This document shows positions 1 through 64,000 of a stretch of DNA of 64,000 nt, piece after piece. Made by a program: the position numbers and the translations under genes. The stretch lies in contig NZ_JAAKEB010000012.1 in NCBI RefSeq assembly GCF_011038965.1, forward strand, positions 1 through 64,000, written 5' to 3'. Numbering within the stretch: position 1 is the stretch's first letter; each line of letters begins with the position of its first letter. Under the pieces are notes generated by a model that had not been told where the DNA came from, ran no database searches, and saw only the letters and a program-made list of their open reading frames with translations. This stretch comes from Adlercreutzia sp. ZJ141 (lineage in GTDB: Bacteria; Actinomycetota; Coriobacteriia; Coriobacteriales; Eggerthellaceae).

Positions 1-223
1 TTGAGGCAGCCTTTTTAGCTTTACGCTCAGCATTCATCGCGTCAACTTCGGCCTTAAAGTGGGCAATAGGGTCAGCAATGCCTGATTCGCGCAGTTCGTG
101 CTCATATCCGAGTGCTCTCACAGAGCTGTTAACCGTGTGCCCGCGTCCGGCATCCCAGTGGCTTTCGTATATCTGTAAATAGAGTCCTTTTTTGTTCTTG
201 GACTTCTTCAAGAAATACGCCAT
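1..223 (-). CDS. Transposase N-terminus, IS1634/IS4-like (partial)
   Basis: The minus strand reads open from an ATG at 223 to the window edge, giving about 74 residues that begin MAYFLKKSKNKKGLYLQIYE and continue through an RGHTVNSSVRALGYEHEL segment. This pattern (a short basic start, LYLQIYES, then GHT and a (K/R)xLGY motif) matches the N-terminus of IS1634-type DDE transposases as I remember them. A GAAAGGGCGA ribosome binding site lies just upstream. The catalytic DDE part would lie outside the window, so integrity of the element cannot be judged. The right-hand end of the element should be within roughly 100-150 bases upstream of the start, but I could not define its terminal inverted repeat. 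Confidence 0.75.
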   Translation of the reverse strand, partial: MAYFLKKSKNKKGLYLQIYESHWDAGRGHTVNSSVRALGYEHELRESGIADPIAHFKAEVDAMNAERKAKKAAS

Positions 224-256
224 CGCTCGCCCTTTCTTCATAACTGCAACGCTTCT

Positions 257-285
257 ATTATAACTCCATAGCACCATATAGAAAA
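257..285 (-). promoter_or_regulatory. Possible promoter of the transposase
   Basis: On the minus strand there is a perfect TATAAT (257-262) about 34 bases before the transposase ATG. The -35 candidate 17 bases further upstream (TTTTCT) is poor. Confidence 0.35.
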
Positions 286-324
286 CCCTTTTGAAGTATT
301 TTGTCAATCCTCCACAGAATATAC

Positions 325-353
325 AAAAAGACCAGCTCATTGGCTGGTTTTTA
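325..353. terminator. Bidirectional hairpin with A and T tracts
   Basis: ACCAGC (331-336) and GCTGGT (343-348) form a 6-bp stem with a 6-base loop, flanked by AAAAAG on the left and TTTT on the right, so it could terminate in either direction. It lies between the transposase and the relic at 393-479. Confidence 0.5.
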
Positions 354-392
354 CAGATAAGCGTATGTCGAAAATCCTAAAGAATTCTGGTG

Positions 393-479
393 TCAAATCC
401 TAAAGACGGGCATGGATTTGTCGATAAACACCGAGTTTTCCACCACCGTGATGAAGTTGCTGTTGCCAATAGGCAGCAT
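393..479 (-). pseudogene. N-terminal relic, possibly AAA-ATPase-like/PD-(D/E)XK family
   Basis: A 28-residue fragment starts MLPIGNSNFITVVENSVFID and stops soon after. The pattern LPIG-x2-NF-x(10)-(Y/F)(V/I)DKS is what I remember from the start of the large AAA-ATPase-like family that carries a C-terminal PD-(D/E)XK domain. Everything after the first 28 residues is missing. Upstream on the same strand are an open in-frame extension to 581 and a promoter-like TTGGGG-18-TATAAT pair. The break point sits at a short direct repeat (AAATCCTAAAGA, seen twice between 370 and 405), compatible with a deletion or insertion next to the transposase. The family assignment is tentative. Confidence 0.4.
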
Positions 480-716
480 CTTACGTCCTGTCAAATCGGA
501 TATACGCACGTTGCCCTTTCGGAAAACGCCGTTCTCGTAGACACCCGCTGTCTGTCCTGCCATAGAAGCCACCTTCGCCACGAAAACCCCACTACGTCAC
601 AAGCTCAATTATATGTCATCGCGCCTAAGTTCCCCAACGTAGTAACACGTCTATCGCCCCGTTTTGCCATTCGGATGCACTATTACAGGCACAATTCTCG
701 CTAATCTGCTATCATG

Positions 717-756
717 CGAATCGCCGCTTTAAACTAGGGTGGCGATTCGGCTTTTG
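717..756. terminator. Hairpin ahead of tRNA-Leu
   Basis: CGAATCGCC (717-725) and GGCGATTCG (741-749) form a perfect 9-bp stem, followed by GCTTTTG. It resembles a rho-independent terminator on the plus strand. A TATCAT extended -10 sequence at about 710-715 overlaps it, so it may instead lie at the start of the tRNA-Leu transcript. Confidence 0.45.
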
Positions 757-757
757 T

Positions 758-843
758 GCGGGCGTGGCGGAATTGGCAGACGCGCCAGATTTAGGTTCTG
801 GTGGGCAACCCCCGTGAAGGTTCAAGTCCTTTCGCCCGCACCA
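758..843 (+). tRNA. tRNA-Leu (anticodon TAG)
   Basis: The acceptor stem GCGGGCG (758-764) pairs with CGCCCGC (833-839), followed by A and an encoded CCA. The anticodon arm is CCAGA-TTTAGGT-TCTGG, giving anticodon TAG for CTA codons. The 86-base length and the long variable arm are as expected for a class II leucine tRNA. Confidence 0.96.
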
Positions 844-884
844 TATTCAATCAACCCACACATCGGAACTGAAAGGAAGTGCCC

Positions 885-2126
885 ATGGAAGCGTTAAAGG
901 GCATCGGTAAGGCTTGGGGATCAATCAGCCTTGTAAAGAGAATTGTTATCGGCTTAGTCATTGGCATCGTGCTTGCCATAGCTGTACCTGGTCTTTCGGT
1001 TGTATCTTTACTAGGAACCCTCTTCGTGTCGGCATTGAAGAGTATCGCGCCGGTGCTCGTGTTCTTCTTGGTCATCAGCGCACTCGCAAATGCGAAGACA
1101 GCAGGCTCCATGAAAACCGTCGTGCTGCTTTACGCGGCCAGCACCTTCATCGCCGCGCTCGTGGCAGTGCTGGCAAGCATGGTGTTCCCTGTTGACATCA
1201 CACTAACGGCCGCCGTCGAACAAGACTCACCGTCGGGTATCGGCGAGGTGTTAACCACACTAGTATCAAACGCCGTAGCGAACCCCGTTGACGCGCTTCT
1301 GAACGCGAATTATCTGGGCATCCTCGTGTGGGCTATCGTGTTGGGTATCGCGTTGCGTGCGGCAAAGCAGCAGACGAAAGACGTGTTCACCAGTATCTCC
1401 GACGCCGTTGCTACCGTGGTTCGCTGGATCATTGCCTGCGCTCCGTTTGGTATCATGGGTCTCGTGTACACCTCGGTATCGGAAAACGGTCTCGAGATCT
1501 TTACGGAATATGGGCAGCTACTTATCATCTTGGTCGGCTGCATGCTGTTCATTGCGTTAGTAACCAATCCGCTGCTGTCATTTATCACCATGCGCAAGAA
1601 CCCCTATCCACTCGTACTGCGCTGTCTGAAGGATAGCGGCATCACAGCGTTTTTCACCCGCAGCTCTGCGGCGAACATTCCAGTAAACCTGGAGCTGTGC
1701 CGCAAACTCGGCCTTGACAAGGATAATTACTCGGTATCAATTCCACTTGGTGCCACCATCAACATGGCCGGCGCTGCAGTAACCATCACCGTTATGACCA
1801 TGGCCGCCGCACACACCGTTGGCGTGAGTGTCGACATTCCCACCGCTGTTATTTTGAGCGCCTTAGCTGCAGTATCAGCATGCGGCGCATCGGGTGTGGC
1901 CGGCGGATCACTGCTGCTCATCCCCTTGGCGTGCTCGCTGTTTGGCATCGGAAACGACATTGCCATGCAGGTAGTTGCTATCGGCTTTATCATCGGCGTG
2001 ATTCAAGACTCGCTGGAAACGGCCATCAACTCTTCTTCCGACGCCTTGTTCACGGCTTCCGCCGAGTACCGCGTATGGGCAAAAGAAGGCCGTCAATTCC
2101 AGCCTGGCAAAGACGTTGAAAAATAA
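885..2126 (+). CDS. sstT: Sodium:serine/threonine symporter, SstT-like (DAACS family)
   Basis: A 413-residue polytopic membrane protein of the dicarboxylate/amino acid:cation symporter family. The late conserved region is clear: a serine-rich hairpin [20 protein letters not shown], the NMAGAA segment after it, and a final [15 protein letters not shown] segment in place of the classical NxxxD site. These features and the length favour SstT, which imports serine or threonine with sodium, over a glutamate or C4-dicarboxylate carrier. I chose ATG 885 because GAAAGGAAG at 871-879 is an ideal ribosome binding site for it; a GTG at 879 would overlap that site. The gene stands alone between tRNA-Leu and tRNA-His. 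Substrate identity is inferred from family resemblance only. Confidence 0.85.
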
Positions 2127-2138
2127 CGGGATTTGCTC

Positions 2139-2167
2139 TTGCATCGAACGAGCATTATCTCTATAAT
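2139..2167 (+). promoter_or_regulatory. Promoter of tRNA-His
   Basis: TTGCAT (2139-2144), a 17-base spacer and a perfect TATAAT (2162-2167) end 15 bases before the tRNA. Confidence 0.85.
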
Positions 2168-2182
2168 TTCGCCTTGCGCCTT

Positions 2183-2260
2183 GGTGGGTATAGTTCAGTT
2201 GGCTAGAACGCCAGATTGTGGCTCTGGAGGTCGTCGGTTCGAGTCCGATTACCCACCCCA
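2183..2260 (+). tRNA. tRNA-His (anticodon GTG)
   Basis: The stem GTGGGTA pairs with TACCCAC, with the extra G at -1 (2183) facing C73 (2257), the hallmark of histidine tRNA. The anticodon arm is CCAGA-TTGTGGC-TCTGG. CCA is encoded at 2258-2260. Confidence 0.97.
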
Positions 2261-2290
2261 GCGCAGTTTGAAAACGCTTAGAGATTTTAC

Positions 2291-2319
2291 TTGCATCGCT
2301 CGTTCAGATGCACTAGAAT
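2291..2319 (+). promoter_or_regulatory. Promoter of tRNA-Lys
   Basis: TTGCAT (2291-2296), a 17-base spacer and TAGAAT (2314-2319). The same -35 hexamer and spacing as at tRNA-His, including a shared TTGCATCG followed by a CG-rich spacer, suggest that the two promoters arose by duplication. Confidence 0.75.
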
Positions 2320-2356
2320 AGTCGGGCGCTTGAAGCAGTTTGACATATTTTGAAAC

Positions 2357-2432
2357 GGATCGTTAGCTTAGTTGGTAGAGCAGGGGACTCTTAATCCCAA
2401 GGTCCGGGGTTCGAGTCCCCGACGATCCACCA
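2357..2432 (+). tRNA. tRNA-Lys (anticodon CTT)
   Basis: GGATCGT pairs with ACGATCC, then A and an encoded CCA. The anticodon loop CTCTTAA gives anticodon CTT (AAG codons). The first pair of the anticodon stem (G27-A43) is mismatched; the rest pairs. Confidence 0.95.
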
Positions 2433-2441
2433 TCGACCTTA

Positions 2442-2466
2442 AAGCTTCCTTTTGGGAGCTTTTTTC
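2442..2466 (+). terminator. Terminator after tRNA-Lys
   Basis: AGCTTCC and GGGAGCT form a 7-bp stem (one G-T pair) closed by a TTTT loop and followed directly by TTTTTT. Confidence 0.8.
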
Positions 2467-2554
2467 ATTTTTGTAACCCTTACTCAACTCTCGCAAGAAA
2501 CCGAGTGAATCGTACGGTACACTAACGGCGAAACCTACGATTCGGAGTGCTTGC

Positions 2555-4582
2555 ATGGAAACATTACTCTTGGCGCTGCTGCTTCTCGCGGCAGTCTTAG
2601 TGTCGGCTGTTCTCGATCAGATCATACCGAAGATATCGCTACCCTTGGTACAGATTGCCATCGGCGTAGTGATCGCGTTATTTATGTCGGGAGAAATCAA
2701 CATCAAACTCGACCCCGAGTTGTTCCTCGTGCTGTTTATTGCCCCTTTGCTCTACGACGAGACGAAATCGGCCGACGTCGCCACACTCTGGAGACTGAAG
2801 AAGCCAATCCTTTCGTTGGCTATCGGACTGGTGTTGGTGACCGCACTTATCATCGGCTTTGCAGTGAATGCACTGATCCCTTCTATCCCCCTTGCTGCCG
2901 CCATCGCACTGGGTGCAGCACTTGGCCCCACCGACGCCGTTGCCGTGTCGTCGCTTTCTAAAGTGGTTGCCATCCCCGACCGCCAGAAACGCATACTACA
3001 AGGCGAGCTGCTGCTCAACGACGCCAGCGGCATCGTCTCATTCCAGTTCGCCATTGCTGCGGTAAGTACTGGAGCCTTTTCACTGATGCATGCTACCGGC
3101 GACTTCTTGTTAGAGTTCTGTGGCGGGCTTGTGCTCGGAGCGCTGCTGGGATTGCTGGGCAAGCTATTACTGGGGCGTGCTGCGCGCATCGGCGTTGACA
3201 ACACCACCTTCCATACACTGTTTGACCTGTCCACCCCCTTCATCATCTACCTATTCGCCGACCACATTGGCGTCAGCGGTGTTATCGCCGTCGTTACGGC
3301 CGGCCTTATGAGCATCACCTCAACCAATGACGCAGGCCCTGCGGTATCTAAGATGAACATCGTGTCGAGCAGTGTATGGAAGGTACTTGCCTTCGCCTTG
3401 AATGGTGTCGTGTTCGTACTTTTGGGTACACAGCTGCCGCGAGCCATGCAACGCACATGGGATGACGTAACCATCAGTAACGTTTCACTCATCCTGTACG
3501 TTGCACTCATCACGATCATTCTGTTGGGAATTCGCTTCATCTGGACAGCGGCTATGGAGCTTTTGCGCTGGCGGAAGGAAGGACGCACTCGCAACGTCAA
3601 GCTGCCGCTGCGTGACGCACTTATTACCACGCTATCGGGAGCAAAGGGAACCATCACGCTATCGATCCTCTTCTCTATCCCGTTCTACGTGTCGACAAAT
3701 CCGGTGATGCTCTTCCCGCAGAGAAACCTTATTATCTTTTTGGCGTGTGGTGTCATCCTGTGCACGCTGCTTATATCAACGTTTGTAGTGCCCCTTATCG
3801 CACCAAAACCGAAGCAGCCCGATACCGAAGTGGTTGAACAGGAAACAAAGTTAGTCGTCGACATGCTCGGCGCTGTTATGGCTGAACTAACAGCGCTTCA
3901 AACCGCCGAGAACCGTATTGCTGTACAAAAGGCCACAAGCTCCTATCGGACACGCATCGCCAAGCTGGTAAGCGAGCATGGCCTCGAAGAGGACAGCGAT
4001 CCGACGCTGAAGATCATGGCGCTGCATTGGCAACGCGAGAAGGTTGAGGAAATGCTCAACCAAGATGAAACCGATCCGGGAACCGCACGGCGCTACCTCG
4101 ACCGCTTGGCAGAGGCAGAAGTGCTGCTCGCCGACGCAAGCTTGGTGCAAGCACTCGACAGCGCATGGCGGCGCAGTCGCCTGCTCTCAAAGCAGGTAAC
4201 GCAAGCTATCGGCCATCATATCCCCGCACTTACCGACGAGCAAAAGCAAGACGCATGGCGCCACGTGCAGATTGAAGCGCACAAGTACGCGCTTGAACAC
4301 CTGACCGAGCTCTTATCGGATCCACACTACCCGAGCGGCGAAGTGAGTGACCTTGTTATGCAGTACCAACACACCTGCAACGTATTCAGCGCAACCCCAC
4401 CGTCGCTTACCGCCATTGCGCGCGCCGACAACGATGCCGCTACCTTCTTGCTAATGGGGTATCAGATGGAACTCGAGCGCATTCAAGAGCTATATGAAGA
4501 CGAGCTTATAACGCGCGATACAGCAAAGCGCCTGCGCAACAATGTTGCCCTTATGCGCATGGACTCCGAAGGGGTAATTTAA
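2555..4582 (+). CDS. Na+/H+ antiporter, CPA1 family
   Basis: A 675-residue membrane protein. Roughly the first 415 residues hold about 12 transmembrane segments with the CPA1 hallmarks GAALGPTDAVAVSSLSK and GELLLNDASGIV; the ND pair is the cation-binding site in this family. About 255 hydrophilic, charged and probably helical residues follow, a typical cytoplasmic regulatory tail. The expected role is exchange of internal sodium or potassium for external protons in pH and salt homeostasis. The ATG at 2555 has a GGAG site seven bases upstream. The gene is monocistronic: a tRNA terminator precedes it and a strong hairpin follows. Ion preference cannot be read from the sequence. Confidence 0.9.
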   Translation: METLLLALLLLAAVLVSAVLDQIIPKISLPLVQIAIGVVIALFMSGEINIKLDPELFLVLFIAPLLYDETKSADVATLWRLKKPILSLAIGLVLVTALIIGFAVNALIPSIPLAAAIALGAALGPTDAVAVSSLSKVVAIPDRQKRILQGELLLNDASGIVSFQFAIAAVSTGAFSLMHATGDFLLEFCGGLVLGALLGLLGKLLLGRAARIGVDNTTFHTLFDLSTPFIIYLFADHIGVSGVIAVVTAGLMSITSTNDAGPAVSKMNIVSSSVWKVLAFALNGVVFVLLGTQLPRAMQRTWDDVTISNVSLILYVALITIILLGIRFIWTAAMELLRWRKEGRTRNVKLPLRDALITTLSGAKGTITLSILFSIPFYVSTNPVMLFPQRNLIIFLACGVILCTLLISTFVVPLIAPKPKQPDTEVVEQETKLVVDMLGAVMAELTALQTAENRIAVQKATSSYRTRIAKLVSEHGLEEDSDPTLKIMALHWQREKVEEMLNQDETDPGTARRYLDRLAEAEVLLADASLVQALDSAWRRSRLLSKQVTQAIGHHIPALTDEQKQDAWRHVQIEAHKYALEHLTELLSDPHYPSGEVSDLVMQYQHTCNVFSATPPSLTAIARADNDAATFLLMGYQMELERIQELYEDELITRDTAKRLRNNVALMRMDSEGVI

Positions 4583-4641
4583 TAACAATCACGATGCTAC
4601 GTCATTCGTAACACCACACGACGGAACTGCAAGGCTTATGC

Positions 4642-4682
4642 AAAAAGGGGAGGGAAGCAGCCGAGGCCTTCCCTCCCCTTGC
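4642..4682. terminator. Strong hairpin between convergent antiporter and argS genes
   Basis: An AAGGGGAGGGAAG arm faces CTTCCCTCCCCTT (about 13 bp), with an A tract before and CTTG after. Placed between convergent genes, it likely serves both. Confidence 0.75.
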
Positions 4683-4721
4683 AGTCTTGCGACTTCCCTC
4701 TTCCCTACTTTTACCCGACTC

Positions 4722-6437
4722 CTACATGCGCTCAGGAGCGCTTACACCCAGCAACTCAAGCGTGAGCGCTAACACGATGCGTGTTGCATCGGCCAGCGCC
4801 AAGCGCGCTGCCTGAACATCGTCAGCTTCACCGATAATGTGGCAATTCGTGTAGAACTGATGGAACAAGCCAGCAAGTTCCTGCGCGTAATGTGTTAAAC
4901 GGAAGGGTGCACGATCACGCGCTGCGGCGGCCACCACGTCTTGGAAGTCGGCCATTTTACGCATCAACGCAAGCTCAGCATCGTGCGTGAGCGGCGAGAG
5001 ATCAATTTCAGCAGGTATCACTTGTACGGCGAGTTCAGCAACACCAGGAGCGTTGTCAGTTCCCTTTACACCTGCCGCCTTGCGCAGGATTGAGCAAATG
5101 CGTGCATGAGCATACTGCACGTAGTAGACCGGATTCGATGCGTCCTTCTTCTTTGCCACCTCGATATCAAAATCTATGGGCTGGTCAGACGAGCGCGACA
5201 ACATAAGGTAGCGCGTGGCGTCAACACCCACTTCATCGATAAGTTCCTCAAGTGTGACCATTTCGCCCGTGCGCTTCGACATGCGCACTGCCTCGCCATC
5301 GCGGTACAAGTTCACCAATTGACCAAGCACCACCTCAAGCGCGCCAGGCCACCCCCACGCCTCAAGCATGCACTCACAACGCTTGATGTAACCGTGATGG
5401 TCGGCGCCCCACAGGTCGATCAGATGATCGAAACCGCGCATCATTTTGTCGTAGTGATAGGCAACATCCGACATGAAATAGGTCATTTCGCCATTTGCCT
5501 TGATGAGCACACGGTCTTTTTCATCACCAAGCGCGGTCGAGCGGAACCACGTAGCCCCTTGGTCGGTGTATACGTAGCCTTTTTCTTCCATGGCAGCAAG
5601 CGAACGTGACACAGCGCTTTCACTCTGCTCGTTTTCCTCGTACAAACCGCGCTCACTAAACCAGCGATCGAATGTGGTGCCCAGGCGGCCAAGCACGTTT
5701 TTCTGCAGGTCGAGCATCTGCTGATAGGCAATTTCGCGGAACGCCTTCATGCGCTCTTCGTCACTCAGGGAAACGTAAGCATCGCCTTCGCGATCGATGA
5801 TACCCTGTGCGATGTCAGCCACATAGCTTCCGCCATAGCACTTTTCGGGCATCTCACGGTCATAACCGAGCAGCTGCATGTAGCGTACCGACACCGAGTT
5901 GCCGAAAACATCCATCTGTGTGCCGTGGTCGTTTACGTAGAATTCCTCATACACTTCGTAGCCAGCATGGCGCATGACGCGCGCCATCGCGTCGCCCAGC
6001 GCAGCCCAGCGGCCATGACCTACGTGCAACGGACCTGTTGGGTTTGCCGACACATACTCGAGGTTGAGCTTCACCGAACCGTCCGCCAGCTCACTTTTGC
6101 CGAAATTTGCCTGGACAGCACGCGCTTCGGCAACCACGCCTTGTAAAGCAGCGGGTGCCAATCGAATGTTAATGAAGCCCGGTCCTGCGATCTCGATCGA
6201 GCTAATCATGTCGTTTTCGGGAACGTTGTCGACGATAATCTGGGCGATCTCGCGTGGATTACGCTTCGCAGCCTTCGCGCATCGCATGGCGACCGTGGAA
6301 GCCCAGTCGCCGTTCGACTCGTCGCGGGGTCGCTCAAGGGCAGCTTCCGGAATCGGGTCGAGGGCCAAAGCCTGCTTCTCAACAGCAGCTACGAGAGCCG
6401 CATGCACCAGTTGATCGATGTGTTCGCGAATCTGCAT
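4722..6437 (-). CDS. argS: Arginyl-tRNA synthetase
   Basis: A 571-residue class I synthetase charging tRNA-Arg in the cytosol. It has the N-terminal arginine-specific Add-1 domain, the HIGH-type signature SANPTGPLHVGHGRW near residues 130-145, a KMSKS-type VRMSKRTGEM near residue 380 and a C-terminal helical DALR anticodon-binding domain, and so is full length. It lies 175 bases downstream of arcC on the same strand, but a terminator (6543-6576) and an extended -10 box (6478-6486) lie between them, so it probably has its own transcript. Clustering of argS with arc genes also occurs in some lactic acid bacteria. Confidence 0.97.
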   Translation of the reverse strand: MQIREHIDQLVHAALVAAVEKQALALDPIPEAALERPRDESNGDWASTVAMRCAKAAKRNPREIAQIIVDNVPENDMISSIEIAGPGFINIRLAPAALQGVVAEARAVQANFGKSELADGSVKLNLEYVSANPTGPLHVGHGRWAALGDAMARVMRHAGYEVYEEFYVNDHGTQMDVFGNSVSVRYMQLLGYDREMPEKCYGGSYVADIAQGIIDREGDAYVSLSDEERMKAFREIAYQQMLDLQKNVLGRLGTTFDRWFSERGLYEENEQSESAVSRSLAAMEEKGYVYTDQGATWFRSTALGDEKDRVLIKANGEMTYFMSDVAYHYDKMMRGFDHLIDLWGADHHGYIKRCECMLEAWGWPGALEVVLGQLVNLYRDGEAVRMSKRTGEMVTLEELIDEVGVDATRYLMLSRSSDQPIDFDIEVAKKKDASNPVYYVQYAHARICSILRKAAGVKGTDNAPGVAELAVQVIPAEIDLSPLTHDAELALMRKMADFQDVVAAAARDRAPFRLTHYAQELAGLFHQFYTNCHIIGEADDVQAARLALADATRIVLALTLELLGVSAPERM

Positions 6438-6477
6438 GATCCTTCTTCCTCTGAATGGCGGGCAACGTTAATGCAGT

Positions 6478-6486
6478 ATTGTAGCA
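6478..6486 (-). promoter_or_regulatory. Extended -10 promoter of argS
   Basis: On the minus strand TGC-TACAAT reads as an extended -10 element about 40 bases upstream of the argS start. No good -35 hexamer is visible. Confidence 0.5.
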
Positions 6487-6542
6487 TGCCACCGCAACAC
6501 CGCCCTCCCCCTCTCTTATTCGCACCACGAAAAAGCGGCACA

Positions 6543-6576
6543 GAAAAAGCGGCACCCGCCGAAGCGAATGCCGCCT
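6543..6576 (-). terminator. Terminator of the arcABC operon
   Basis: On the minus strand GCGGCA and TGCCGC form a stem followed by TTTTTC. It lies 37-70 bases past the arcC stop. Confidence 0.7.
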
Positions 6577-6612
6577 TCATAATGCTTTACCGCAAAACGA
6601 GAAACGTGCAAA

Positions 6613-7569
6613 CTAGTCAGCAACGATAATGGTGCCGGTCTCGCCGCGCAAGCCAGCGGCCGCGCACTCGAGAGAGGTGATGAGCGCCTTGCCCTGCGGG
6701 AACTTCTCGACGTACTCGATGCAAGCCTCAACCTTGGGCAGCATGGAGCCGGGAGCAAACTGGCCCTGAGCGATGTACTCGCGAGCCTGCGAGACGGTCA
6801 TCTCGGAGATCTCTTCCTGCTCGGGCGTGTTGAAGTTGATGCACACCTTCTCCACAGCCGTCAGAATGACCAACATGTCTGCGCCGAACTCGGAAGCCAT
6901 CAGCGAGCTGGAGCGATCCTTGTCGATAACGGCAGGGGTGCCAACGTAGCCGTTCTCGGTCTCGAACACCGGAACACCGCCGCCGCCAGTGGAAACGACG
7001 ATGTAGCCGTTGTCCACGAGGTCCTTCACAGCGTCGAACTCAACGATGCGCTTCGGGATAGGAGAAGCGACAACCTGACGCCAACCGCGGCCAGCGTCCT
7101 CCTTCACCGTGATGTTCATCTCGGCAGCCTTGGCCTTAGCAGTCTCTTCGTCCATGAACGCACCAACCGGCTTGGTGGGGTTCTGGAACGCAGGATCGTC
7201 AGCGTCGACAACCGTCTGCGTAACGATGCATGCAGACGAACGGTCGATGCCGCGCTGCTTCATGTCGTTCAAAATAGCCTGGGACAGCTGATAGCCGATA
7301 TAGCCCTGGCTCATAGCGCCGGCCTCGGGGAACGGCATCTCCGGGGTCTTGCCATCGTTAGCGGAAGCGTACGCGAATGCGTTGTTGATCATGCCAACCT
7401 GGGGGCCGTTGCCATGAGAAACGATGACGTTGGTGCCTTCAGCGATCATGTCAACGATGTGCTTCGCCGTGTTCTGAACGAGCTGGAGCTGCTCCTGCGG
7501 GGTGTTGCCCAGGGCGTTGCCGCCCAAAGCGATAACGACGGACTTGCCGTCACCCTTCTGGTAACCCAT
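6613..7569 (-). CDS. arcC: Carbamate kinase (arginine deiminase pathway)
   Basis: A 318-residue amino acid kinase family enzyme. It converts carbamoyl phosphate plus ADP to ATP, CO2 and ammonia, the energy-yielding last step of the arginine deiminase pathway. The N-terminal VVIALGGNAL, the VSHGNGPQVG loop, the VSTGGGGVPV segment and DMLVILTAV are diagnostic. The start at 7569 (MGYQKGDGK) is supported by an AGGAGGA ribosome binding site; an upstream extension to 7596 would include that site in the coding region. It is the third gene of arcA-arcB-arcC. A T-rich hairpin at 7614-7640 separates it from arcB and may reduce its expression relative to the first two genes. Confidence 0.97.
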   Translation of the reverse strand: MGYQKGDGKSVVIALGGNALGNTPQEQLQLVQNTAKHIVDMIAEGTNVIVSHGNGPQVGMINNAFAYASANDGKTPEMPFPEAGAMSQGYIGYQLSQAILNDMKQRGIDRSSACIVTQTVVDADDPAFQNPTKPVGAFMDEETAKAKAAEMNITVKEDAGRGWRQVVASPIPKRIVEFDAVKDLVDNGYIVVSTGGGGVPVFETENGYVGTPAVIDKDRSSSLMASEFGADMLVILTAVEKVCINFNTPEQEEISEMTVSQAREYIAQGQFAPGSMLPKVEACIEYVEKFPQGKALITSLECAAAGLRGETGTIIVAD

Positions 7570-7613
7570 TGGAATCCTCCTAATTAACAGTTCCAATCAA
7601 ATAAGTAAAGAAA

Positions 7614-7640
7614 CTCGGGTGCCCACAAGAGACACCCGAG
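7614..7640 (-). terminator. Intercistronic hairpin arcB/arcC, attenuator-like
   Basis: CTCGGGTG and CACCCGAG (8 bp) enclose an 11-base loop; on the transcribed minus strand TTTCTTTAC follows. A partial terminator or a processing/stability stem in the operon messenger are both possible. Confidence 0.55.
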
Positions 7641-7655
7641 CGAGACAAGCAAACC

Positions 7656-8651
7656 TTAGGACAGGGTTGCGTACATGACAGCCTTGATGGTGTGCATGCG
7701 GTTCTCAGCCTCATCAAACACCTTGGACTGCTTGGACTCGAAGACCTCGTCCTCGACCTCCATCTCGGTAACACCGAAGCGCTCAGCGATGTCGGCACCG
7801 ATGGTGGTGTTGGTGTCGTGGAAGCTGGGCAGGCAGTGCAGGAAGATAGCGCTGGGGTCGGCCATGGCCATAACTTCCTTGGTCACGCGATAGGGCTCCA
7901 GCAGCTTGATACGCTCGGCCCAAACCTCGTCGGGCTCACCCATGGATACCCAAACGTCGGCGTAGATGGCATGAGCGCCCGTGCAAGCCTCGGCAACGTC
8001 CTCGGTCAGCTTAACGGTGCAGCCATTCTCAGCAGCAATAGCGGTGCAGGTGTCGATGAGCTCCTGGTCAGGCCAGTTCTCCTTCGGCGCGCAGCCGACG
8101 AAGTTCATGCCCAGCTTGGAGCAGACAACCATCAGCGAACGGGCAACGTTGTTGCGAGCGTCAGCCATGAACACCAGGGTCTTGCCCTTGATGTCGTAGT
8201 TGAAGTTCTCCTGGACGGTCATGATGTCAGCCAGCATCTGGGTGGGATGCCACATGTCGGTCAGGCCGTTCCACACAGGCACGCAAGCGCTGTTGGCCAG
8301 TTCCTCGACGTCGCTCTGAGCGAAGCCACGGAACTCAATGCCGTCATAGAAGCGAGCCAGAACGCGGGCGGTGTCCTCGATGGACTCCTTCTTGCCCATC
8401 TGGGAGCTGCCCGGATCAAGGTAGGTCACGCCCATGCCCAGATCCATGCCGCCAACCTCGAAGGCGCAGCGGGTGCGAGTGGAGGTCTTCTGGAACAGCA
8501 GCACGATGTTCTTGCCCTCAAGGTAACGATGAGGCACGCCAGCGCGCTTCATGTCCTTGAAGTTCTTGGCCAGGGTGAGCATGTACTCGATCTCCTCGGT
8601 AGTGAAGTCGAGCAACCTCAGGAAGTCACGACCACTCAAAGAAACAGGCAT
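7656..8651 (-). CDS. arcB: Ornithine carbamoyltransferase, catabolic
   Basis: A 331-residue transcarbamylase. In this operon it phosphorolyses citrulline to ornithine and carbamoyl phosphate. The carbamoyl-phosphate loop KTSTRTRCAFE, the HPTQ motif in DMWHPTQMLAD, the ornithine-binding region WVSMGE and the catalytic HCLPSFHD are all present. Its position between arcA and arcC gives the catabolic role; sequence alone does not separate catabolic from biosynthetic enzymes. No other arginine biosynthesis gene is present. A 12-bp stem at 8711-8744 lies in the 130-base gap after arcA. Confidence 0.96.
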   Translation of the reverse strand: MPVSLSGRDFLRLLDFTTEEIEYMLTLAKNFKDMKRAGVPHRYLEGKNIVLLFQKTSTRTRCAFEVGGMDLGMGVTYLDPGSSQMGKKESIEDTARVLARFYDGIEFRGFAQSDVEELANSACVPVWNGLTDMWHPTQMLADIMTVQENFNYDIKGKTLVFMADARNNVARSLMVVCSKLGMNFVGCAPKENWPDQELIDTCTAIAAENGCTVKLTEDVAEACTGAHAIYADVWVSMGEPDEVWAERIKLLEPYRVTKEVMAMADPSAIFLHCLPSFHDTNTTIGADIAERFGVTEMEVEDEVFESKQSKVFDEAENRMHTIKAVMYATLS

Positions 8652-8710
8652 GTTGGTTCCTTTCTATAAAGAAGGTTATCTACTGCGGACGGCAAACCGC
8701 CCGCTCTTCT

Positions 8711-8744
8711 CGGCTTTTGGAGCAGGCACCTACTCCAAAAGCCG
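8711..8744 (-). other. Intercistronic stem-loop arcA/arcB
   Basis: CGGCTTTTGGAG (8711-8722) and CTCCAAAAGCCG (8733-8744) form a perfect 12-bp stem with a 10-base loop. No T tract follows on the transcribed strand, so an RNA stability or processing element is more likely than a terminator. Confidence 0.65.
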
Positions 8745-8781
8745 TAAAAGACAAAACTAAAAGCCACAACGGGCACGGGAT

Positions 8782-10020
8782 TTAAAGATCCTCGCGCTCG
8801 AACGGCATGCTCATGCAGCGTGGGCCGCCACGACCACGGGACAACTCAGCAGACGGAACAACCAGAAGCTTCAGGCCTTCCTTGTCGAGCAGCTCGTTCG
8901 TAACGGTATTGCGCTGATACACACAGATGGTACCCGGAGACACGCACAGCGTGTTGGAACCGTCGTTCCACTGCTCGCGAGCAGCTGCAATGGGGTCACC
9001 GCCGCCACACGGAATCAGCTTAACGCCGTCGACACCGGTAGCGTACTCGAGGATCTTCTCCAGGGAGTCAGTGTGTTCCTTGATGCTGATCTCGCCCTCA
9101 GCGTTGCCGCGGGTGATTTCGAAGACACGCAACGTGCCCATAATTGCCGGATGGATGGTGAACTTGTCAACATCGATCTGAGTGAACACGGTGTCAAGAT
9201 GCATCATGGCGCGGTTGTTGGGGATGTCGAACGCGAAGATCTTCTCGATCTCGCAGCCCTCGGACTTCCAGAAGATGTTTTGCGCGATAGCATCGATAGC
9301 TGCCGCCTGGGTGCGCTGAGAAATGCCAATGGCAAGCGCGGTGCGGGACAGGTTCAGGATGTCGCCACCTTCGATGTGGAACGTCTGACCGCGGTCGTAC
9401 CACAACGGCGTGCCCTTGTACTCCGGATGATACTTAAATACGTAATCGCCGTAGAGCGTCTCGCGATTACGCGTGACGGAGTACATGCGATTTAGAGAAA
9501 CACCATTGCCGATGCAGGCAAACGGGTCGCGCTGGAAGTACAGGTTGGGCATCGGGTCGATGACGAGGTCGCTGTCATCGTCGGCTCCAACCAAGCTGGC
9601 AAGCCTGCCACCCGTAACAGGAAGCTCGAGTTCGGACTTGGCAAGACCGGCCACGGTCTTATTCACGAATTCCAGGTTGTCGCTGATAGAAGCGAGCTTC
9701 TCGCGAGCGACCGCCTTGTAGGCGTCGTTGACGATGCCAGCTTCAGCGATGTACTGGTCGAGGAACTGATCACGCAGAGCGGGATCGGCGTCAAACACCT
9801 CGGCAACGAGCTTCTCAATATAGAGAATCTCAACGCCCTCTCCGCGCATGAGTTCCGCAAAACGATCGTGTTCCTGCTGAGCGACCTCCAGGAACGGAAC
9901 GTCATCAAACAGCAGACGCTCCAGTTCGAACGGGGGGAGGTTCAGCAATTCGTCGCCAGGTCGATGCAGGCAAACTTTTTTGAGCTTGCCGATCTCACTG
10001 GTCACATGAATGCCACTCAT
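8782..10020 (-). CDS. arcA: Arginine deiminase
   Basis: A 412-residue guanidino-group-modifying enzyme that hydrolyses arginine to citrulline and ammonia. Visible signatures are the FQRDPFACIGNGVSLNRM region, FHIEGGD, the catalytic-histidine segment MMHLDTVFTQID and the C-terminal nucleophile in GGPRCMSMPF. The length matches bacterial ArcA. GAAGGAGGGTG precedes the ATG closely. It is first in arcABC; the 550-base region upstream holds candidate operators. No arginine/ornithine antiporter (arcD) is adjacent, so arginine uptake must be encoded elsewhere. Confidence 0.98.
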   Translation of the reverse strand: MSGIHVTSEIGKLKKVCLHRPGDELLNLPPFELERLLFDDVPFLEVAQQEHDRFAELMRGEGVEILYIEKLVAEVFDADPALRDQFLDQYIAEAGIVNDAYKAVAREKLASISDNLEFVNKTVAGLAKSELELPVTGGRLASLVGADDDSDLVIDPMPNLYFQRDPFACIGNGVSLNRMYSVTRNRETLYGDYVFKYHPEYKGTPLWYDRGQTFHIEGGDILNLSRTALAIGISQRTQAAAIDAIAQNIFWKSEGCEIEKIFAFDIPNNRAMMHLDTVFTQIDVDKFTIHPAIMGTLRVFEITRGNAEGEISIKEHTDSLEKILEYATGVDGVKLIPCGGGDPIAAAREQWNDGSNTLCVSPGTICVYQRNTVTNELLDKEGLKLLVVPSAELSRGRGGPRCMSMPFEREDL

Positions 10021-10214
10021 TTCACCCTCCTTCTTTTTCGATTATGCACTTTTCATTACCTGCACACGAAACCCTAAGAAGCACCCGGCTTCGTGTTGAT
10101 ACATCTAAAATCGCATGCTTGACCCCAAAAAGCAATATGTAAAATCATTCGGTAATCGCAAAGATACAAACGGCCCGGTATCCCGCCCTTTTACACGCAC
10201 TTCCCTTTTGCGGA

Positions 10215-10227
10215 TTCATAAATTGAA
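10215..10227. promoter_or_regulatory. ARG-box-like sequence upstream of arcA
   Basis: TTCATAAATTGAA has TTCA/TGAA arms around an AT-rich centre and resembles half of the ArgR consensus. The core CATAAATTGA recurs 110 bases away at 10327. ArgR binding is inferred only. Confidence 0.35.
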
Positions 10228-10242
10228 CATAAATGCAGCAGA

Positions 10243-10280
10243 GATCTGCGCTTGACTTTTACCAGAAGTCTGCGCAGATC
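10243..10280. promoter_or_regulatory. Operator-like inverted repeat upstream of arcA
   Basis: GATCTGCGC (10243-10251) and GCGCAGATC (10272-10280) are perfect 9-base inverted arms 20 bases apart, and the right arm lies in the 10-base palindrome TCTGCGCAGA. This looks like one and a half copies of a dimer site ATCTGCGCAGAT, about 225 bases before arcA. Confidence 0.5.
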
Positions 10281-10529
10281 AATACGCGAGTTTGCCTCTC
10301 GGGAGAATTACATATCAAAAGTTATGCATAAATTGAGCCTAGCATGCGTTTTCATTCTTTTCGCTTTCAAGTGACAAAAACGCGATCAGCGTAAAGAAGC
10401 ACACGCTTATAACCTTACGTCAATGATCGTATATGCGTGGTACTCAATTGTTTCTTCAACGGCAATCTAACGCAATGCGATTATCCCTGCGGTTTTCCCG
10501 TACCGGTTTCCTCTTCGCGATAATGCAAA

Positions 10530-10558
10530 CAGGCCAGTAGCTTCACGCCGCTGACCTG
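10530..10558 (-). terminator. Weak terminator of tRNA-Arg
   Basis: On the minus strand CAGGTCAG pairs with CTGGCCTG (8 bp, one G-T) around a 13-base loop, followed by TTTGC. It lies 10 bases past the tRNA 3' end. Confidence 0.4.
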
Positions 10559-10567
10559 CTAATGAAC

Positions 10568-10643
<76 letters not shown>

Positions 10644-10681
10644 TTAGAAAACGGAGGTATTATACCGTAGAGCAGCATATT

Positions 10682-10711
10682 TTCGCCAGTGCTCGCCGTT
10701 TCTGCTATAAT
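10682..10711 (+). promoter_or_regulatory. Extended -10 promoter of tRNA-Pro
   Basis: TGC-TATAAT with a perfect -10 at 10706-10711, 16 bases before the tRNA. The -35 (TTCGCC at 10682) is weak. Confidence 0.65.
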
Positions 10712-10727
10712 TGCGAACGCGCTTTGT

Positions 10728-10804
10728 CGGGGCGTGGCGCAGTTTGGTAGCGCGCCTGCTTTGGGAGCAGGATGTCGCAGGTTCAAATCCTGTCGCCCCG
10801 ACCA
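10728..10804 (+). tRNA. tRNA-Pro (anticodon TGG)
   Basis: CGGGGCG pairs with CGCCCCG, then A and an encoded CCA. The anticodon arm is CCTGC-TTTGGGA-GCAGG, anticodon TGG. Confidence 0.97.
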
Positions 10805-10815
10805 GTAAACTCACA

Positions 10816-10855
10816 GGCCAGAAGCATGTTTCATCTTCTGGCCCGTTTTCTTTTG
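10816..10855 (+). terminator. Terminator of tRNA-Pro
   Basis: GGCCAGAAG and CTTCTGGCC form a perfect 9-bp stem, followed by CGTTTTCTTTT. Confidence 0.85.
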
Positions 10856-10889
10856 AATCTGATCGCAGGCCCAAATTGATAACCACACA

Positions 10890-11933
10890 CTACCGGCGAC
10901 GATCGAATCCAGAGCTCATGTACCATGCAGCTTTATCTTTATACATGCGCCGGTCGGCTTCTTTCTGCATTTCCTCAAGAGAGTATTCGGGGAACTCACT
11001 ACGCGAAACGCATCCCGCCGAAAGGACCAAAGGACAATCCCGCTCCGTGAATGTGCATTTCCAAGTGCGCGTTTCACGAATGAGATCGGCAAGCTGATCA
11101 GATACCCGCTCGGGATCGTCGAAACTTACAACGGCGAATTCGTCGCCACCGATGCGGGAAATGGTGCTATCGGGCCCAAAAGCGTTGCGCAAAAAGTCAG
11201 CTGCGGCACAGATCATCTCATCGCCAGCCAAATGCCCAAAGGTATCGTTAATATACTTCAGCCGGTTCAGGTCGAAGATCACCAGTGAAAAGTCCTTGTT
11301 AGCACACTTCTCTAGAACCTGATTGTAATACACGCGGTTGTACAGCCCAGTCAAACCATCGTGGTAAGCTTGGCTGACGGTTTTATTCAAGTAATACTGC
11401 TTCTGAACAGCCAATACACCCATACCACCGAAAGCAGCGAAATACAGCACGGGAAAACGTGTAAGAAAGGTGGCGGTGTAGTAATCCACAACTATCTGAT
11501 TCAGCGGAGTATAGAACAGTGCAATTAGAAACAACTGGAAGTACATGCTTAAAAAGAACGCAACCCGAATGCCCAAAAGACTTGGGCCGATGACAGGAAC
11601 CAACAAGATCCACAAGCAGGCAAATCCTTCGTTCTCGCCCGACACAGCATAGAAAGAAAATGTGATCGCAACCATAACCGCAGCGATTGCTGCTGACGCC
11701 AAAGCTTTCTTCCGATAAGCACACAGGGCGGCAACTATGAACCCAACCATAAGCAACGAGGTGCTCACTGTCATGAGCCACCAGCCCTTCTCGATGTTCA
11801 TGGCGGTAAGAATGGCGGAAATAATAGCAAGGAAACACGTGCCTAAAAGGAGCGTGCGAAGCTGTAGCTCCTTATCAGAAGCGCTTTGCAGATCCTCGAA
11901 GAGAATCTCTTTGGCGGTGTTCCACTTCGTCAT
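10890..11933 (-). CDS. Membrane-anchored diguanylate cyclase (GGDEF)
   Basis: A 347-residue protein with about six transmembrane segments in residues 25-185 and a C-terminal GGDEF domain with the intact motif RIGGDEFAVV, the FDLNRLKYINDTFGH region and an AYHDGLTGLYNR entry. It should make cyclic di-GMP from two GTP at the inner face of the membrane. The RxxD product-inhibition site expected just before GGDEF is absent (the position reads GPDS). I chose ATG 11933, with AAGGA seven bases upstream, over the overlapping TTG at 11936. The membrane part matches no sensor domain I know. An EAL protein at the window end may be an opposing enzyme. Confidence 0.9.
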   Translation of the reverse strand: MTKWNTAKEILFEDLQSASDKELQLRTLLLGTCFLAIISAILTAMNIEKGWWLMTVSTSLLMVGFIVAALCAYRKKALASAAIAAVMVAITFSFYAVSGENEGFACLWILLVPVIGPSLLGIRVAFFLSMYFQLFLIALFYTPLNQIVVDYYTATFLTRFPVLYFAAFGGMGVLAVQKQYYLNKTVSQAYHDGLTGLYNRVYYNQVLEKCANKDFSLVIFDLNRLKYINDTFGHLAGDEMICAAADFLRNAFGPDSTISRIGGDEFAVVSFDDPERVSDQLADLIRETRTWKCTFTERDCPLVLSAGCVSRSEFPEYSLEEMQKEADRRMYKDKAAWYMSSGFDRRR

Positions 11934-12066
11934 CAATCATTCCTTGCTAAAACGTGACGTCAAATATTCATTGTAAGTCGCAGCGCCACAAAGTGACCAA
12001 AATAGTCAAGCAATTTCACGAATGAGAGCATTTTGTGAACCAAAGAGAGTGCCCTACGAAACTTAA

Positions 12067-12122
12067 GGAAACGCTGATTAATTTCGCCAGCCCCGCGCAG
12101 ACGGGACGGTTTTAATCAGTTT
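12067..12122. repeat. Palindromic repeat, GGAAACACTGATTA family, copy 1
   Basis: GGAAACGCTGATTAA opens the element, TTTCGCCAGC follows, and TTAATCAG closes it, giving an 8-bp perfect stem. Related copies lie at 19957, 24919, 38887 and 56909. Confidence 0.6.
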
Positions 12123-12328
12123 GTGCACCTTACAGATGTGATTCCCTTACTTAGAAAGATGGGTTTTCCGCCCGAGGACACAATCGTGCAGTCGGACATC
12201 TGTACGACGCTGAAGTGCGCGATATGATTACGAGCCGCTATGAGTAGGAAGCTGCTAGTCAGTTGCCTGCGGATTTGCATCAAGAGAGCACTTGGCTTTG
12301 GGATGAGAAAATGATGACAGCGAACTAA
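12121..12328 (+). pseudogene. Decayed 3' end of an unrecognised gene
   Basis: The plus strand carries an interrupted reading frame: about 25 codons (DVIPLLRKMGFPPEDTIV), then a frame shift near 12190, then GHLYDAEVRDMITSRYE, an in-frame TAG at 12245-12247, and EAASQLPADLHQESTWLWDE up to TAA 12326-12328. The segments read like normal acidic protein sequence and share one frame after the shift, so I infer a degraded C-terminus. I do not recognise the family. It begins directly at the repeat at 12067-12122, which may mark the point of truncation. Confidence 0.4.
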
Positions 12329-12360
12329 TCGCACTCATTTAATAGGAGCAGCAAGAGATC

Positions 12361-12395
12361 AGGATAGACAATAGGCTGTCCCTATTGTCTATCCT
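12361..12395. repeat. Perfect 15-bp-arm palindrome
   Basis: AGGATAGACAATAGG (12361-12375) and CCTATTGTCTATCCT (12381-12395) flank a 5-base loop CTGTC. It ends six bases past the stop of the gene at 12401-12637 and could also terminate it, although no T tract is present. Confidence 0.8.
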
Positions 12396-12400
12396 AGTTG

Positions 12401-12637
12401 TCAGCTGTTTTTTTCGCGCGTCCAAATGCCGCGTAGATAATCAGGACCTTCAGCCCATAGGCGAGTATCGTAGTCGAAGAGCATTTGATACGTGTTCGAT
12501 CCAGCAAACCCGACAAGAGCTTCCGGGAAGGAATATCCCTTATCGTTCGAGAAGTCCTCAAGCATCATGCGCATAACCATAATCGCGCAGGCTTCCATTT
12601 GGGATTCAGTTAATGGTTCTCCGAAGTCAGCCTTCAC
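12401..12637 (-). CDS. Small conserved-type protein, third gene of the DUF3791/DUF3990 cassette
   Basis: A 78-residue acidic protein. I place the start at a GTG (12637) because GAAGGGAG lies eight bases upstream and because the upstream part of the open frame merely overlaps the DUF3990 gene. Its sequence (ESQMEACAIMVMRMMLEDFS, then a segment running from TYQMLFDYDTRLWAEGPDYL into the C-terminus) resembles short uncharacterised proteins I have seen beside DUF3990 genes; I cannot name the family. It overlaps the DUF3990 stop by 11 bases, which suggests translational coupling. A regulatory or antidote role is possible but unproven. Confidence 0.65.
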   Translation of the reverse strand: MKADFGEPLTESQMEACAIMVMRMMLEDFSNDKGYSFPEALVGFAGSNTYQMLFDYDTRLWAEGPDYLRGIWTREKNS

Positions 12638-13184
12638 AGACAGTGCTCCCTTCGAAGACAAGATGATTAATGGATTTCTTTGTCCTAAAGCAATACTGAT
12701 CGGAAAGCCGATTAGGTAAAAGTGTCGACACAGCAAGTCGATCTGCCTGCGCCGTGCCCGGTTTGCCAAACGCCTCAGACAAGTAGAGCTGCAGCGTACG
12801 CGCCGTCTGATCGTTAGCGATTTTCCCAGCAATCACATCGAAGCCATCCAACTCTTCCAACAAAGAAGCGAATAAATCGCCGCGACGGTTAGCAGCGACA
12901 AAATGCAGCCATCGATCATCAGCATCTGGAAAGGTGTAGAAGAGTAGCTTTTCAGGGTGCATCAGGCGATAAACAGACACATAGCCACCACTGACTTCTT
13001 CCCCGCTTATCGCGCGGTGCTTCCGAACTGAAAGCGCCACAAAGTTTCTAGCCTGTTCATAGTCGGTGGTGAGATAGAATCCACGGCCGAAGTCTTTTCC
13101 CGAGGCGCAGCGTGCCAGATCTATGTTGCGCACCTCGGTGTAGCTACCATGGTAAAGAAGCAACCCTTCACTTAATTCTCGCAT
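12627..13184 (-). CDS. DUF3990 protein, probable ADP-ribosyltransferase fold
   Basis: A 185-residue protein. Near the N-terminus it has LLLYHGSYTEV, followed by GKDFGRGFYLTTDYEQARNF, and near the C-terminus SDQYCFRTKKSINHL. This order (LYHGS, G-x-GFYLT, DQ-x-x-F-x-T) is typical of DUF3990 and parallels the H-Y-(E/Q) layout of diphtheria-toxin-like ADP-ribosyltransferases, to whose clan I believe the family belongs. The start at 13184 has GGGGAG seven bases upstream and overlaps the DUF3791 gene by 13 bases. The arrangement between a DUF3791 gene and a second small gene suggests a toxin-antitoxin-like module. The function is inferred; no target is known to me. Confidence 0.75.
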   Translation of the reverse strand: MRELSEGLLLYHGSYTEVRNIDLARCASGKDFGRGFYLTTDYEQARNFVALSVRKHRAISGEEVSGGYVSVYRLMHPEKLLFYTFPDADDRWLHFVAANRRGDLFASLLEELDGFDVIAGKIANDQTARTLQLYLSEAFGKPGTAQADRLAVSTLLPNRLSDQYCFRTKKSINHLVFEGSTVCEG

Positions 13185-13402
13185 GGCAAAGCTCCCCGAA
13201 CCTGAAGATATCTTTCCACATCGCCAAGCGCACATTGATAGCTGCTCACGTGAAGGAGATCGTATAGATCGTCAATATAGTCAAAAACGCCTTGGTCACG
13301 AAACAGGATGGCAACCTCCCCCGCTGGCATACGCCACGCAACTTGCGCCATGCGAAGCAGCCAGCACTGCATATCGGCAACGTCTATCTGCCGAGGCGAC
13401 AT
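13172..13402 (-). CDS. DUF3791 protein, first gene of the cassette
   Basis: A 76-residue protein starting MSPRQIDVADMQCWLL, with AAGGAG seven bases before the ATG at 13402. The pattern LLRMAQVAWRMPAGEVAILF, then FDYIDDLYDLLHVSSYQCAL and a D-x-x-x-YL-x-x-RG end, matches DUF3791, which commonly precedes DUF3990 genes. An in-frame extension to 13609 is open but basic, cysteine- and arginine-rich and without a ribosome binding site, so it is rejected. An extended -10 element lies 38 bases upstream. As the small partner of a putative ADP-ribosyltransferase it may act as an antidote or guide; this is inference. Confidence 0.75.
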   Translation of the reverse strand: MSPRQIDVADMQCWLLRMAQVAWRMPAGEVAILFRDQGVFDYIDDLYDLLHVSSYQCALGDVERYLQVRGALPCEN

Positions 13403-13439
13403 ATGTGTGCTCCTTCCAACGTCAAAACGATTTTCTCTC

Positions 13440-13448
13440 ATTCTACCA
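13440..13448 (-). promoter_or_regulatory. Extended -10 promoter of the DUF3791/DUF3990 cassette
   Basis: TGG-TAGAAT on the minus strand, 38 bases before the DUF3791 ATG. TTTATT lies 17 bases further upstream as a weak -35. Confidence 0.5.
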
Positions 13449-13605
13449 GCGGAAAACGATCGAATAAACCTTCGGATCGGTTCGGCAGAACGAACACAGA
13501 TCCGCACGTTTCTGCGCACTCCATCCACATGCTCGCCACATGCTCGTACGCCAAAGATCCGCGTGGTGCGTCCACAACCAGCACTTAACGGTTTATAGCA
13601 TGTTG

Positions 13606-14109
13606 TCATGAAGCGTGCAGGCGGTCACGGTCGTGGTCGTAATCGTAGTCACAGTACGCGAAGGCGCGAGCGCTTGCAAGTAGCTGCATGACGCCCAACA
13701 CCAGGTAGAACACCGAAAGCCCGTTGGGAATGAAGGCCATTTCGAAGGCGGTCCACGCGATCAGCAGCGCGCCCGCAATACAGCTCCAGACATAGGATGC
13801 CCTGCGGTTGCCACGAAATCGCAACATCAGCGCAACGACGTTCGGCACGCCGTTTACCAGCACAAGAGCAAGCCCTGGCCACAGAAAGTCACTCTTCATG
13901 AAGTCCGGCAGCGGAAGCGGATCAAGCAGCGACACCGGCATCCAGTCGTTCCACGAAAGCGGAAGAGCCCACAGCGCGCTCGCCATCATCCAAAGCCCGC
14001 ACACGAGCGCACACACCCCGTCGAACCAGTTCATAAAGAGCGCGAACCCGCGTGCCATCTTATCGAGCATTGATCCCGTTTGGGAGCAGTAGACAATCGC
14101 CCTGGTCAT
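13606..14109 (-). CDS. Small membrane protein coupled to a TetR gene
   Basis: A 167-residue protein with four predicted membrane helices (about residues 30-50, 75-97, 107-127 and 130-150) and an odd acidic, tyrosine-rich tail ending CDYDYDHDRDRLHAS. I recognise no family. Its ATG overlaps the TetR stop by four bases (ATGA), so it is almost certainly co-translated with that regulator and controlled by it. A transport, detergent-resistance or envelope role is possible but nothing in the sequence decides it. Confidence 0.75.
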   Translation of the reverse strand: MTRAIVYCSQTGSMLDKMARGFALFMNWFDGVCALVCGLWMMASALWALPLSWNDWMPVSLLDPLPLPDFMKSDFLWPGLALVLVNGVPNVVALMLRFRGNRRASYVWSCIAGALLIAWTAFEMAFIPNGLSVFYLVLGVMQLLASARAFAYCDYDYDHDRDRLHAS

Positions 14110-14759
14110 TTACCTTTCCTTCCCTCTTCCCTCTTCCCCTTCTTTTCTTTCCGCTCGTGTGCCGCGTTGAATGCAGACAGGTGCCTTTCACAAAACTCTT
14201 TTGCATCACACGCGGGCATTTCAGAATCGATAGCCATGAGCATAGGACCATGGAACTGTTCAGCAGCAAGTTGCGCGTCACAGGGCTCGAAGATCCCAAC
14301 GTCTATCAGGTGCGAGAAGATCGTCTCCTGCAGCTTGATCGGGCGCACCACAAACACCGCCTGGTACAGCTCGGCGCACCTCGTGTCGCTGTAGCGGCTG
14401 ACCGCAAGCATGCGCCGGAAAAGCCGTATCCTATCGTCTCCAAAAAACGGCGCATAGCTGTTCCAGACCAGCTTTGCGAGATCGGCCCTCTTGGCCTGAG
14501 AATAGGCGTGCGGGTCGTCATCCGGACGGGCAACGGCCCCGGCGCTACGCACGCGATCTTCGACATACGCCGTCTCACGCGCTATCAGCACATCGAAGAT
14601 TTCCTGCTTTCCACCGAAATGGTTATACAGCGATGCAGCTTTGACTCCCACGCCGCCGGCTATGTCGCGAACGGTCGTCGCCGTGTATCCCTTTTGGCTG
14701 AACAGCACAAATGCTTCGTCTAGTATGCGCTCCCGCGCGTCTCCGCCCACTTTTGGCAC
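14106..14759 (-). CDS. TetR-family transcriptional regulator
   Basis: A 217-residue repressor. The N-terminal helix-turn-helix is typical: ARERILDEAFVLFSQKGYTA, then TVRDIAGGVGVKAASLYNHF. The ligand-binding part ends in a very basic tail (RKEKKGKREEGRKGK). I prefer GTG 14759, which has AAGGAG five bases upstream; the frame also stays open to a GTG at 14786. The palindrome at 14795-14810 is probably its autoregulatory operator, and the overlapping membrane gene its main target. Confidence 0.88.
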   Translation of the reverse strand: MPKVGGDARERILDEAFVLFSQKGYTATTVRDIAGGVGVKAASLYNHFGGKQEIFDVLIARETAYVEDRVRSAGAVARPDDDPHAYSQAKRADLAKLVWNSYAPFFGDDRIRLFRRMLAVSRYSDTRCAELYQAVFVVRPIKLQETIFSHLIDVGIFEPCDAQLAAEQFHGPMLMAIDSEMPACDAKEFCERHLSAFNAAHERKEKKGKREEGRKGK

Positions 14760-14794
14760 GATGACTCCTTGCTTCCGCTTGTGCACTATTGATA

Positions 14795-14810
14795 ACTAAC
14801 ATTTGTTAGT
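14795..14810. promoter_or_regulatory. Probable TetR operator
   Basis: ACTAAC-ATTT-GTTAGT is a perfect palindrome 36 bases upstream of the chosen TetR start, with TATA-rich sequence beside it. Confidence 0.65.
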
Positions 14811-14973
14811 ATATCAGAGAACAAGGCCATGTATGGTCCTTTTTCTTTTCGATACGGGTTCTTTTTCCTGCATGATGCACATGACATAGTCAGCCTGAGA
14901 ACAGCGAACGGGACAGCGGAAATCGTAGCTTGTTGTGCCGTTGCCCTCCGTAAGAGATAATCAAAAAACCTTC

Positions 14974-15004
14974 TTGACTCTCCCGCTACAGGAGGGATGA
15001 GACT
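14974..15004 (+). promoter_or_regulatory. MerR-type promoter/operator
   Basis: TTGACT is followed by CTCCC...GGGAG inverted arms and a GAGACT -10 candidate with a 19-base spacer. A long spacer filled by a dyad is the hallmark of promoters activated by MerR-family proteins; the gene downstream encodes one. Confidence 0.6.
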
Positions 15005-15031
15005 GGTGGCATCGCGAGAGAAAGGTTGAAG

Positions 15032-15838
15032 ATGTTTCGTATCGGCGAGTTCTCGAAGATGGCCATGACCACGGTAAAGACGCTACGCTATTACGACGAG
15101 GTGGGACTTTTGAAACCGCGTGCGGTAGACCGGTTCACGGGATACCGTCTCTACGATGCGGCGCAGCTTGTGGATCTGCACCGCATCCAGTCGCTTCGTC
15201 AGGCGGGACTTTCCATCAGCCAGATCGTCCGCATCACATCCGGAGATGATGCAGACGAAATACTGCGACAGCATTCCATGGAGCTTGAGCAGGAAATCGC
15301 CAAACGACAAGCCATGCTCTCTCGCGTCCAGTTCATTCTGAAAGAGAGTAAGGAGAGCACTATGCCCTACACAACAACGGTGAAACACATCCCCGAACAA
15401 ATCATCTACCGCAAGGAATACACGATGCACACATTTGCGGACTACTTCAAGGAAATGCCGGCGCTTGGCGAAAAGCTGCGCGCAAAATACCCCGATCTCA
15501 CGTGCGCCACACCCAAGTATTGCTACACGGTAAACCTCGACCGCGAGTGGCGCGAGACTGACAACCATATCCTGTACTGCGAGGCCGTAACCGAGCTGAA
15601 AGATGACTTCGACGGAATTCATTTCGAGGTGGCACCCGCACTCGACGTGGCATCGGTGATGCATCAGGGCCCTTACGAGGACATGGGACCTGCGTTCGCC
15701 CACGCACTTGAGTGGGTCGAACAGAACGGCTACGAGGTTGCCGGCGACCCCCGTACGAGCTACATCGACGGCATATGGAATAAGAACGACCCGTCTGAAT
15801 GGCTAACCGAGGTGCAGATTCCCATTCGTAAAGCGTAA
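15032..15838 (+). CDS. MerR-family regulator with GyrI-like ligand domain
   Basis: A 268-residue protein resembling BmrR and TipA-type multidrug sensors. Residues 1-70 are a MerR winged helix (FRIGEFSKMAMTTVKTLRYY, then GYRLYDAAQLVDLHRIQSLR), residues 75-110 a dimerisation helix and residues 115-268 a GyrI-like effector domain ending EWLTEVQIPIRK. The ATG at 15032 has GAGAAAGG at good spacing; an upstream TTG at 15026 is not needed. No resistance pump follows, so it may act only on itself or at a distance. Confidence 0.9.
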   Translation: MFRIGEFSKMAMTTVKTLRYYDEVGLLKPRAVDRFTGYRLYDAAQLVDLHRIQSLRQAGLSISQIVRITSGDDADEILRQHSMELEQEIAKRQAMLSRVQFILKESKESTMPYTTTVKHIPEQIIYRKEYTMHTFADYFKEMPALGEKLRAKYPDLTCATPKYCYTVNLDREWRETDNHILYCEAVTELKDDFDGIHFEVAPALDVASVMHQGPYEDMGPAFAHALEWVEQNGYEVAGDPRTSYIDGIWNKNDPSEWLTEVQIPIRKA

Positions 15839-15855
15839 TCATACAGGTAGTTCGT

Positions 15856-15897
15856 TTGGCGGGGCTGTGCCGGATTTATTCTCAGCAGCCCCGCCAG
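15856..15897. terminator. Hairpin between convergent genes
   Basis: GGCGGGGCTG (15858-15867) and CAGCCCCGCC (15886-15895) form a perfect 10-bp stem between the MerR gene and the flavoprotein gene. T tracts are poor on both sides. Confidence 0.55.
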
Positions 15898-15925
15898 CGC
15901 ATCGTTAACAGAAGCTGAAGCGATC

Positions 15926-17569
15926 TTAGGCAAGACAGCTGCGGGCGCTGATGCGACCAAAGGCCATGGCTTCGCCAACGTTGCCGTTACCCTGGTAGAG
16001 GTAGCCCCACACGCTGCCGAACTCGCCAGCAGCATACAGGCCGGGAATCTTCTCGCCGTTGCAGTCAAGAATTGCACCGTCGGCTGCTCGCTTCGGACCG
16101 CCGTCGGTGTTCAACATGGCTGGATTGCAGCGCTGAGCGTAGAAGGGCGGGGTGACAATGGGAGTCAGCGTGTCAGCCGGACGATAGAAGGCCATGTCAA
16201 CACCACGCTCACAAAACTCGTTCCACTGTGCAACCGTGGCCACAAGCTCTTCGGCAGGTACATCCATTTGAGCGGCCAGATCCTCCAGGGTGTCGGCCTG
16301 ATACAGCCAACCATCGGCTACCGGATCAGTAGTTTCAGCAGTCTCGAAGTCAAAAGCGTGCTCATAGTTTGCATTGTCGAACACGAACCAGCCGATAGAG
16401 GGCATGGGCAGATGGTTCCATTCGCCACCGAACTGCATAACACCATGACGACTGCCCACATGGCGACTCAGATCGTTGCGAGGAATACCGGCGGTATCAT
16501 TGGATACGTCGAGTGATTTATGTCCATCCCAGTCCATATAGAACCGGCGGCCATTCTTACCCACGGTAATGCCATAGTTCTTAAATTTGTGACTCGTCAA
16601 TGCACCGTTCGAGAACGTGGTATTCTCCAGGTTGCGCCCAGCCATCCAGAATCCGGCAGCGTTGTGCATGTGCCAGAAATCGGCACCGTGACGTGCGCAG
16701 ATTTTGTGCCCGTCACCGGTATTGCCAGTCATGGCGAAAGAGATGGCACTGCCTACGCCGCAGAATCCCTCAAGGAACTCTTCGTTATGTTCGTAGCCAC
16801 CGCAACACATAACCACACCTTTGTTTGCCTTGATAGCCTTGCCGTCAGCGATGACCCCGATCACGCGACCATCAGAATCACGAACTAAGTCCTCAAGCGG
16901 CGAATTGAAGCGCATCTCGACGCCTTCGGCGTAGTCGTTCTGGCACACATGAGTAAGGAAGTTGTGTAGGTGGTTGTAGGGAGGCTGAGCTTTATCGTCG
17001 AAGCTATATTCCGGTGCCACCGCGCTTGCGAACTCGCGATACTCGGCCTTGTCCAAATCTTCCATGAGCGTGCGCTTGGTGTCGAGCATATCCATGGTGG
17101 CTCCAAGGGAGAGCACCCACTCAAGGTTTTCGTTGATGCCTGTCGCAAAAGCCTCCAGTACATCATCGGGAATCGTCTGACCTGTGGCGGTGGTGGCCAT
17201 ATCTTTCAGGTACTGAACGGGATACTCGTGCTCGTCGTCGCACCCAAGGAAGTCGCCCGCACACACCGGTGAGCAGCCCGCAGCGGTTCCTTCTTTCTCG
17301 ATGAGAAGACAGCTGGCACCGTTACCCTCACGCGCCACCGTAATAGCAGCGCTCACGCCGGCAATGCCCGCACCTATGACAACTACGTCGTATTCCTCGG
17401 CGAATTCCACATCGCTTACACCCGCGGCTCCCGTGCCAGAAGGATTGTTGCTCTTGGGCTTCGGCGCGCAACCTGTAAGAGCCATAACACCTCCCATAGT
17501 AGCCAAACCACCCATGGTCAGAAAGCTGCGGCGCGAAATCTGATTGGTTTCTCTCTTGTTATTGTTCAT
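15926..17569 (-). CDS. Tat-exported FAD-dependent reductase, fumarate reductase/urocanate reductase type
   Basis: A 547-residue flavoprotein. The N-terminus carries a twin-arginine motif (ISRRSFLT) and a lipobox-like ALTGC, so it is probably a folded, lipid-anchored extracytoplasmic enzyme. The FAD site is VVVIGAGIAGVSAAITVARE, and the C-terminus has the family end GLYAAGEFGSVWGYLYQGNG. It should reduce an unsaturated acid using electrons from the quinone pool. No haem-binding or FMN-binding domain is present, so a partner must deliver electrons; none is adjacent. GGGAGGACATC precedes the start. The multi-span LuxR regulator gene upstream on the same strand probably controls it. The substrate cannot be read from the sequence. 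Confidence 0.88.
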   Translation of the reverse strand: MNNNKRETNQISRRSFLTMGGLATMGGVMALTGCAPKPKSNNPSGTGAAGVSDVEFAEEYDVVVIGAGIAGVSAAITVAREGNGASCLLIEKEGTAAGCSPVCAGDFLGCDDEHEYPVQYLKDMATTATGQTIPDDVLEAFATGINENLEWVLSLGATMDMLDTKRTLMEDLDKAEYREFASAVAPEYSFDDKAQPPYNHLHNFLTHVCQNDYAEGVEMRFNSPLEDLVRDSDGRVIGVIADGKAIKANKGVVMCCGGYEHNEEFLEGFCGVGSAISFAMTGNTGDGHKICARHGADFWHMHNAAGFWMAGRNLENTTFSNGALTSHKFKNYGITVGKNGRRFYMDWDGHKSLDVSNDTAGIPRNDLSRHVGSRHGVMQFGGEWNHLPMPSIGWFVFDNANYEHAFDFETAETTDPVADGWLYQADTLEDLAAQMDVPAEELVATVAQWNEFCERGVDMAFYRPADTLTPIVTPPFYAQRCNPAMLNTDGGPKRAADGAILDCNGEKIPGLYAAGEFGSVWGYLYQGNGNVGEAMAFGRISARSCLA

Positions 17570-17722
17570 GATGTCCTCCCGTTTCCGGCATCTCCTTCAC
17601 CTCGCTTATTCGAGGCGTTTCGAAGATTACGGGACGCAAAGACGTACCACATCCCCCCGACTAGGCATGATTGAACCTCCCTCTCGTCCCCCTGAATGGG
17701 GTACCCTGTCTGAACTGGTGTT

Positions 17723-19291
17723 TTATTCCTTAAAACGATCGATAAAGGTAATCAGTTCCTGTTTACCGGACACCCCCACCTTGTTGTAGATGCGACGCAA
17801 GTGCGTTTTCACGGTTTCGCGCGAAACATAGAGTTTGCGCCCAATGTTCTCCATCGAGTAGCCGTGCATGGCCTCAATGAGCACCTCGCGCTCGCGGGGA
17901 GTGATGTCATACGAAATACAGAAAGCATCCAGTCGATATGCAAAAGGACTCGCATCACGTACCGTCTCGGCAGCGCCTTGTTCCTTATGCACCTTTTCGG
18001 CATCATTCGAATGATTCGCCTCATCTACAAATCCATTATCAGGCAAAGCAACTTCTAGAGATTCTGCAGCACCGCTATCGGTACCAGACGCTGCAACCAA
18101 CCCCTTCCTTCCCCACATCTTCGAGATGGCAAAGAATAGCAACCCGTACAACGCAATAAGCCACAAAGAGAACAGCGCCACGACTGTCATAGTCGCGAAA
18201 TCCACCATATCGGCTCGCCATAACTGAGATGCCGCAAGCCGGGCAGCAGCTGTGGCTAACTCGAACAAGCCGTAGAAAATACCGAAGTAGAGGTATGTGT
18301 GACGGATATCCTCATAGCATTTCCGTGCGAGAAGCATCCAAAACATCACCTGATACACCGTATAGCCACACTTCACCAAAAGACCGGCCAGTGGCACCTG
18401 GTCATCCCAGAAATAAGGGAGTAACAGACATCCCGTAGCAAACAGCGGCACAGTAAAGTAGAGAACCTCATCAAAAGTAAGCCGCCGACCACGTAAGAGC
18501 CCATAGGCCACAAGCAACACAAGCACCCCAACAGCCATCAACTCATTCACCACGTCGTAAAGCCCCGAATTCGTACCCGCATTCGAACATACTTGGGCGA
18601 TGAATCCGAAAAGGAAAGGGAAAAGTGTCGTACCAGCCAGAATAAGCATCCATTCCTGACTGCTCGATAGAAAACCCAGAAGAGGCTCGCGGGGCACATG
18701 CAGCGAGAAACCGTACTGGAGCGGATGTTCCTGCTCGCCTGCGGCAACGGTACGCTTTCGTCTTACGCACCATAAAAGCAGCAAGATGGCCAGCACTTTC
18801 CCCACAGGGCGCATGATCAGGATAAGCGGAGTTGGTAGGTACAGCGTAGAGTAGTACAGCACTTCGTTGATTAGATATACCATAGGAATGGCTACAGCGC
18901 TTACCTGGGGAACGAACGTTGAGAGCAAGTGCGCGAACAGTAAGATAATGCAGGCCTCTCCGATGCCGGAGAACACGCCAGAAAGTATCGATGCCATGAG
19001 GTATTCAGGGCTTTCCAGCCCCAGCATCACTGTGGCTGTATAGGCTACCAGGTGCACGCCGATGAATACTGCTCCAGCTCCAAGCATGCGCTCCACTGAA
19101 GGAATATGACTACGCATGGCGAACGCGATGACGAAACAAGCTATTACCTTGGCGAAACGAGCAGCGTAGAGAGCGTAATCAGACACAAGGGCATTCTCGT
19201 TGCGTGCCGTCCATACCGCTGCAAGAAACAGCGCAAGCCCTACTGTCGCCAAAAGCGCCGTTACGCGCATCTGCCTTGAAACCCTGTCCAT
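17723..19291 (-). CDS. LuxR-type regulator with multi-span membrane domain
   Basis: About 520 residues with roughly twelve hydrophobic segments, then a linker and a C-terminal LuxR/GerE helix-turn-helix: ITPREREVLIEAMHGYSMEN followed by IGRKLYVSRETVKTHLRRIY. Membrane-bound LuxR regulators of this build are abundant in Eggerthellaceae, often beside respiratory flavoproteins as here, and probably sense a small molecule at the membrane. The start is uncertain: ATG 19291 directly precedes the first membrane helix but has a poorly spaced site, and the frame is open to GTG 19369. It is the only obvious regulator for the flavoprotein gene downstream. Confidence 0.88.
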   Translation of the reverse strand: MDRVSRQMRVTALLATVGLALFLAAVWTARNENALVSDYALYAARFAKVIACFVIAFAMRSHIPSVERMLGAGAVFIGVHLVAYTATVMLGLESPEYLMASILSGVFSGIGEACIILLFAHLLSTFVPQVSAVAIPMVYLINEVLYYSTLYLPTPLILIMRPVGKVLAILLLLWCVRRKRTVAAGEQEHPLQYGFSLHVPREPLLGFLSSSQEWMLILAGTTLFPFLFGFIAQVCSNAGTNSGLYDVVNELMAVGVLVLLVAYGLLRGRRLTFDEVLYFTVPLFATGCLLLPYFWDDQVPLAGLLVKCGYTVYQVMFWMLLARKCYEDIRHTYLYFGIFYGLFELATAAARLAASQLWRADMVDFATMTVVALFSLWLIALYGLLFFAISKMWGRKGLVAASGTDSGAAESLEVALPDNGFVDEANHSNDAEKVHKEQGAAETVRDASPFAYRLDAFCISYDITPREREVLIEAMHGYSMENIGRKLYVSRETVKTHLRRIYNKVGVSGKQELITFIDRFKE

Positions 19292-19441
19292 GACCTCATT
19301 CCCGTCTGCTCTCACAAAACGCACTATTTCGATGATTCTTTTTTGACATTTTACTCCCCGATCTCGCACCTGTTCGGTGTAAAGATGACCGCAAAAAGAT
19401 GAGGGAGACCGTAAGAAATAATCGAAATAAACAGCACGATC

Positions 19442-19554
19442 AAACCGCCGTCAACGCATGCATTCTGGCTATCCTTTGCGCAAAGTGCTCAAAATGCATG
19501 AGTTGTCGGCACCGAAATGCTCCAATGTGGTCACAAAATGTGGTTTGACGGCGG
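19442..19554. repeat. MITE-like unit with 13-base inverted ends
   Basis: AAACCGCCGTCAA (19442-19454) at the left and TTGACGGCGG (19545-19554) at the right are inverted copies bounding about 113 bp. Inside are smaller inverted segments (GCATGCATT near the left, AATGCATG in the middle). The same 13-base end recurs at 19567 in the next palindrome. Confidence 0.6.
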
Positions 19555-19566
19555 ATTTCATCAATT

Positions 19567-19634
19567 AAACCGCCGTCAAGTGCCCCTTTCTGGCCACTTT
19601 TCCCAAAAGGTGGCCAGAAAGGGGCACTTGACGG
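19567..19634. repeat. Long palindrome with 24-bp perfect arms
   Basis: The left arm (19573-19596) starts CCGTCAAGTGCCCCTTTC; the right arm (19611-19634) ends GGGGCACTTGACGG. The stem extends inwards four or five more pairs. It starts with the same AAACCGCCGTCAA end as the neighbouring unit. Confidence 0.85.
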
Positions 19635-19956
19635 TTTTCCTATTACATACAAGCAGGGTCAGTATGCAAAACAATATCCGACGAAATGTGCACAGACACA
19701 AACTCGAGCATGTCATGCGTACATGACAATAGGGTCAGGGCATTTTGTCACTCAAAAGACACCGAGAACCCTAAGATGATGAACAAACAACAGCGTTCCT
19801 GTTGTCCCATTGCCTGAGGTCGAAGCGTTCTTAGTTCCACGAAAGCCTCGTATTATGCCTATCAAGCATGATGCTTATTACCTTATAAGTATTGGCGCTT
19901 CTCGTGGATCAACCTCATACTGATAATAAGTTATCGTATCAAGAGGAAGCGATCAT

Positions 19957-20018
19957 GGAAGCACTGATTAGCTCCGCTCGCCCTGCTCAGAGCAAGCTAA
20001 CGCCAGCCAGTGTTTTCT
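19957..20018. repeat. Degenerate member of the GGAAACACTGATTA repeat family
   Basis: GGAAGCACTGATTAG at the left and CAGTGTTTTC at the right are imperfect inverted arms. A 22-codon frame starts inside it at an ATG (19954) after an AGAGGAAG site, but its sequence is repeat-derived and probably meaningless. The surrounding gap 19640-20050 holds no other gene I can see. Confidence 0.45.
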
Positions 20019-20050
20019 GAGAGAAATCCAATCATTGACAAGGAGTATAT

Positions 20051-20410
20051 ATGCACATTGAAATTGACTTCGACACAACGACAGTGTCGGGAACTCTGAA
20101 CGATACTGAAACAGCAAAGGCATTCTTCGATGCGTTGCCCCTATCGATTCATGTAGGAACATCGGGAATGGACTTTTGCGGACAGATGGGACAAAGCTTC
20201 CCCTATGAGCCGTCGCACGTCGGATTCGGATGGAAGAACGGCGATATCAATTACAACCCCAGCGGAGGTTGGTTCGCCGTATTCTTCGACGGCGAGAATA
20301 TCTCAGGCTCTTACGGAGATCAAGTGAACATGGGTCATCTGGATGATGACGCAATCGAAGCCTTGAGTAAGTTGAAAGGATCGTATGAGATCACTATCAG
20401 AAAGGCATAA
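20051..20410 (+). CDS. Cyclophilin-like domain protein
   Basis: A 119-residue soluble protein made of one cyclophilin-like beta-barrel: IEIDFDTTTVSGTLNDTETA, then AFFDALPL near the start and the G-D-x-x-Y-x-P-x-G-G-W-F-A-V-F-F segment in the middle. Such small cyclophilin-fold proteins lack the peptidyl-prolyl isomerase residues and often sit beside flavodoxins. AAGGAG lies five bases before the ATG. It is first of three tightly spaced genes (three bases to the flavodoxin gene). The exact role is unknown; a partner or chaperone of the flavoprotein is a guess. Confidence 0.8.
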   Translation: MHIEIDFDTTTVSGTLNDTETAKAFFDALPLSIHVGTSGMDFCGQMGQSFPYEPSHVGFGWKNGDINYNPSGGWFAVFFDGENISGSYGDQVNMGHLDDDAIEALSKLKGSYEITIRKA

Positions 20411-20413
20411 GAA

Positions 20414-20932
20414 ATGAAGATACTTGTACTACAGGGTAGTGCCCGAAAGAAGGGACATACCGCCACACTGACCCAAGCTTTTGTCGAAGGGGCGAAAGAA
20501 GCAGGTCATGAGGTGACGGTAATGAACGTCGCTAATATGGACATCCATGGTTGTACGGGATGCGAATATTGCCACACTGAAGGTGGTGGCCAGTGTATCC
20601 AGGATGACGACATGCAGCAGATCTACCCTCTTTACGATTCAGCGGATATGATTGTAATCGCAAGCCCGATCTATTATGGATCGTTCTCCGGGCAGATGCA
20701 TTGTGCCATCCACCGCACGTACGCCATCGGTAAGCCTGCTTCCTGCAAAAAGATGGCAATGATTTTGGACTCAGGATCATCCGGAGTGTATGCGGCTTCT
20801 GAACGTATCTATCACGGATTCTTGCAAGGATGGTACGGTGTCGAAGACTGCGGAATCTTCGAATATGCGGGCTCATCAGCTTCTTCCTCGCAGAATTTGG
20901 ATGAACTGCGACAGTTCGGCAAAAGCCTGTAA
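20414..20932 (+). CDS. NADPH-dependent FMN reductase/iron-sulfur flavoprotein-like flavodoxin
   Basis: A 172-residue flavodoxin-fold protein. The FMN phosphate loop is LQGSARKKGHT, a two-cysteine motif CTGCEYCHTEG matches the compact cysteine cluster of iron-sulfur flavoproteins, and SPIYYGSFSGQM is the second FMN-contact loop. It likely transfers electrons from NAD(P)H or ferredoxin to an unknown acceptor. Genes for cyclophilin-like proteins flank it on both sides and were probably co-transcribed. Confidence 0.85.
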   Translation: MKILVLQGSARKKGHTATLTQAFVEGAKEAGHEVTVMNVANMDIHGCTGCEYCHTEGGGQCIQDDDMQQIYPLYDSADMIVIASPIYYGSFSGQMHCAIHRTYAIGKPASCKKMAMILDSGSSGVYAASERIYHGFLQGWYGVEDCGIFEYAGSSASSSQNLDELRQFGKSL

Positions 20933-20949
20933 GTAAAGCGGTGACAGAC

Positions 20950-21510
20950 ATGAGAAAAGTTATCGCAAGTATAACCCTCGCGATCCTGATGTGCTTAGCG
21001 TTGTTCGCGGGATGTGTGAGTGCTCGCAATGATAGCGAAAGTGCCACAAGCAACCCAAATGCGAATACATCGGCAGTATCCCAAAGTGATGAGCATTCGA
21101 GCTCAAGCGATGCTACTTCTCATGCAAGCATAACCAAGGAGGATGGCATGAGCCGATCAGGTTCAACAGCGTTTTTGACAATCAACGGGTCTCAACTTGC
21201 AATCGAGCTCGCAGACAACGATACCGCCGCCGCTTTTGCGGCGATGCTGCCCATGCAGGTAGAGATGTCAGAACTCAATGGCAACGAGAAGTATGCTTAC
21301 TTGGGCGAAACGCTCCCATCGAACGCGAGCAATCCCGGCACCATAGAAGCCGGAGATTTGATGCTCTATGGAGACAACTGTCTGGTTGTGTTCTACGAGT
21401 CGCACCCAACAACCTATTCATATACGCGGATCGGGAAGATCACCGATGCGTCAGGTCTGAAAGCCATAGTCGATAGCGGCTCTGTAAATGCGAGCTTTGC
21501 TTTAGATTGA
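20950..21510 (+). CDS. Lipoprotein with cyclophilin-like domain
   Basis: A 186-residue exported lipoprotein. The signal peptide MRKVIASITLAILMCLALFA ends in the lipobox FAGC; a serine- and asparagine-rich linker of about 55 residues follows, then a cyclophilin-like domain (IELADNDTAAAFAAMLP, and LMLYGDNCLVVFYES). It is thus a surface-anchored paralogue of the first gene in this operon. I prefer ATG 20950, with GGTGA five bases upstream, over GTG 20941. A perfect 43-bp-arm palindrome follows the stop within ten bases. Confidence 0.82.
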   Translation: MRKVIASITLAILMCLALFAGCVSARNDSESATSNPNANTSAVSQSDEHSSSSDATSHASITKEDGMSRSGSTAFLTINGSQLAIELADNDTAAAFAAMLPMQVEMSELNGNEKYAYLGETLPSNASNPGTIEAGDLMLYGDNCLVVFYESHPTTYSYTRIGKITDASGLKAIVDSGSVNASFALD

Positions 21511-21519
21511 TGATTGGAC

Positions 21520-21611
21520 GGGACAACGGGGACACTGATAATGGGTGATGATTCTCACAACTGCATCCAGTTGTGAGAATCATCACCCATTATCAGTGTC
21601 CCCGTTGTCCC
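21520..21611. repeat. Perfect palindrome with 43-bp arms
   Basis: The left arm (21520-21562) begins GGGACAACGGGGACACTGAT; the right arm (21569-21611) is its exact reverse complement; the loop is GCATCC. It separates the convergent lipoprotein and ABC-F genes. The GGGACAACGGGGAC end resembles REP/BIME elements mobilised by RAYT-type transposases in other bacteria. It may also act as a transcription barrier. Confidence 0.92.
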
Positions 21612-21631
21612 TCACTGTCGAGAGTCGCTTA

Positions 21632-23119
21632 TTATTCAACCCGCAATTCAGTCGCACCCTCATTTTGCTTCGTCTCCCATTTGACTTGTGCCACCGCATT
21701 CGACAGCTGTCTATCATGCGTAACCAACAGAAACGCGCCAGGAAAGCTGGTCAGCATTTCTTGCAGCGCTTCGATAGAACCAACATCAAGATGATTTGTC
21801 GGTTCATCGAGTATGAGGAGGTTAGGATTCGCTACGAGCTGCTCGGCAAGCATAAGCTTGCGGAGTTCGCCTGGACTCAGATCGTCACCATCGAGCAGCT
21901 TGTCGGGGTCGGAATTCAATCGCGCCACAATGGAAAGAATGCGGCCTCTTATCTCCTGGGTCTGATCTCGAAGATGCGCCAAGGCCCGTTTGCGCTCACC
22001 CGGTTCGACATCCTGGGGGACATACGCCACTTTGACGATGTCAGGGACTGATTCGACGATGCTTTGCACCACGAGGCTCTTGCCTGTTCCGTTCGCACCG
22101 GTCAGCACCACGTGATCCGTTGGCAAAATCCAAAGCTCCGGTACGTCTATTGAAAACTCTCCTGCAGACAGTCGCGTGGCCTCCAGGTGCACCACAAAGC
22201 TTGAGCGCGCAACAACGCCGAACTCGCCAATACGATGATCGTATCGCTTTGAGACGGTTCTTTTTGAAAGCTCTGCCTCGGCTTTTGCGAGCCGTGCGCT
22301 CATGTTGGACGAGAGTTTTCCCGCCACTCCGTCCTTTCCAGAGAATATGGCGAGCCCTATCTTCTCACGTGCATCACTGTCGTTTCTGGCCAGATTGCGT
22401 TTGCTGCGCTTGCTTTTCTGGCGCGACGCCTCTTCACTCCTGCGCTGGGCTTCCGCTTTCAAGCGCTTCGCTTCGTGAGCGGCTTTCTCACGACCCCTGA
22501 TCGCGGATGCTTGCTCGCTCGCCGCCTGATCGCTCGCCTTTGAGTACCCGCCGGGTCGCATGGTCCAGCATGCGTCCTCACACATCAGGCTCTGACTCGC
22601 AAGACCATCCAGCAGATCCCTGTCGTGCGAGATGAGGATTCCGATGCCGTCAAACGAAGCGAGTGTCTTCTTCACGATATCGCGTGTGGCAGCGTCGAGA
22701 TCATTCGTCGGCTCGTCCATAACGAGGACATCAGGGCGCACAGAGAGAGCGCATGCGATCTGGAGCCGCTTCTGCTGACCGCCCGAGAGCGTATCGTAGC
22801 GCCAGAACCAATCGTCTTCGATGTGAAGCAGCGCTCTTGCCCGCCGCGCATCCTGACCCCAATCCGATGCGAGGTCGAAGAGATTCTTCGGCTTTTGAGT
22901 CGAGTCCTGCTGGCAGTATGCCGAGTAGAGCTTCGGATTCACTGTCCCTGAATCGGGCACAATGATGCGTGCAGCGATACGGGCGAGTGTGCTTTTCCCG
23001 CATCCGTTGTCGCCGATAATGCCCGTCCATCCCAAAGGGAACGTTGCGCTAATGTCGTTGATGGCAGGTGATGCCGTACCGGGATAGGTATAGCTGATGT
23101 GTGTGAGATTCAGTTGCAT
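21632..23119 (-). CDS. ABC-F family ATPase (ribosome protection or translation factor)
   Basis: A 495-residue protein with two ATP-binding cassettes and no membrane segment. Cassette 1: Walker [10 protein letters not shown], signature [10 protein letters not shown], Walker [13 protein letters not shown]. Cassette 2: Walker A GANGTGKS, signature LSPGELRKL, Walker [14 protein letters not shown] basic, charged linker between them (about residues 205-270, rich in K, R and E) fits the ABC-F interdomain arm region. Such proteins bind the ribosomal E site and act either in housekeeping translation or antibiotic resistance. The long leader with a short reading frame suggests inducible expression. AAGGAG lies six bases before the start. 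Confidence 0.88.
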
Positions 23120-23152
23120 GGCGAACTCCTTTGAAGGGAGGTCGCGCGGGGC

Positions 23153-23260
23153 TCAGGCACGCGAAGTATGGATTCGAAAAGAGAAGACACCGAAGCGATG
23201 CGGCACCCTAAAGCGCGACCGGATGTGTAAATGGTCGTATGGGGCACCCAAAATGGGCAT
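23153..23260 (-). other. Possible leader ORF ahead of the ABC-F gene
   Basis: Within the roughly 210-base leader is an open frame of 35 codons starting MPILGAPYDHLH and ending 33 bases before the ABC-F ATG; a tiny ATG-AAG-AAC-TAG frame precedes it. Inducible resistance ABC-F genes are often controlled by such leaders. I see no clear terminator/antiterminator pair here, so this is speculative. Confidence 0.3.
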
Positions 23261-23337
23261 CGCTAGTTCTTCATCCAACCTGACCTAACTCGAAGCGGCG
23301 CGCGTCCATTGGCTCCGCTGATTAACTGATGTTAAGA

Positions 23338-23346
23338 AGTATAACA
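23338..23346 (-). promoter_or_regulatory. Extended -10 promoter of the ABC-F gene
   Basis: TGT-TATACT reads on the minus strand about 220 bases upstream of the ABC-F start. No good -35 is visible. Confidence 0.4.
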
Positions 23347-23403
23347 CGACGCTGGGCACACAACTCTCATCTAAAACACAGAAATCTAAACCGATAGATA
23401 CGA

Positions 23404-23422
23404 GTGCATTCGAGTGGAATGC
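23404..23422. other. Small stem-loop in the ABC-F/guaA intergenic region
   Basis: TGCATTC and GAATGCA form a perfect 7-bp stem around GAGTG. The gap 23261-23641 holds this and the next hairpin and no gene. Confidence 0.5.
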
Positions 23423-23488
23423 AGTTAACCGAATCAAGCTCCTACGAATCAAACACGAGGTCAGATAACGTGCTCGGCGCACTGAGAA

Positions 23489-23515
23489 GGGCCGCCGAAT
23501 CAAATTCGACGGCCC
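23489..23515 (-). terminator. Possible terminator of guaA
   Basis: GGGCCG-C-CGAAT and ATTCG-A-CGGCCC form a strong stem with one mismatch and a 3-base loop, about 130 bases downstream of the guaA stop. The T tract is poor (CTTCTC). Confidence 0.4.
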
Positions 23516-23641
23516 AAGATTACCTGCTCAAAATCCATCTTTTGCAGGTGGCTTGCAATTTTCGTTCAACTAGAATCAACTCGATTGCTCAAAATTCAAC
23601 CGGGATTAAAAACCATATAACCCCAGGTCAGAGTGTTAAAT

Positions 23642-24622
23642 TCACTCCCATTCCACCGTGCCAACGGGTTTGGGAGTAAGGTCGTAGCACACGCGACAGA
23701 TGCCGGGAACCTCGTGGGTAATGCGATCGGTCATGCGGCGCAGCAAAGCCCAGTCGAGTTCGGGTACCTCAGCGGTCATCACGTCCACGGTGTTGATAGC
23801 GCGAATGATGGCCGGCCACTCGTAGGCACGCACACCGTCACGCACGCCGGTGGCACGCATGTCGGGTACCACAGCGAAATACTGCCAAGCACCAACGTTT
23901 GCTGCCTCCATTTCCTCACGAACGATAGCATCGGCCTCGCGCAGCGCCTCCAAGCGATCGCGGGTGATAGCGCCTAGGCAACGCACGCCCAAGCCAGGAC
24001 CCGGGAACGGCTGACGTTCCACCATGCCCTCGGGCAACCCCAGCGCGCGACCAACTTCGCGCACTTCGTCCTTGAACAGCAGTTTTACCGGCTCTACCAG
24101 CTCGAACTGCAAATCATCAGGCAAGCCGCCCACGTTGTGGTGAGCCTTCACGCCGTCTTGCGATTCCAGGATGTCAGGATAGATGGTGCCCTGCGCCAGG
24201 AAATCAACCTGATCGCCCACCTTGCGCGCCTCTTCCTCGAACACACGAATGAACTCACCGCCGATAATCTTGCGCTTCGTTTCGGGCTCATCGACACCCG
24301 CCAGCAAATCGAGGAAACGGTCGGTAGCGTCCACATACACCAGGTTCGCGTCCATCTGATTCTGAAACACGTCTATAACCTGCTCGCTTTCACCCTTGCG
24401 CATAAGGCCGTGATTCACGTGCACGCAGATAAGCTGCTTGCCGATGGCTCGGATGAGCAGCGCGGCGACAACCGAGCTGTCAACGCCGCCGGAAAGCGCA
24501 AGCAGCACCTTCCCCTCGCCCACCTGGGCGCGAATGGCAGCAACCTGCTCTTCGATAAATGCGTTCGCCAGCTCAGGGGTTGAAATGCGCTCCATGTCGT
24601 CGGGACGCTTGTTCGGATCCAT
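23642..24622 (-). CDS. guaA: GMP synthase, ATP-pyrophosphatase subunit only
   Basis: A 326-residue protein that aminates XMP to GMP using ATP. The PP-loop [17 protein letters not shown] lies at residues 40-56, and the dimerisation domain ends with the family C-terminus [15 protein letters not shown]. Bacterial GuaA is usually about 510-530 residues with a glutamine amidotransferase domain in front; here that domain is missing. The start at 24622 is genuine (AAGGAG six bases upstream), and the sequence upstream is tRNA-Gly, so this is not a truncation in the window. It resembles the split archaeal form (GuaAb). A separate amidotransferase subunit must be elsewhere, or free ammonia is used. Confidence 0.93.
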
Positions 24623-24715
24623 GCGGTTCTCCTTCTTGTTGATAATAAAGCCAATGGGGAAATTATACTCGCGTTGCCCAATTTAGCCACTTGATGGATT
24701 CTTTAGCACCTTGTT

Positions 24716-24743
24716 TTGGCTTTCTGCGATCTTGGGTTATAAT
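24716..24743 (+). promoter_or_regulatory. Promoter of tRNA-Gly
   Basis: TTGGCT, a 16-base spacer and a perfect TATAAT (24738-24743), 12 bases before the tRNA. Confidence 0.75.
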
Positions 24744-24755
24744 CCCGTCTGCATC

Positions 24756-24829
24756 GCGGGCGTAGTTCAATGGTAGAACCTGAGCCTTCCAAGCTCATGA
24801 CGCGGGTTCGATTCCCGTCGCCCGCTCCA
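24756..24829 (+). tRNA. tRNA-Gly (anticodon TCC)
   Basis: GCGGGCG pairs with CGCCCGC, then T and an encoded CCA. The anticodon arm TGAGC-CTTCCAA-GCTCA gives anticodon TCC. Confidence 0.97.
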
Positions 24830-24832
24830 AAA

Positions 24833-24875
24833 AACACACAAGAAAGCCGTCGCCAGGACGGCTTTCTTGTGTGTT
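24833..24875 (+). terminator. Long hairpin after tRNA-Gly
   Basis: Perfect 19-bp arms (AACACACAAGAAAGCCGTC and its complement) with a 5-base loop follow the tRNA by three bases. The arm itself supplies a T-rich tail (CTTTCTTGTGTGTT). Confidence 0.75.
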
Positions 24876-24918
24876 ACGGTTGCATGTACGCTGCACGCAA
24901 CCAACCATCTTGCCCTAA

Positions 24919-24979
24919 GGAAACACTGATTAGTTCCACCAGTCATACGTTTGCGAAACGGCTTTAATCAGTGTTTTCC
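24919..24979. repeat. Palindromic repeat, GGAAACACTGATTA family, copy 2
   Basis: GGAAACACTGATTA at the left and TAATCAGTGTTTTCC at the right form a 14-bp stem with one bulged base. The right arm contains the last codons and the TAA stop of rdgB (24964-24966). Confidence 0.75.
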
Positions 24980-25569
24980 AACAGATCGCGGAGCTTTCGT
25001 AGCGCGTTGCCACGGTGTGAAATTGCACTCTTTTCGCTTTGAGGCACCTCAGCAAACGTCTTTTCGCCATGATATGCATCGGGAAGGAACAGCGGGTCGT
25101 AGCCGAATCCACCTGCGCCTGCCTCCGCAAGGCCGATGCAACCTTCCACCGTGCCACGTGCGACCGTTTCCCGACCGTCCTCGTCAATGAACACGAGTGT
25201 GCAGACGAACCGCGCCGTGCGATCTTCTGACGGCACGTCAGCCAACTCGCGCAAGAGCTTGGCGTTGTTCGCAGCATCTCCTGCGCCCTCCCCCGCATAG
25301 CGCGCCGAGTACACGCCGGGCGCACCACCGAGCGCATCCACCTCAAGACCCGAATCGTCAGCGAGTGCCGGCTTGCCGCCCGACGCTTCATGTGCCGCGC
25401 GCGCCTTGATGCGAGCATTACCCTCGAAGGTATTGGCGTCTTCTGCCGGGTCAGACACAATGCCTGCCTGCCGCAGCGTTTTGAACTGCCAACCAGGAAA
25501 GCTAAGCGCGTTCGATATCTCGTCAATCTTATGTGCGTTATTCGTTGCCAACACAACCGTCTTGCCCAC
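24964..25569 (-). CDS. rdgB: XTP/dITP diphosphatase (non-canonical purine NTPase)
   Basis: A 201-residue Ham1 family pyrophosphatase that removes dITP, XTP and similar deaminated nucleotides. The start VVLATNNAHKIDEI, the PALADDSGLEVDALGGAPGV loop and YDPLFLP are diagnostic, and the length is normal. It lies 46 bases downstream of murI on the same strand, likely as an operon; this pairing is common. The final residues (ENTD-stop) are encoded by an arm of the palindromic repeat at 24919-24979, so the natural end may have been replaced by repeat insertion. Confidence 0.95.
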   Translation of the reverse strand: MGKTVVLATNNAHKIDEISNALSFPGWQFKTLRQAGIVSDPAEDANTFEGNARIKARAAHEASGGKPALADDSGLEVDALGGAPGVYSARYAGEGAGDAANNAKLLRELADVPSEDRTARFVCTLVFIDEDGRETVARGTVEGCIGLAEAGAGGFGYDPLFLPDAYHGEKTFAEVPQSEKSAISHRGNALRKLRDLLENTD

Positions 25570-25615
25570 AATCGCTCCCTTCCGCGAGAAAAACCTAGCT
25601 TAAGCAAACACTCAT

Positions 25616-26527
25616 TTATGGCAGCTCCACATGCTGCACCTGACCAATATCGAATCGCAGCACGCGGCTCCCAAAACGACGGAACTCATCTACGTCGTCA
25701 CCCGTGGTGAAAAACTCGTAGGTTCTCTGACAGCCAGGACGCGCGGCGGCACCTTGCCGACACAGAATTTCGGCAACATCACGCGCGGTTTCCTTCGCCG
25801 AGCTAATAAGCGTCACCTCGCGACCAACCACGCCTCCAATAAGAGCCTTTAACAAGGGAAAATGGGTGCACCCCAAAACCAGCGTGTCAATGTCGCATCG
25901 GCGCAGCGGCTCAAGGTACTCGCGTGCAATCTCCTGGAATTCAGGGCGAATGTATACCTTCGACGCAAGCGACATGTAGTTTTCGATAGGCCCCTCGGCC
26001 ATGCGAATACCTTGCTCGGCTATCTCCACGAAACGCGGCGTGGGTGTGGAAAACACAGTGATACCCGCATCAATGTTTCTGATGGCGTGCGAGTATGCAC
26101 CCGACTCAACCGTCCCCTTCGTCGCAATAACACCCACACGGCGGTTGCGCGTTGCTTGTGCCGCCGCACGCGCACCGGGGCCAACCACGCCGATAACCGG
26201 CAGGTCGAAGGTTTGCTGCGCATGTGCAAGCCCCGCTGCTGTTGCAGTATTGCACGCGATAACGATGATCTTTACGCCCTTATTAACCAGCCACGACCCA
26301 ATTTGTTGCACGAAACTGTCAACCTCATGTTGGTCGCGAGGACCATATGGGCAGCGTTTCGAATCGCCGAAGTACACAATGCTCTCGTTGGGTAGAACCT
26401 TTATGATCTCGCGGGCCACGGTAAGCCCACCAAAGCCCGAGTCGAACACGCCAATAGGCGCGTCATCGAACCGCTCATACACGTGCGCCGAAACGCGCCG
26501 CTGCGACAGACTCTCTTCTGAATACAA
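25616..26527 (-). CDS. murI: Glutamate racemase
   Basis: A 303-residue enzyme making D-glutamate for peptidoglycan. Both catalytic cysteine regions are present: IVIACNTATAAGLAHAQ and LGCTHFPLLKALIGG, and the family opening PIGVFDSGFGGLTVAREI starts near residue 24. The only well-placed start is a TTG (26527) with GGGAG five bases upstream; it adds about 22 residues before the conserved core. It diverges from cca with a short shared promoter region. Confidence 0.94.
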   Translation of the reverse strand: MYSEESLSQRRVSAHVYERFDDAPIGVFDSGFGGLTVAREIIKVLPNESIVYFGDSKRCPYGPRDQHEVDSFVQQIGSWLVNKGVKIIVIACNTATAAGLAHAQQTFDLPVIGVVGPGARAAAQATRNRRVGVIATKGTVESGAYSHAIRNIDAGITVFSTPTPRFVEIAEQGIRMAEGPIENYMSLASKVYIRPEFQEIAREYLEPLRRCDIDTLVLGCTHFPLLKALIGGVVGREVTLISSAKETARDVAEILCRQGAAARPGCQRTYEFFTTGDDVDEFRRFGSRVLRFDIGQVQHVELP

Positions 26528-26700
26528 GGCAACTCCCTGTCAACATCATTTTGGAATGCAGACGCCAACACCGCTAGCAACGCGCGCTGCATTGCCTTCA
26601 TTGTACCAATTCGTCCCGCCGTGCGCAGAACCTGCAGAAACCGCACCTTGCACGTATGCGGTATGATGGTGCAGTTCGCACGAAAAAGGAGTCTTGCCGC

Positions 26701-28056
26701 ATGCATTCGATAAACCTACCCAACGAAGCCCTTGCTGCACTGAGCATACTTGAAGACGCGGGCTTTGAAGCGTGGGGCGTCGGCGGGTGCGTTCGCGACA
26801 TGCTGCTCGGCCGGGCCTGCTCCGACATTGATATTGCCACCTCGGCAACATGCTCCGACGTGCAAGCGACGTTTGAGCGTTGCGGCTTGCGCGTGCATGA
26901 CACAGGTTCGAAACACGGCACCGTAACCGTTATCGTTGGCGATGCAGCGTTTGAAACAACCACATACCGAACCGATGGAACATATTCCGACGGACGCCAC
27001 CCCGACCAGGTGCGTTTCGTAACAAGCATCCAGGAAGACCTCGCGCGGCGCGATTTCACCATCAATGCGATGGCCTACCATCCCGAGCGCGGCCTTATTG
27101 ACCCCTACGGCGGCAGGTGCGATCTTCAACGTGGTGTGATCAGAACCGTGGGCGACCCCGTGCAGCGCTTCTCCGAAGACGCCTTGCGCATCCTGCGCGG
27201 GTGCCGCTTCTGCGCTCAATTCGGATTTCCCATCGAACAGATGACCTTACAAGCGATGATTCGTTCGAAAAAGCTGATGGCAGGCGTGTCGCGCGAGCGC
27301 GTGACCGCAGAGCTTACCAAGTTACTCACATCTCCTTATGCGGGAAGCGCCATCATGAATACCGTTGACGCGCTTTCGGCCGTGCTTCCCGAGCTTGTTG
27401 CTATGAAAGGCTTCGATCAGAAAACACCCTACCATATCTACGACGTACTCGAACACACCGCACACGTAGTTGATGCAGTACGCCCGACCCCCACCTTGCG
27501 ATGGGCAGCACTTTTGCACGATGTAGGCAAACCCGCAGCATTTTTCACCGACGATACCGGAACCGGGCATTTTTACGGACATGCAAACATCAGCCGTGTT
27601 GTCGCCGAAGGCGTGATGAACCGGATGAGCTTTAGCGCCGTCTTCAGACAGCAGGTTGTTACCTTAGTGGAGCATCACGACGACGTTATCGACACCACAC
27701 CAAAAGCCGTGAAGCGCGCTGTGCGGCGTCTTGGCGGCAACGAACAGCTATTCCGCATGCTATGCGAACTTAAACGGGGCGATTCAAAGGGCCAAGCCCC
27801 CCAATACCACACACGCATCGCCCACGCCACCGAGCTCGAACGGATTCTTGACGACATCATCCGTGAAGATGAGGCATTTAAAATTGGTGACTTGGCAATT
27901 AACGGCAACGACGTTATCGCAGCTGGCGTCGAGCGCGGGCCGCTCGTAGGGCACGTGCTAAACGCGGCACTTGACGCCGTTATTGAAGGCACCGTGCAAA
28001 ACGAGCCTTACGCACTGCGTGCCTTCGTGCGCGATTGGGCCGCAAAGAAACACTAG
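26701..28056 (+). CDS. cca: CCA tRNA nucleotidyltransferase with HD domain
   Basis: A 451-residue class II nucleotidyltransferase that repairs or adds the tRNA 3' CCA end. The catalytic start GVGGCVRDMLLGR with SDIDIATSAT, the RRDFTINAMAYHP motif and the RILRGCRFCAQFGFPIE motif are intact, and an HD phosphohydrolase domain (RWAALLHDVGKP) follows near residues 265-340. ATG 26701 has AAAGGAG nine bases upstream; an extension to 26656 is less likely. All tRNA genes seen here already encode CCA, so the enzyme probably acts mainly in repair. Confidence 0.95.
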   Translation: MHSINLPNEALAALSILEDAGFEAWGVGGCVRDMLLGRACSDIDIATSATCSDVQATFERCGLRVHDTGSKHGTVTVIVGDAAFETTTYRTDGTYSDGRHPDQVRFVTSIQEDLARRDFTINAMAYHPERGLIDPYGGRCDLQRGVIRTVGDPVQRFSEDALRILRGCRFCAQFGFPIEQMTLQAMIRSKKLMAGVSRERVTAELTKLLTSPYAGSAIMNTVDALSAVLPELVAMKGFDQKTPYHIYDVLEHTAHVVDAVRPTPTLRWAALLHDVGKPAAFFTDDTGTGHFYGHANISRVVAEGVMNRMSFSAVFRQQVVTLVEHHDDVIDTTPKAVKRAVRRLGGNEQLFRMLCELKRGDSKGQAPQYHTRIAHATELERILDDIIREDEAFKIGDLAINGNDVIAAGVERGPLVGHVLNAALDAVIEGTVQNEPYALRAFVRDWAAKKH

Positions 28057-28062
28057 TCAAAA

Positions 28063-28097
28063 CTGCCTGTCAGGGAAGCGCGTTCCCTAACAGGCAG
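28063..28097. terminator. Bidirectional hairpin between cca and the malic enzyme gene
   Basis: CTGCCTGT-C-AGGGAA and TTCCCT-A-ACAGGCAG form a 14-bp stem with one internal mismatch and a 5-base loop between convergent genes. Confidence 0.75.
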
Positions 28098-28124
28098 CTC
28101 GCCTTTACTATTCGCAGCACTCGC

Positions 28125-29276
28125 CTATTCACGGCACTCGCGTACCGCACGCGCCACGCATTCAACAGCACGCGGATCAAACGGTTCAGGCATAATGAAG
28201 TCTTCACACAGCTCATCGTCGGACACAAGCGACGCCAACGCTTCGGCTGCAGCAAGCTTCATCGCCTTCGTGATACGCGGTGCGCGGGCTTCTAAGGCTC
28301 CCTTGAAAATACCTGGGAACGCCACCACGTTGTTAATTTGATTAGGGAAGTCCGAGCGCCCCGTGCCCACCACGCGCGCACCTGCCGCCCGTGCCACGTC
28401 GGGCATAATTTCTGGGTCGGGGTTGGCCATGGCAAACAGAATGGCGTCGTTGTTCATAGAAGCCACCATCTGAGGGGTTACCACGTTCGGCGCCGAAACA
28501 CCCACGAAGATGTCAGCGCCCACCAGTGCATCGGCAAGTGTACCCTGCTTATCGTCAAGATTAGTAGTAGCAAGCATTGCCCGCTGCGCATCATTGAGCC
28601 CAGGGGTACGTGAGGAAACGATGCCGTTGATGTCACAGAGAATAAGATGGCGCAGCCCATAACTCAGCAGCAGTTTCGAAATGGCGATACCCGCCGATCC
28701 TGCGCCGTTTACCACCACGCGGCAGTCCTCTTTGCGCTTGCCTACCAAACGCAGCGCGTTAATAATGCCCGAAAGCACCACGATGGCGGTTCCGTGCTGG
28801 TCGTCATGAAACACGGGAATATCAAGCGCTTCAATAAGTCGGCGCTCGATCTCAAAGCAGCGCGGCGCCGAAATGTCTTCCAAGTTGATGCCACCAAAGG
28901 CTGGCGCAATACGAACGACCGTTTCAACTATCTCGTCGACATCCTGCGTGTCAAGGCAAATAGGAACTGCATTCACGCCGCCGAACGCCTTGAACAGTGC
29001 CGCTTTGCCCTCCATGACCGGCATAGCCGCCAAAGGCCCGATGTTGCCCAAGCCCAGAACGGCGCTGCCGTCGGTTACCACAGCAACCGTGTTCGCCTTC
29101 ATGGTGTAGCGATACGCTTCATCTGCGTTTTCGGCTATCTTGCGACACGGCTCCGCCACGCCTGGCGTGTACGCCAACGCTAAATCCTCGCGCGTGGCAA
29201 TGCTCATTTTCGGCACGGTGTCTAGCTTTCCACACCACTGACCGTGCAGGCGCAACGACTCTTCGCTTATGTTCAT
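28125..29276 (-). CDS. NAD(P)-dependent malic enzyme
   Basis: A 383-residue short-form malic enzyme that oxidatively decarboxylates malate to pyruvate. The malate-site region LAYTPGVAEPCRKIAENADE, the metal-site segment IPVFHDDQHGTAIVV and the nucleotide-binding VVNGAGSAGIAISKLLL are clear. The length matches the single-domain form without the phosphotransacetylase-like tail of MaeB. I prefer ATG 29276 (MNISEESL). It could feed malate or fumarate into pyruvate in a metabolism that also uses fumarate-type reductases. Cofactor preference is not decided by sequence. Confidence 0.92.
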   Translation of the reverse strand: MNISEESLRLHGQWCGKLDTVPKMSIATREDLALAYTPGVAEPCRKIAENADEAYRYTMKANTVAVVTDGSAVLGLGNIGPLAAMPVMEGKAALFKAFGGVNAVPICLDTQDVDEIVETVVRIAPAFGGINLEDISAPRCFEIERRLIEALDIPVFHDDQHGTAIVVLSGIINALRLVGKRKEDCRVVVNGAGSAGIAISKLLLSYGLRHLILCDINGIVSSRTPGLNDAQRAMLATTNLDDKQGTLADALVGADIFVGVSAPNVVTPQMVASMNNDAILFAMANPDPEIMPDVARAAGARVVGTGRSDFPNQINNVVAFPGIFKGALEARAPRITKAMKLAAAEALASLVSDDELCEDFIMPEPFDPRAVECVARAVRECRE

Positions 29277-29312
29277 GCTCTGCCCTTCTCGAATGCTATC
29301 AAACGCCTGCAA

Positions 29313-29645
29313 TTATATATCTCGAGAAGCGGAGTGACACACATCGAGATCAATCTACCTCACACATTTCCAACGACCTAAAAGTCGCTACGTCCTCGGC
29401 GCTGCCTGGATAGGCTTCAGTACTTTTTACAGGCCCGACGTGAAGCCCGCCAGTCCCTGAGGAGCATAGATCATCGGGGCTACTTTTTGAGCCATAGCCC
29501 CCATAACCCATATTCAACGTAAATCCAAAAATCCACAGTCTGTTCGATTGACGCGAGCGTGTTTCTGGCGCATCATTATCACTCACAAAACAGAACAAAT
29601 GTTCCTATGAAATCGCACGTCAGACGAAAGCGAGGGGGTGAACCC
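29313..29645. other. Gap between the malic enzyme and dinB genes
   Basis: About 330 bases. The minus strand is open at 29350-29598; its most plausible internal start would give a 53-residue glycine-rich peptide beginning MGYGGYGSKSSPDDL, but no ribosome binding site fits. A stem GGGGCTA/TAGCCCC lies within it (29482-29510). I cannot support a gene. Confidence 0.4.
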
Positions 29646-30929
29646 GTGCGGCAGCGCGCCATACTTCATATCGACATGAATGCGTTTTACGCCAGCGTCG
29701 AGCAACATAACAACCCAGCCATCCGCAATAAACCCGTCGTTGTCGCGGGCGACCCCGAAAGACGCAATGGCATCATCTTAGCTAAGTCGCGCGAAGCGAA
29801 AGCCGCAGGGGTAAAAACTGCCCAGGCCCTTTGGGAAGCAAAGCAGGCATGCCCAAACGTAATCGTTGTGCCGCCCGACTACGCCGCCTACAAAAAGTAT
29901 TCGCGCCTCGCTCGTTTAATCTACTACGAATACACCAACCAAATAGAGCCGTTCGGCCTTGATGAAGCATGGATAGACATCACCGGTTCACTTCATCTCT
30001 TTGGATCACAAGAAGCCATAGCGCAAGAGATTTCGGAACGTGTGAAGTCAGAACTCGGTCTTACGGTAAGTATCGGCAGCAGCTGGAACAAAGTGTTTGC
30101 CAAGCTCGGCAGCGACATTGACCCAGGAGACGGCATCGTGTCCATCACGCCCGAGAACTACAAGCGCATCGCCTGGACGTTGCCCGCGAAGAATCTTATC
30201 TACGTGGGCGCAGCAACCGCCCACAAGCTCCATTTGTCGGGAATCGAAACCATAGGTGATGTCGCCCACATCTCAGATACGTTCTGCAGAAACCGCTTCG
30301 GCGGAACAGGTAAGGTAGGCCGCATGCTTCGTGCATTCGCCCGCGGTGAAGACCCCTCGCCTGTAAAGGTGTTTGACCCCGCCAAGGCAGATGTGGACTA
30401 CACCATCAAAGGTATCGGCAACGGGCTTACCGCCCCGCATGATTTGGAGTGTGAAGAGGACGTGCGTGCTTTGGTCTGGCTTTTGTCCGAATCGGTTGCT
30501 CAACGCATGCGTGAAAGCTGCTTTCGCTGCCGCACGGTTGCTGTTGGCGCGCGCTTCGCACACGACTTGTCAGGGTATTCGCGCCAGCTTACGCTGCGCA
30601 CGCCAACGTGCATCACAAAAGACATAGCAAACTGTGCCATGGAACTTTTAAAAAACGCGCAGCCTTTGAACAGGGAAAACGCGCTGCGCGCTATTCACGT
30701 TCGCGCCACTCATCTTGTTCCCATGACAGAGCCCATACAAGATGACCTTTTTGGCAATACTCAGCGCGTGTTAGAGATGGAGCGTCTTGAATACGCAATT
30801 GATAACCTGCGCCGTCGCTTCGGAAACAAATGCGTGTATCGCATGGTTGAACTGACCGACGACACCATGGCGCACTTAGACATAAAAGAGTCCAACACCG
30901 TACATCCCGTGGGTTTTCTGCGCGAATAA
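29646..30929 (+). CDS. dinB: DNA polymerase IV (Y family)
   Basis: A 427-residue translesion polymerase. Palm motifs are ILHIDMNAFYASVEQ and PFGLDEAWIDITG, the latter in place of the common SIDEA; both catalytic acids are kept. A helix-hairpin-helix region and the little-finger domain follow. A beta-clamp-like motif QDDLFG lies near residue 365. GTG 29646 has a good AGGGGGTG site five bases upstream; the frame is open to 29559 but no earlier start has a site. A small gene follows after 49 bases and is probably co-transcribed. Confidence 0.93.
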   Translation: MRQRAILHIDMNAFYASVEQHNNPAIRNKPVVVAGDPERRNGIILAKSREAKAAGVKTAQALWEAKQACPNVIVVPPDYAAYKKYSRLARLIYYEYTNQIEPFGLDEAWIDITGSLHLFGSQEAIAQEISERVKSELGLTVSIGSSWNKVFAKLGSDIDPGDGIVSITPENYKRIAWTLPAKNLIYVGAATAHKLHLSGIETIGDVAHISDTFCRNRFGGTGKVGRMLRAFARGEDPSPVKVFDPAKADVDYTIKGIGNGLTAPHDLECEEDVRALVWLLSESVAQRMRESCFRCRTVAVGARFAHDLSGYSRQLTLRTPTCITKDIANCAMELLKNAQPLNRENALRAIHVRATHLVPMTEPIQDDLFGNTQRVLEMERLEYAIDNLRRRFGNKCVYRMVELTDDTMAHLDIKESNTVHPVGFLRE

Positions 30930-30978
30930 ATGCCACCAGACAAGAGCGAGCTGAAACCAAATAGAGAGCAGGTTAAAG

Positions 30979-31245
30979 GTGAAGGGAATAGAAGAGCGGG
31001 TAAAACGGTACGTGCTCGTTACTACAAGAACCGACGAAGAGGGCCATGTACGCCCGTTAGAGGTGCAACTTCGCGGTAAAACCTATGTGATCGACGAAGT
31101 GCTGCGCGTGCAACGCCGCAATGCCCGACGCGTTGGAGGCGATGGCATTTGCTACACCGTGCGCATGGGTAACACCATCACAGAAATGTATTACGACCAC
31201 CCTCGCTGGTTTGTGGAAGAGAAGGTGTACACAGAGAGCTGCTAA
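30979..31245 (+). CDS. Small protein downstream of dinB
   Basis: An 88-residue basic protein starting at a GTG with an AGCAGG site. It runs KRYVLVTTRTDEEGHVRPLE, VQLRGKTYVIDEVLRVQRRN, then a beta-rich CYTVRMGNTITEMYYD and ends shortly after WFVEEKVYT. The layout (small beta domain with an RG-K-x-Y-x-(V/I)-x-EVL core) is reminiscent of DUF6504-type proteins that accompany polymerase genes in actinobacteria, but I am not certain. Position suggests a role linked to DinB or DNA repair. Confidence 0.65.
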   Translation: MKGIEERVKRYVLVTTRTDEEGHVRPLEVQLRGKTYVIDEVLRVQRRNARRVGGDGICYTVRMGNTITEMYYDHPRWFVEEKVYTESC

Positions 31246-31272
31246 AGCCACATACCGCGCCGCAGTGTAACC

Positions 31273-32220
31273 CTAAATGCGAGCGTGACCCAATGTCGCA
31301 CGCTTGCGCTTAATTACCTGCACGAATTGACGAGGCTGCTCGACATGAATCCCATGACCGCAGTCGAAACGAGCCAACTCGCAATCTGAAATGAGCCCTA
31401 AACACCTTGTTAAATCCTCTTCGCTGAGGGCGGCAAACAAAATTCCATCGTCGGACCACTCGGTTTTGGCCTTCATGAACAAGGTTGGGCAATCTATCTT
31501 CGTCAAAATTTCCTCATGCGGTATTCCGCAATGGAAACTATCGTCGTAGAACGTTTCTCCAAAACGCGGGTCATAGTTGCCCATTCCAACGAACGCAGCC
31601 AGAGCACTCTTGGGCCAAAAGGGAACTTTCAGATCTCTTTCCGGATGCCGTTTTAGAAACTTCTTGGCAGCTTCAATGCTCTTCGGACGCACTTTTTGGC
31701 GCGCATTATCGGGGAAAAAGTTCCACGCATATTGATTCTCGAAGTAGTACAAGACGAAGTTCTCTTCCACTGCGTCTTGCAAGTACTTGTGACACACCGA
31801 GGACAAGTCAATGTAGTTGAACGTATTCTTCCTGCGCTCTGCCTGGCTGGAGAAAAAAGGTGGGTCTTCTAAGATAAGCAGCTCGCAGAGATCCGTCTTT
31901 CCTGCGGCATAGGCGGCGATAAGCCCGCCGGAAGAATGTCCCAAGAGCGCACAGGGCTCACCGACGGCGCTCTCAATTAGCCTTACAAGGGCATCCCCTA
32001 TCGACACGATGTTATAAAGGGACGGCTCGTGCGGGCTTTTTCCGTGCCCAAAGCAATCCACCGCGTATATTGAGAAGTCACGAGAAAGAGGCTTAATAAC
32101 CTTGTCGAAGCTGCGCGAATCGGTACCCTGCGCATGAACGAGCACCAGTGGAGGCTTGTCACTCCCGTAAACAGTGTAGGATAGCTTTGCCTCATTACCG
32201 CAAACGCCGCAACATCCCAT
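31273..32220 (-). CDS. Alpha/beta hydrolase
   Basis: A 315-residue soluble hydrolase. LVLVHAQGTDSRSFDKVI carries the oxyanion-hole HAQG motif, LLGHSSGGLIAAYAAG is the nucleophile elbow with Ser, and DCGHGIHVEQP supplies the catalytic His. I prefer ATG 32220 (MGCCGVCGNEAKL), with GAGAGGA eight bases upstream, because the open extension to 32505 overlaps the regulator gene. The start lies 13 bases after that gene's stop, so the two form an operon. Substrate unknown; esterase, lipase or haloperoxidase-like activity are all possible. Confidence 0.88.
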   Translation of the reverse strand: MGCCGVCGNEAKLSYTVYGSDKPPLVLVHAQGTDSRSFDKVIKPLSRDFSIYAVDCFGHGKSPHEPSLYNIVSIGDALVRLIESAVGEPCALLGHSSGGLIAAYAAGKTDLCELLILEDPPFFSSQAERRKNTFNYIDLSSVCHKYLQDAVEENFVLYYFENQYAWNFFPDNARQKVRPKSIEAAKKFLKRHPERDLKVPFWPKSALAAFVGMGNYDPRFGETFYDDSFHCGIPHEEILTKIDCPTLFMKAKTEWSDDGILFAALSEEDLTRCLGLISDCELARFDCGHGIHVEQPRQFVQVIKRKRATLGHARI

Positions 32221-32233
32221 AGCTGCGATCCTC

Positions 32234-32677
32234 TCATTCAGAATCGGCCGACATTCTTTCGTTAACCGCACGCGCGTACCGTTCAAGCAGAGCAACGGCA
32301 TCCTCAACACGTTGAAGCGCAATACCCTGAGACTCATCACCGAGTATAAGAAGCTCGCTTCCTGCATGAAGGCCGAAGATATCGCGTGCTTTCTTAGGAA
32401 TGACAATCTGCCCTCTCTCGCCCATGCGAACGACTCCAAACAGGTGCCTTCCACGGGGCGGAATAGGATAGCCGACACGGTGTTCGTCATGATGCACCAG
32501 CGCATCGAGGGTCACATCGAAGACCTCTGAGAGCTTGCACACATTGTTCAGATCCGGCATAGCATCTCCCGACTCCCACTTCGCAATGGTCTGTCTCGCA
32601 ACGCTTACTTTTTGCGCGAGCTCTTCTTGCGTCATGCCTTGTGTTGTCCTAAGCGAGAGAATGTTCTGACCGATCAT
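32234..32677 (-). CDS. Regulator with XRE helix-turn-helix and SpoVT/AbrB domain
   Basis: A 147-residue protein joining two DNA-binding modules. The N-terminal XRE domain reads SLRTTQGMTQEELAQKVSVA and continues RQTIAKWESG; the C-terminal domain, from about residue 80, is AbrB-like: VRMGERGQIVIPKKARDIFG. This fusion is common in Firmicutes and Coriobacteriia with functions mostly unknown. I prefer ATG 32677, nine bases after GGAGGT, over ATG 32686, which nearly touches that site. It probably regulates its own operon with the hydrolase gene downstream. Confidence 0.87.
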   Translation of the reverse strand: MIGQNILSLRTTQGMTQEELAQKVSVARQTIAKWESGDAMPDLNNVCKLSEVFDVTLDALVHHDEHRVGYPIPPRGRHLFGVVRMGERGQIVIPKKARDIFGLHAGSELLILGDESQGIALQRVEDAVALLERYARAVNERMSADSE

Positions 32678-32968
32678 CCTATTCATACCTCCAAAGCTAT
32701 TCTATTCCCGCGTTCCGGCGTTCACCAGCATCATAAGGTGGAATAGCAGTCTCTTCAATGTTACGTTGCGATGACATTGCAACAGTCCTGCTCACCAACA
32801 CTCGCCGACCCTCTCCAAAGCACCCAGTGGTGAACATGGCATAACTTTAATGTCGCCAGTATTCACCGACGTCGACCGGCGTCGATCCACTGACGTGCCA
32901 CAAAGCGCTATTGACGATGTAGGTCAGTTACCAAGGTCAGGTAGACGTGCTATCACACGTTTCACTTA

Positions 32969-33066
32969 AGCGTTCGAGCGGTGAGTATTTCACTCACGTC
33001 GGGCGCTTTCGTTGCATTAAAGCACCTGCACGGTAAGCCATCACCTACCGCGGACGCTTTCGTTTT
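32969..33066. repeat. Two tandem related stem-loops
   Basis: Hairpin 1 (32969-33013) runs from AAGCG to CGCTT and contains GTGAGT/ACTCAC; hairpin 2 (33019-33060) runs from AAAGC to GCTTT and contains CGGTA/TACCG, followed by CGTTTTTCG. Both end in CGCTTTCGTT, so they look like duplicates. Hairpin 2 could terminate on the plus strand, but no plus-strand gene ends here. The rest of the gap 32690-33040 shows only a CGACG/CGTCG dyad near 32868. Confidence 0.5.
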
Positions 33067-33302
33067 TCGACATCTTTCACTTTCGTAAGCATGCGACAAT
33101 GCGTCCAGCTCAATTCGTGACGCAGTGCGTCACGAATTGGAAAGGAAAGGTAGAAGTTGCGCATATGCCAAAGATTCGTAGGATCGAAGCCTTTACCATA
33201 ATCGCGAGTAAGGCGAATGGAAAGCTCTTTTACGAGCCCTCGTCCGTATTCAGAGCGCTCTTCTCCGCCTTGGGCTTCGACAAGTATAAGGAGGGCCGCC
33301 AA
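33045..33302 (-). pseudogene. DUF1016 (YhcG-like) N-terminal relic
   Basis: About 75 residues retain the DUF1016 N-terminal signature: GEERSEYGRGLVKELSIRLT, YGKGFDPTNLWHMRNFYLSF and ALRHELSWTHCRML. Intact members have about 340 residues with a PD-(D/E)XK nuclease-like C-terminal domain, absent here; the frame ends in a short basic tail KRKRPR. It has no proper start (only a TTG inside the terminator of the pap gene), so it is a broken remnant of a possible restriction or defence-related gene. Confidence 0.75.
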
Positions 33303-33318
33303 AGCAGCAGCCCTCCTG
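33287..33318 (-). terminator. Terminator of the PPK2-type gene
   Basis: On the minus strand GGAGGGC and GCCCTCC form a 7-bp stem followed by TTATACTT, 24 bases after the stop. Confidence 0.65.
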
Positions 33319-33341
33319 TAAACGAACCCCTGTGGATGATT

Positions 33342-35036
33342 CTAGTCGAGGCGCTTTTCAAGCGCATCGTTAATTACCGTGAGTGCCTTCACGCGAGCGT
33401 ACAGTTTGTCGTCACTCTCCAACACTGTCCACGGCGCGTGCTTCGTATGCGTGAGACGGAACATGTCATCGACCGCTGCCTTATACTGCGGATACTTATC
33501 GCGGTTGCGCCAATCTTCGTCGGTTATCTTCCATTGTTTCGCCGGATCGTTCTGGCGGTCAGTAAAGCGGTTCAGCTGCTCCTCGGGACTTACGTTCACC
33601 CAGAACTTCAGCAGCAGCGCACCCCATCGCACCAGCTCCTGCTCGAACTCGTTGATCTCGTCGTAGGCGCGCGCCCATTCGGCGGGGCTTGCAAACCCCT
33701 CAACGCGCTCGACCAACACGCGGCCGTACCAGCTGCGGTCATAGATTCCCACATGACCGGCCTTGGGCAGGCGTGTCCAGTAGCGCCACAGATGCGGGTG
33801 TAGCAGCTCGGGCTTGGTGGGAGCAGGGCTGGGGAAGATGGTGTAGGCGCGCGCGTCGATAGCCTGCGCCACGCGCTTGATGCTGCCACCCTTACCCGCA
33901 GCGTCCCATCCCTCGTACATGAGGATGAGCGGAATGCGCTTGCGGTACATCTCGAGTTCCAGCTTAGCAAAGCGCTTCTGCTGTTCTTTCAGTTCCTCAC
34001 GATATGTTTCGCGATCGAGCTGAAGCGTGCAGTCAATGTCATCGACGGTGGGTGCGTTTGGCGCCTGCTGGAAGCGCGAAGCATGCGGCGCGCGACAGTG
34101 AGCTTCCCGAGCCTCGGCTTCGGCCTGCTCTCGAATAGCCTGCTCCTGCTCGGGCGTGCGGTCAAACAACGACACGTTCTCGAGTGCGCCGGACGAGTTG
34201 GCCTGCGCCTTCGCGGCGGCCTTCGCGGCAGCCTCGTCGGGTGCAGCAGCAAGGGCGCTACGCAGCGCGCTTACCAAGGTTTCGGCAATCCGCAAGTTGC
34301 AGTCACGCTTATCCTCGCCGTTAAGCAGGTGCCACGGCGCAAACGAGAAGTCGCTACCTTCAAGCAGATTGTCATACAGGCGGTATGCTTGCTCATAATC
34401 ACCCAACCGCGAAAGCTTGGCTTCGCTGACGCGCCAGCGGGTTGCCGGATCATCATGCAGCTTGGTAATGCGGCGCTTCTGCCCTTCCTTCGTCATATGC
34501 ACGAAGAACTTCACTATCAGATACCCGTCATCAACCAGCTGCTTCTCGAAATCACCCACTGAAGCAAGGTGATGACGCAGTGCGCGGATAGCCGAACCCT
34601 CGTCGTGCTTCTTCCCCTTTTTTGCAGACTGGTCACCGTATTCCTCGTACAACATGTGTTGCATGGCCATCGTGTACCAGCCGCGATCATAAAACGTGAT
34701 GGTGCCACGCATGCCAAGCGACATCCAGAATTCCTGCATCGAAGGGAAGAACCCGGTCACGCCATACTTCGACCCCGCGAACTCGCGGGCTGCTTTCGCG
34801 TCGAAATTCTCGGTCACGTGAACGCTTGTTGCGCGCGCATCGAGATTGTACATAAGATCGGAGATGCGGCTACCCTTGCCGGCACCATCCCAACCCTCGA
34901 ACAGCACCACCAACCCAACACCACGCTCACGTGCCTGCTGCTGCAACACCACAAGCTCTTTCATTAGCTCGTCTTTGCGCGGCTTGTAGGTCTCCTTCGA
35001 CAGAGGCTCTCGCGAGAAATCAACGGTTTCTAGCAT
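33342..35036 (-). CDS. pap: Polyphosphate:AMP phosphotransferase (tandem PPK2)
   Basis: A 564-residue protein with two PPK2 domains. The first has VVLFEGWDGAGKGSRIS, the second ILMYEGWDAAGKGGSIKR and IYDRSWYGRVLVERVEG; both keep Walker A-like loops and the second keeps a complete lid and Walker B region. The two-domain form is typical of class II enzymes that phosphorylate AMP to ADP with polyphosphate. A charged, alanine-rich linker lies near residues 265-320. GGGGAAGG precedes the ATG. It diverges from ppx and ppk1, so the three genes form a polyphosphate locus. Confidence 0.92.
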   Translation of the reverse strand: MLETVDFSREPLSKETYKPRKDELMKELVVLQQQARERGVGLVVLFEGWDGAGKGSRISDLMYNLDARATSVHVTENFDAKAAREFAGSKYGVTGFFPSMQEFWMSLGMRGTITFYDRGWYTMAMQHMLYEEYGDQSAKKGKKHDEGSAIRALRHHLASVGDFEKQLVDDGYLIVKFFVHMTKEGQKRRITKLHDDPATRWRVSEAKLSRLGDYEQAYRLYDNLLEGSDFSFAPWHLLNGEDKRDCNLRIAETLVSALRSALAAAPDEAAAKAAAKAQANSSGALENVSLFDRTPEQEQAIREQAEAEAREAHCRAPHASRFQQAPNAPTVDDIDCTLQLDRETYREELKEQQKRFAKLELEMYRKRIPLILMYEGWDAAGKGGSIKRVAQAIDARAYTIFPSPAPTKPELLHPHLWRYWTRLPKAGHVGIYDRSWYGRVLVERVEGFASPAEWARAYDEINEFEQELVRWGALLLKFWVNVSPEEQLNRFTDRQNDPAKQWKITDEDWRNRDKYPQYKAAVDDMFRLTHTKHAPWTVLESDDKLYARVKALTVINDALEKRLD

Positions 35037-35234
35037 GGCCTTCCCCTTCTCTGAAATGGGTTTTTCACGACTGTTTCATCATAGCATGGAGTAAAGCGCG
35101 AAAACTGCGTCAAGATTGAGTAAAGCGTTTGTACTTAATGGGAGAAACACAGCGCCCATGTCCTACAATCATCGGGCCCGTTCGCGTACGCACGGCGCAT
35201 GCTCGAAAAGCGTGAGGATAAGACAGGAGGTCTC

Positions 35235-36149
35235 ATGCCAACGTACGGAGTTGTCGATATGGGATCGAACACCGTCCGCCTGGTCGTCTACGACGTTGAG
35301 GGTGGCGGGAACGATCAAAGACCGCGCTTTCACAGTGTCATCAACGACAAGGTGATGGCTGGGCTTGCTTCCTATGTCGAGAACAAAACCTTCACGCAAG
35401 CCGGTGTTGAGCGCGCCTCGAAAGTACTCTCCGACCATCTCACGCGCGCGGCGTACTTCGGTTGCAAGCGAACAGACGTGTTCGCCACCGCTGTGTTGCG
35501 CAACGCCGAAAACGGAGAAGAGGCCGTGCGCGCCATCGAGCGCCGATGCAATACGAACATCACCTTGCTGTCGGGAGCCGACGAGGCAAAACTCGGATTC
35601 GTGGGCGCCACCTGCGACTACCGCATTGATGATGGCTTGATTGTCGATATCGGCGGCGGATCAACCGAGATCACCCGCATAGAAGCGGGCAACATCACCC
35701 ACACGGTAAGCATCGGGCAGGGATCGCTTTCGTCCTACGAGCGCTTCGTATCAGGCGTGTTTCCCACACAACAAGAAGCACGCGCTATCGCAAGCGAGTT
35801 CGAGCGAAACCTCGACAACATTGCCGACATCGACCGCTTCGCCTGCGACGTTGCGTACGGCGTTGGTGGCAGCGTGCGTGCAACAGCAAAGTTGCTCAGC
35901 TTAGGACGACGCCCGAAGGTGTTTGGCATCCTTGATGCAGCGAGCGTTATAGAGCGGTGTCTAACCGACACGAATGCTTTTGCCCACCATGCGGTTCGCG
36001 CAGTGCCCGAGCGCATGCACACGGCCGTTCCTGGGTGTATCATCTTAACGACGCTCATGCGGCGCCTTAACATCGGGCGTGTCTGCGTATGTAAGCATGG
36101 GCTGCGCGATGGTTACCTACTGACACGGATGATACCACAAACACGTTGA
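35235..36149 (+). CDS. ppx: Exopolyphosphatase/pppGpp phosphatase family protein
   Basis: A 304-residue member of the Ppx/GppA family in the short form with only the two ASKHA sub-domains. It opens YGVVDMGSNTVRLVVYD, has the phosphate loop LIVDIGGGSTEITRI near residue 135 and GVGGSVRATAKLL near residue 220. It should hydrolyse terminal phosphates from polyphosphate, possibly also pppGpp. The ATG at 35235 follows AGGAGG by four bases. It lies 275 bases before ppk1 on the same strand, with the 9-bp repeat array in between. Confidence 0.9.
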   Translation: MPTYGVVDMGSNTVRLVVYDVEGGGNDQRPRFHSVINDKVMAGLASYVENKTFTQAGVERASKVLSDHLTRAAYFGCKRTDVFATAVLRNAENGEEAVRAIERRCNTNITLLSGADEAKLGFVGATCDYRIDDGLIVDIGGGSTEITRIEAGNITHTVSIGQGSLSSYERFVSGVFPTQQEARAIASEFERNLDNIADIDRFACDVAYGVGGSVRATAKLLSLGRRPKVFGILDAASVIERCLTDTNAFAHHAVRAVPERMHTAVPGCIILTTLMRRLNIGRVCVCKHGLRDGYLLTRMIPQTR

Positions 36150-36175
36150 TAACCAGAGCGAGCGGACATATCAGG

Positions 36176-36275
36176 ACCTAACGGATTTGACGGATCTAAC
36201 AAAATAGACAAACCCTACGAGCCTATTGAACTTGACGTATTTGACAGACTTGACGGACACGTGCCAACTTGACGA
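36176..36275. repeat. Degenerate 9-bp tandem repeat array
   Basis: Eleven consecutive units, ten in strict 9-base register from 36176 and the last shifted by one base: ACCTAACGG, ATTTGACGG, ATCTAACAA, AATAGACAA, ACCCTACGA, GCCTATTGA, ACTTGACGT, ATTTGACAG, ACTTGACGG, ACACGTGCC, ACTTGACGA. The consensus is A(C/T)(C/T)T(T/A)GACG(G/A). It lies about 50 bases upstream of the TATAAT of ppk1. Confidence 0.8.
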
Positions 36276-36325
36276 AATTGCCCGGTTGATATCTTAGCAT
36301 CACGCGCTACACCGAAATACGAAGG

Positions 36326-36331
36326 TATAAT
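36326..36331 (+). promoter_or_regulatory. -10 element of ppk1
   Basis: A perfect TATAAT about 94 bases before the ppk1 start. No recognisable -35 at normal spacing, which suggests activator dependence. Confidence 0.45.
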
Positions 36332-36424
36332 AGAGACGTTCCCAACCGCACTCGAGTCAACCGCCTTTGCAACAACGGTACAGCGCGGTCGGCCGTGCGG
36401 AACATGCGTGAAGGAGTGAAGTTC

Positions 36425-38887
36425 ATGGACGACCGCAATGCCGTTTCCCCGAGCAGCTATTTGCAGAATCGCGAGCTCTCATGGCTTGATTTCAACAAGC
36501 GCGTGCTCGATCAAGGTGCCGACGAAACCGTTCCCCTGCTCGAACGCCTGAACTTCATTAGTATCTTCTGGAGCAACCTCCAAGAGTTCTTCATGGTGCG
36601 TGTCGGTAGTCTCACCGACTTGTCACTGGTAAAAAAGCAGATTCTCGATACGAAATCGGGCATGACTCCTGCTCAGCAGCTCGACGCCATCTACCGCCGC
36701 TGCTTCGACCTGTACACCGACCAGGAAACCATCTACGGCAGCGTGCGTGCCCAACTTGCCGAACGGGGAATTCGCCGGCTCCATCACAAGGATCTCAACG
36801 ACGAACAGCGTAGTTTCTTAAGCAAGTACGCCCACGACAACATTATCCCGTTCTTGTCGCCTCAAATCATCAACTCACGCCACCCCTTCCCTCATCTGGA
36901 AAATGGCGCACTGTATGTTGTGCTGCGTCTTGATGAAGATAACACTTCGAAGAAGGCTGCGAAGAACCACGGAGCGGAAGGCGTCACGCTCGGACTTGTC
37001 CCCATGCCGCGTCAATGCCCGCGTGTTATCCAGATTCCCGGCGATGGATTCCAGTACGTGCTGCTGGAGCATGCCATTGAAATGGTGGTCGACGAGGTGT
37101 TCAACATGTACTCGGTGAAGCACACGAACATCATCTGCGTCACCCGCAATGCCGACTTGGACGCTTCAGAAGGAACTGACGAGAGCGACTACGATTACCG
37201 CGAACACATGAAGCGCATCTTGAAGAAGCGTACGCGCCTAGCGCCCGTGCGCCTTGAAAGCGAGCGCAAGCTCTCCGACACCCTACGCCGCCACCTGCTC
37301 GACCGCTTGGGACTTAAGCCCCATCAGGCTTATGCCACCTGCTTGCCGCTCAACATGAGCTACACGTTCGGATTAGCCTCGCGTCTGCCAGAAAACCTGC
37401 GCGAAGGCCTGGTAAACAAGCCTTTCAGCCCGCAATGGCCGCCGTGTCTGTCGCGCAAGGAGCGCATCTTAGACCAGGTGTCCAAGCGTGATGTACTGCT
37501 GTCTTATCCCTATGAGAGCATGGAGCCCTTCGTGCGGCTGCTGCAAGAAGCTGCAGCCGATCCCGAAGTCATATCGATTAAGATCACGTTATACCGACTC
37601 GCAAGCCAATCACAACTCGCCGAAGCACTCATTGCGGCCGCCGAGCGGGGAAAGCAGGTAACGGCGCTCTTCGAACTGCGCGCCCGCTTTGACGAAAACA
37701 ACAACATCGAATGGTCACAGCGCTTCGAGCAAGCGGGATGCAACGTTATCTACGGATTCCGCGACTACAAAGTACACTCAAAGATCTGCTGCATCACCCG
37801 TCGGACGAAAAACGGCCCTCAATCTATCACGCAGCTGGGCACTGGCAACTATAACGAGAAGACAGCGCGCTTGTACACCGACTTCTCCTACATCACCGCC
37901 GATGCCGATATCGGTCGTGACGCTGCTGAGTTCTTCCGTAACATGGCACTCGAAAGCACATCGAACAGCTATGAGGTGCTGTGGGTTGCCCCGCTGCAAA
38001 TCAAGCCGATGATTCTGGCAAACATTGATGAGCAGATGCGCTTAGCTGAAGCCGGAAAACCGTGCGGGCTCTTCTTCAAAACGAACTCGGTCACCGACAT
38101 CGACATCATGGAGAAAATTGAACAGGCGAGCCGCGCGGGCGTTCCCATCACCATGTTCGTGCGCGGCATCAGCTGTCTGGTACCGGGCGTGGCCGACCAT
38201 ACCGAAAACGTGCGCGTCGTGTCCATTGTGGGCCGCCTGCTCGAGCATAGCCGCATCTACGGGTTTGGTCCCGCAGACGACATGAGCATCTACCTGTCAA
38301 GTGCCGACCTGATGACCCGCAACATGGACAAGCGCATTGAGATCGCTTGGCCGGTGCGCGATGAGTCGCTGCGCACCCAGGTCATCGACTACCTGAACAC
38401 CTGCATGGCTGACACAGCGAAGCTTCGCGAACTGAGAAGTGACCGTACGTACACGCCGCTTCGCTACTTCTTGAAAGACGGCGAGGCGCCCTTTGACGCG
38501 CAGGCCGCTATGATCGAACAGGCCTACGATGCCGTCGCTTCTGATGAAGCAAGAAAAAGCGAGAAGAAGCGCATCAAGAAAGCGCAGAAGCTCGCAAAAG
38601 AACAGCAACGGGCTACCGAAGCAGCTGCCGCACAGACACCTGAAGCCACCATGTCAGCACAGGACGATGAAGCGGTGACAACAAGCGCATCAACAGCGGA
38701 ATGCGACGTCACACACGAAGAGTCGCCCGCCATCAAGACAGTCGTGCCCGACGCTATAGAACCGCCTCTTGACACCACGCTTGCCGTTTCGCAGACGATC
38801 GTGGGCGCTGCCGCTGATCGAGATGACCCGAGCGCCATTGTCCGTTTCCTCGCCCGTACTATCGTGCGCCTGAAGAAGCGCCGCTAG
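36425..38887 (+). CDS. ppk1: Polyphosphate kinase PPK1
   Basis: An 820-residue enzyme making polyphosphate from ATP. The N-terminal SYLQNRELSWLDFNKRVLD, the histidine regions KVHSKICCITRR (phosphohistidine site) and ERGKQVTALFELRARFDENN, and the GTGNYNEKTARLYTD segment are intact. The family core ends near residue 700. About 120 extra residues follow: a lysine-rich helix (KKRIKKAQKLAKEQQRA), a low-complexity Ala/Thr/Glu stretch and a basic end. GAAGGAG eight bases upstream fixes the ATG at 36425. It forms a locus with pap and ppx. Confidence 0.94.
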   Translation: MDDRNAVSPSSYLQNRELSWLDFNKRVLDQGADETVPLLERLNFISIFWSNLQEFFMVRVGSLTDLSLVKKQILDTKSGMTPAQQLDAIYRRCFDLYTDQETIYGSVRAQLAERGIRRLHHKDLNDEQRSFLSKYAHDNIIPFLSPQIINSRHPFPHLENGALYVVLRLDEDNTSKKAAKNHGAEGVTLGLVPMPRQCPRVIQIPGDGFQYVLLEHAIEMVVDEVFNMYSVKHTNIICVTRNADLDASEGTDESDYDYREHMKRILKKRTRLAPVRLESERKLSDTLRRHLLDRLGLKPHQAYATCLPLNMSYTFGLASRLPENLREGLVNKPFSPQWPPCLSRKERILDQVSKRDVLLSYPYESMEPFVRLLQEAAADPEVISIKITLYRLASQSQLAEALIAAAERGKQVTALFELRARFDENNNIEWSQRFEQAGCNVIYGFRDYKVHSKICCITRRTKNGPQSITQLGTGNYNEKTARLYTDFSYITADADIGRDAAEFFRNMALESTSNSYEVLWVAPLQIKPMILANIDEQMRLAEAGKPCGLFFKTNSVTDIDIMEKIEQASRAGVPITMFVRGISCLVPGVADHTENVRVVSIVGRLLEHSRIYGFGPADDMSIYLSSADLMTRNMDKRIEIAWPVRDESLRTQVIDYLNTCMADTAKLRELRSDRTYTPLRYFLKDGEAPFDAQAAMIEQAYDAVASDEARKSEKKRIKKAQKLAKEQQRATEAAAAQTPEATMSAQDDEAVTTSASTAECDVTHEESPAIKTVVPDAIEPPLDTTLAVSQTIVGAAADRDDPSAIVRFLARTIVRLKKRR

Positions 38888-38912
38888 GGAAACACTGATT
38901 TCTTTCGCCAGC
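38887..38912. repeat. GGAAACACTGATTA family, copy 3 (half element)
   Basis: GGGAAACACTGATT then TCTTTCGCCAGC begins at the last base of the ppk1 stop and matches the left half of copy 1 (GGAAACGCTGATTAATTTCGCCAGC). The right arm is missing. Confidence 0.6.
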
Positions 38913-38915
38913 ATT

Positions 38916-38958
38916 AAAAGCGGCCCTACAGCGATCATTCTGCTGCAGGGCCGCTTTA
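38916..38958. terminator. Bidirectional terminator between ppk1 and glmM
   Basis: AAAGCGGCCCT and AGGGCCGCTTT are perfect 11-base arms; CAGC/GCTG extends the stem inward. It lies between convergent genes. Confidence 0.85.
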
Positions 38959-38995
38959 CTTACGCCCGTACGATGTAAGAGCTGGTCAAGCGTAC

Positions 38996-40366
38996 TTATA
39001 ACTCGCGCTCGACCACTTCGGCAATAGCTTTCGCATAGCGCTCGGCATCGGCAGCACACGCCGCCTCCACCATCACGCGAACGACCGGCTCGGTACCGGA
39101 AGGACGCAACAGCACGCGTCCCGAATCGCCGAGAGCCGCTTGCGCTGCCGCCACCGCAGCCTGCACAACGTCGTTACTATCAGCGGCGTGTTTGTCGGCT
39201 ACACGCACGTTAATGAGCGTTTGTGGGAAGCGGGTCATCACCTTCGCCGCCTCTGTCACTGACTTGTCACTCCGCTTGACAGCCGCTAGGAACTGGCACG
39301 CCGTCATCAGGCCATCACCGGTGGAATTATGCTCGAGCAAGATCATATGCCCCGACTGTTCACCGCCAATGGAATACCCATGCTCTCGCATTTCCTCGAG
39401 TACATAGCGGTCGCCCACCTTGGTCTGCACCACGTCGATACCAGCATCGCGCATGGCGTGAACGAACCCCAAGTTGCACATAACGGTGCTTACAGCAGTG
39501 TTTCCCGTCAGGCAACCACGTTGTTTCATGTCGAGCGCGCACACCGCTTCAATCACGTCGCCATCGATCACGTCGCCGTCGGGAGTCATGAGCATCACGC
39601 GGTCGGCATCGCCGTCGTGCGCAATACCTACATCGGCGCCACTTTCCTTCATCAGCGCGCGCAGTGGCTCCAAGTGGGTTGACCCACACTGTACGTTGAT
39701 GTCGGTTCCGTCGAAGTCATCGTTAATGACTACAACGTCGGCGCCCAAGCGCCGCAACGCCTCAGCGCTTGTCAGCGACGAGGCACCATGCCCTGTGTCA
39801 AGCGCAATGCGCATACCTGCGAAATCGAGCCCCTGACTTTCGATACTGCTCACGCAGTGGCTGACATACATGTCGCACGCGCCCTCAACTTCAACAGCAA
39901 CGCCCAGTTCCGCTCCGCTTGGCATAGCTGCTGGCACGCCGGCGTGTTTTCGCGCTTCGGCACTGCGACCCTCAAGACCACCGGTAGCGATAAACGCTTC
40001 GATTTGATCCTCAACGGCGTCGGGCAATTTGAAACCTTGCGCATCGAAGAGCTTGATACCGTTATACTCAGGCGGGTTGTGCGAAGCTGAAATAACTACG
40101 CCACCAGCAGCAGCGAGCTTACGCACGAGCAACGCCACACCCGGTGTAGGAATTACACCAGCCATAAGCGCAGTGCCGCCGGCGCTCGTTATACCTGCCA
40201 CAAGTGCCGCTTCAAGCATATCGCCCGACAACCGCGTATCTTTACCCACCACAATAGCCTTACCGAGAAACTCAGCAGCCGCTTGCCCCAAACGGTACGC
40301 CATCTCGCAGGTAAGCTCGACGTTTGCCACGCCGCGCACACCATCGGTCCCAAACAGTCGTGCCAT
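38996..40366 (-). CDS. glmM: Phosphoglucosamine mutase
   Basis: A 456-residue alpha-D-phosphohexomutase converting glucosamine-6-phosphate to glucosamine-1-phosphate for peptidoglycan precursors. It opens RLFGTDGVRGVANVELTCEM; the phosphoserine loop is VVISASHNPPEYNGIK, the metal site is IAHDGDADR, the sugar loop is GGEQSGH, and the C-terminal phosphate site is LLRPSGTEPVVRVMVE. The length is normal. AAAGGACGATC precedes the ATG. It lies 15 bases after hisE on the same strand. Confidence 0.96.
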   Translation of the reverse strand: MARLFGTDGVRGVANVELTCEMAYRLGQAAAEFLGKAIVVGKDTRLSGDMLEAALVAGITSAGGTALMAGVIPTPGVALLVRKLAAAGGVVISASHNPPEYNGIKLFDAQGFKLPDAVEDQIEAFIATGGLEGRSAEARKHAGVPAAMPSGAELGVAVEVEGACDMYVSHCVSSIESQGLDFAGMRIALDTGHGASSLTSAEALRRLGADVVVINDDFDGTDINVQCGSTHLEPLRALMKESGADVGIAHDGDADRVMLMTPDGDVIDGDVIEAVCALDMKQRGCLTGNTAVSTVMCNLGFVHAMRDAGIDVVQTKVGDRYVLEEMREHGYSIGGEQSGHMILLEHNSTGDGLMTACQFLAAVKRSDKSVTEAAKVMTRFPQTLINVRVADKHAADSNDVVQAAVAAAQAALGDSGRVLLRPSGTEPVVRVMVEAACAADAERYAKAIAEVVEREL

Positions 40367-40381
40367 GATCGTCCTTTCGTT

Positions 40382-40822
40382 TTACTTTCCACGATTCACA
40401 TGCTGCGGCTGCAACCGTACCATCCCCTCGTGAAGGGATATCTCATCGTCTCGCATACGCGAGTTCATCTCGGCCGCAAACTCATCGATGGAGATACCGA
40501 AGCGCTCGAGCACCACGAGCAAGTGGTACACCACATCGCCCGCCTCGTAACGCAGGTGGTCGATCGCGGCATCATACGCACTCGAATCGCACGCACCCAC
40601 CACTTGTACATTGACGTCTTTCGCAGCCAATGCAACTTCGCCAGCTTCTTCCATGAGCTTCTTCAGCACCATGTCGATATCCCCTGTAAGCAGGCGATAC
40701 GTGTAGCTTTCTTCCCCCGCCGAACGGCGAGCAGATATGGTGTTCGCAAGTACCTCCAACGACGCACCGATCTGGCACGCCTGCGGCGTCTCGCCTTCAG
40801 GCACGTAGGTTTTCAAAGTCAT
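40382..40822 (-). CDS. hisE: Phosphoribosyl-ATP diphosphatase
   Basis: A 146-residue MazG-like enzyme for the second step of histidine synthesis. The signature runs through RLLTGDIDMVLKKLMEEAGE and VALAAKD to HLRYEAGDVVYHLLVVLERF, keeping the metal-binding E-E-x-x-E and E-x-x-D motifs. It is longer than the usual 90-110 residues by an N-terminal addition. No other his gene is in the window, so it is detached from the histidine operon; it is probably co-transcribed with glmM. Confidence 0.92.
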   Translation of the reverse strand: MTLKTYVPEGETPQACQIGASLEVLANTISARRSAGEESYTYRLLTGDIDMVLKKLMEEAGEVALAAKDVNVQVVGACDSSAYDAAIDHLRYEAGDVVYHLLVVLERFGISIDEFAAEMNSRMRDDEISLHEGMVRLQPQHVNRGK

Positions 40823-40843
40823 GAGTCCCTCTTCGATAGCAGC

Positions 40844-40876
40844 TAAAGGGGGCGCACGAATCGCACGCCCCCTTTA
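40844..40876 (-). terminator. Terminator of rpoBC
   Basis: TAAAGGGGGCG and CGCCCCCTTTA arms with CG-rich loop, 14 bases after the rpoC stop. The arm supplies the short T tract. Confidence 0.75.
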
Positions 40877-40890
40877 TCAATGGCGGTTCT

Positions 40891-48825
<7,935 letters not shown>

Positions 48826-48879
48826 GGGCTTATCCTCCTTCGAAATAGCGTCGTTTGCCTAAAATGTCATAAACGTAAA

Positions 48880-48908
48880 AATTATTACCATATTGGAGGC
48901 GAAGTCAA
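48880..48908 (-). promoter_or_regulatory. Promoter of rpoBC
   Basis: On the minus strand TTGACT (48903-48908) is followed after 16-17 bases by AATAAT/ATAATT, about 55 bases before rpoB. An AT-rich stretch GAAAAATTTTTC just upstream could serve as an UP element. Confidence 0.65.
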
Positions 48909-48988
48909 GAAAAATTTTTCGATAGTATGGATTTTTACTGTACTTTTAAGCGCCCACCTGGGGTTTTGCAAATATGACTTTTTGGCTT

Positions 48989-49531
48989 CTACAGCCCGTC
49001 GCGCAGGGCTTTGAGCTTCTCGAGTGTAGCTGCATCGATGCGTCCGGCGATGGTGCGCTTTTCGGCGACCTTCGGAGTCTCATCGAGACGTGCGTCGGCG
49101 TAGTACATACTCACCTCGTGGCTGAAGCCGTTCGCACTCATGCGATCGACCCCGCCGCCGAACACGGTGTCTTGGATAGTGGCGTCGCTTGACACCACTA
49201 AGGTTTCCACACCCCGCTCACGCGCGTCGTGTGCAAGCTTCTCGATCACCTTGTCGGCCGTTTGCCCGGTGGGGCTAAACACAATGCGTACGCCACCAAC
49301 CGTCTGCGACTTGCGATCAGAAAACTCATTGTCACCGCCGTCGAACACGATGATGGCGCTCGTGTCACGACCAGTGTAGTTCACTACATCGTTAATAAGC
49401 CGCTCTCGAGCAATATTGAATGCATCGTCGGTGTAATCGGGATGATCCCTGCTCACCGGCTTGTAGCGGCTACCGGAACGCAACACATTATACCCGTCGA
49501 CAATAAGCAGCTTTTTGCGAGAACGGACCAT
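48989..49531 (-). CDS. NYN domain protein, YacP/Rae1-like ribonuclease
   Basis: A 180-residue PIN-like NYN endonuclease. The first strand KLLIVDGYNVLR gives the catalytic Asp, IIVFDGGDNE the second acid, and VVSSDATIQD the third. YacP (Rae1) of Bacillus cleaves mRNA at the ribosome A site. As in Bacillus it directly follows an rlmB homologue (ten bases apart), so the two are co-transcribed. Confidence 0.9.
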   Translation of the reverse strand: MVRSRKKLLIVDGYNVLRSGSRYKPVSRDHPDYTDDAFNIARERLINDVVNYTGRDTSAIIVFDGGDNEFSDRKSQTVGGVRIVFSPTGQTADKVIEKLAHDARERGVETLVVSSDATIQDTVFGGGVDRMSANGFSHEVSMYYADARLDETPKVAEKRTIAGRIDAATLEKLKALRDGL

Positions 49532-49541
49532 AACGCAACCC

Positions 49542-50288
49542 TTACGAATTCTGGCGCAGCCACTCGTACATGCAGGCGGTTGCCGCCTGTGCCACGTTCA
49601 ATGAAGCCACCTGACCCTCCATAGGCAGCTTCGCCAAAAGATCACTGTGCTGCTGGACGAGTTTCGATACTCCTTCGGATTCGTTACCCATAACAAGCAC
49701 GATCTTGCCCTTAAGGTTGGTCTTCCATACCGTGTCATGCGCGTACTCGGTGGCAGAACACACCCAAAAGCCCTCTTTTTTGAGACGCTCGAGTGTTTGC
49801 ACCACGTTTGACACCTGCGCAACCGGCACGTGAGAGATAGCTCCCGCCGAGCTTTTGTATGTGGAAGCCTCAATGCGCGCGCTACGCTTATTGGGAATGA
49901 CGACGCCACTTGCCCCCACCGCATTTGCGCTGCGTACGATCGCGCCAAGATTGCCCGCATCGGTAATGTGGTCGAGAACCACCAGGAGTGCCCGACCGTC
50001 ATGCGCCTCGGCATACTCACTCGCTGCCCGAATCAGGTCACCCACGCCAACGTACGCATAGGGACTCGCCACAGCGATAACTCCCTGATGACTCCCCCGC
50101 TCCGACTTCTCGTCAAGTTCGGCGCGTGACACCTTGATAACAGGCGTACCAGCGCGTTTCGCCTTGCGGACAATGTCATCGATCATCCCATCGCGTCGGA
50201 CGTTGTCGGCCATGAGTACTTTTTCAATCGGCACGTCCGTACGCAGCGCTTCGATGATCGGCCGCTTTCCTTCTATGTAATCAGCCAT
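49542..50288 (-). CDS. rlmB: 23S rRNA 2'-O-ribose methyltransferase, RlmB-like (SpoU family)
   Basis: A 248-residue TrmH/SpoU-type knotted methyltransferase. The N-terminal substrate-binding domain (EGKRPIIEALRTDVPIEKVL) is followed by the three SpoU motifs: LDHITDAGNLGAIVRSANAV, VLVMGNESEGVSKLV and VASLNVAQAATACMYEW. RlmB modifies G2251 of 23S rRNA in E. coli; assignment to that exact position here is by similarity. The N-terminal domain is as expected for RlmB rather than TrmH. Confidence 0.92.
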   Translation of the reverse strand: MADYIEGKRPIIEALRTDVPIEKVLMADNVRRDGMIDDIVRKAKRAGTPVIKVSRAELDEKSERGSHQGVIAVASPYAYVGVGDLIRAASEYAEAHDGRALLVVLDHITDAGNLGAIVRSANAVGASGVVIPNKRSARIEASTYKSSAGAISHVPVAQVSNVVQTLERLKKEGFWVCSATEYAHDTVWKTNLKGKIVLVMGNESEGVSKLVQQHSDLLAKLPMEGQVASLNVAQAATACMYEWLRQNS

Positions 50289-50489
50289 GAAGTATCCCTA
50301 TCGCATTCTTCGTGTTTTCCTGCTTGCTCGCCGCATATTATGTCATACTAGCCTTCGTGCCTACGGGCATGCGATGACTTACTTCCTCAAAAGCACGTCA
50401 TCATCAACCTACTGACGTGCCTGCGAGCATGAGCCACGCGAAACCTTACCGGCATTCGGCTCAACAGCACCCGAACAGAACGGAATACC

Positions 50490-51875
50490 ATGACGGAATT
50501 CGCCGATCTCGGCCTGTCGAGCAATGCGCTCAAAGCGGTTAAGAAACTGAAATACACCGAGCCAACCCCTGTGCAGGAACGGGCGATACCGCTCGTTTTG
50601 GAAGGCTACGACATCATCGCGGCAGCAAGCACCGGCACAGGAAAAACTGCAGCCTTCCTGCTTCCCATCTTAAGCACACTACCGAAAGGCAAGCGAGGAA
50701 AGCGCGCACCGCGCGTGCTGATTGTAAGCCCCACCCGCGAGCTCACTCAACAGATCTTCAAGACATGCCTTACCATCACAAAGATGACGGGGCATTTCTC
50801 CACCGTGGTGTACGGAGGAAGCGCCTATGGCCCACAGATCGATGAGCTACGCCGGGGCACCGACGTACTCATTGCTACCCCGGGCCGGTTGATGGATCTC
50901 ATGAACAAGGGCCACGTTGACCTGTCCAAGATCGACGTGCTCGTGCTTGACGAAGCCGACCGCATGCTCGATATGGGCTTTTTACCCGATGTGACCACCA
51001 TCGTAAACGCTACGCCAGAAGATCGGCAAACGCTGCTGTTTAGCGCAACCATCGACGAGTCGATCGAGCGCAACTTAGGGTCGCTTCTGCACAACCCTAA
51101 GATGATCGAAGTGTCTAAGCGCGGCGAAACGGCGAAGACGGTGGCGCAGTACGTGCTGCCCATCGAGCACCATCGTAAAGGTGAGCTTTTGCGCGCGCTG
51201 CTCACCGAGCGCGATGCAGAACGCGTGATCGTGTTCGCACGCACGAAAATGCGCGCCGAAGAATTCGCCACTATGCTCAACGAGCACGGTTTCAAAGCCG
51301 ACTCCATTCACTCCGACAAGAGTCAGGGAGCCCGCCGCCGGGCACTCGGGAGTTTTCGCCGCGGAACGTGCAAAGTGCTCGTGGCCACCGACGTGCTGGC
51401 GCGCGGCATCGACGTTCCCCAGGTTGACTATGTGGTGAACCTCGATCTGCCCGACATTGTTGAAGATTACGTGCACCGCATCGGCCGCACCGGACGTGCA
51501 GGCGAAGACGGTGTGGCTATTTCGTTCTGCACTCGCCAGTCGCGCACCCTGCTTCGACAAATCGAGAAGCTTATCGGCAAAGACATTCCCATTATGCAGC
51601 TCGAATCGTTTCAGACCGACCCCACCCTACTCGAAGACGGCACCGGTACTGCAGGCGGCAAGCGCTCACGTAAGAAAGGCGAGCATAGCTGGCGAAAGAA
51701 AAAGGGAACAAGCTCGCAAAAGCGGCGCGAAGTATGCGGCGATTCGCGGATCGGCCGAAAGGAATCCGCAGATAAAAAGGGCACGAGGCGTCGTAAGAAC
51801 ACAGGTGTTACAACCGGCAAGCGCACGACCGACACGACGCACTCCTCTACCGCCCGGCGAGCAGTGCGTCGGTAA
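50490..51875 (+). CDS. DEAD-box RNA helicase, RhlE-like
   Basis: A 461-residue ATP-dependent RNA helicase. The motifs appear in order: Q motif PTPVQERAIPL, motif I ASTGTGKTAAF, Ia PTRELTQQ, Ib TPGRLMDL, II DEADRMLDMGF, III SATI, IV VIVFARTK, V TDVLARGIDVP and VI HRIGRTGRAGE. A basic C-terminal tail of about 75 residues (rich in K and R) follows, probably for RNA binding. A ribosome binding site is weak (ACGGAA). Its last 29 bases overlap the 3' end of the convergent HAD gene. Confidence 0.93.
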   Translation: MTEFADLGLSSNALKAVKKLKYTEPTPVQERAIPLVLEGYDIIAAASTGTGKTAAFLLPILSTLPKGKRGKRAPRVLIVSPTRELTQQIFKTCLTITKMTGHFSTVVYGGSAYGPQIDELRRGTDVLIATPGRLMDLMNKGHVDLSKIDVLVLDEADRMLDMGFLPDVTTIVNATPEDRQTLLFSATIDESIERNLGSLLHNPKMIEVSKRGETAKTVAQYVLPIEHHRKGELLRALLTERDAERVIVFARTKMRAEEFATMLNEHGFKADSIHSDKSQGARRRALGSFRRGTCKVLVATDVLARGIDVPQVDYVVNLDLPDIVEDYVHRIGRTGRAGEDGVAISFCTRQSRTLLRQIEKLIGKDIPIMQLESFQTDPTLLEDGTGTAGGKRSRKKGEHSWRKKKGTSSQKRREVCGDSRIGRKESADKKGTRRRKNTGVTTGKRTTDTTHSSTARRAVRR

Positions 51876-52530
51876 GCTCACCAAGCGAGGCACACATAAT
51901 TGCGGGGTGTTCAGCTACCAGCTCATCTGCGCTAAACATACCCCACAGCGCCGCCACAGAAATGCAACCAGCAGCGTTTCCAGCCCGCAAGTCGTAAGGA
52001 CTGTCGCCCACGTACAGACATCGCGCGGGCGACACATCCAAAAGCTCGCACCCGCGCAATACCGGACCCGGCGCAGGCTTGTGCTCGGGCCAGTCGTCCG
52101 GACCAATGAGCAGATCGAAGAAACGCAGCACGCCGCCGATGCGTGCTCCACGCTCGGCGGTTTCGTGGCGCTTCGACGTGACGATACCCAGTTTCAAGCC
52201 AGCGTCACGCATGCGAGCAAGCGCCTCAGCAGTACCAGGAAACGAACGCACCATGGCATCGTGCACGGCGGCGTTATGCACGCGATATGCGTCCATGAGT
52301 TCGCGACCGCGCTGCTCATCGCCATCTGCAAAATGGATCAACTGATCGAGCAACGGCGTGCCCACTAAGCGCATCAGCTCGGAGTCTGGTAAATCCTTAC
52401 CCAGCACATCGTTGACAGCGTAGCGCATCGATACAAGAATAGTTTCGTACGTATCGATGAGTGTTCCATCTAAGTCAAACAGCACGCCTTCGACATCCCT
52501 CAGCGTGCGGCTGTACACGTTGACTGCCAT
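51847..52530 (-). CDS. HAD-family phosphatase, phosphoglycolate/pyrophosphatase (PpaX)-like
   Basis: A 227-residue HAD hydrolase of subfamily IA. Motif I is GVLFDLDGTLIDTYETI, motif II is GIVTSKRHETAERG, the lysine motif is KPAPGPVLRG and motif III is CLYVGDSPYDLRAG, with a helical cap between. Substrate preference (phosphoglycolate, pyrophosphate or a sugar phosphate) is not readable. The start at 52530 has AAGGGGAAACG upstream; a longer frame to 52605 is unlikely. It lies 155 bases after proS with a palindrome in between. Confidence 0.9.
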   Translation of the reverse strand: MAVNVYSRTLRDVEGVLFDLDGTLIDTYETILVSMRYAVNDVLGKDLPDSELMRLVGTPLLDQLIHFADGDEQRGRELMDAYRVHNAAVHDAMVRSFPGTAEALARMRDAGLKLGIVTSKRHETAERGARIGGVLRFFDLLIGPDDWPEHKPAPGPVLRGCELLDVSPARCLYVGDSPYDLRAGNAAGCISVAALWGMFSADELVAEHPAIMCASLGELTDALLAGR

Positions 52531-52628
52531 CGTTTCCCCTTTTCGCACGCAAGCCCGCCTGCCACATATGACAAGCGGGCTTACATTTGCAACCGCCTCG
52601 CTCACTTCTCATCTTGGAAGAGAGCAAT

Positions 52629-52665
52629 CTTGTCCCTCCTGCCTGGAACAGGCAGGAGGGACAAG
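52629..52665. repeat. Perfect 16-bp-arm palindrome between the HAD gene and proS
   Basis: CTTGTCCCTCCTGCCT (52629-52644) and AGGCAGGAGGGACAAG (52650-52665) enclose GGAAC. A T tract (GCATTTTTG) follows on the plus strand only, while the gene that ends here (proS) is read on the minus strand. It may be a REP-like element that also works as a terminator. Confidence 0.8.
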
Positions 52666-52685
52666 GCATTTTTGATCAGCATTTT

Positions 52686-54434
52686 CTAAGCGAAAAGCTC
52701 CTTTACGCTCAGGACACTTCCGCGCGTTTTCGCAGCACGGCGCGCTGCAGCAAACACCTCGCCGAGCAAGTCAAGCGACACAGTACGGCGCTCGCCCGTA
52801 CGGCGACGCTTCAGCTCGATGGTGCCATCTGCCAAGCCACGTTTACCCACCACAACCTGCAACGGCCAACCGATAAGGTCGGCGTCAGCGAACTTCACGC
52901 CCGCGCGCTCTTTGCGGTCATCAATGACCACCTCAAATCCCAGGTCGGCCAAGTCGGCAGTAATGCGCTCGGCGGCGGGCTGAACCTCATCGTCGCCCAC
53001 CGTAAGCGGGATGACACACACATGCGCCGGCGCCACGGAGAACGGCCACGAAATGCCAGCTTCATCGTTGTGTTGCTCAACGATGGCAGCCATGGTGCGC
53101 GATACGCCCACACCGTAGCATCCCATGATAAACGGCTGTTCAGAGCCGTCTTCAGCCATAAAGGTGGCACCCATTGTTTCGGAATACTTCGTTCCCAGTT
53201 GGAACACCTGCGATACTTCGATACCGCGCGCCCCACCAAGCGGCTCACCGCACTGCGGGCAATCATCACCCGGGGCGACAATGCAAATGTCGGCCCATTC
53301 GTCAACCCTAAAATGCACGCCCAACTGGGCACCGACGTAGTGATAGCCATCCTCGTTCGCGCCGACCACCCACTTCGCCACCTGCTCCAAGCTAGCATCG
53401 GCAATCACGTAGGCAGAATCAGGCAAGCCAACCGGACCCATCGATCCTTTGTGTAAGCCAAACGACTCCATTTCATCGTCGGTTAGCAGCTCAAATCCAC
53501 CAGCCACACGTGCTGCCTTGAGCTCGTTGACCTCATGATCGCCTGGCACGAACAGCACGACAAGCTTGCCTTCAGCGTTCTTACCTGACAGGGCCTTTAC
53601 CGTAGACGACTCGGGAATACCCAAGAATTCTGCAAGCTCTTCGATGGTGTGCACGCCAGGAGTTGCCACCTTCTCAAACGCCACGTCATGCAGCGTGGGA
53701 TGAGCCGTACAAGCCCCAGCTTCGGTGTTGGCCGCATACCCACATGCGCAGTGCACAAGCTCGGCTTCACCTGCGTCGGCAAGCGCCATAAACTCCGTGG
53801 TCACCTTGCCACCAATCTGGCCCGGATCAGCCTCAACAGGACGATAGTCCAAATCGCAGCGTTCACAGATACGCCCGTAAGCCTCACTCATGGCATCGTA
53901 GGTTTCCTGCAGCGACTCCTGCGTGGCGTTGAAGCTGTAAGCGTCCTTCATCAGAAATTCGCGACCGCGCAACAAACCGAAGCGCGGGCGAATCTCATCG
54001 CGAAACTTGGTTTGGATCTGATACAGCGTACAGGGAAGTTGTTTGTAAGAACGCAGCTCATTGCGCACAAGCGCGGTAATAAGCTCTTCGTGAGTTGGAC
54101 CCAGGCACACCTCGTGGTCGTGTCGGTCGCGCAAGCGCATGAGTTCCGGACCGTAGTCATCCCAGCGGCCCGACTCGTGCCACAGCTCAGCAGGTTGCAG
54201 TACCGGCATGGTGATCTCCTGCGAGCCAATGGCGTCCATTTCCTCGCGGACAATATTGCTCACCTTCGCGAGTACGCGCTGACCCAAGGGTAAGAAAGTG
54301 TACACACCCGACGCGCTTTTCCGGATCATACCCGCACGCAAAAGCAGTCGGTGACTGGCAATGTCAGCGTCGTTCGGATCTTCCTTCAGCGTGGGCGCGT
54401 ACAGCGCGCTCATGCGCATCACGTTTTTGCTCAT
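52686..54434 (-). CDS. proS: Prolyl-tRNA synthetase, bacterial type
   Basis: A 582-residue class II synthetase. Motif 2 is CTLYQIQTKFRDEIRPRFGL, and the YbaK-like editing insertion lies between motifs 2 and 3 (about residues 225-400), as in bacterial-type ProS; motif 3 lies near GCYGVGVSRTMAAIVEQHND. The anticodon-binding domain ends SVKELFA-like. The ATG overlaps the ispG stop by four bases, so it is the last gene of a rseP-ispG-proS operon. tRNA-Pro lies elsewhere in the window. Confidence 0.97.
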   Translation of the reverse strand: MSKNVMRMSALYAPTLKEDPNDADIASHRLLLRAGMIRKSASGVYTFLPLGQRVLAKVSNIVREEMDAIGSQEITMPVLQPAELWHESGRWDDYGPELMRLRDRHDHEVCLGPTHEELITALVRNELRSYKQLPCTLYQIQTKFRDEIRPRFGLLRGREFLMKDAYSFNATQESLQETYDAMSEAYGRICERCDLDYRPVEADPGQIGGKVTTEFMALADAGEAELVHCACGYAANTEAGACTAHPTLHDVAFEKVATPGVHTIEELAEFLGIPESSTVKALSGKNAEGKLVVLFVPGDHEVNELKAARVAGGFELLTDDEMESFGLHKGSMGPVGLPDSAYVIADASLEQVAKWVVGANEDGYHYVGAQLGVHFRVDEWADICIVAPGDDCPQCGEPLGGARGIEVSQVFQLGTKYSETMGATFMAEDGSEQPFIMGCYGVGVSRTMAAIVEQHNDEAGISWPFSVAPAHVCVIPLTVGDDEVQPAAERITADLADLGFEVVIDDRKERAGVKFADADLIGWPLQVVVGKRGLADGTIELKRRRTGERRTVSLDLLGEVFAAARRAAKTRGSVLSVKELFA

Positions 54435-55561
54435 AGTTTCGCTACCTCCTCCATCAGCGCGTCAACAATGCCTGATTCTGGCACCTTGCGCACAACGTTT
54501 CCATGACTAAACAACACGCCACAGCCATCGCCACATGCCACACCCAAATCGGCGTCGGCAGCTTCGCCCGGCCCGTTCACCACGCAGCCCATAACGGCCA
54601 CGCGCACCGGCTTCGCCACAGACGACAGCCGTTGTTCAACCTGCTTCGCCAAGCTGATAAGATCAACCTGACAGCGACCACACGTGGGACAGCTGATAAT
54701 CTCCGGCGTGCGATTTCGCAGCCCCAAGGAACCAAGCAGCGCCCAACAGGCACGAATTTCTTGCACGGGATCGTCGGTAAGCGATATACGCATAGTGTCG
54801 CCAATCCCCTGTTCAAGCAGGATACCCAACCCACATGCACTCTTTATGACACCTTGGAACGCAGTTCCCGCTTCAGTGACGCCAATATGTAGTGGAACGT
54901 GAGGTATGGCCGTCGACAGCAATCGGTACGTGTCGACCGTGGCACGCACATCGTGGGCCTTAGCGCTAACCACCACATCATGAAAACCCTTCCGCTCGCA
55001 GTACTCCACGTATGCGCACGCCGAGCGTGCAAGCTTCTCGGGCAAAGATAGGTCATCGCGCGCGGCTAAAGACTTGTCAAGCGAGCCAGCGTTTACGCCA
55101 ATACGAATAGGAATGCCCGCCTCACCTGCGGCGTCAAGCACCGCATCAGTTGCGGCTAAGCCCCCGATGTTTCCGGGATTGATGCGCAGCTTCGCCGCGC
55201 CGCGCCGCGCCGCCTCGCATGCGATGTGCGGATCAAAATGCACGTCAGCCACCACGGGAAGCGGCGACGCCTCACATACCGCTTGGAACGCATCGAGGTC
55301 GCGTCGGTGAGGCACAGCCATGCGAACCACCTCGCAGCCAGCGTCAGCAAGCGCTTTAATCTGTGCAAGGTTCGCTTGCACGTCAGAGGCTGGAGCATTC
55401 AACATGCTCTGCACGACGACGGGTGCGCCGCCACCAAGCGCAACGTTTCCCACCGCAAGTCGGCGTGTGCGCTTATTTGGTAAGACGTCTGCTCGTTCGC
55501 GCGCGGGGAAAGGCACGCTGTTTTGTTCGTTCTGTTCGTTTTGCATTCGGCTATTGTACAC
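54431..55561 (-). CDS. ispG: 4-hydroxy-3-methylbut-2-en-1-yl diphosphate synthase
   Basis: A 376-residue iron-sulfur enzyme of the MEP isoprenoid pathway. VPLHIGVTEAGTAFQGVIKS is the family core; the [4Fe-4S] ligands are SCPTCGRCQVD and GCVVNGPGEA. The frame starts at a GTG (55561) eight bases after the rseP stop; an ATG at 55546 is an alternative with a poorer site. Neighbours rseP and proS are co-oriented and nearly overlapping. In many actinobacteria dxr precedes rseP; here it is absent. Confidence 0.96.
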   Translation of the reverse strand: MYNSRMQNEQNEQNSVPFPARERADVLPNKRTRRLAVGNVALGGGAPVVVQSMLNAPASDVQANLAQIKALADAGCEVVRMAVPHRRDLDAFQAVCEASPLPVVADVHFDPHIACEAARRGAAKLRINPGNIGGLAATDAVLDAAGEAGIPIRIGVNAGSLDKSLAARDDLSLPEKLARSACAYVEYCERKGFHDVVVSAKAHDVRATVDTYRLLSTAIPHVPLHIGVTEAGTAFQGVIKSACGLGILLEQGIGDTMRISLTDDPVQEIRACWALLGSLGLRNRTPEIISCPTCGRCQVDLISLAKQVEQRLSSVAKPVRVAVMGCVVNGPGEAADADLGVACGDGCGVLFSHGNVVRKVPESGIVDALMEEVAKL

Positions 55562-55568
55562 CCTGCAC

Positions 55569-56657
55569 CTACCAGTTTCCGAACACGAACCGTTGGATAT
55601 CCTGATTCAGCATAACCACAAACAACAGCAGAAACAGCCCCATGCCAACAAGCGTCATGCAGTTCATCGCTTTCGCAGACACTGCCTTGCCGGTGATCTT
55701 CTGATACACCTCAATGACGAAGCGGCCGCCATCGAGCGGAGGAATGGGCAGCAGGTTCATGATGCCAAGCGATACCGAGATCATAGCCATGAACTGCAAA
55801 GCGTACACCGCACCAGCTTCAAAATAATTACGCGACAGCACAGCTATACCCACAATGGAGGTGGAATCTGACACAGTTTGAGCGACAGTGGACGGATTGA
55901 ACAAGCCAATGACCGCCTGTATCACCGCACCAATATACATACAGCCAGCATAGAGTGCTTGCAGCGGACCAACGGTTACGTGCACGATCTCGCCCGTGGC
56001 GGTATTCTGCACATCGTAACCGATCACCGAGAAGATGATCACAAATGCGAGCATAGCGAATAGCAGATTCACCGCGACGCCAGCAAGCAGTATTACCGAG
56101 CGCTTCCAGAACGGGCGCGCGCGGTACTGCTGTGCGTATTCCGACAGGTACAACTCGTGTTCATCGGGCGCATCGCGCGGCTCACCCTGCGCCCACGCGC
56201 GAACACCCGCGCCGAGCTGCTTTTTGCTGGGATAGGTTTGCGGTGCGCGGTAGGTGTTGTACTCGTCGGTTTTAAGCGGCCCAACAGCACTTCCCCACTC
56301 CACCAGTTCTTCGAGTGCTTCATACGCCTCGTCGTCGGCAATGCCGCAATCGCGCGCAACGTCTTCCATATTGGCCGTGCCTCGACGGTACAGCGACGCG
56401 AGCACCGGCTGCACGTGCGGACTCATCTCGCCAGGTTCCATGCCACATACACGCGCGTAGCCACCCAGCAGAATGGGCGTGACGCCAAACTTGGTGCCTC
56501 CCACCACACGCCCCACATTGGGGCCGGGAAGACCCAACATGAACTCGGTAACCCGCACACCAAACGCGCGCGAGGCAAGATAGTGACCGCCTTCGTGAAT
56601 GAAAACGAGCAACCCGAGCACAAAAACGGCGCACAGTACGGTAATCAGAACATCCAT
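55569..56657 (-). CDS. rseP: Site-2 membrane metalloprotease, RseP/M50-like, with atypical insert
   Basis: A 362-residue intramembrane zinc protease. The zinc motif VFIHEGGHYLASRAFG is at residues 18-33 and the second motif LLPIPPLDGGRFVIEVYQK near residue 325. Between the first helix and FWKRSVILLAGVAVNLLF (about residue 183) are roughly 110 residues, part of which (80-125) looks like a small winged-helix fold (ANMEDVARDCGIADDEAYEA). The PDZ domain usual in RseP seems to be lacking: only ~40 residues separate the second and third membrane regions. GAGAG precedes ATG 56657. Confidence 0.9.
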   Translation of the reverse strand: MDVLITVLCAVFVLGLLVFIHEGGHYLASRAFGVRVTEFMLGLPGPNVGRVVGGTKFGVTPILLGGYARVCGMEPGEMSPHVQPVLASLYRRGTANMEDVARDCGIADDEAYEALEELVEWGSAVGPLKTDEYNTYRAPQTYPSKKQLGAGVRAWAQGEPRDAPDEHELYLSEYAQQYRARPFWKRSVILLAGVAVNLLFAMLAFVIIFSVIGYDVQNTATGEIVHVTVGPLQALYAGCMYIGAVIQAVIGLFNPSTVAQTVSDSTSIVGIAVLSRNYFEAGAVYALQFMAMISVSLGIMNLLPIPPLDGGRFVIEVYQKITGKAVSAKAMNCMTLVGMGLFLLLFVVMLNQDIQRFVFGNW

Positions 56658-56908
56658 GGAATTCGCTCTCTCGCAACGGCAGCGTGCGCCCAAACGCGGC
56701 ACCTACGCCAGCCTATTGGACGAACGCACACACAATGGGCACGCTTCAACTGTTTTCAGCCGCATTATAGGCGCAGCTGCGCCCCGTTTCCCAAGCAACG
56801 GAAAAAGCCCACGGACGTCGCGCAAGCGCATACAGCAACACTACAGGCGCACTGCAACAACCGTTGGTGTACCATAGAAGCAAAACCTGCTGCTACAGCG
56901 GCGCGCAA

Positions 56909-56947
56909 GGGAAACACTGATTAAGGCCGTTTTGCTCTGCGTTTCCC
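56909..56947. repeat. GGAAACACTGATTA family, copy 4
   Basis: GGGAAACACTGATTAAGGCCG at the left and GTTTCCC at the right; the outer 7 bases pair. The gap 56658-57053 contains no gene; besides this element I see nothing distinctive in it. Confidence 0.55.
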
Positions 56948-57053
56948 AAGGAGCCGCAATGCGGCAGACGCGCAGCTTGACTGACTGGGCAGCCCGTAAC
57001 ACATGCACGCGGCAGGCTCACTACATGAGAGTCGCAACCGATGGAGGATTCCC

Positions 57054-57944
57054 ATGCAAAACGATGTCCCTTTACTCATCGAAGCCGATTGGAGCAACGA
57101 CTGGAAACACTATCAGGCACTTCGTCGTAGATCCGACAACGCTGCGTTTTGGGATGAGCGTTCAAAAACATTCACCACAAAAGACGCCCCAAGCGCCTAC
57201 ATTGAAGCGTTCCTGCGTTTGGCGGATATCCAACCGGGCAACACAGTGTTTGACATGGGATGTGGAAACGGCGCGCTTGCCCTGCCGCTAGCGCGGGCGG
57301 GACACGCGGTAATTGCCGCCGACTTCTCGCGCGGCATGCTTGACATTTTGCGCGCCACACAGGCCACAGAACATCTTGATGGCATCACCACTGTACAAAT
57401 GAGCTGGGAAGATGATTGGGAGTTGTTCGGAATTGGGAAAAAGTCAGCCGACGTGTGCATTGCCAGTAGATCGCTTGCCGTTGCCGATCTGCGCGATGCA
57501 CTGCTCCGCCTAACCGCCGTTGCTCGCAAGCGCGTGTGTATAACGCTAGCAACGGGTGCCTCGCCGCGCACTGACGAGCGGGTACTGCGCGCTATCGGGC
57601 TGCACGCGCGGGTGGGACGCGACTACCAATATGCATTTAACATCCTAGCCAACGAGGGTATACAACCCACGGTAAGCTATATCGACAGCACACGCACCGA
57701 CACGTTTGACAACTTCAATGCGGCATACCTCAACTTCAAGCGCATGATTGCCGACGCCACAGCACACACCGCAAGTGATACACAGCGCGAGCACGCCCTT
57801 CCCCGCTTACAAGAATGGTTACGAGATAACCTGGTACCCAACGAGCACGCTGGCGAACCCGACGAAAAAGGACGACCTCAGGCGGCGCTTCGTCTTGCGA
57901 TACCACGAACGCTTCGTTGGGCGTTTTTGTCGTGGGAAGTGTAA
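57054..57944 (+). CDS. Class I SAM-dependent methyltransferase
   Basis: A 296-residue enzyme. The SAM-binding glycine loop is VFDMGCGNGALALPLARAGH near residues 70-90, followed by an acidic residue in VIAADFSRGML and a motif IV region CIASRSLAVADL. Orthologues in anaerobes often lie near molybdate or corrinoid genes; here molybdenum-cofactor genes lie about 2.5 kb downstream, which is only suggestive. GGAGG precedes the ATG by six bases. Substrate unknown. Confidence 0.87.
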   Translation: MQNDVPLLIEADWSNDWKHYQALRRRSDNAAFWDERSKTFTTKDAPSAYIEAFLRLADIQPGNTVFDMGCGNGALALPLARAGHAVIAADFSRGMLDILRATQATEHLDGITTVQMSWEDDWELFGIGKKSADVCIASRSLAVADLRDALLRLTAVARKRVCITLATGASPRTDERVLRAIGLHARVGRDYQYAFNILANEGIQPTVSYIDSTRTDTFDNFNAAYLNFKRMIADATAHTASDTQREHALPRLQEWLRDNLVPNEHAGEPDEKGRPQAALRLAIPRTLRWAFLSWEV

Positions 57945-57997
57945 GTCGGAGAAACGCCGCTCAAGCCGCTCAATCCTGCAAGCGCTCAACTCTCACG

Positions 57998-59203
57998 TTA
58001 TGTAATGGCGAAGCACAGCACCACAAACAACACAAGCAGCAGCACAAACCCCCCAATGAAGGCCCACGCTGCAGGACGTGCGAAGTTCATGGTCCAGCCG
58101 ATACCGAAACGCTCGGGTAGCCACAGGCTAGCATCGTCGGGATTGAAGTAGAAGATGCCGAGTTTCCAGTGCGCATCGTCGTCGAAGAGCATGAGAGACA
58201 TGTCGGTATCCGAGATGCCCGAACCTGCACTCACCAGGGCGCCCGCCGCCACACTCGTTCTGGCAGCGCCTGCAGCCTCCATGTGTTTGAACAAGCGCGA
58301 CCCGTTCTGTCCGTAAACCACTGCCAAAATGAGGGCGCCTATCACGCTGGGCACACACGCCATGCAAATGATGGCCGCCGCTGCATTGAGCGTGATGAAG
58401 CCCACTGCCGACGCCATGAACGCAACGCCGAGTGTCAGCGAGAGAATCAAGCCACATGCCAACAGTAAGATACTCTGCGCACGGACGAACAAGCCGTACG
58501 CGAGCGCTGAGGTCATAGGCGCGCTAGGGTTGGTCGGACGTTTCGAGCGCGTCATCGACCAGTGACACAGCACGAACGTCACGCAAAGAAATACGATCAC
58601 TATGAGGGGAAACGAAACCGACCAGGGGCTTTTCGGGCTGTAATCATTCACGTTACCCGCAAAGTCGGCGTGCATAGGAATCATGTCGGGCATAAGGGGA
58701 TACCACATCACACCGAGTGCGGCCACGAAAAGCATAACAGGCAGGTAGAGCAAGTTCCACGCCAGCGACACGGGGCCAGGGATATCGCCCTCCGCCACGA
58801 GGGCCGCCGCCTGCTGGCGCGGCGCATGCCAGCCGCGCTCACGCTTGATCGCCATCACCCGACGGCGATTGCGTAGCATGAGGCCAAACGACACCGCTAT
58901 AGGGATAAGCGCCAGAAGCGCGATTGCACCAATGAGCACGTTAGCATCGGCCTCAGAGTAACTTGCTCGAGTAAGCGGCACCGTCGCAAGAGCGGCGAGA
59001 AACGTGAAGACGACCGTCAGAGCAGCAACCGTGTACGCATAACGGCTCTTCAGCGCCTTGATTTGAGGGTCAGCGTGCGCGCTTTCGGGAACAGTTACCG
59101 CGAAACATTCGCGCTTGGGCATGAGATAAGGAGTCGCCGCCATAAGACCGCCCGTGAGCGGCACCGTAAGAACGATCAGAGCAAGGGGAAAGAAGGTTTC
59201 CAT
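57998..59203 (-). CDS. DUF1648/DUF5808 membrane protein
   Basis: A 401-residue integral membrane protein with about eight helices. DUF1648 is seen in LPVMLFVAALGVMWYPLMPD-type sequence followed by MIPMHADFAGNVNDYSPKS, and the C-terminal DUF5808 in HWKLGIFYFNPDDASLWLPE. This pair occurs with YtrA-type GntR regulators in many Gram-positive bacteria, as here: the start at 59203 (AAGGA seven bases upstream) lies 14 bases after the regulator stop. A role in envelope stress or antibiotic response has been proposed for such operons; the biochemical function is unknown. Confidence 0.88.
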   Translation of the reverse strand: METFFPLALIVLTVPLTGGLMAATPYLMPKRECFAVTVPESAHADPQIKALKSRYAYTVAALTVVFTFLAALATVPLTRASYSEADANVLIGAIALLALIPIAVSFGLMLRNRRRVMAIKRERGWHAPRQQAAALVAEGDIPGPVSLAWNLLYLPVMLFVAALGVMWYPLMPDMIPMHADFAGNVNDYSPKSPWSVSFPLIVIVFLCVTFVLCHWSMTRSKRPTNPSAPMTSALAYGLFVRAQSILLLACGLILSLTLGVAFMASAVGFITLNAAAAIICMACVPSVIGALILAVVYGQNGSRLFKHMEAAGAARTSVAAGALVSAGSGISDTDMSLMLFDDDAHWKLGIFYFNPDDASLWLPERFGIGWTMNFARPAAWAFIGGFVLLLVLFVVLCFAIT

Positions 59204-59217
59204 AGAAAGATCCTTCG

Positions 59218-59787
59218 CTAAGCAGAGGGAACGAAAGGAGCAGAAGATGCGGTGGAACCACCTGCAGAACAAGATCTTCCTGTACCTGTGAAACCAACCG
59301 CACCCATACCAGCGTTCGTACCCGTGCTGACCAGGCAGTTGCCTTCCGCGTCTACCCTCAGTACACCCACGTCACGTCGAGCGCCTGCAATACCAGGATC
59401 TGCGAACGCTTCGGCTGCTGCGCGTGTTGCGAGCTCGGAGAACTTCTGTGCCGAACCGCCACGGGCCTTGTACTCAAGCGCAAGCGACTGCAGTGTCTGA
59501 ACAAGCGCCTCTTCGGTATCCGCTCGACGCATAGCCGACGCCGCATGCGCCTCATCAGCCACGTACGCGCCGCTACGACCGCGCATCACAAGGTAACCCT
59601 CGTCGCGCAGTACGGCGTATGCCTTGTTCACCGTATGCAAGTTGATACCCAAATCGCTCGCCAACCGGCGAACGCTCGGCAACCCATCACCTGCCAGTAG
59701 CTCACCGCGCGCAATGGCCGCTACAATCTGGTTGCGAATCTGCATGTACAGCGGTTCGCATGACGTTTGATCGATGCGCAGGATCAC
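59218..59787 (-). CDS. GntR-family regulator, YtrA subfamily
   Basis: A 189-residue repressor. The winged helix reads PLYMQIRNQIVAAIARGELL, then LPSVRRLASDLGINLHTVNK; a short helical C-terminal part and a glycine/serine-rich end follow, as in YtrA rather than the large FadR or HutC types. GTG 59787 has AGAGGA six bases upstream. An 11-bp perfect inverted repeat lies about 75 bases upstream and probably is its operator. It controls itself and the DUF1648 gene. Confidence 0.9.
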   Translation of the reverse strand: MILRIDQTSCEPLYMQIRNQIVAAIARGELLAGDGLPSVRRLASDLGINLHTVNKAYAVLRDEGYLVMRGRSGAYVADEAHAASAMRRADTEEALVQTLQSLALEYKARGGSAQKFSELATRAAAEAFADPGIAGARRDVGVLRVDAEGNCLVSTGTNAGMGAVGFTGTGRSCSAGGSTASSAPFVPSA

Positions 59788-59860
59788 AGATGTTCCTCTC
59801 CTTTCCCGCCGCACACATACAACGTACAGGCGAACTTCGCCGCGCAGGCGCCTCATTACC

Positions 59861-59891
59861 CTAGCTGTTATGTTCACACTATAACAGCTAG
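59861..59891. promoter_or_regulatory. Operator of the GntR/YtrA-type regulator
   Basis: CTAGCTGTTAT (59861-59871) and ATAACAGCTAG (59881-59891) are perfect arms around GTTCACACT. The minus strand reads TTATAGT within it, so operator and -10 region overlap. Confidence 0.75.
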
Positions 59892-59898
59892 AACAAAG

Positions 59899-60294
59899 CT
59901 ACGCCATAATTTCCTTTTCCACCACCAGCTCGCTTTTGATCTTACCTACAAGCCGCTGCAGCGCATCGATACAATGCGGGCGAATGTCAGCACCAACTAG
60001 CACATACATGATGGAGTCGCCCACGTTTAGCGCGCCTTCATTCATCCATACGCGTACGTAGTACACGCCTTCCCAGGAAAGCGCCTCATTAATGGCAGCG
60101 TCAAGACCTTCCGCATCGTAGGAAAACTCTATCTGGGCAACCTCACCCAAGCCTTCCACACCTTCACGTACCTGGGCTTTCGGTGTTGTGCGCACCACGC
60201 CGTTATGCACAAGGAACATGCCGCATTTGTCGGCGTTCGGACTCAGCTTCGCCTCGGCGAGCCACTGATCGAGAGATGGTTGGGGCTTAGTCAT
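59899..60294 (-). CDS. MoaE-like molybdopterin synthase catalytic subunit
   Basis: A 131-residue protein. The middle AAINEALSWEGVYYVRVWMN, the NVGDSIMYVLVGADIRPHCI segment and the end GKIKSELVVEKE align with the MoaE core, where the two late lysines (K119 and K126 in E. coli) are catalytic; lysines are present at both places (GKIK and EKE). The usual H-R-x-G stretch is altered to NEGALNVGD, so activity may differ. The start 60294 has AAGGAG eight bases upstream. It diverges from the mobBA fusion gene, which supports a cofactor role. Confidence 0.75.
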   Translation of the reverse strand: MTKPQPSLDQWLAEAKLSPNADKCGMFLVHNGVVRTTPKAQVREGVEGLGEVAQIEFSYDAEGLDAAINEALSWEGVYYVRVWMNEGALNVGDSIMYVLVGADIRPHCIDALQRLVGKIKSELVVEKEIMA

Positions 60295-60481
60295 GATGTT
60301 CTCCTTGTCGTCTGACAACGCGCGGAACCGATCCGTAACCGATCCGCAACAAATTATCCTCAATTCACTATACTTCATTCCCACCATTTCCTACCCCACT
60401 TGCACGCGAATGCTATACTTTCCGCCGGGGAAACAAAGCCGGACAAAACCGGAACGCATCCAACGCCATGAAAGGGGAACC

Positions 60482-61789
60482 ATGGACATCTTGAGCCCTG
60501 CGATTTCTATCGTCGGCCGGCACAACTCGGGAAAAACCACGCTGATAGAGAAGCTTATCGCCGAGCTTGTGTTGCGCGGGTTGGACGTGGGCAGCGTGAA
60601 GCACCATGGGCATGTGGGGTTCGACATCGATATCCCCGGCAAGGACTCCTACCGGCACCGCGCGGCGGGCGCAAGCGAAACCGTCATTGCCGCCCCCGGC
60701 AAAATCGCGCGCGTAAAAACCACCGACGGCGAAACCGAATGTCTGGACATCGTGCGCAGCATGCCCAATCACGACATCGTTATCGTCGAAGGCTACCGTA
60801 AAAGCGCGCTTCCTACCATCGAAGTGATGCGGGCCGACAACCCCGCTGACGAGCGCGTAGCCGAGGCGTTCGCTGAATGCGTGCGCAAGGGTCTGCCCTT
60901 AAGCGCCGACTTCGTGCAGATGGCGCGCAACGCGAAACTGGGCATCACCCATTTTCAGGCACCTTTGTCATCCGACACAGCACTACACGACACTGCTCAG
61001 TACGACCCCAGCGAAGACTTCGCAACCAAAATGCCCACTGCGGCCACTGTCGCTGTGGTTACCGACATCGAACAAGCACGCACTGCCGCAGAATCATGCG
61101 GTATTCCTGTATTCGATTTGAGCGACATAACCGAACTCGCCGACTTTGTACAGGCTAGCTTCGTGCGTCCCAAGTTAAGCATCGTCATTCAAGCGGGTGG
61201 CGAAAGCCGCCGCATGGGACAAAGCAAGGCTACCGTACCGTTTTTGGGGCGTCCGCTCATCTGCCGGCTGGTAGAGCGGTTAAGCCCGCTGGCCGACGAG
61301 CTGATCATCACCACAAACGAACCGGAGAACTTACACTTCCTCGCTAATGACTTCCCTGAACTCAACATCCACCTGGTGCGCGACGTTTTCGACACGCGCG
61401 GCGCACTGCTTGGCCTATACACTGCACTGCATGCTGCAACAAACCCGCTGGTTGGCGTCGTGGCGTGCGATATGGCATGTGCGTCCGCTCGCCTGATCTG
61501 CGCTGAAGCACTCGACCTTATTCAGTCCGGAGCCGACGCAGCGGTGCCGCGCAACCAGTACGGCTACGAGCCCTTCCATTCGGTGTACCGCCGCGACACG
61601 TGCCTGGCAAGCGTTGCCGAACTGATCGATTACGGACACACGCGCGCAAGCGACCTGTTCGGCGTCATTAACGTGAATGAATTCACTATGGACCGCGTAC
61701 GCGAAGCGGAGCCGGAAGGTTGGTGCTTCGTGAACGCGAACACCCCCGATGAACTGCACCTCCTAGAAAAGGTGCTTTTGAAAGCATAG
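60482..61789 (+). CDS. MobB-MobA fusion, molybdenum cofactor guanylylation
   Basis: A 435-residue two-domain protein. Residues 1-170 are MobB: the P-loop is ISIVGRHNSGKTTLIEKL, with the GSVKHHGH segment and VIVEGYRKSALP. After a linker, residues ~228-435 are MobA: VIQAGGESRRMGQSKATVPF binds GTP, VACDMACAS the metal and AAVPRNQYGYEPFHSVYRRD follows. MobA attaches GMP to molybdopterin; MobB is an accessory GTP-binding protein. AGGGG four bases upstream fixes the start at 60482. It implies bis-MGD enzymes of the DMSO reductase family elsewhere in the genome. Confidence 0.93.
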   Translation: MDILSPAISIVGRHNSGKTTLIEKLIAELVLRGLDVGSVKHHGHVGFDIDIPGKDSYRHRAAGASETVIAAPGKIARVKTTDGETECLDIVRSMPNHDIVIVEGYRKSALPTIEVMRADNPADERVAEAFAECVRKGLPLSADFVQMARNAKLGITHFQAPLSSDTALHDTAQYDPSEDFATKMPTAATVAVVTDIEQARTAAESCGIPVFDLSDITELADFVQASFVRPKLSIVIQAGGESRRMGQSKATVPFLGRPLICRLVERLSPLADELIITTNEPENLHFLANDFPELNIHLVRDVFDTRGALLGLYTALHAATNPLVGVVACDMACASARLICAEALDLIQSGADAAVPRNQYGYEPFHSVYRRDTCLASVAELIDYGHTRASDLFGVINVNEFTMDRVREAEPEGWCFVNANTPDELHLLEKVLLKA

Positions 61790-61810
61790 TGCGAACAAAG
61801 CTTAGCCCGC

Positions 61811-63079
61811 CTAGCTATCCTCGATTCGCACCCGCAGGAAATCACCTGGTTCACACGGAATAGGCGAGGTAAACGAGTAGGAATCCATGGCTCGGTTCGC
61901 TACATCAACCGCCTGAGCACGCGGATTCGGATGATCGTCGGTAGGCGTAGGCAACCAGTGCAGACCGCTCACAGTGAAACGTTCGATCGGTCGTGACGGC
62001 GTGACCAACTCAACAACTTGCCCTTCATAGAATCGGTTATGACACGTTGTTGTAACCGTATAGGCTGTGGCGGAATCGCTCATCGGTTCGCACGATGTCA
62101 CCGTGGCCACATGCAGGCATTCCTTCACATAGCCGTCGCGCTCAAGCGTTTGGTCGGGTTCGCCAAAGTAGAACCCCGTGCCGTACGGCCGATGAGATAT
62201 CGCGTACAAGTCGGCTTCTGCCTCGGCAGGGTCGGCACCGTCCATTACCTGGCGGTATGCATGCACCACCGTGGCCACGTAGGCGGCTTTCTTGTTGCGA
62301 CCTTCAATCTTAAACGACGACACGCCCGCACAAGCCAAGTCATCGAGGTAGCGAAGCATGTTCAAATCCTTAGCATTGAGCACATAGCTACCGCGTGCGT
62401 CCTGCTCAAGCGTGTAGTACTCGCCTGGACGCTTCTCTTCGACCAGCTCGTAACTCCACCTACACGACTGAGAGCAGTGCCCCTTGTTGCCACTTCTGCC
62501 CGTCATCGCCGCCGATAGCAGGCAGCGTCCTGAATACGCCACGCACATGGCACCGTGCACGAATGCCTCAAGCTGCAAGTCATCGGGCACGTCGCGGCGC
62601 ATGCGAGCAATATCGGCTACGCTCATCTCGCGAGCGCACACCACGCGCCGCGCACCCAAGCTATACCACACGCGCGCCGCTTCGGCGTTGCACACGCTCG
62701 CCTGCGTACTCACGTGGATGTCAACCCCTGGCGCACTGCGGCGCGCAACAGCGAGCGCCCCCAAATCGCTCACAATGAACGCATCAGCCCCCGCTTCAGC
62801 GAGTGCAGCGCAATAGCTAGGCAGCGCCGCAATATCGTCGGCATCCATGAGTGTGTTCAGCGTCACGTGCACGGAAACGCCTCGTGCATGCGCGTAGGCG
62901 ATGGCGTCCGGCAACTCATCAAGCGTGAAATTCTGGGCGCGTTGGCGCATACCGAACCGGTCGGTGGCTAAATACACCGCATCGGCACCAAAGCGTATCG
63001 CTGCACGTAACTGCTCCATACCACCCGCCGGCGCGAGTAGCTCCACGCTTTTCAGCCCTACGTTTTTCACCTGCGCCAC
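61811..63079 (-). CDS. U32 family peptidase (YegQ/TrhP-like)
   Basis: A 422-residue protein of the U32 family. VELLAPAGGMEQLRAAIRFG opens the barrel, HVSTQASVCNAEAARVWYSL and EAFVHGAMCVAYSGRCLLSA carry the family signature, and GNKGHCSQSCRW supplies clustered cysteines; FKIEGRNKKAAYVATVVHAY follows. Family members act in tRNA hydroxylation (TrhP) or as collagenase-like proteins; the cysteines suggest the former. GTG 63079 (GAGG eight bases upstream) lies ten bases after the EAL gene stop. Confidence 0.9.
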   Translation of the reverse strand: MAQVKNVGLKSVELLAPAGGMEQLRAAIRFGADAVYLATDRFGMRQRAQNFTLDELPDAIAYAHARGVSVHVTLNTLMDADDIAALPSYCAALAEAGADAFIVSDLGALAVARRSAPGVDIHVSTQASVCNAEAARVWYSLGARRVVCAREMSVADIARMRRDVPDDLQLEAFVHGAMCVAYSGRCLLSAAMTGRSGNKGHCSQSCRWSYELVEEKRPGEYYTLEQDARGSYVLNAKDLNMLRYLDDLACAGVSSFKIEGRNKKAAYVATVVHAYRQVMDGADPAEAEADLYAISHRPYGTGFYFGEPDQTLERDGYVKECLHVATVTSCEPMSDSATAYTVTTTCHNRFYEGQVVELVTPSRPIERFTVSGLHWLPTPTDDHPNPRAQAVDVANRAMDSYSFTSPIPCEPGDFLRVRIEDS

Positions 63080-63089
63080 GTTCTTACCC

Positions 63090-64000
63090 TCATGCTTCCC
63101 AGTTCGCACGGCAGAACTCCACAAACCCCTCGATCGAAACAGGTTTGGTGGCGAAGTACCCTTGGTAGCAGTCGCCTCCTAAAGTAGCCACCAAATCGAG
63201 CTGCTCCTGTGTCTCAATACCCTCCACGCAGGTGCGCAGGCCCGCTTTCCGAGCGCTTTGTATGATAGTCTCCAGCAGAGTGAGACTCTTCTCGTCAGTC
63301 AGCGCGCTTAAAAGAAACACCCGGTCAACCTTTAGTTCATCAACGGGAAGCTGAAGCAGCAGCGCCAAAGATGACATACCCGTTCCAAAATCATCAAGAG
63401 CAATGGAAACGCCACGGGAACGGAAGAATCGTAGCTCGTCTTCAAGGAAAGCCGGGTCCAAACGCCGACATCGCTCCGTGAGTTCCAGGCAAAGGCGTTC
63501 AGGTGCACATCCCTCGTCCGCTAGGGTATTAAGGACGTCTTCCCTGAAGCCATCATGTTTTAGTTGGGTGTCCGCGATGTTCACGTTCAGAATAAAATCC
63601 GAATTAACCTGGCGCAAAGGCTCGGTTTCTCGTATTGCCTGACGGAGAATCCAGTTCCCTACCGGGATAAAGGCAGGGTTGTTCTCGAGCCACGGGATGA
63701 AGCTGTCCGGCGGCACGACGCCGTACGGTTCCTGCTTCCAGCGCAGCAGCGCCTCCGCACCAATCACCTTCCCAGTTGCAAAAGACACAATAGGCTGGTA
63801 GCACACAAAGAAGTTCCGACAGCCCTCCACAGCACTCCGGTGTATTTCTGCATGCAGCTGAATGTTCTCGGCATTGATAATCTGCTTGATGTCTTCGCTA
63901 AAAACCAGCTCATTGCGATAGTTTTCCAGCGACTGCTCCATGGCGTAGATGAGGCTGCTCCGCACAACGTGCTCATTGCGGGGATGCTGGGGGTCTAACC
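63090..64000 (-). CDS. EAL domain protein, cyclic di-GMP phosphodiesterase type (5' end outside window)
   Basis: The frame stays open to the window edge, giving about 303 residues of C-terminus. The EAL domain is complete: FFVCYQPIVSFATGKVIGAE with EALLRW, FILNVNIADTQL, LELTERC, ALDDFGTGMSSLALLLQLPV, LKVDRVFLL and CVEGIETQEQLDLV. The catalytic acids (EAL, E in LTE, DDFG, K, E in EGIE) are present, so hydrolysis of cyclic di-GMP is likely. The preceding part suggests a longer protein, perhaps with a GGDEF domain. It lies in one transcript with the U32 gene. Confidence 0.9.
   Translation of the reverse strand, partial: LDPQHPRNEHVVRSSLIYAMEQSLENYRNELVFSEDIKQIINAENIQLHAEIHRSAVEGCRNFFVCYQPIVSFATGKVIGAEALLRWKQEPYGVVPPDSFIPWLENNPAFIPVGNWILRQAIRETEPLRQVNSDFILNVNIADTQLKHDGFREDVLNTLADEGCAPERLCLELTERCRRLDPAFLEDELRFFRSRGVSIALDDFGTGMSSLALLLQLPVDELKVDRVFLLSALTDEKSLTLLETIIQSARKAGLRTCVEGIETQEQLDLVATLGGDCYQGYFATKPVSIEGFVEFCRANWEA

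Follow-up and report, generated by a model that had tools for sequence, protein, structure and literature searches.

The palindrome and its setting

The window, meaning the whole stretch of DNA that was analyzed (64 kb, positions 1 to 64,000 of contig NZ_JAAKEB010000012.1 of Adlercreutzia sp. ZJ141), contains a perfect palindrome between two genes, for a Cyclophil_like2 protein and an ABC-F family ATPase, that converge on it (Table 1). A sequence-only reading had already placed the site between convergent genes, which is borne out, and had its outer coordinates exactly right; its 43-base arms and 6-base loop are corrected here to perfect arms of 44 bp and a 4 nt spacer. The palindrome takes up 92 of the 121 nt between the genes, leaving 9 and 20 nt to the gene ends; the complement of the ATPase stop codon begins at 21632.

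Table 1. Parts of the palindrome and neighboring genes, in window coordinates.
Feature	Positions	Strand	Basis
Cyclophil_like2 (PF18050) protein gene, converging on the palindrome	20941–21510	+	domain match
Whole perfect palindrome, 92 bp	21520–21611	.	sequence, DNA fold
Left head, GGGACAACGGGGAC, common to the transposase-associated repeat family	21520–21533	+	head matches in genomes
Inner left arm, 30 bp, this locus only	21534–21563	+	arm searches
Spacer CATC, 4 nt	21564–21567	.	sequence
Inner right arm, 30 bp, mirrors the left one exactly	21568–21597	-	arm searches
Right head, GGGACAACGGGGAC inverted	21598–21611	-	head matches in genomes
ABC-F family ATPase gene, converging on the palindrome	21632–23119	-	domain match

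Folded as single-stranded DNA, the palindrome has a predicted energy of -57.1 kcal/mol, compared with a mean of -15.5 for shuffled sequences (z = -15.7), none of 200 of which was as stable. It is by far the longest perfect inverted repeat of the window, the next having 25-bp arms (loops up to 60 considered). A known RNA family was considered and rejected, the only matches being sub-threshold ones to generic hairpins (miRNA, snoRNA). A second long perfect inverted repeat lies 2 kb away (19573–19634), with 25-bp arms, a 12-nt loop, GGGGCAC within the arm and a series of T's after it; it may be a further palindrome of TIR type or else a terminator.

Distribution of the head and of a 29-bp unit

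No second copy of the whole palindrome was found in its own genome (2.29 Mb in 57 contigs). The inner arm is as restricted: a 24-mer from it, with up to three mismatches allowed, occurs in one of 138 family genomes, that one being its own, and none of its 18-mers was found exactly in a wider set of genome contigs, which may not include its own record. The genome-wide search proposed in the sequence-only reading thus returned the 43- or 44-base arm only at its own position, and what is repeated is the 14-bp head. Of GGGACAACGGGGAC there are 12 exact copies at seven loci in the own genome (the window, C10, C11, three on C23, and one on C37) and no copies of its reversed control. It is present in five of the 80 genomes searched, its own included, with 13 copies in G001. 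Among the relatives, no second genome of the genus turned up.

The other copies in the own genome are mostly 29-bp units, GGGACAACGGGGACGTAGGCTATTGTCCC and close variants, which occur alone, in tandem, or paired as inverted dimers whose centers differ; the palindromes at C10, C11, and C54, for example, have perfect arms and the same ends around different centers. The window palindrome has only the head in common with this unit, the 30 bp behind it being different, and it is not among the matches of the unit model (R1). Similar heads are followed by different inner parts in different species, as in a dimer of G044 (L198), which has the head of the window copy and another inner part. The model has 76 matches in G047. 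An 8-bp stem inside the unit carries no weight here because its covariation is weak: 79.3% of cells were paired vs. 76.3% in shuffled alignments (4 of 500 shuffles as high), and pairs changed on both sides numbered 3 vs. 2.0 (107 of 500). At the ends of some elements (L005 on C10, and L256) heads are found in tandem, in steps of about 9 bp (AACGGGGAC). Shorter perfect hairpins at 12361–12395 (GACAATAG...CTATTGTC) and 52629–52665 (CTTGTCCC...GGGACAAG) of the window are reminiscent of pieces of the 29-bp unit.

Transposase genes flanked by the unit

When genome contigs were scanned for bases 1 to 18 of the unit, eight stretches matched, six from Adlercreutzia faecimuris JBNU-10 and one each from an Eggerthellaceae MAG and a Coriobacteriaceae MAG. 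In one of the A. faecimuris stretches (L256), two inverted copies of the unit about 0.9 kb apart have a Y1_Tnp gene between them, encoding a transposase of 284 aa (42.4 bits, against a cut-off of 23). The left copy is identical to the own-genome unit at 29 of 29 letters; the right, inverted one differs in a few. Such units likewise flank a transposase gene in G001, whose product is 53% identical to the A. faecimuris enzyme, and another in G048, there with CGGACAACGGGGACAGGTGTTATTGTCCG. More generally, flanking inverted repeats (score of at least 15) were found at 19 of 28 transposase loci, compared with 0.09% of shuffled flanks; there were 30 loci in all, two short ones being left out of the scan.

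The enzymes of A. faecimuris and G001 both stay under the curated cut-off of 80 bits for NF047646 (REP-associated tyrosine transposase), with scores of 58 and 61.5 bits, which agrees with membership in the TIRYT branch without proving it. TIRYTs have HUH and Y---NP motifs and a C-terminal HTH; both of these enzymes contain YIHQNP, with H-V-H in the G001 enzyme and H-T-H in that of A. faecimuris. By eye their conserved C-terminal stretch is HTH-like; Pfam listed no HTH at E 0.01, and the A. faecimuris enzyme had no sequence match in the PDB at the same threshold.

The search for tyrosine transposases of the TnpA-REP family that had been proposed along with the arm search found no cognate Y1 transposase in the own assembly (57 contigs, 98.59% complete), where a gap could hide one; a single empty search of this kind shows little by itself, though the G001 protein did match 24 of 60 genomes when searched by the same route. 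Two Y1_Tnp matches in the own genome were set aside as fragments rather than unit-bearing genes; one adjoins an unrelated transposase gene, the other lies where a contig starts. Since no cognate enzyme is seen, the window palindrome is probably now stranded. A single related transposase was found in G047 (L263, on G047:C10), and the repeat at its flanks is a different one (CTGACAAAT...), which leaves the numerous G047 units without an apparent partner.

Arm identity and sites shared by sister species

Perfect arms had been taken in the sequence-only reading to imply recent origin or active gene conversion. Within dimers, the two units are much more alike than units of different dimers. In G001 (10 dimers) the mean number of mismatches in 29 positions is 0.50 within a copy vs. 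6.48 between copies (none of 20,000 permutations), in G047 (also 10) 0.20 vs. 5.16 (p = 0.0014), in the own genome (five, including that of the window) 2.80 vs. 10.45 (p = 0.009), and in G048, with only three dimers, 1.33 vs. 5.58; these dimers were picked with a model that favors good matches, and a small within-copy difference is likewise expected if dimers move as wholes.

Individual sites can be followed between G001 and G047, two sister species with about 80–94% identity in the flanks that they share. The first sets of loci had no flanks in common between the two; with more loci, seven pairs with common flanks at the element appeared. In two of them (L182/L227 and L180/L211) an inverted dimer is at the same place in both species, each with its own version of the unit, mirrored in both arms apart from a single base of L211, the copy in G047; at the L180/L211 site the species differ at several unit positions. 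A third pair (L215/L235) has units in direct order in G001 vs. an inverted dimer in G047. At L245, L207, and L248 the G047 copy, of G047 type, is cut by a contig end, and L214/L232 has no element in the aligned part.

Other copies bear on how far the symmetry extends. Six G047 dimers (L186–L191) have an identical 29-bp unit around six different 8-nt spacers. Perfect pairing runs on for at least three bases past the ends chosen for the unit in 10 of 29 copies (binomial p = 1.3e-11 vs. an expectation of 1/64), reaching 33 bp in L195, although part of such pairing consists of extra head copies. L195 itself (G048:C82) is a palindrome with perfect arms of 70 bp, in which the mirroring extends outside the units into an outer part that contains T/A runs and looks like host DNA. 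Homogenization of arms is not universal, since the arms of an own-genome copy (C37:91625, L202) are badly diverged (14 of 29, ungapped); those of L178, L184, L196, and L197 are also imperfect.

The pattern fits either mirror-copying inside a hairpin or repeated insertion into existing copies. Because arms appear to have changed jointly in relatives, and orthologous sites have unit types proper to each species, the identity of the window arms may reflect either of these processes rather than youth. Of the two explanations first offered, homogenization of the arms is plausible from those of the relatives; recent origin need not follow from their identity.

Proposed origin and alternatives

With a probability of roughly 0.65, the palindrome belongs to the non-autonomous palindromic elements of TIRYT/RAYT kind and is made of two facing, inverted heads of the repeat of a Y1 (HUH) tyrosine transposase. 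The transposase would use the hairpin in single-stranded form, as is reported for TnpA-REP of E. coli, and in this way place or move units. When the hairpin forms during replication, one arm could be copied from the other, by template switch or fold-back synthesis, leaving the arms identical, and the same mirror-copying could have turned some 30 bp of DNA from outside the family into the mirror-image inner arms. For the window copy we infer placement by the transposase and inner arms made by mirror-copying. The head had been likened from the sequence to the end of a REP element mobilized by a RAYT; a tie between these palindromic repeats and a RAYT-like transposase is supported, but they are of TIR/TIRYT kind and not GTAG REPs. 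Several points count against this origin: the window palindrome matches the head and not the full 29-bp unit, no cognate transposase was found in the own assembly, one own copy (L202) has decayed arms, dimers that move as wholes would likewise differ little within a copy, and G047 combines its many unit matches with a transposase that has another flanking repeat.

A possible but doubtful alternative is that the palindrome is a dimer of a separate type of unit, consisting of the head and an inner sequence of its own, which has its own cognate transposase and was moved whole, so that the inner arm is not of local origin. The G044 dimer, in which another inner part follows the head found here, would be a parallel case, as would the variation among species of inner parts behind similar heads, and GGGGACAC in the window fits the published TIR motif GGGGWSAS. 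Against it, neither the own genome nor the 137 other family genomes have a second inner arm at up to three mismatches, and the wider contig set has no exact match to one.

Rather unlikely, and offered tentatively, is a broader proposal in which the palindromes of the family are self-rewriting sites. Adjacent host DNA would be taken up into the two arms by mirror-copying in the hairpin, and older unit types would give way to newer ones in both arms at unchanged chromosomal positions; the sites would thus stay shared among species even as the sequence in them is renewed, and each arm of the window palindrome would be mostly captured DNA.

It is far less probable that the palindrome is a bidirectional transcription terminator, or a protector of mRNA 3' ends, for the convergent genes, with no tie to transposition. 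Its position close to both gene ends and its very stable hairpin would suit such a role; six of 11 copies in the own genome are also between convergent genes in a crude look at longest ORFs, and REPs are described in PMC3733652 as lying mostly between unidirectional and convergent ORFs. Only these 11 own-genome contexts were used because longest-ORF context is unreliable in GC-rich relatives, where 13 of 35 loci fell inside an ORF. Against it, no T-tract of terminator kind is listed at the palindrome, its ends belong to a repeat family tied to a transposase, and it is absent beside the ABC-F orthologue of four relatives (G022, G005, G001, and G016). A conserved terminator, which the sequence-only reading had named as the case that would count against mobility, is rejected on this absence and the lack of a T-tract; termination is unlikely as the origin of the palindrome, and may be a secondary role.

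One presence/absence difference was found between the sister species, at the L188 site, where G047 has an element and G001 has none (L253); a second candidate empty site (L187/L254) was dropped because the alignment was not clean. Many G047 contigs end (L222, L223, L228, L231, L233, L236, L237, L239) or start (L243–L252) in or beside a unit, and own contigs C23, at its end, and C24, at its start, likewise break at one, so the palindromes seem to break assemblies. That misassembly, through a foldback or a chimaeric contig, produced the window palindrome itself is hardly credible despite these many G047 contig ends, since intact, different genes run on at both of its flanks and similar palindromes are present in several separately assembled genomes.

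Comparison with known systems

The palindrome is real and looks like a new member, or a remnant, of a known kind (TIR/TIRYT), with an unusual core. The window copy alone is of modest importance; the concerted change of arms, together with differing units at shared sites, is the part worth following. The family places a TIRYT-type transposase and its repeats in gut bacteria of the Eggerthellaceae, and the two sister species, where each site, unit, and arm can be traced individually, could be used to test whether REP-like palindromes owe their near-perfect symmetry to recent transposition or to arms being continually copied from each other. Among open-licence PMC articles, none was found to join Adlercreutzia with repetitive extragenic palindromes, and two mention TIRYTs.

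The closest system is that of the TIRs and TIRYTs (TIRtrons), in which, as described by Di Nocera et al. (2013; PMC3733652), genes for tyrosine transposases lie between TIRs that carry the GGGGWSAS motif, some of these TIRs being self-complementary and found in dimers and clusters; 20 of 26 TIRYTs are placed in TnpA-REP subclass 2.1 in PMC6006769. The Y1 gene between inverted repeats in relatives and the self-complementary dimers are alike, as is the motif in the window copy, whereas most other copies have GGGGACG, which departs from it at the seventh base. Flanking of a transposase is found for the family unit (in A. faecimuris, G001, and G048), of which the window copy has only the head; its inner arm was found beside no transposase gene in the genomes searched (138 of the family, its own among them, and the wider contig set). 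A cognate transposase in the same genome, usual though not strictly required for TIRs, was not found in the own assembly, and no Eggerthellaceae case was seen in PMC3733652, whose main text mentions none of Eggerthella, Slackia, and Actinobacteria.

With REPINs, dimers in which compensatory changes on both sides were described by Bertels and Rainey (2011; PMC3116915), the family has in common a hairpin-forming inverted doublet, a less conserved spacer, changes on both sides, and a link to RAYTs; the window copy differs in not being a GTAG-type REP and in having a unique inner arm behind its shared 14-bp head. The GTAG REPs and BIMEs of E. coli, with TnpA-REP (PMC8266576), are similar in their hairpin units and in an HUH/Y1 enzyme acting on single strands. 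They differ in that the window palindrome has no GTAG, that own-genome units have it inside the unit and not at its foot, and that the enzymes found here fall under the NCBIfam cut-off for REP transposases. Finally, template-switch correction of quasipalindromes, as treated in PMC7202029, PMC8794818, and PMC8604942, is a general mutation process, here suggested by sequence comparison only, and the likeness lies in its outcome, in which one arm of an inverted repeat serves as the template for the other and the two become identical.
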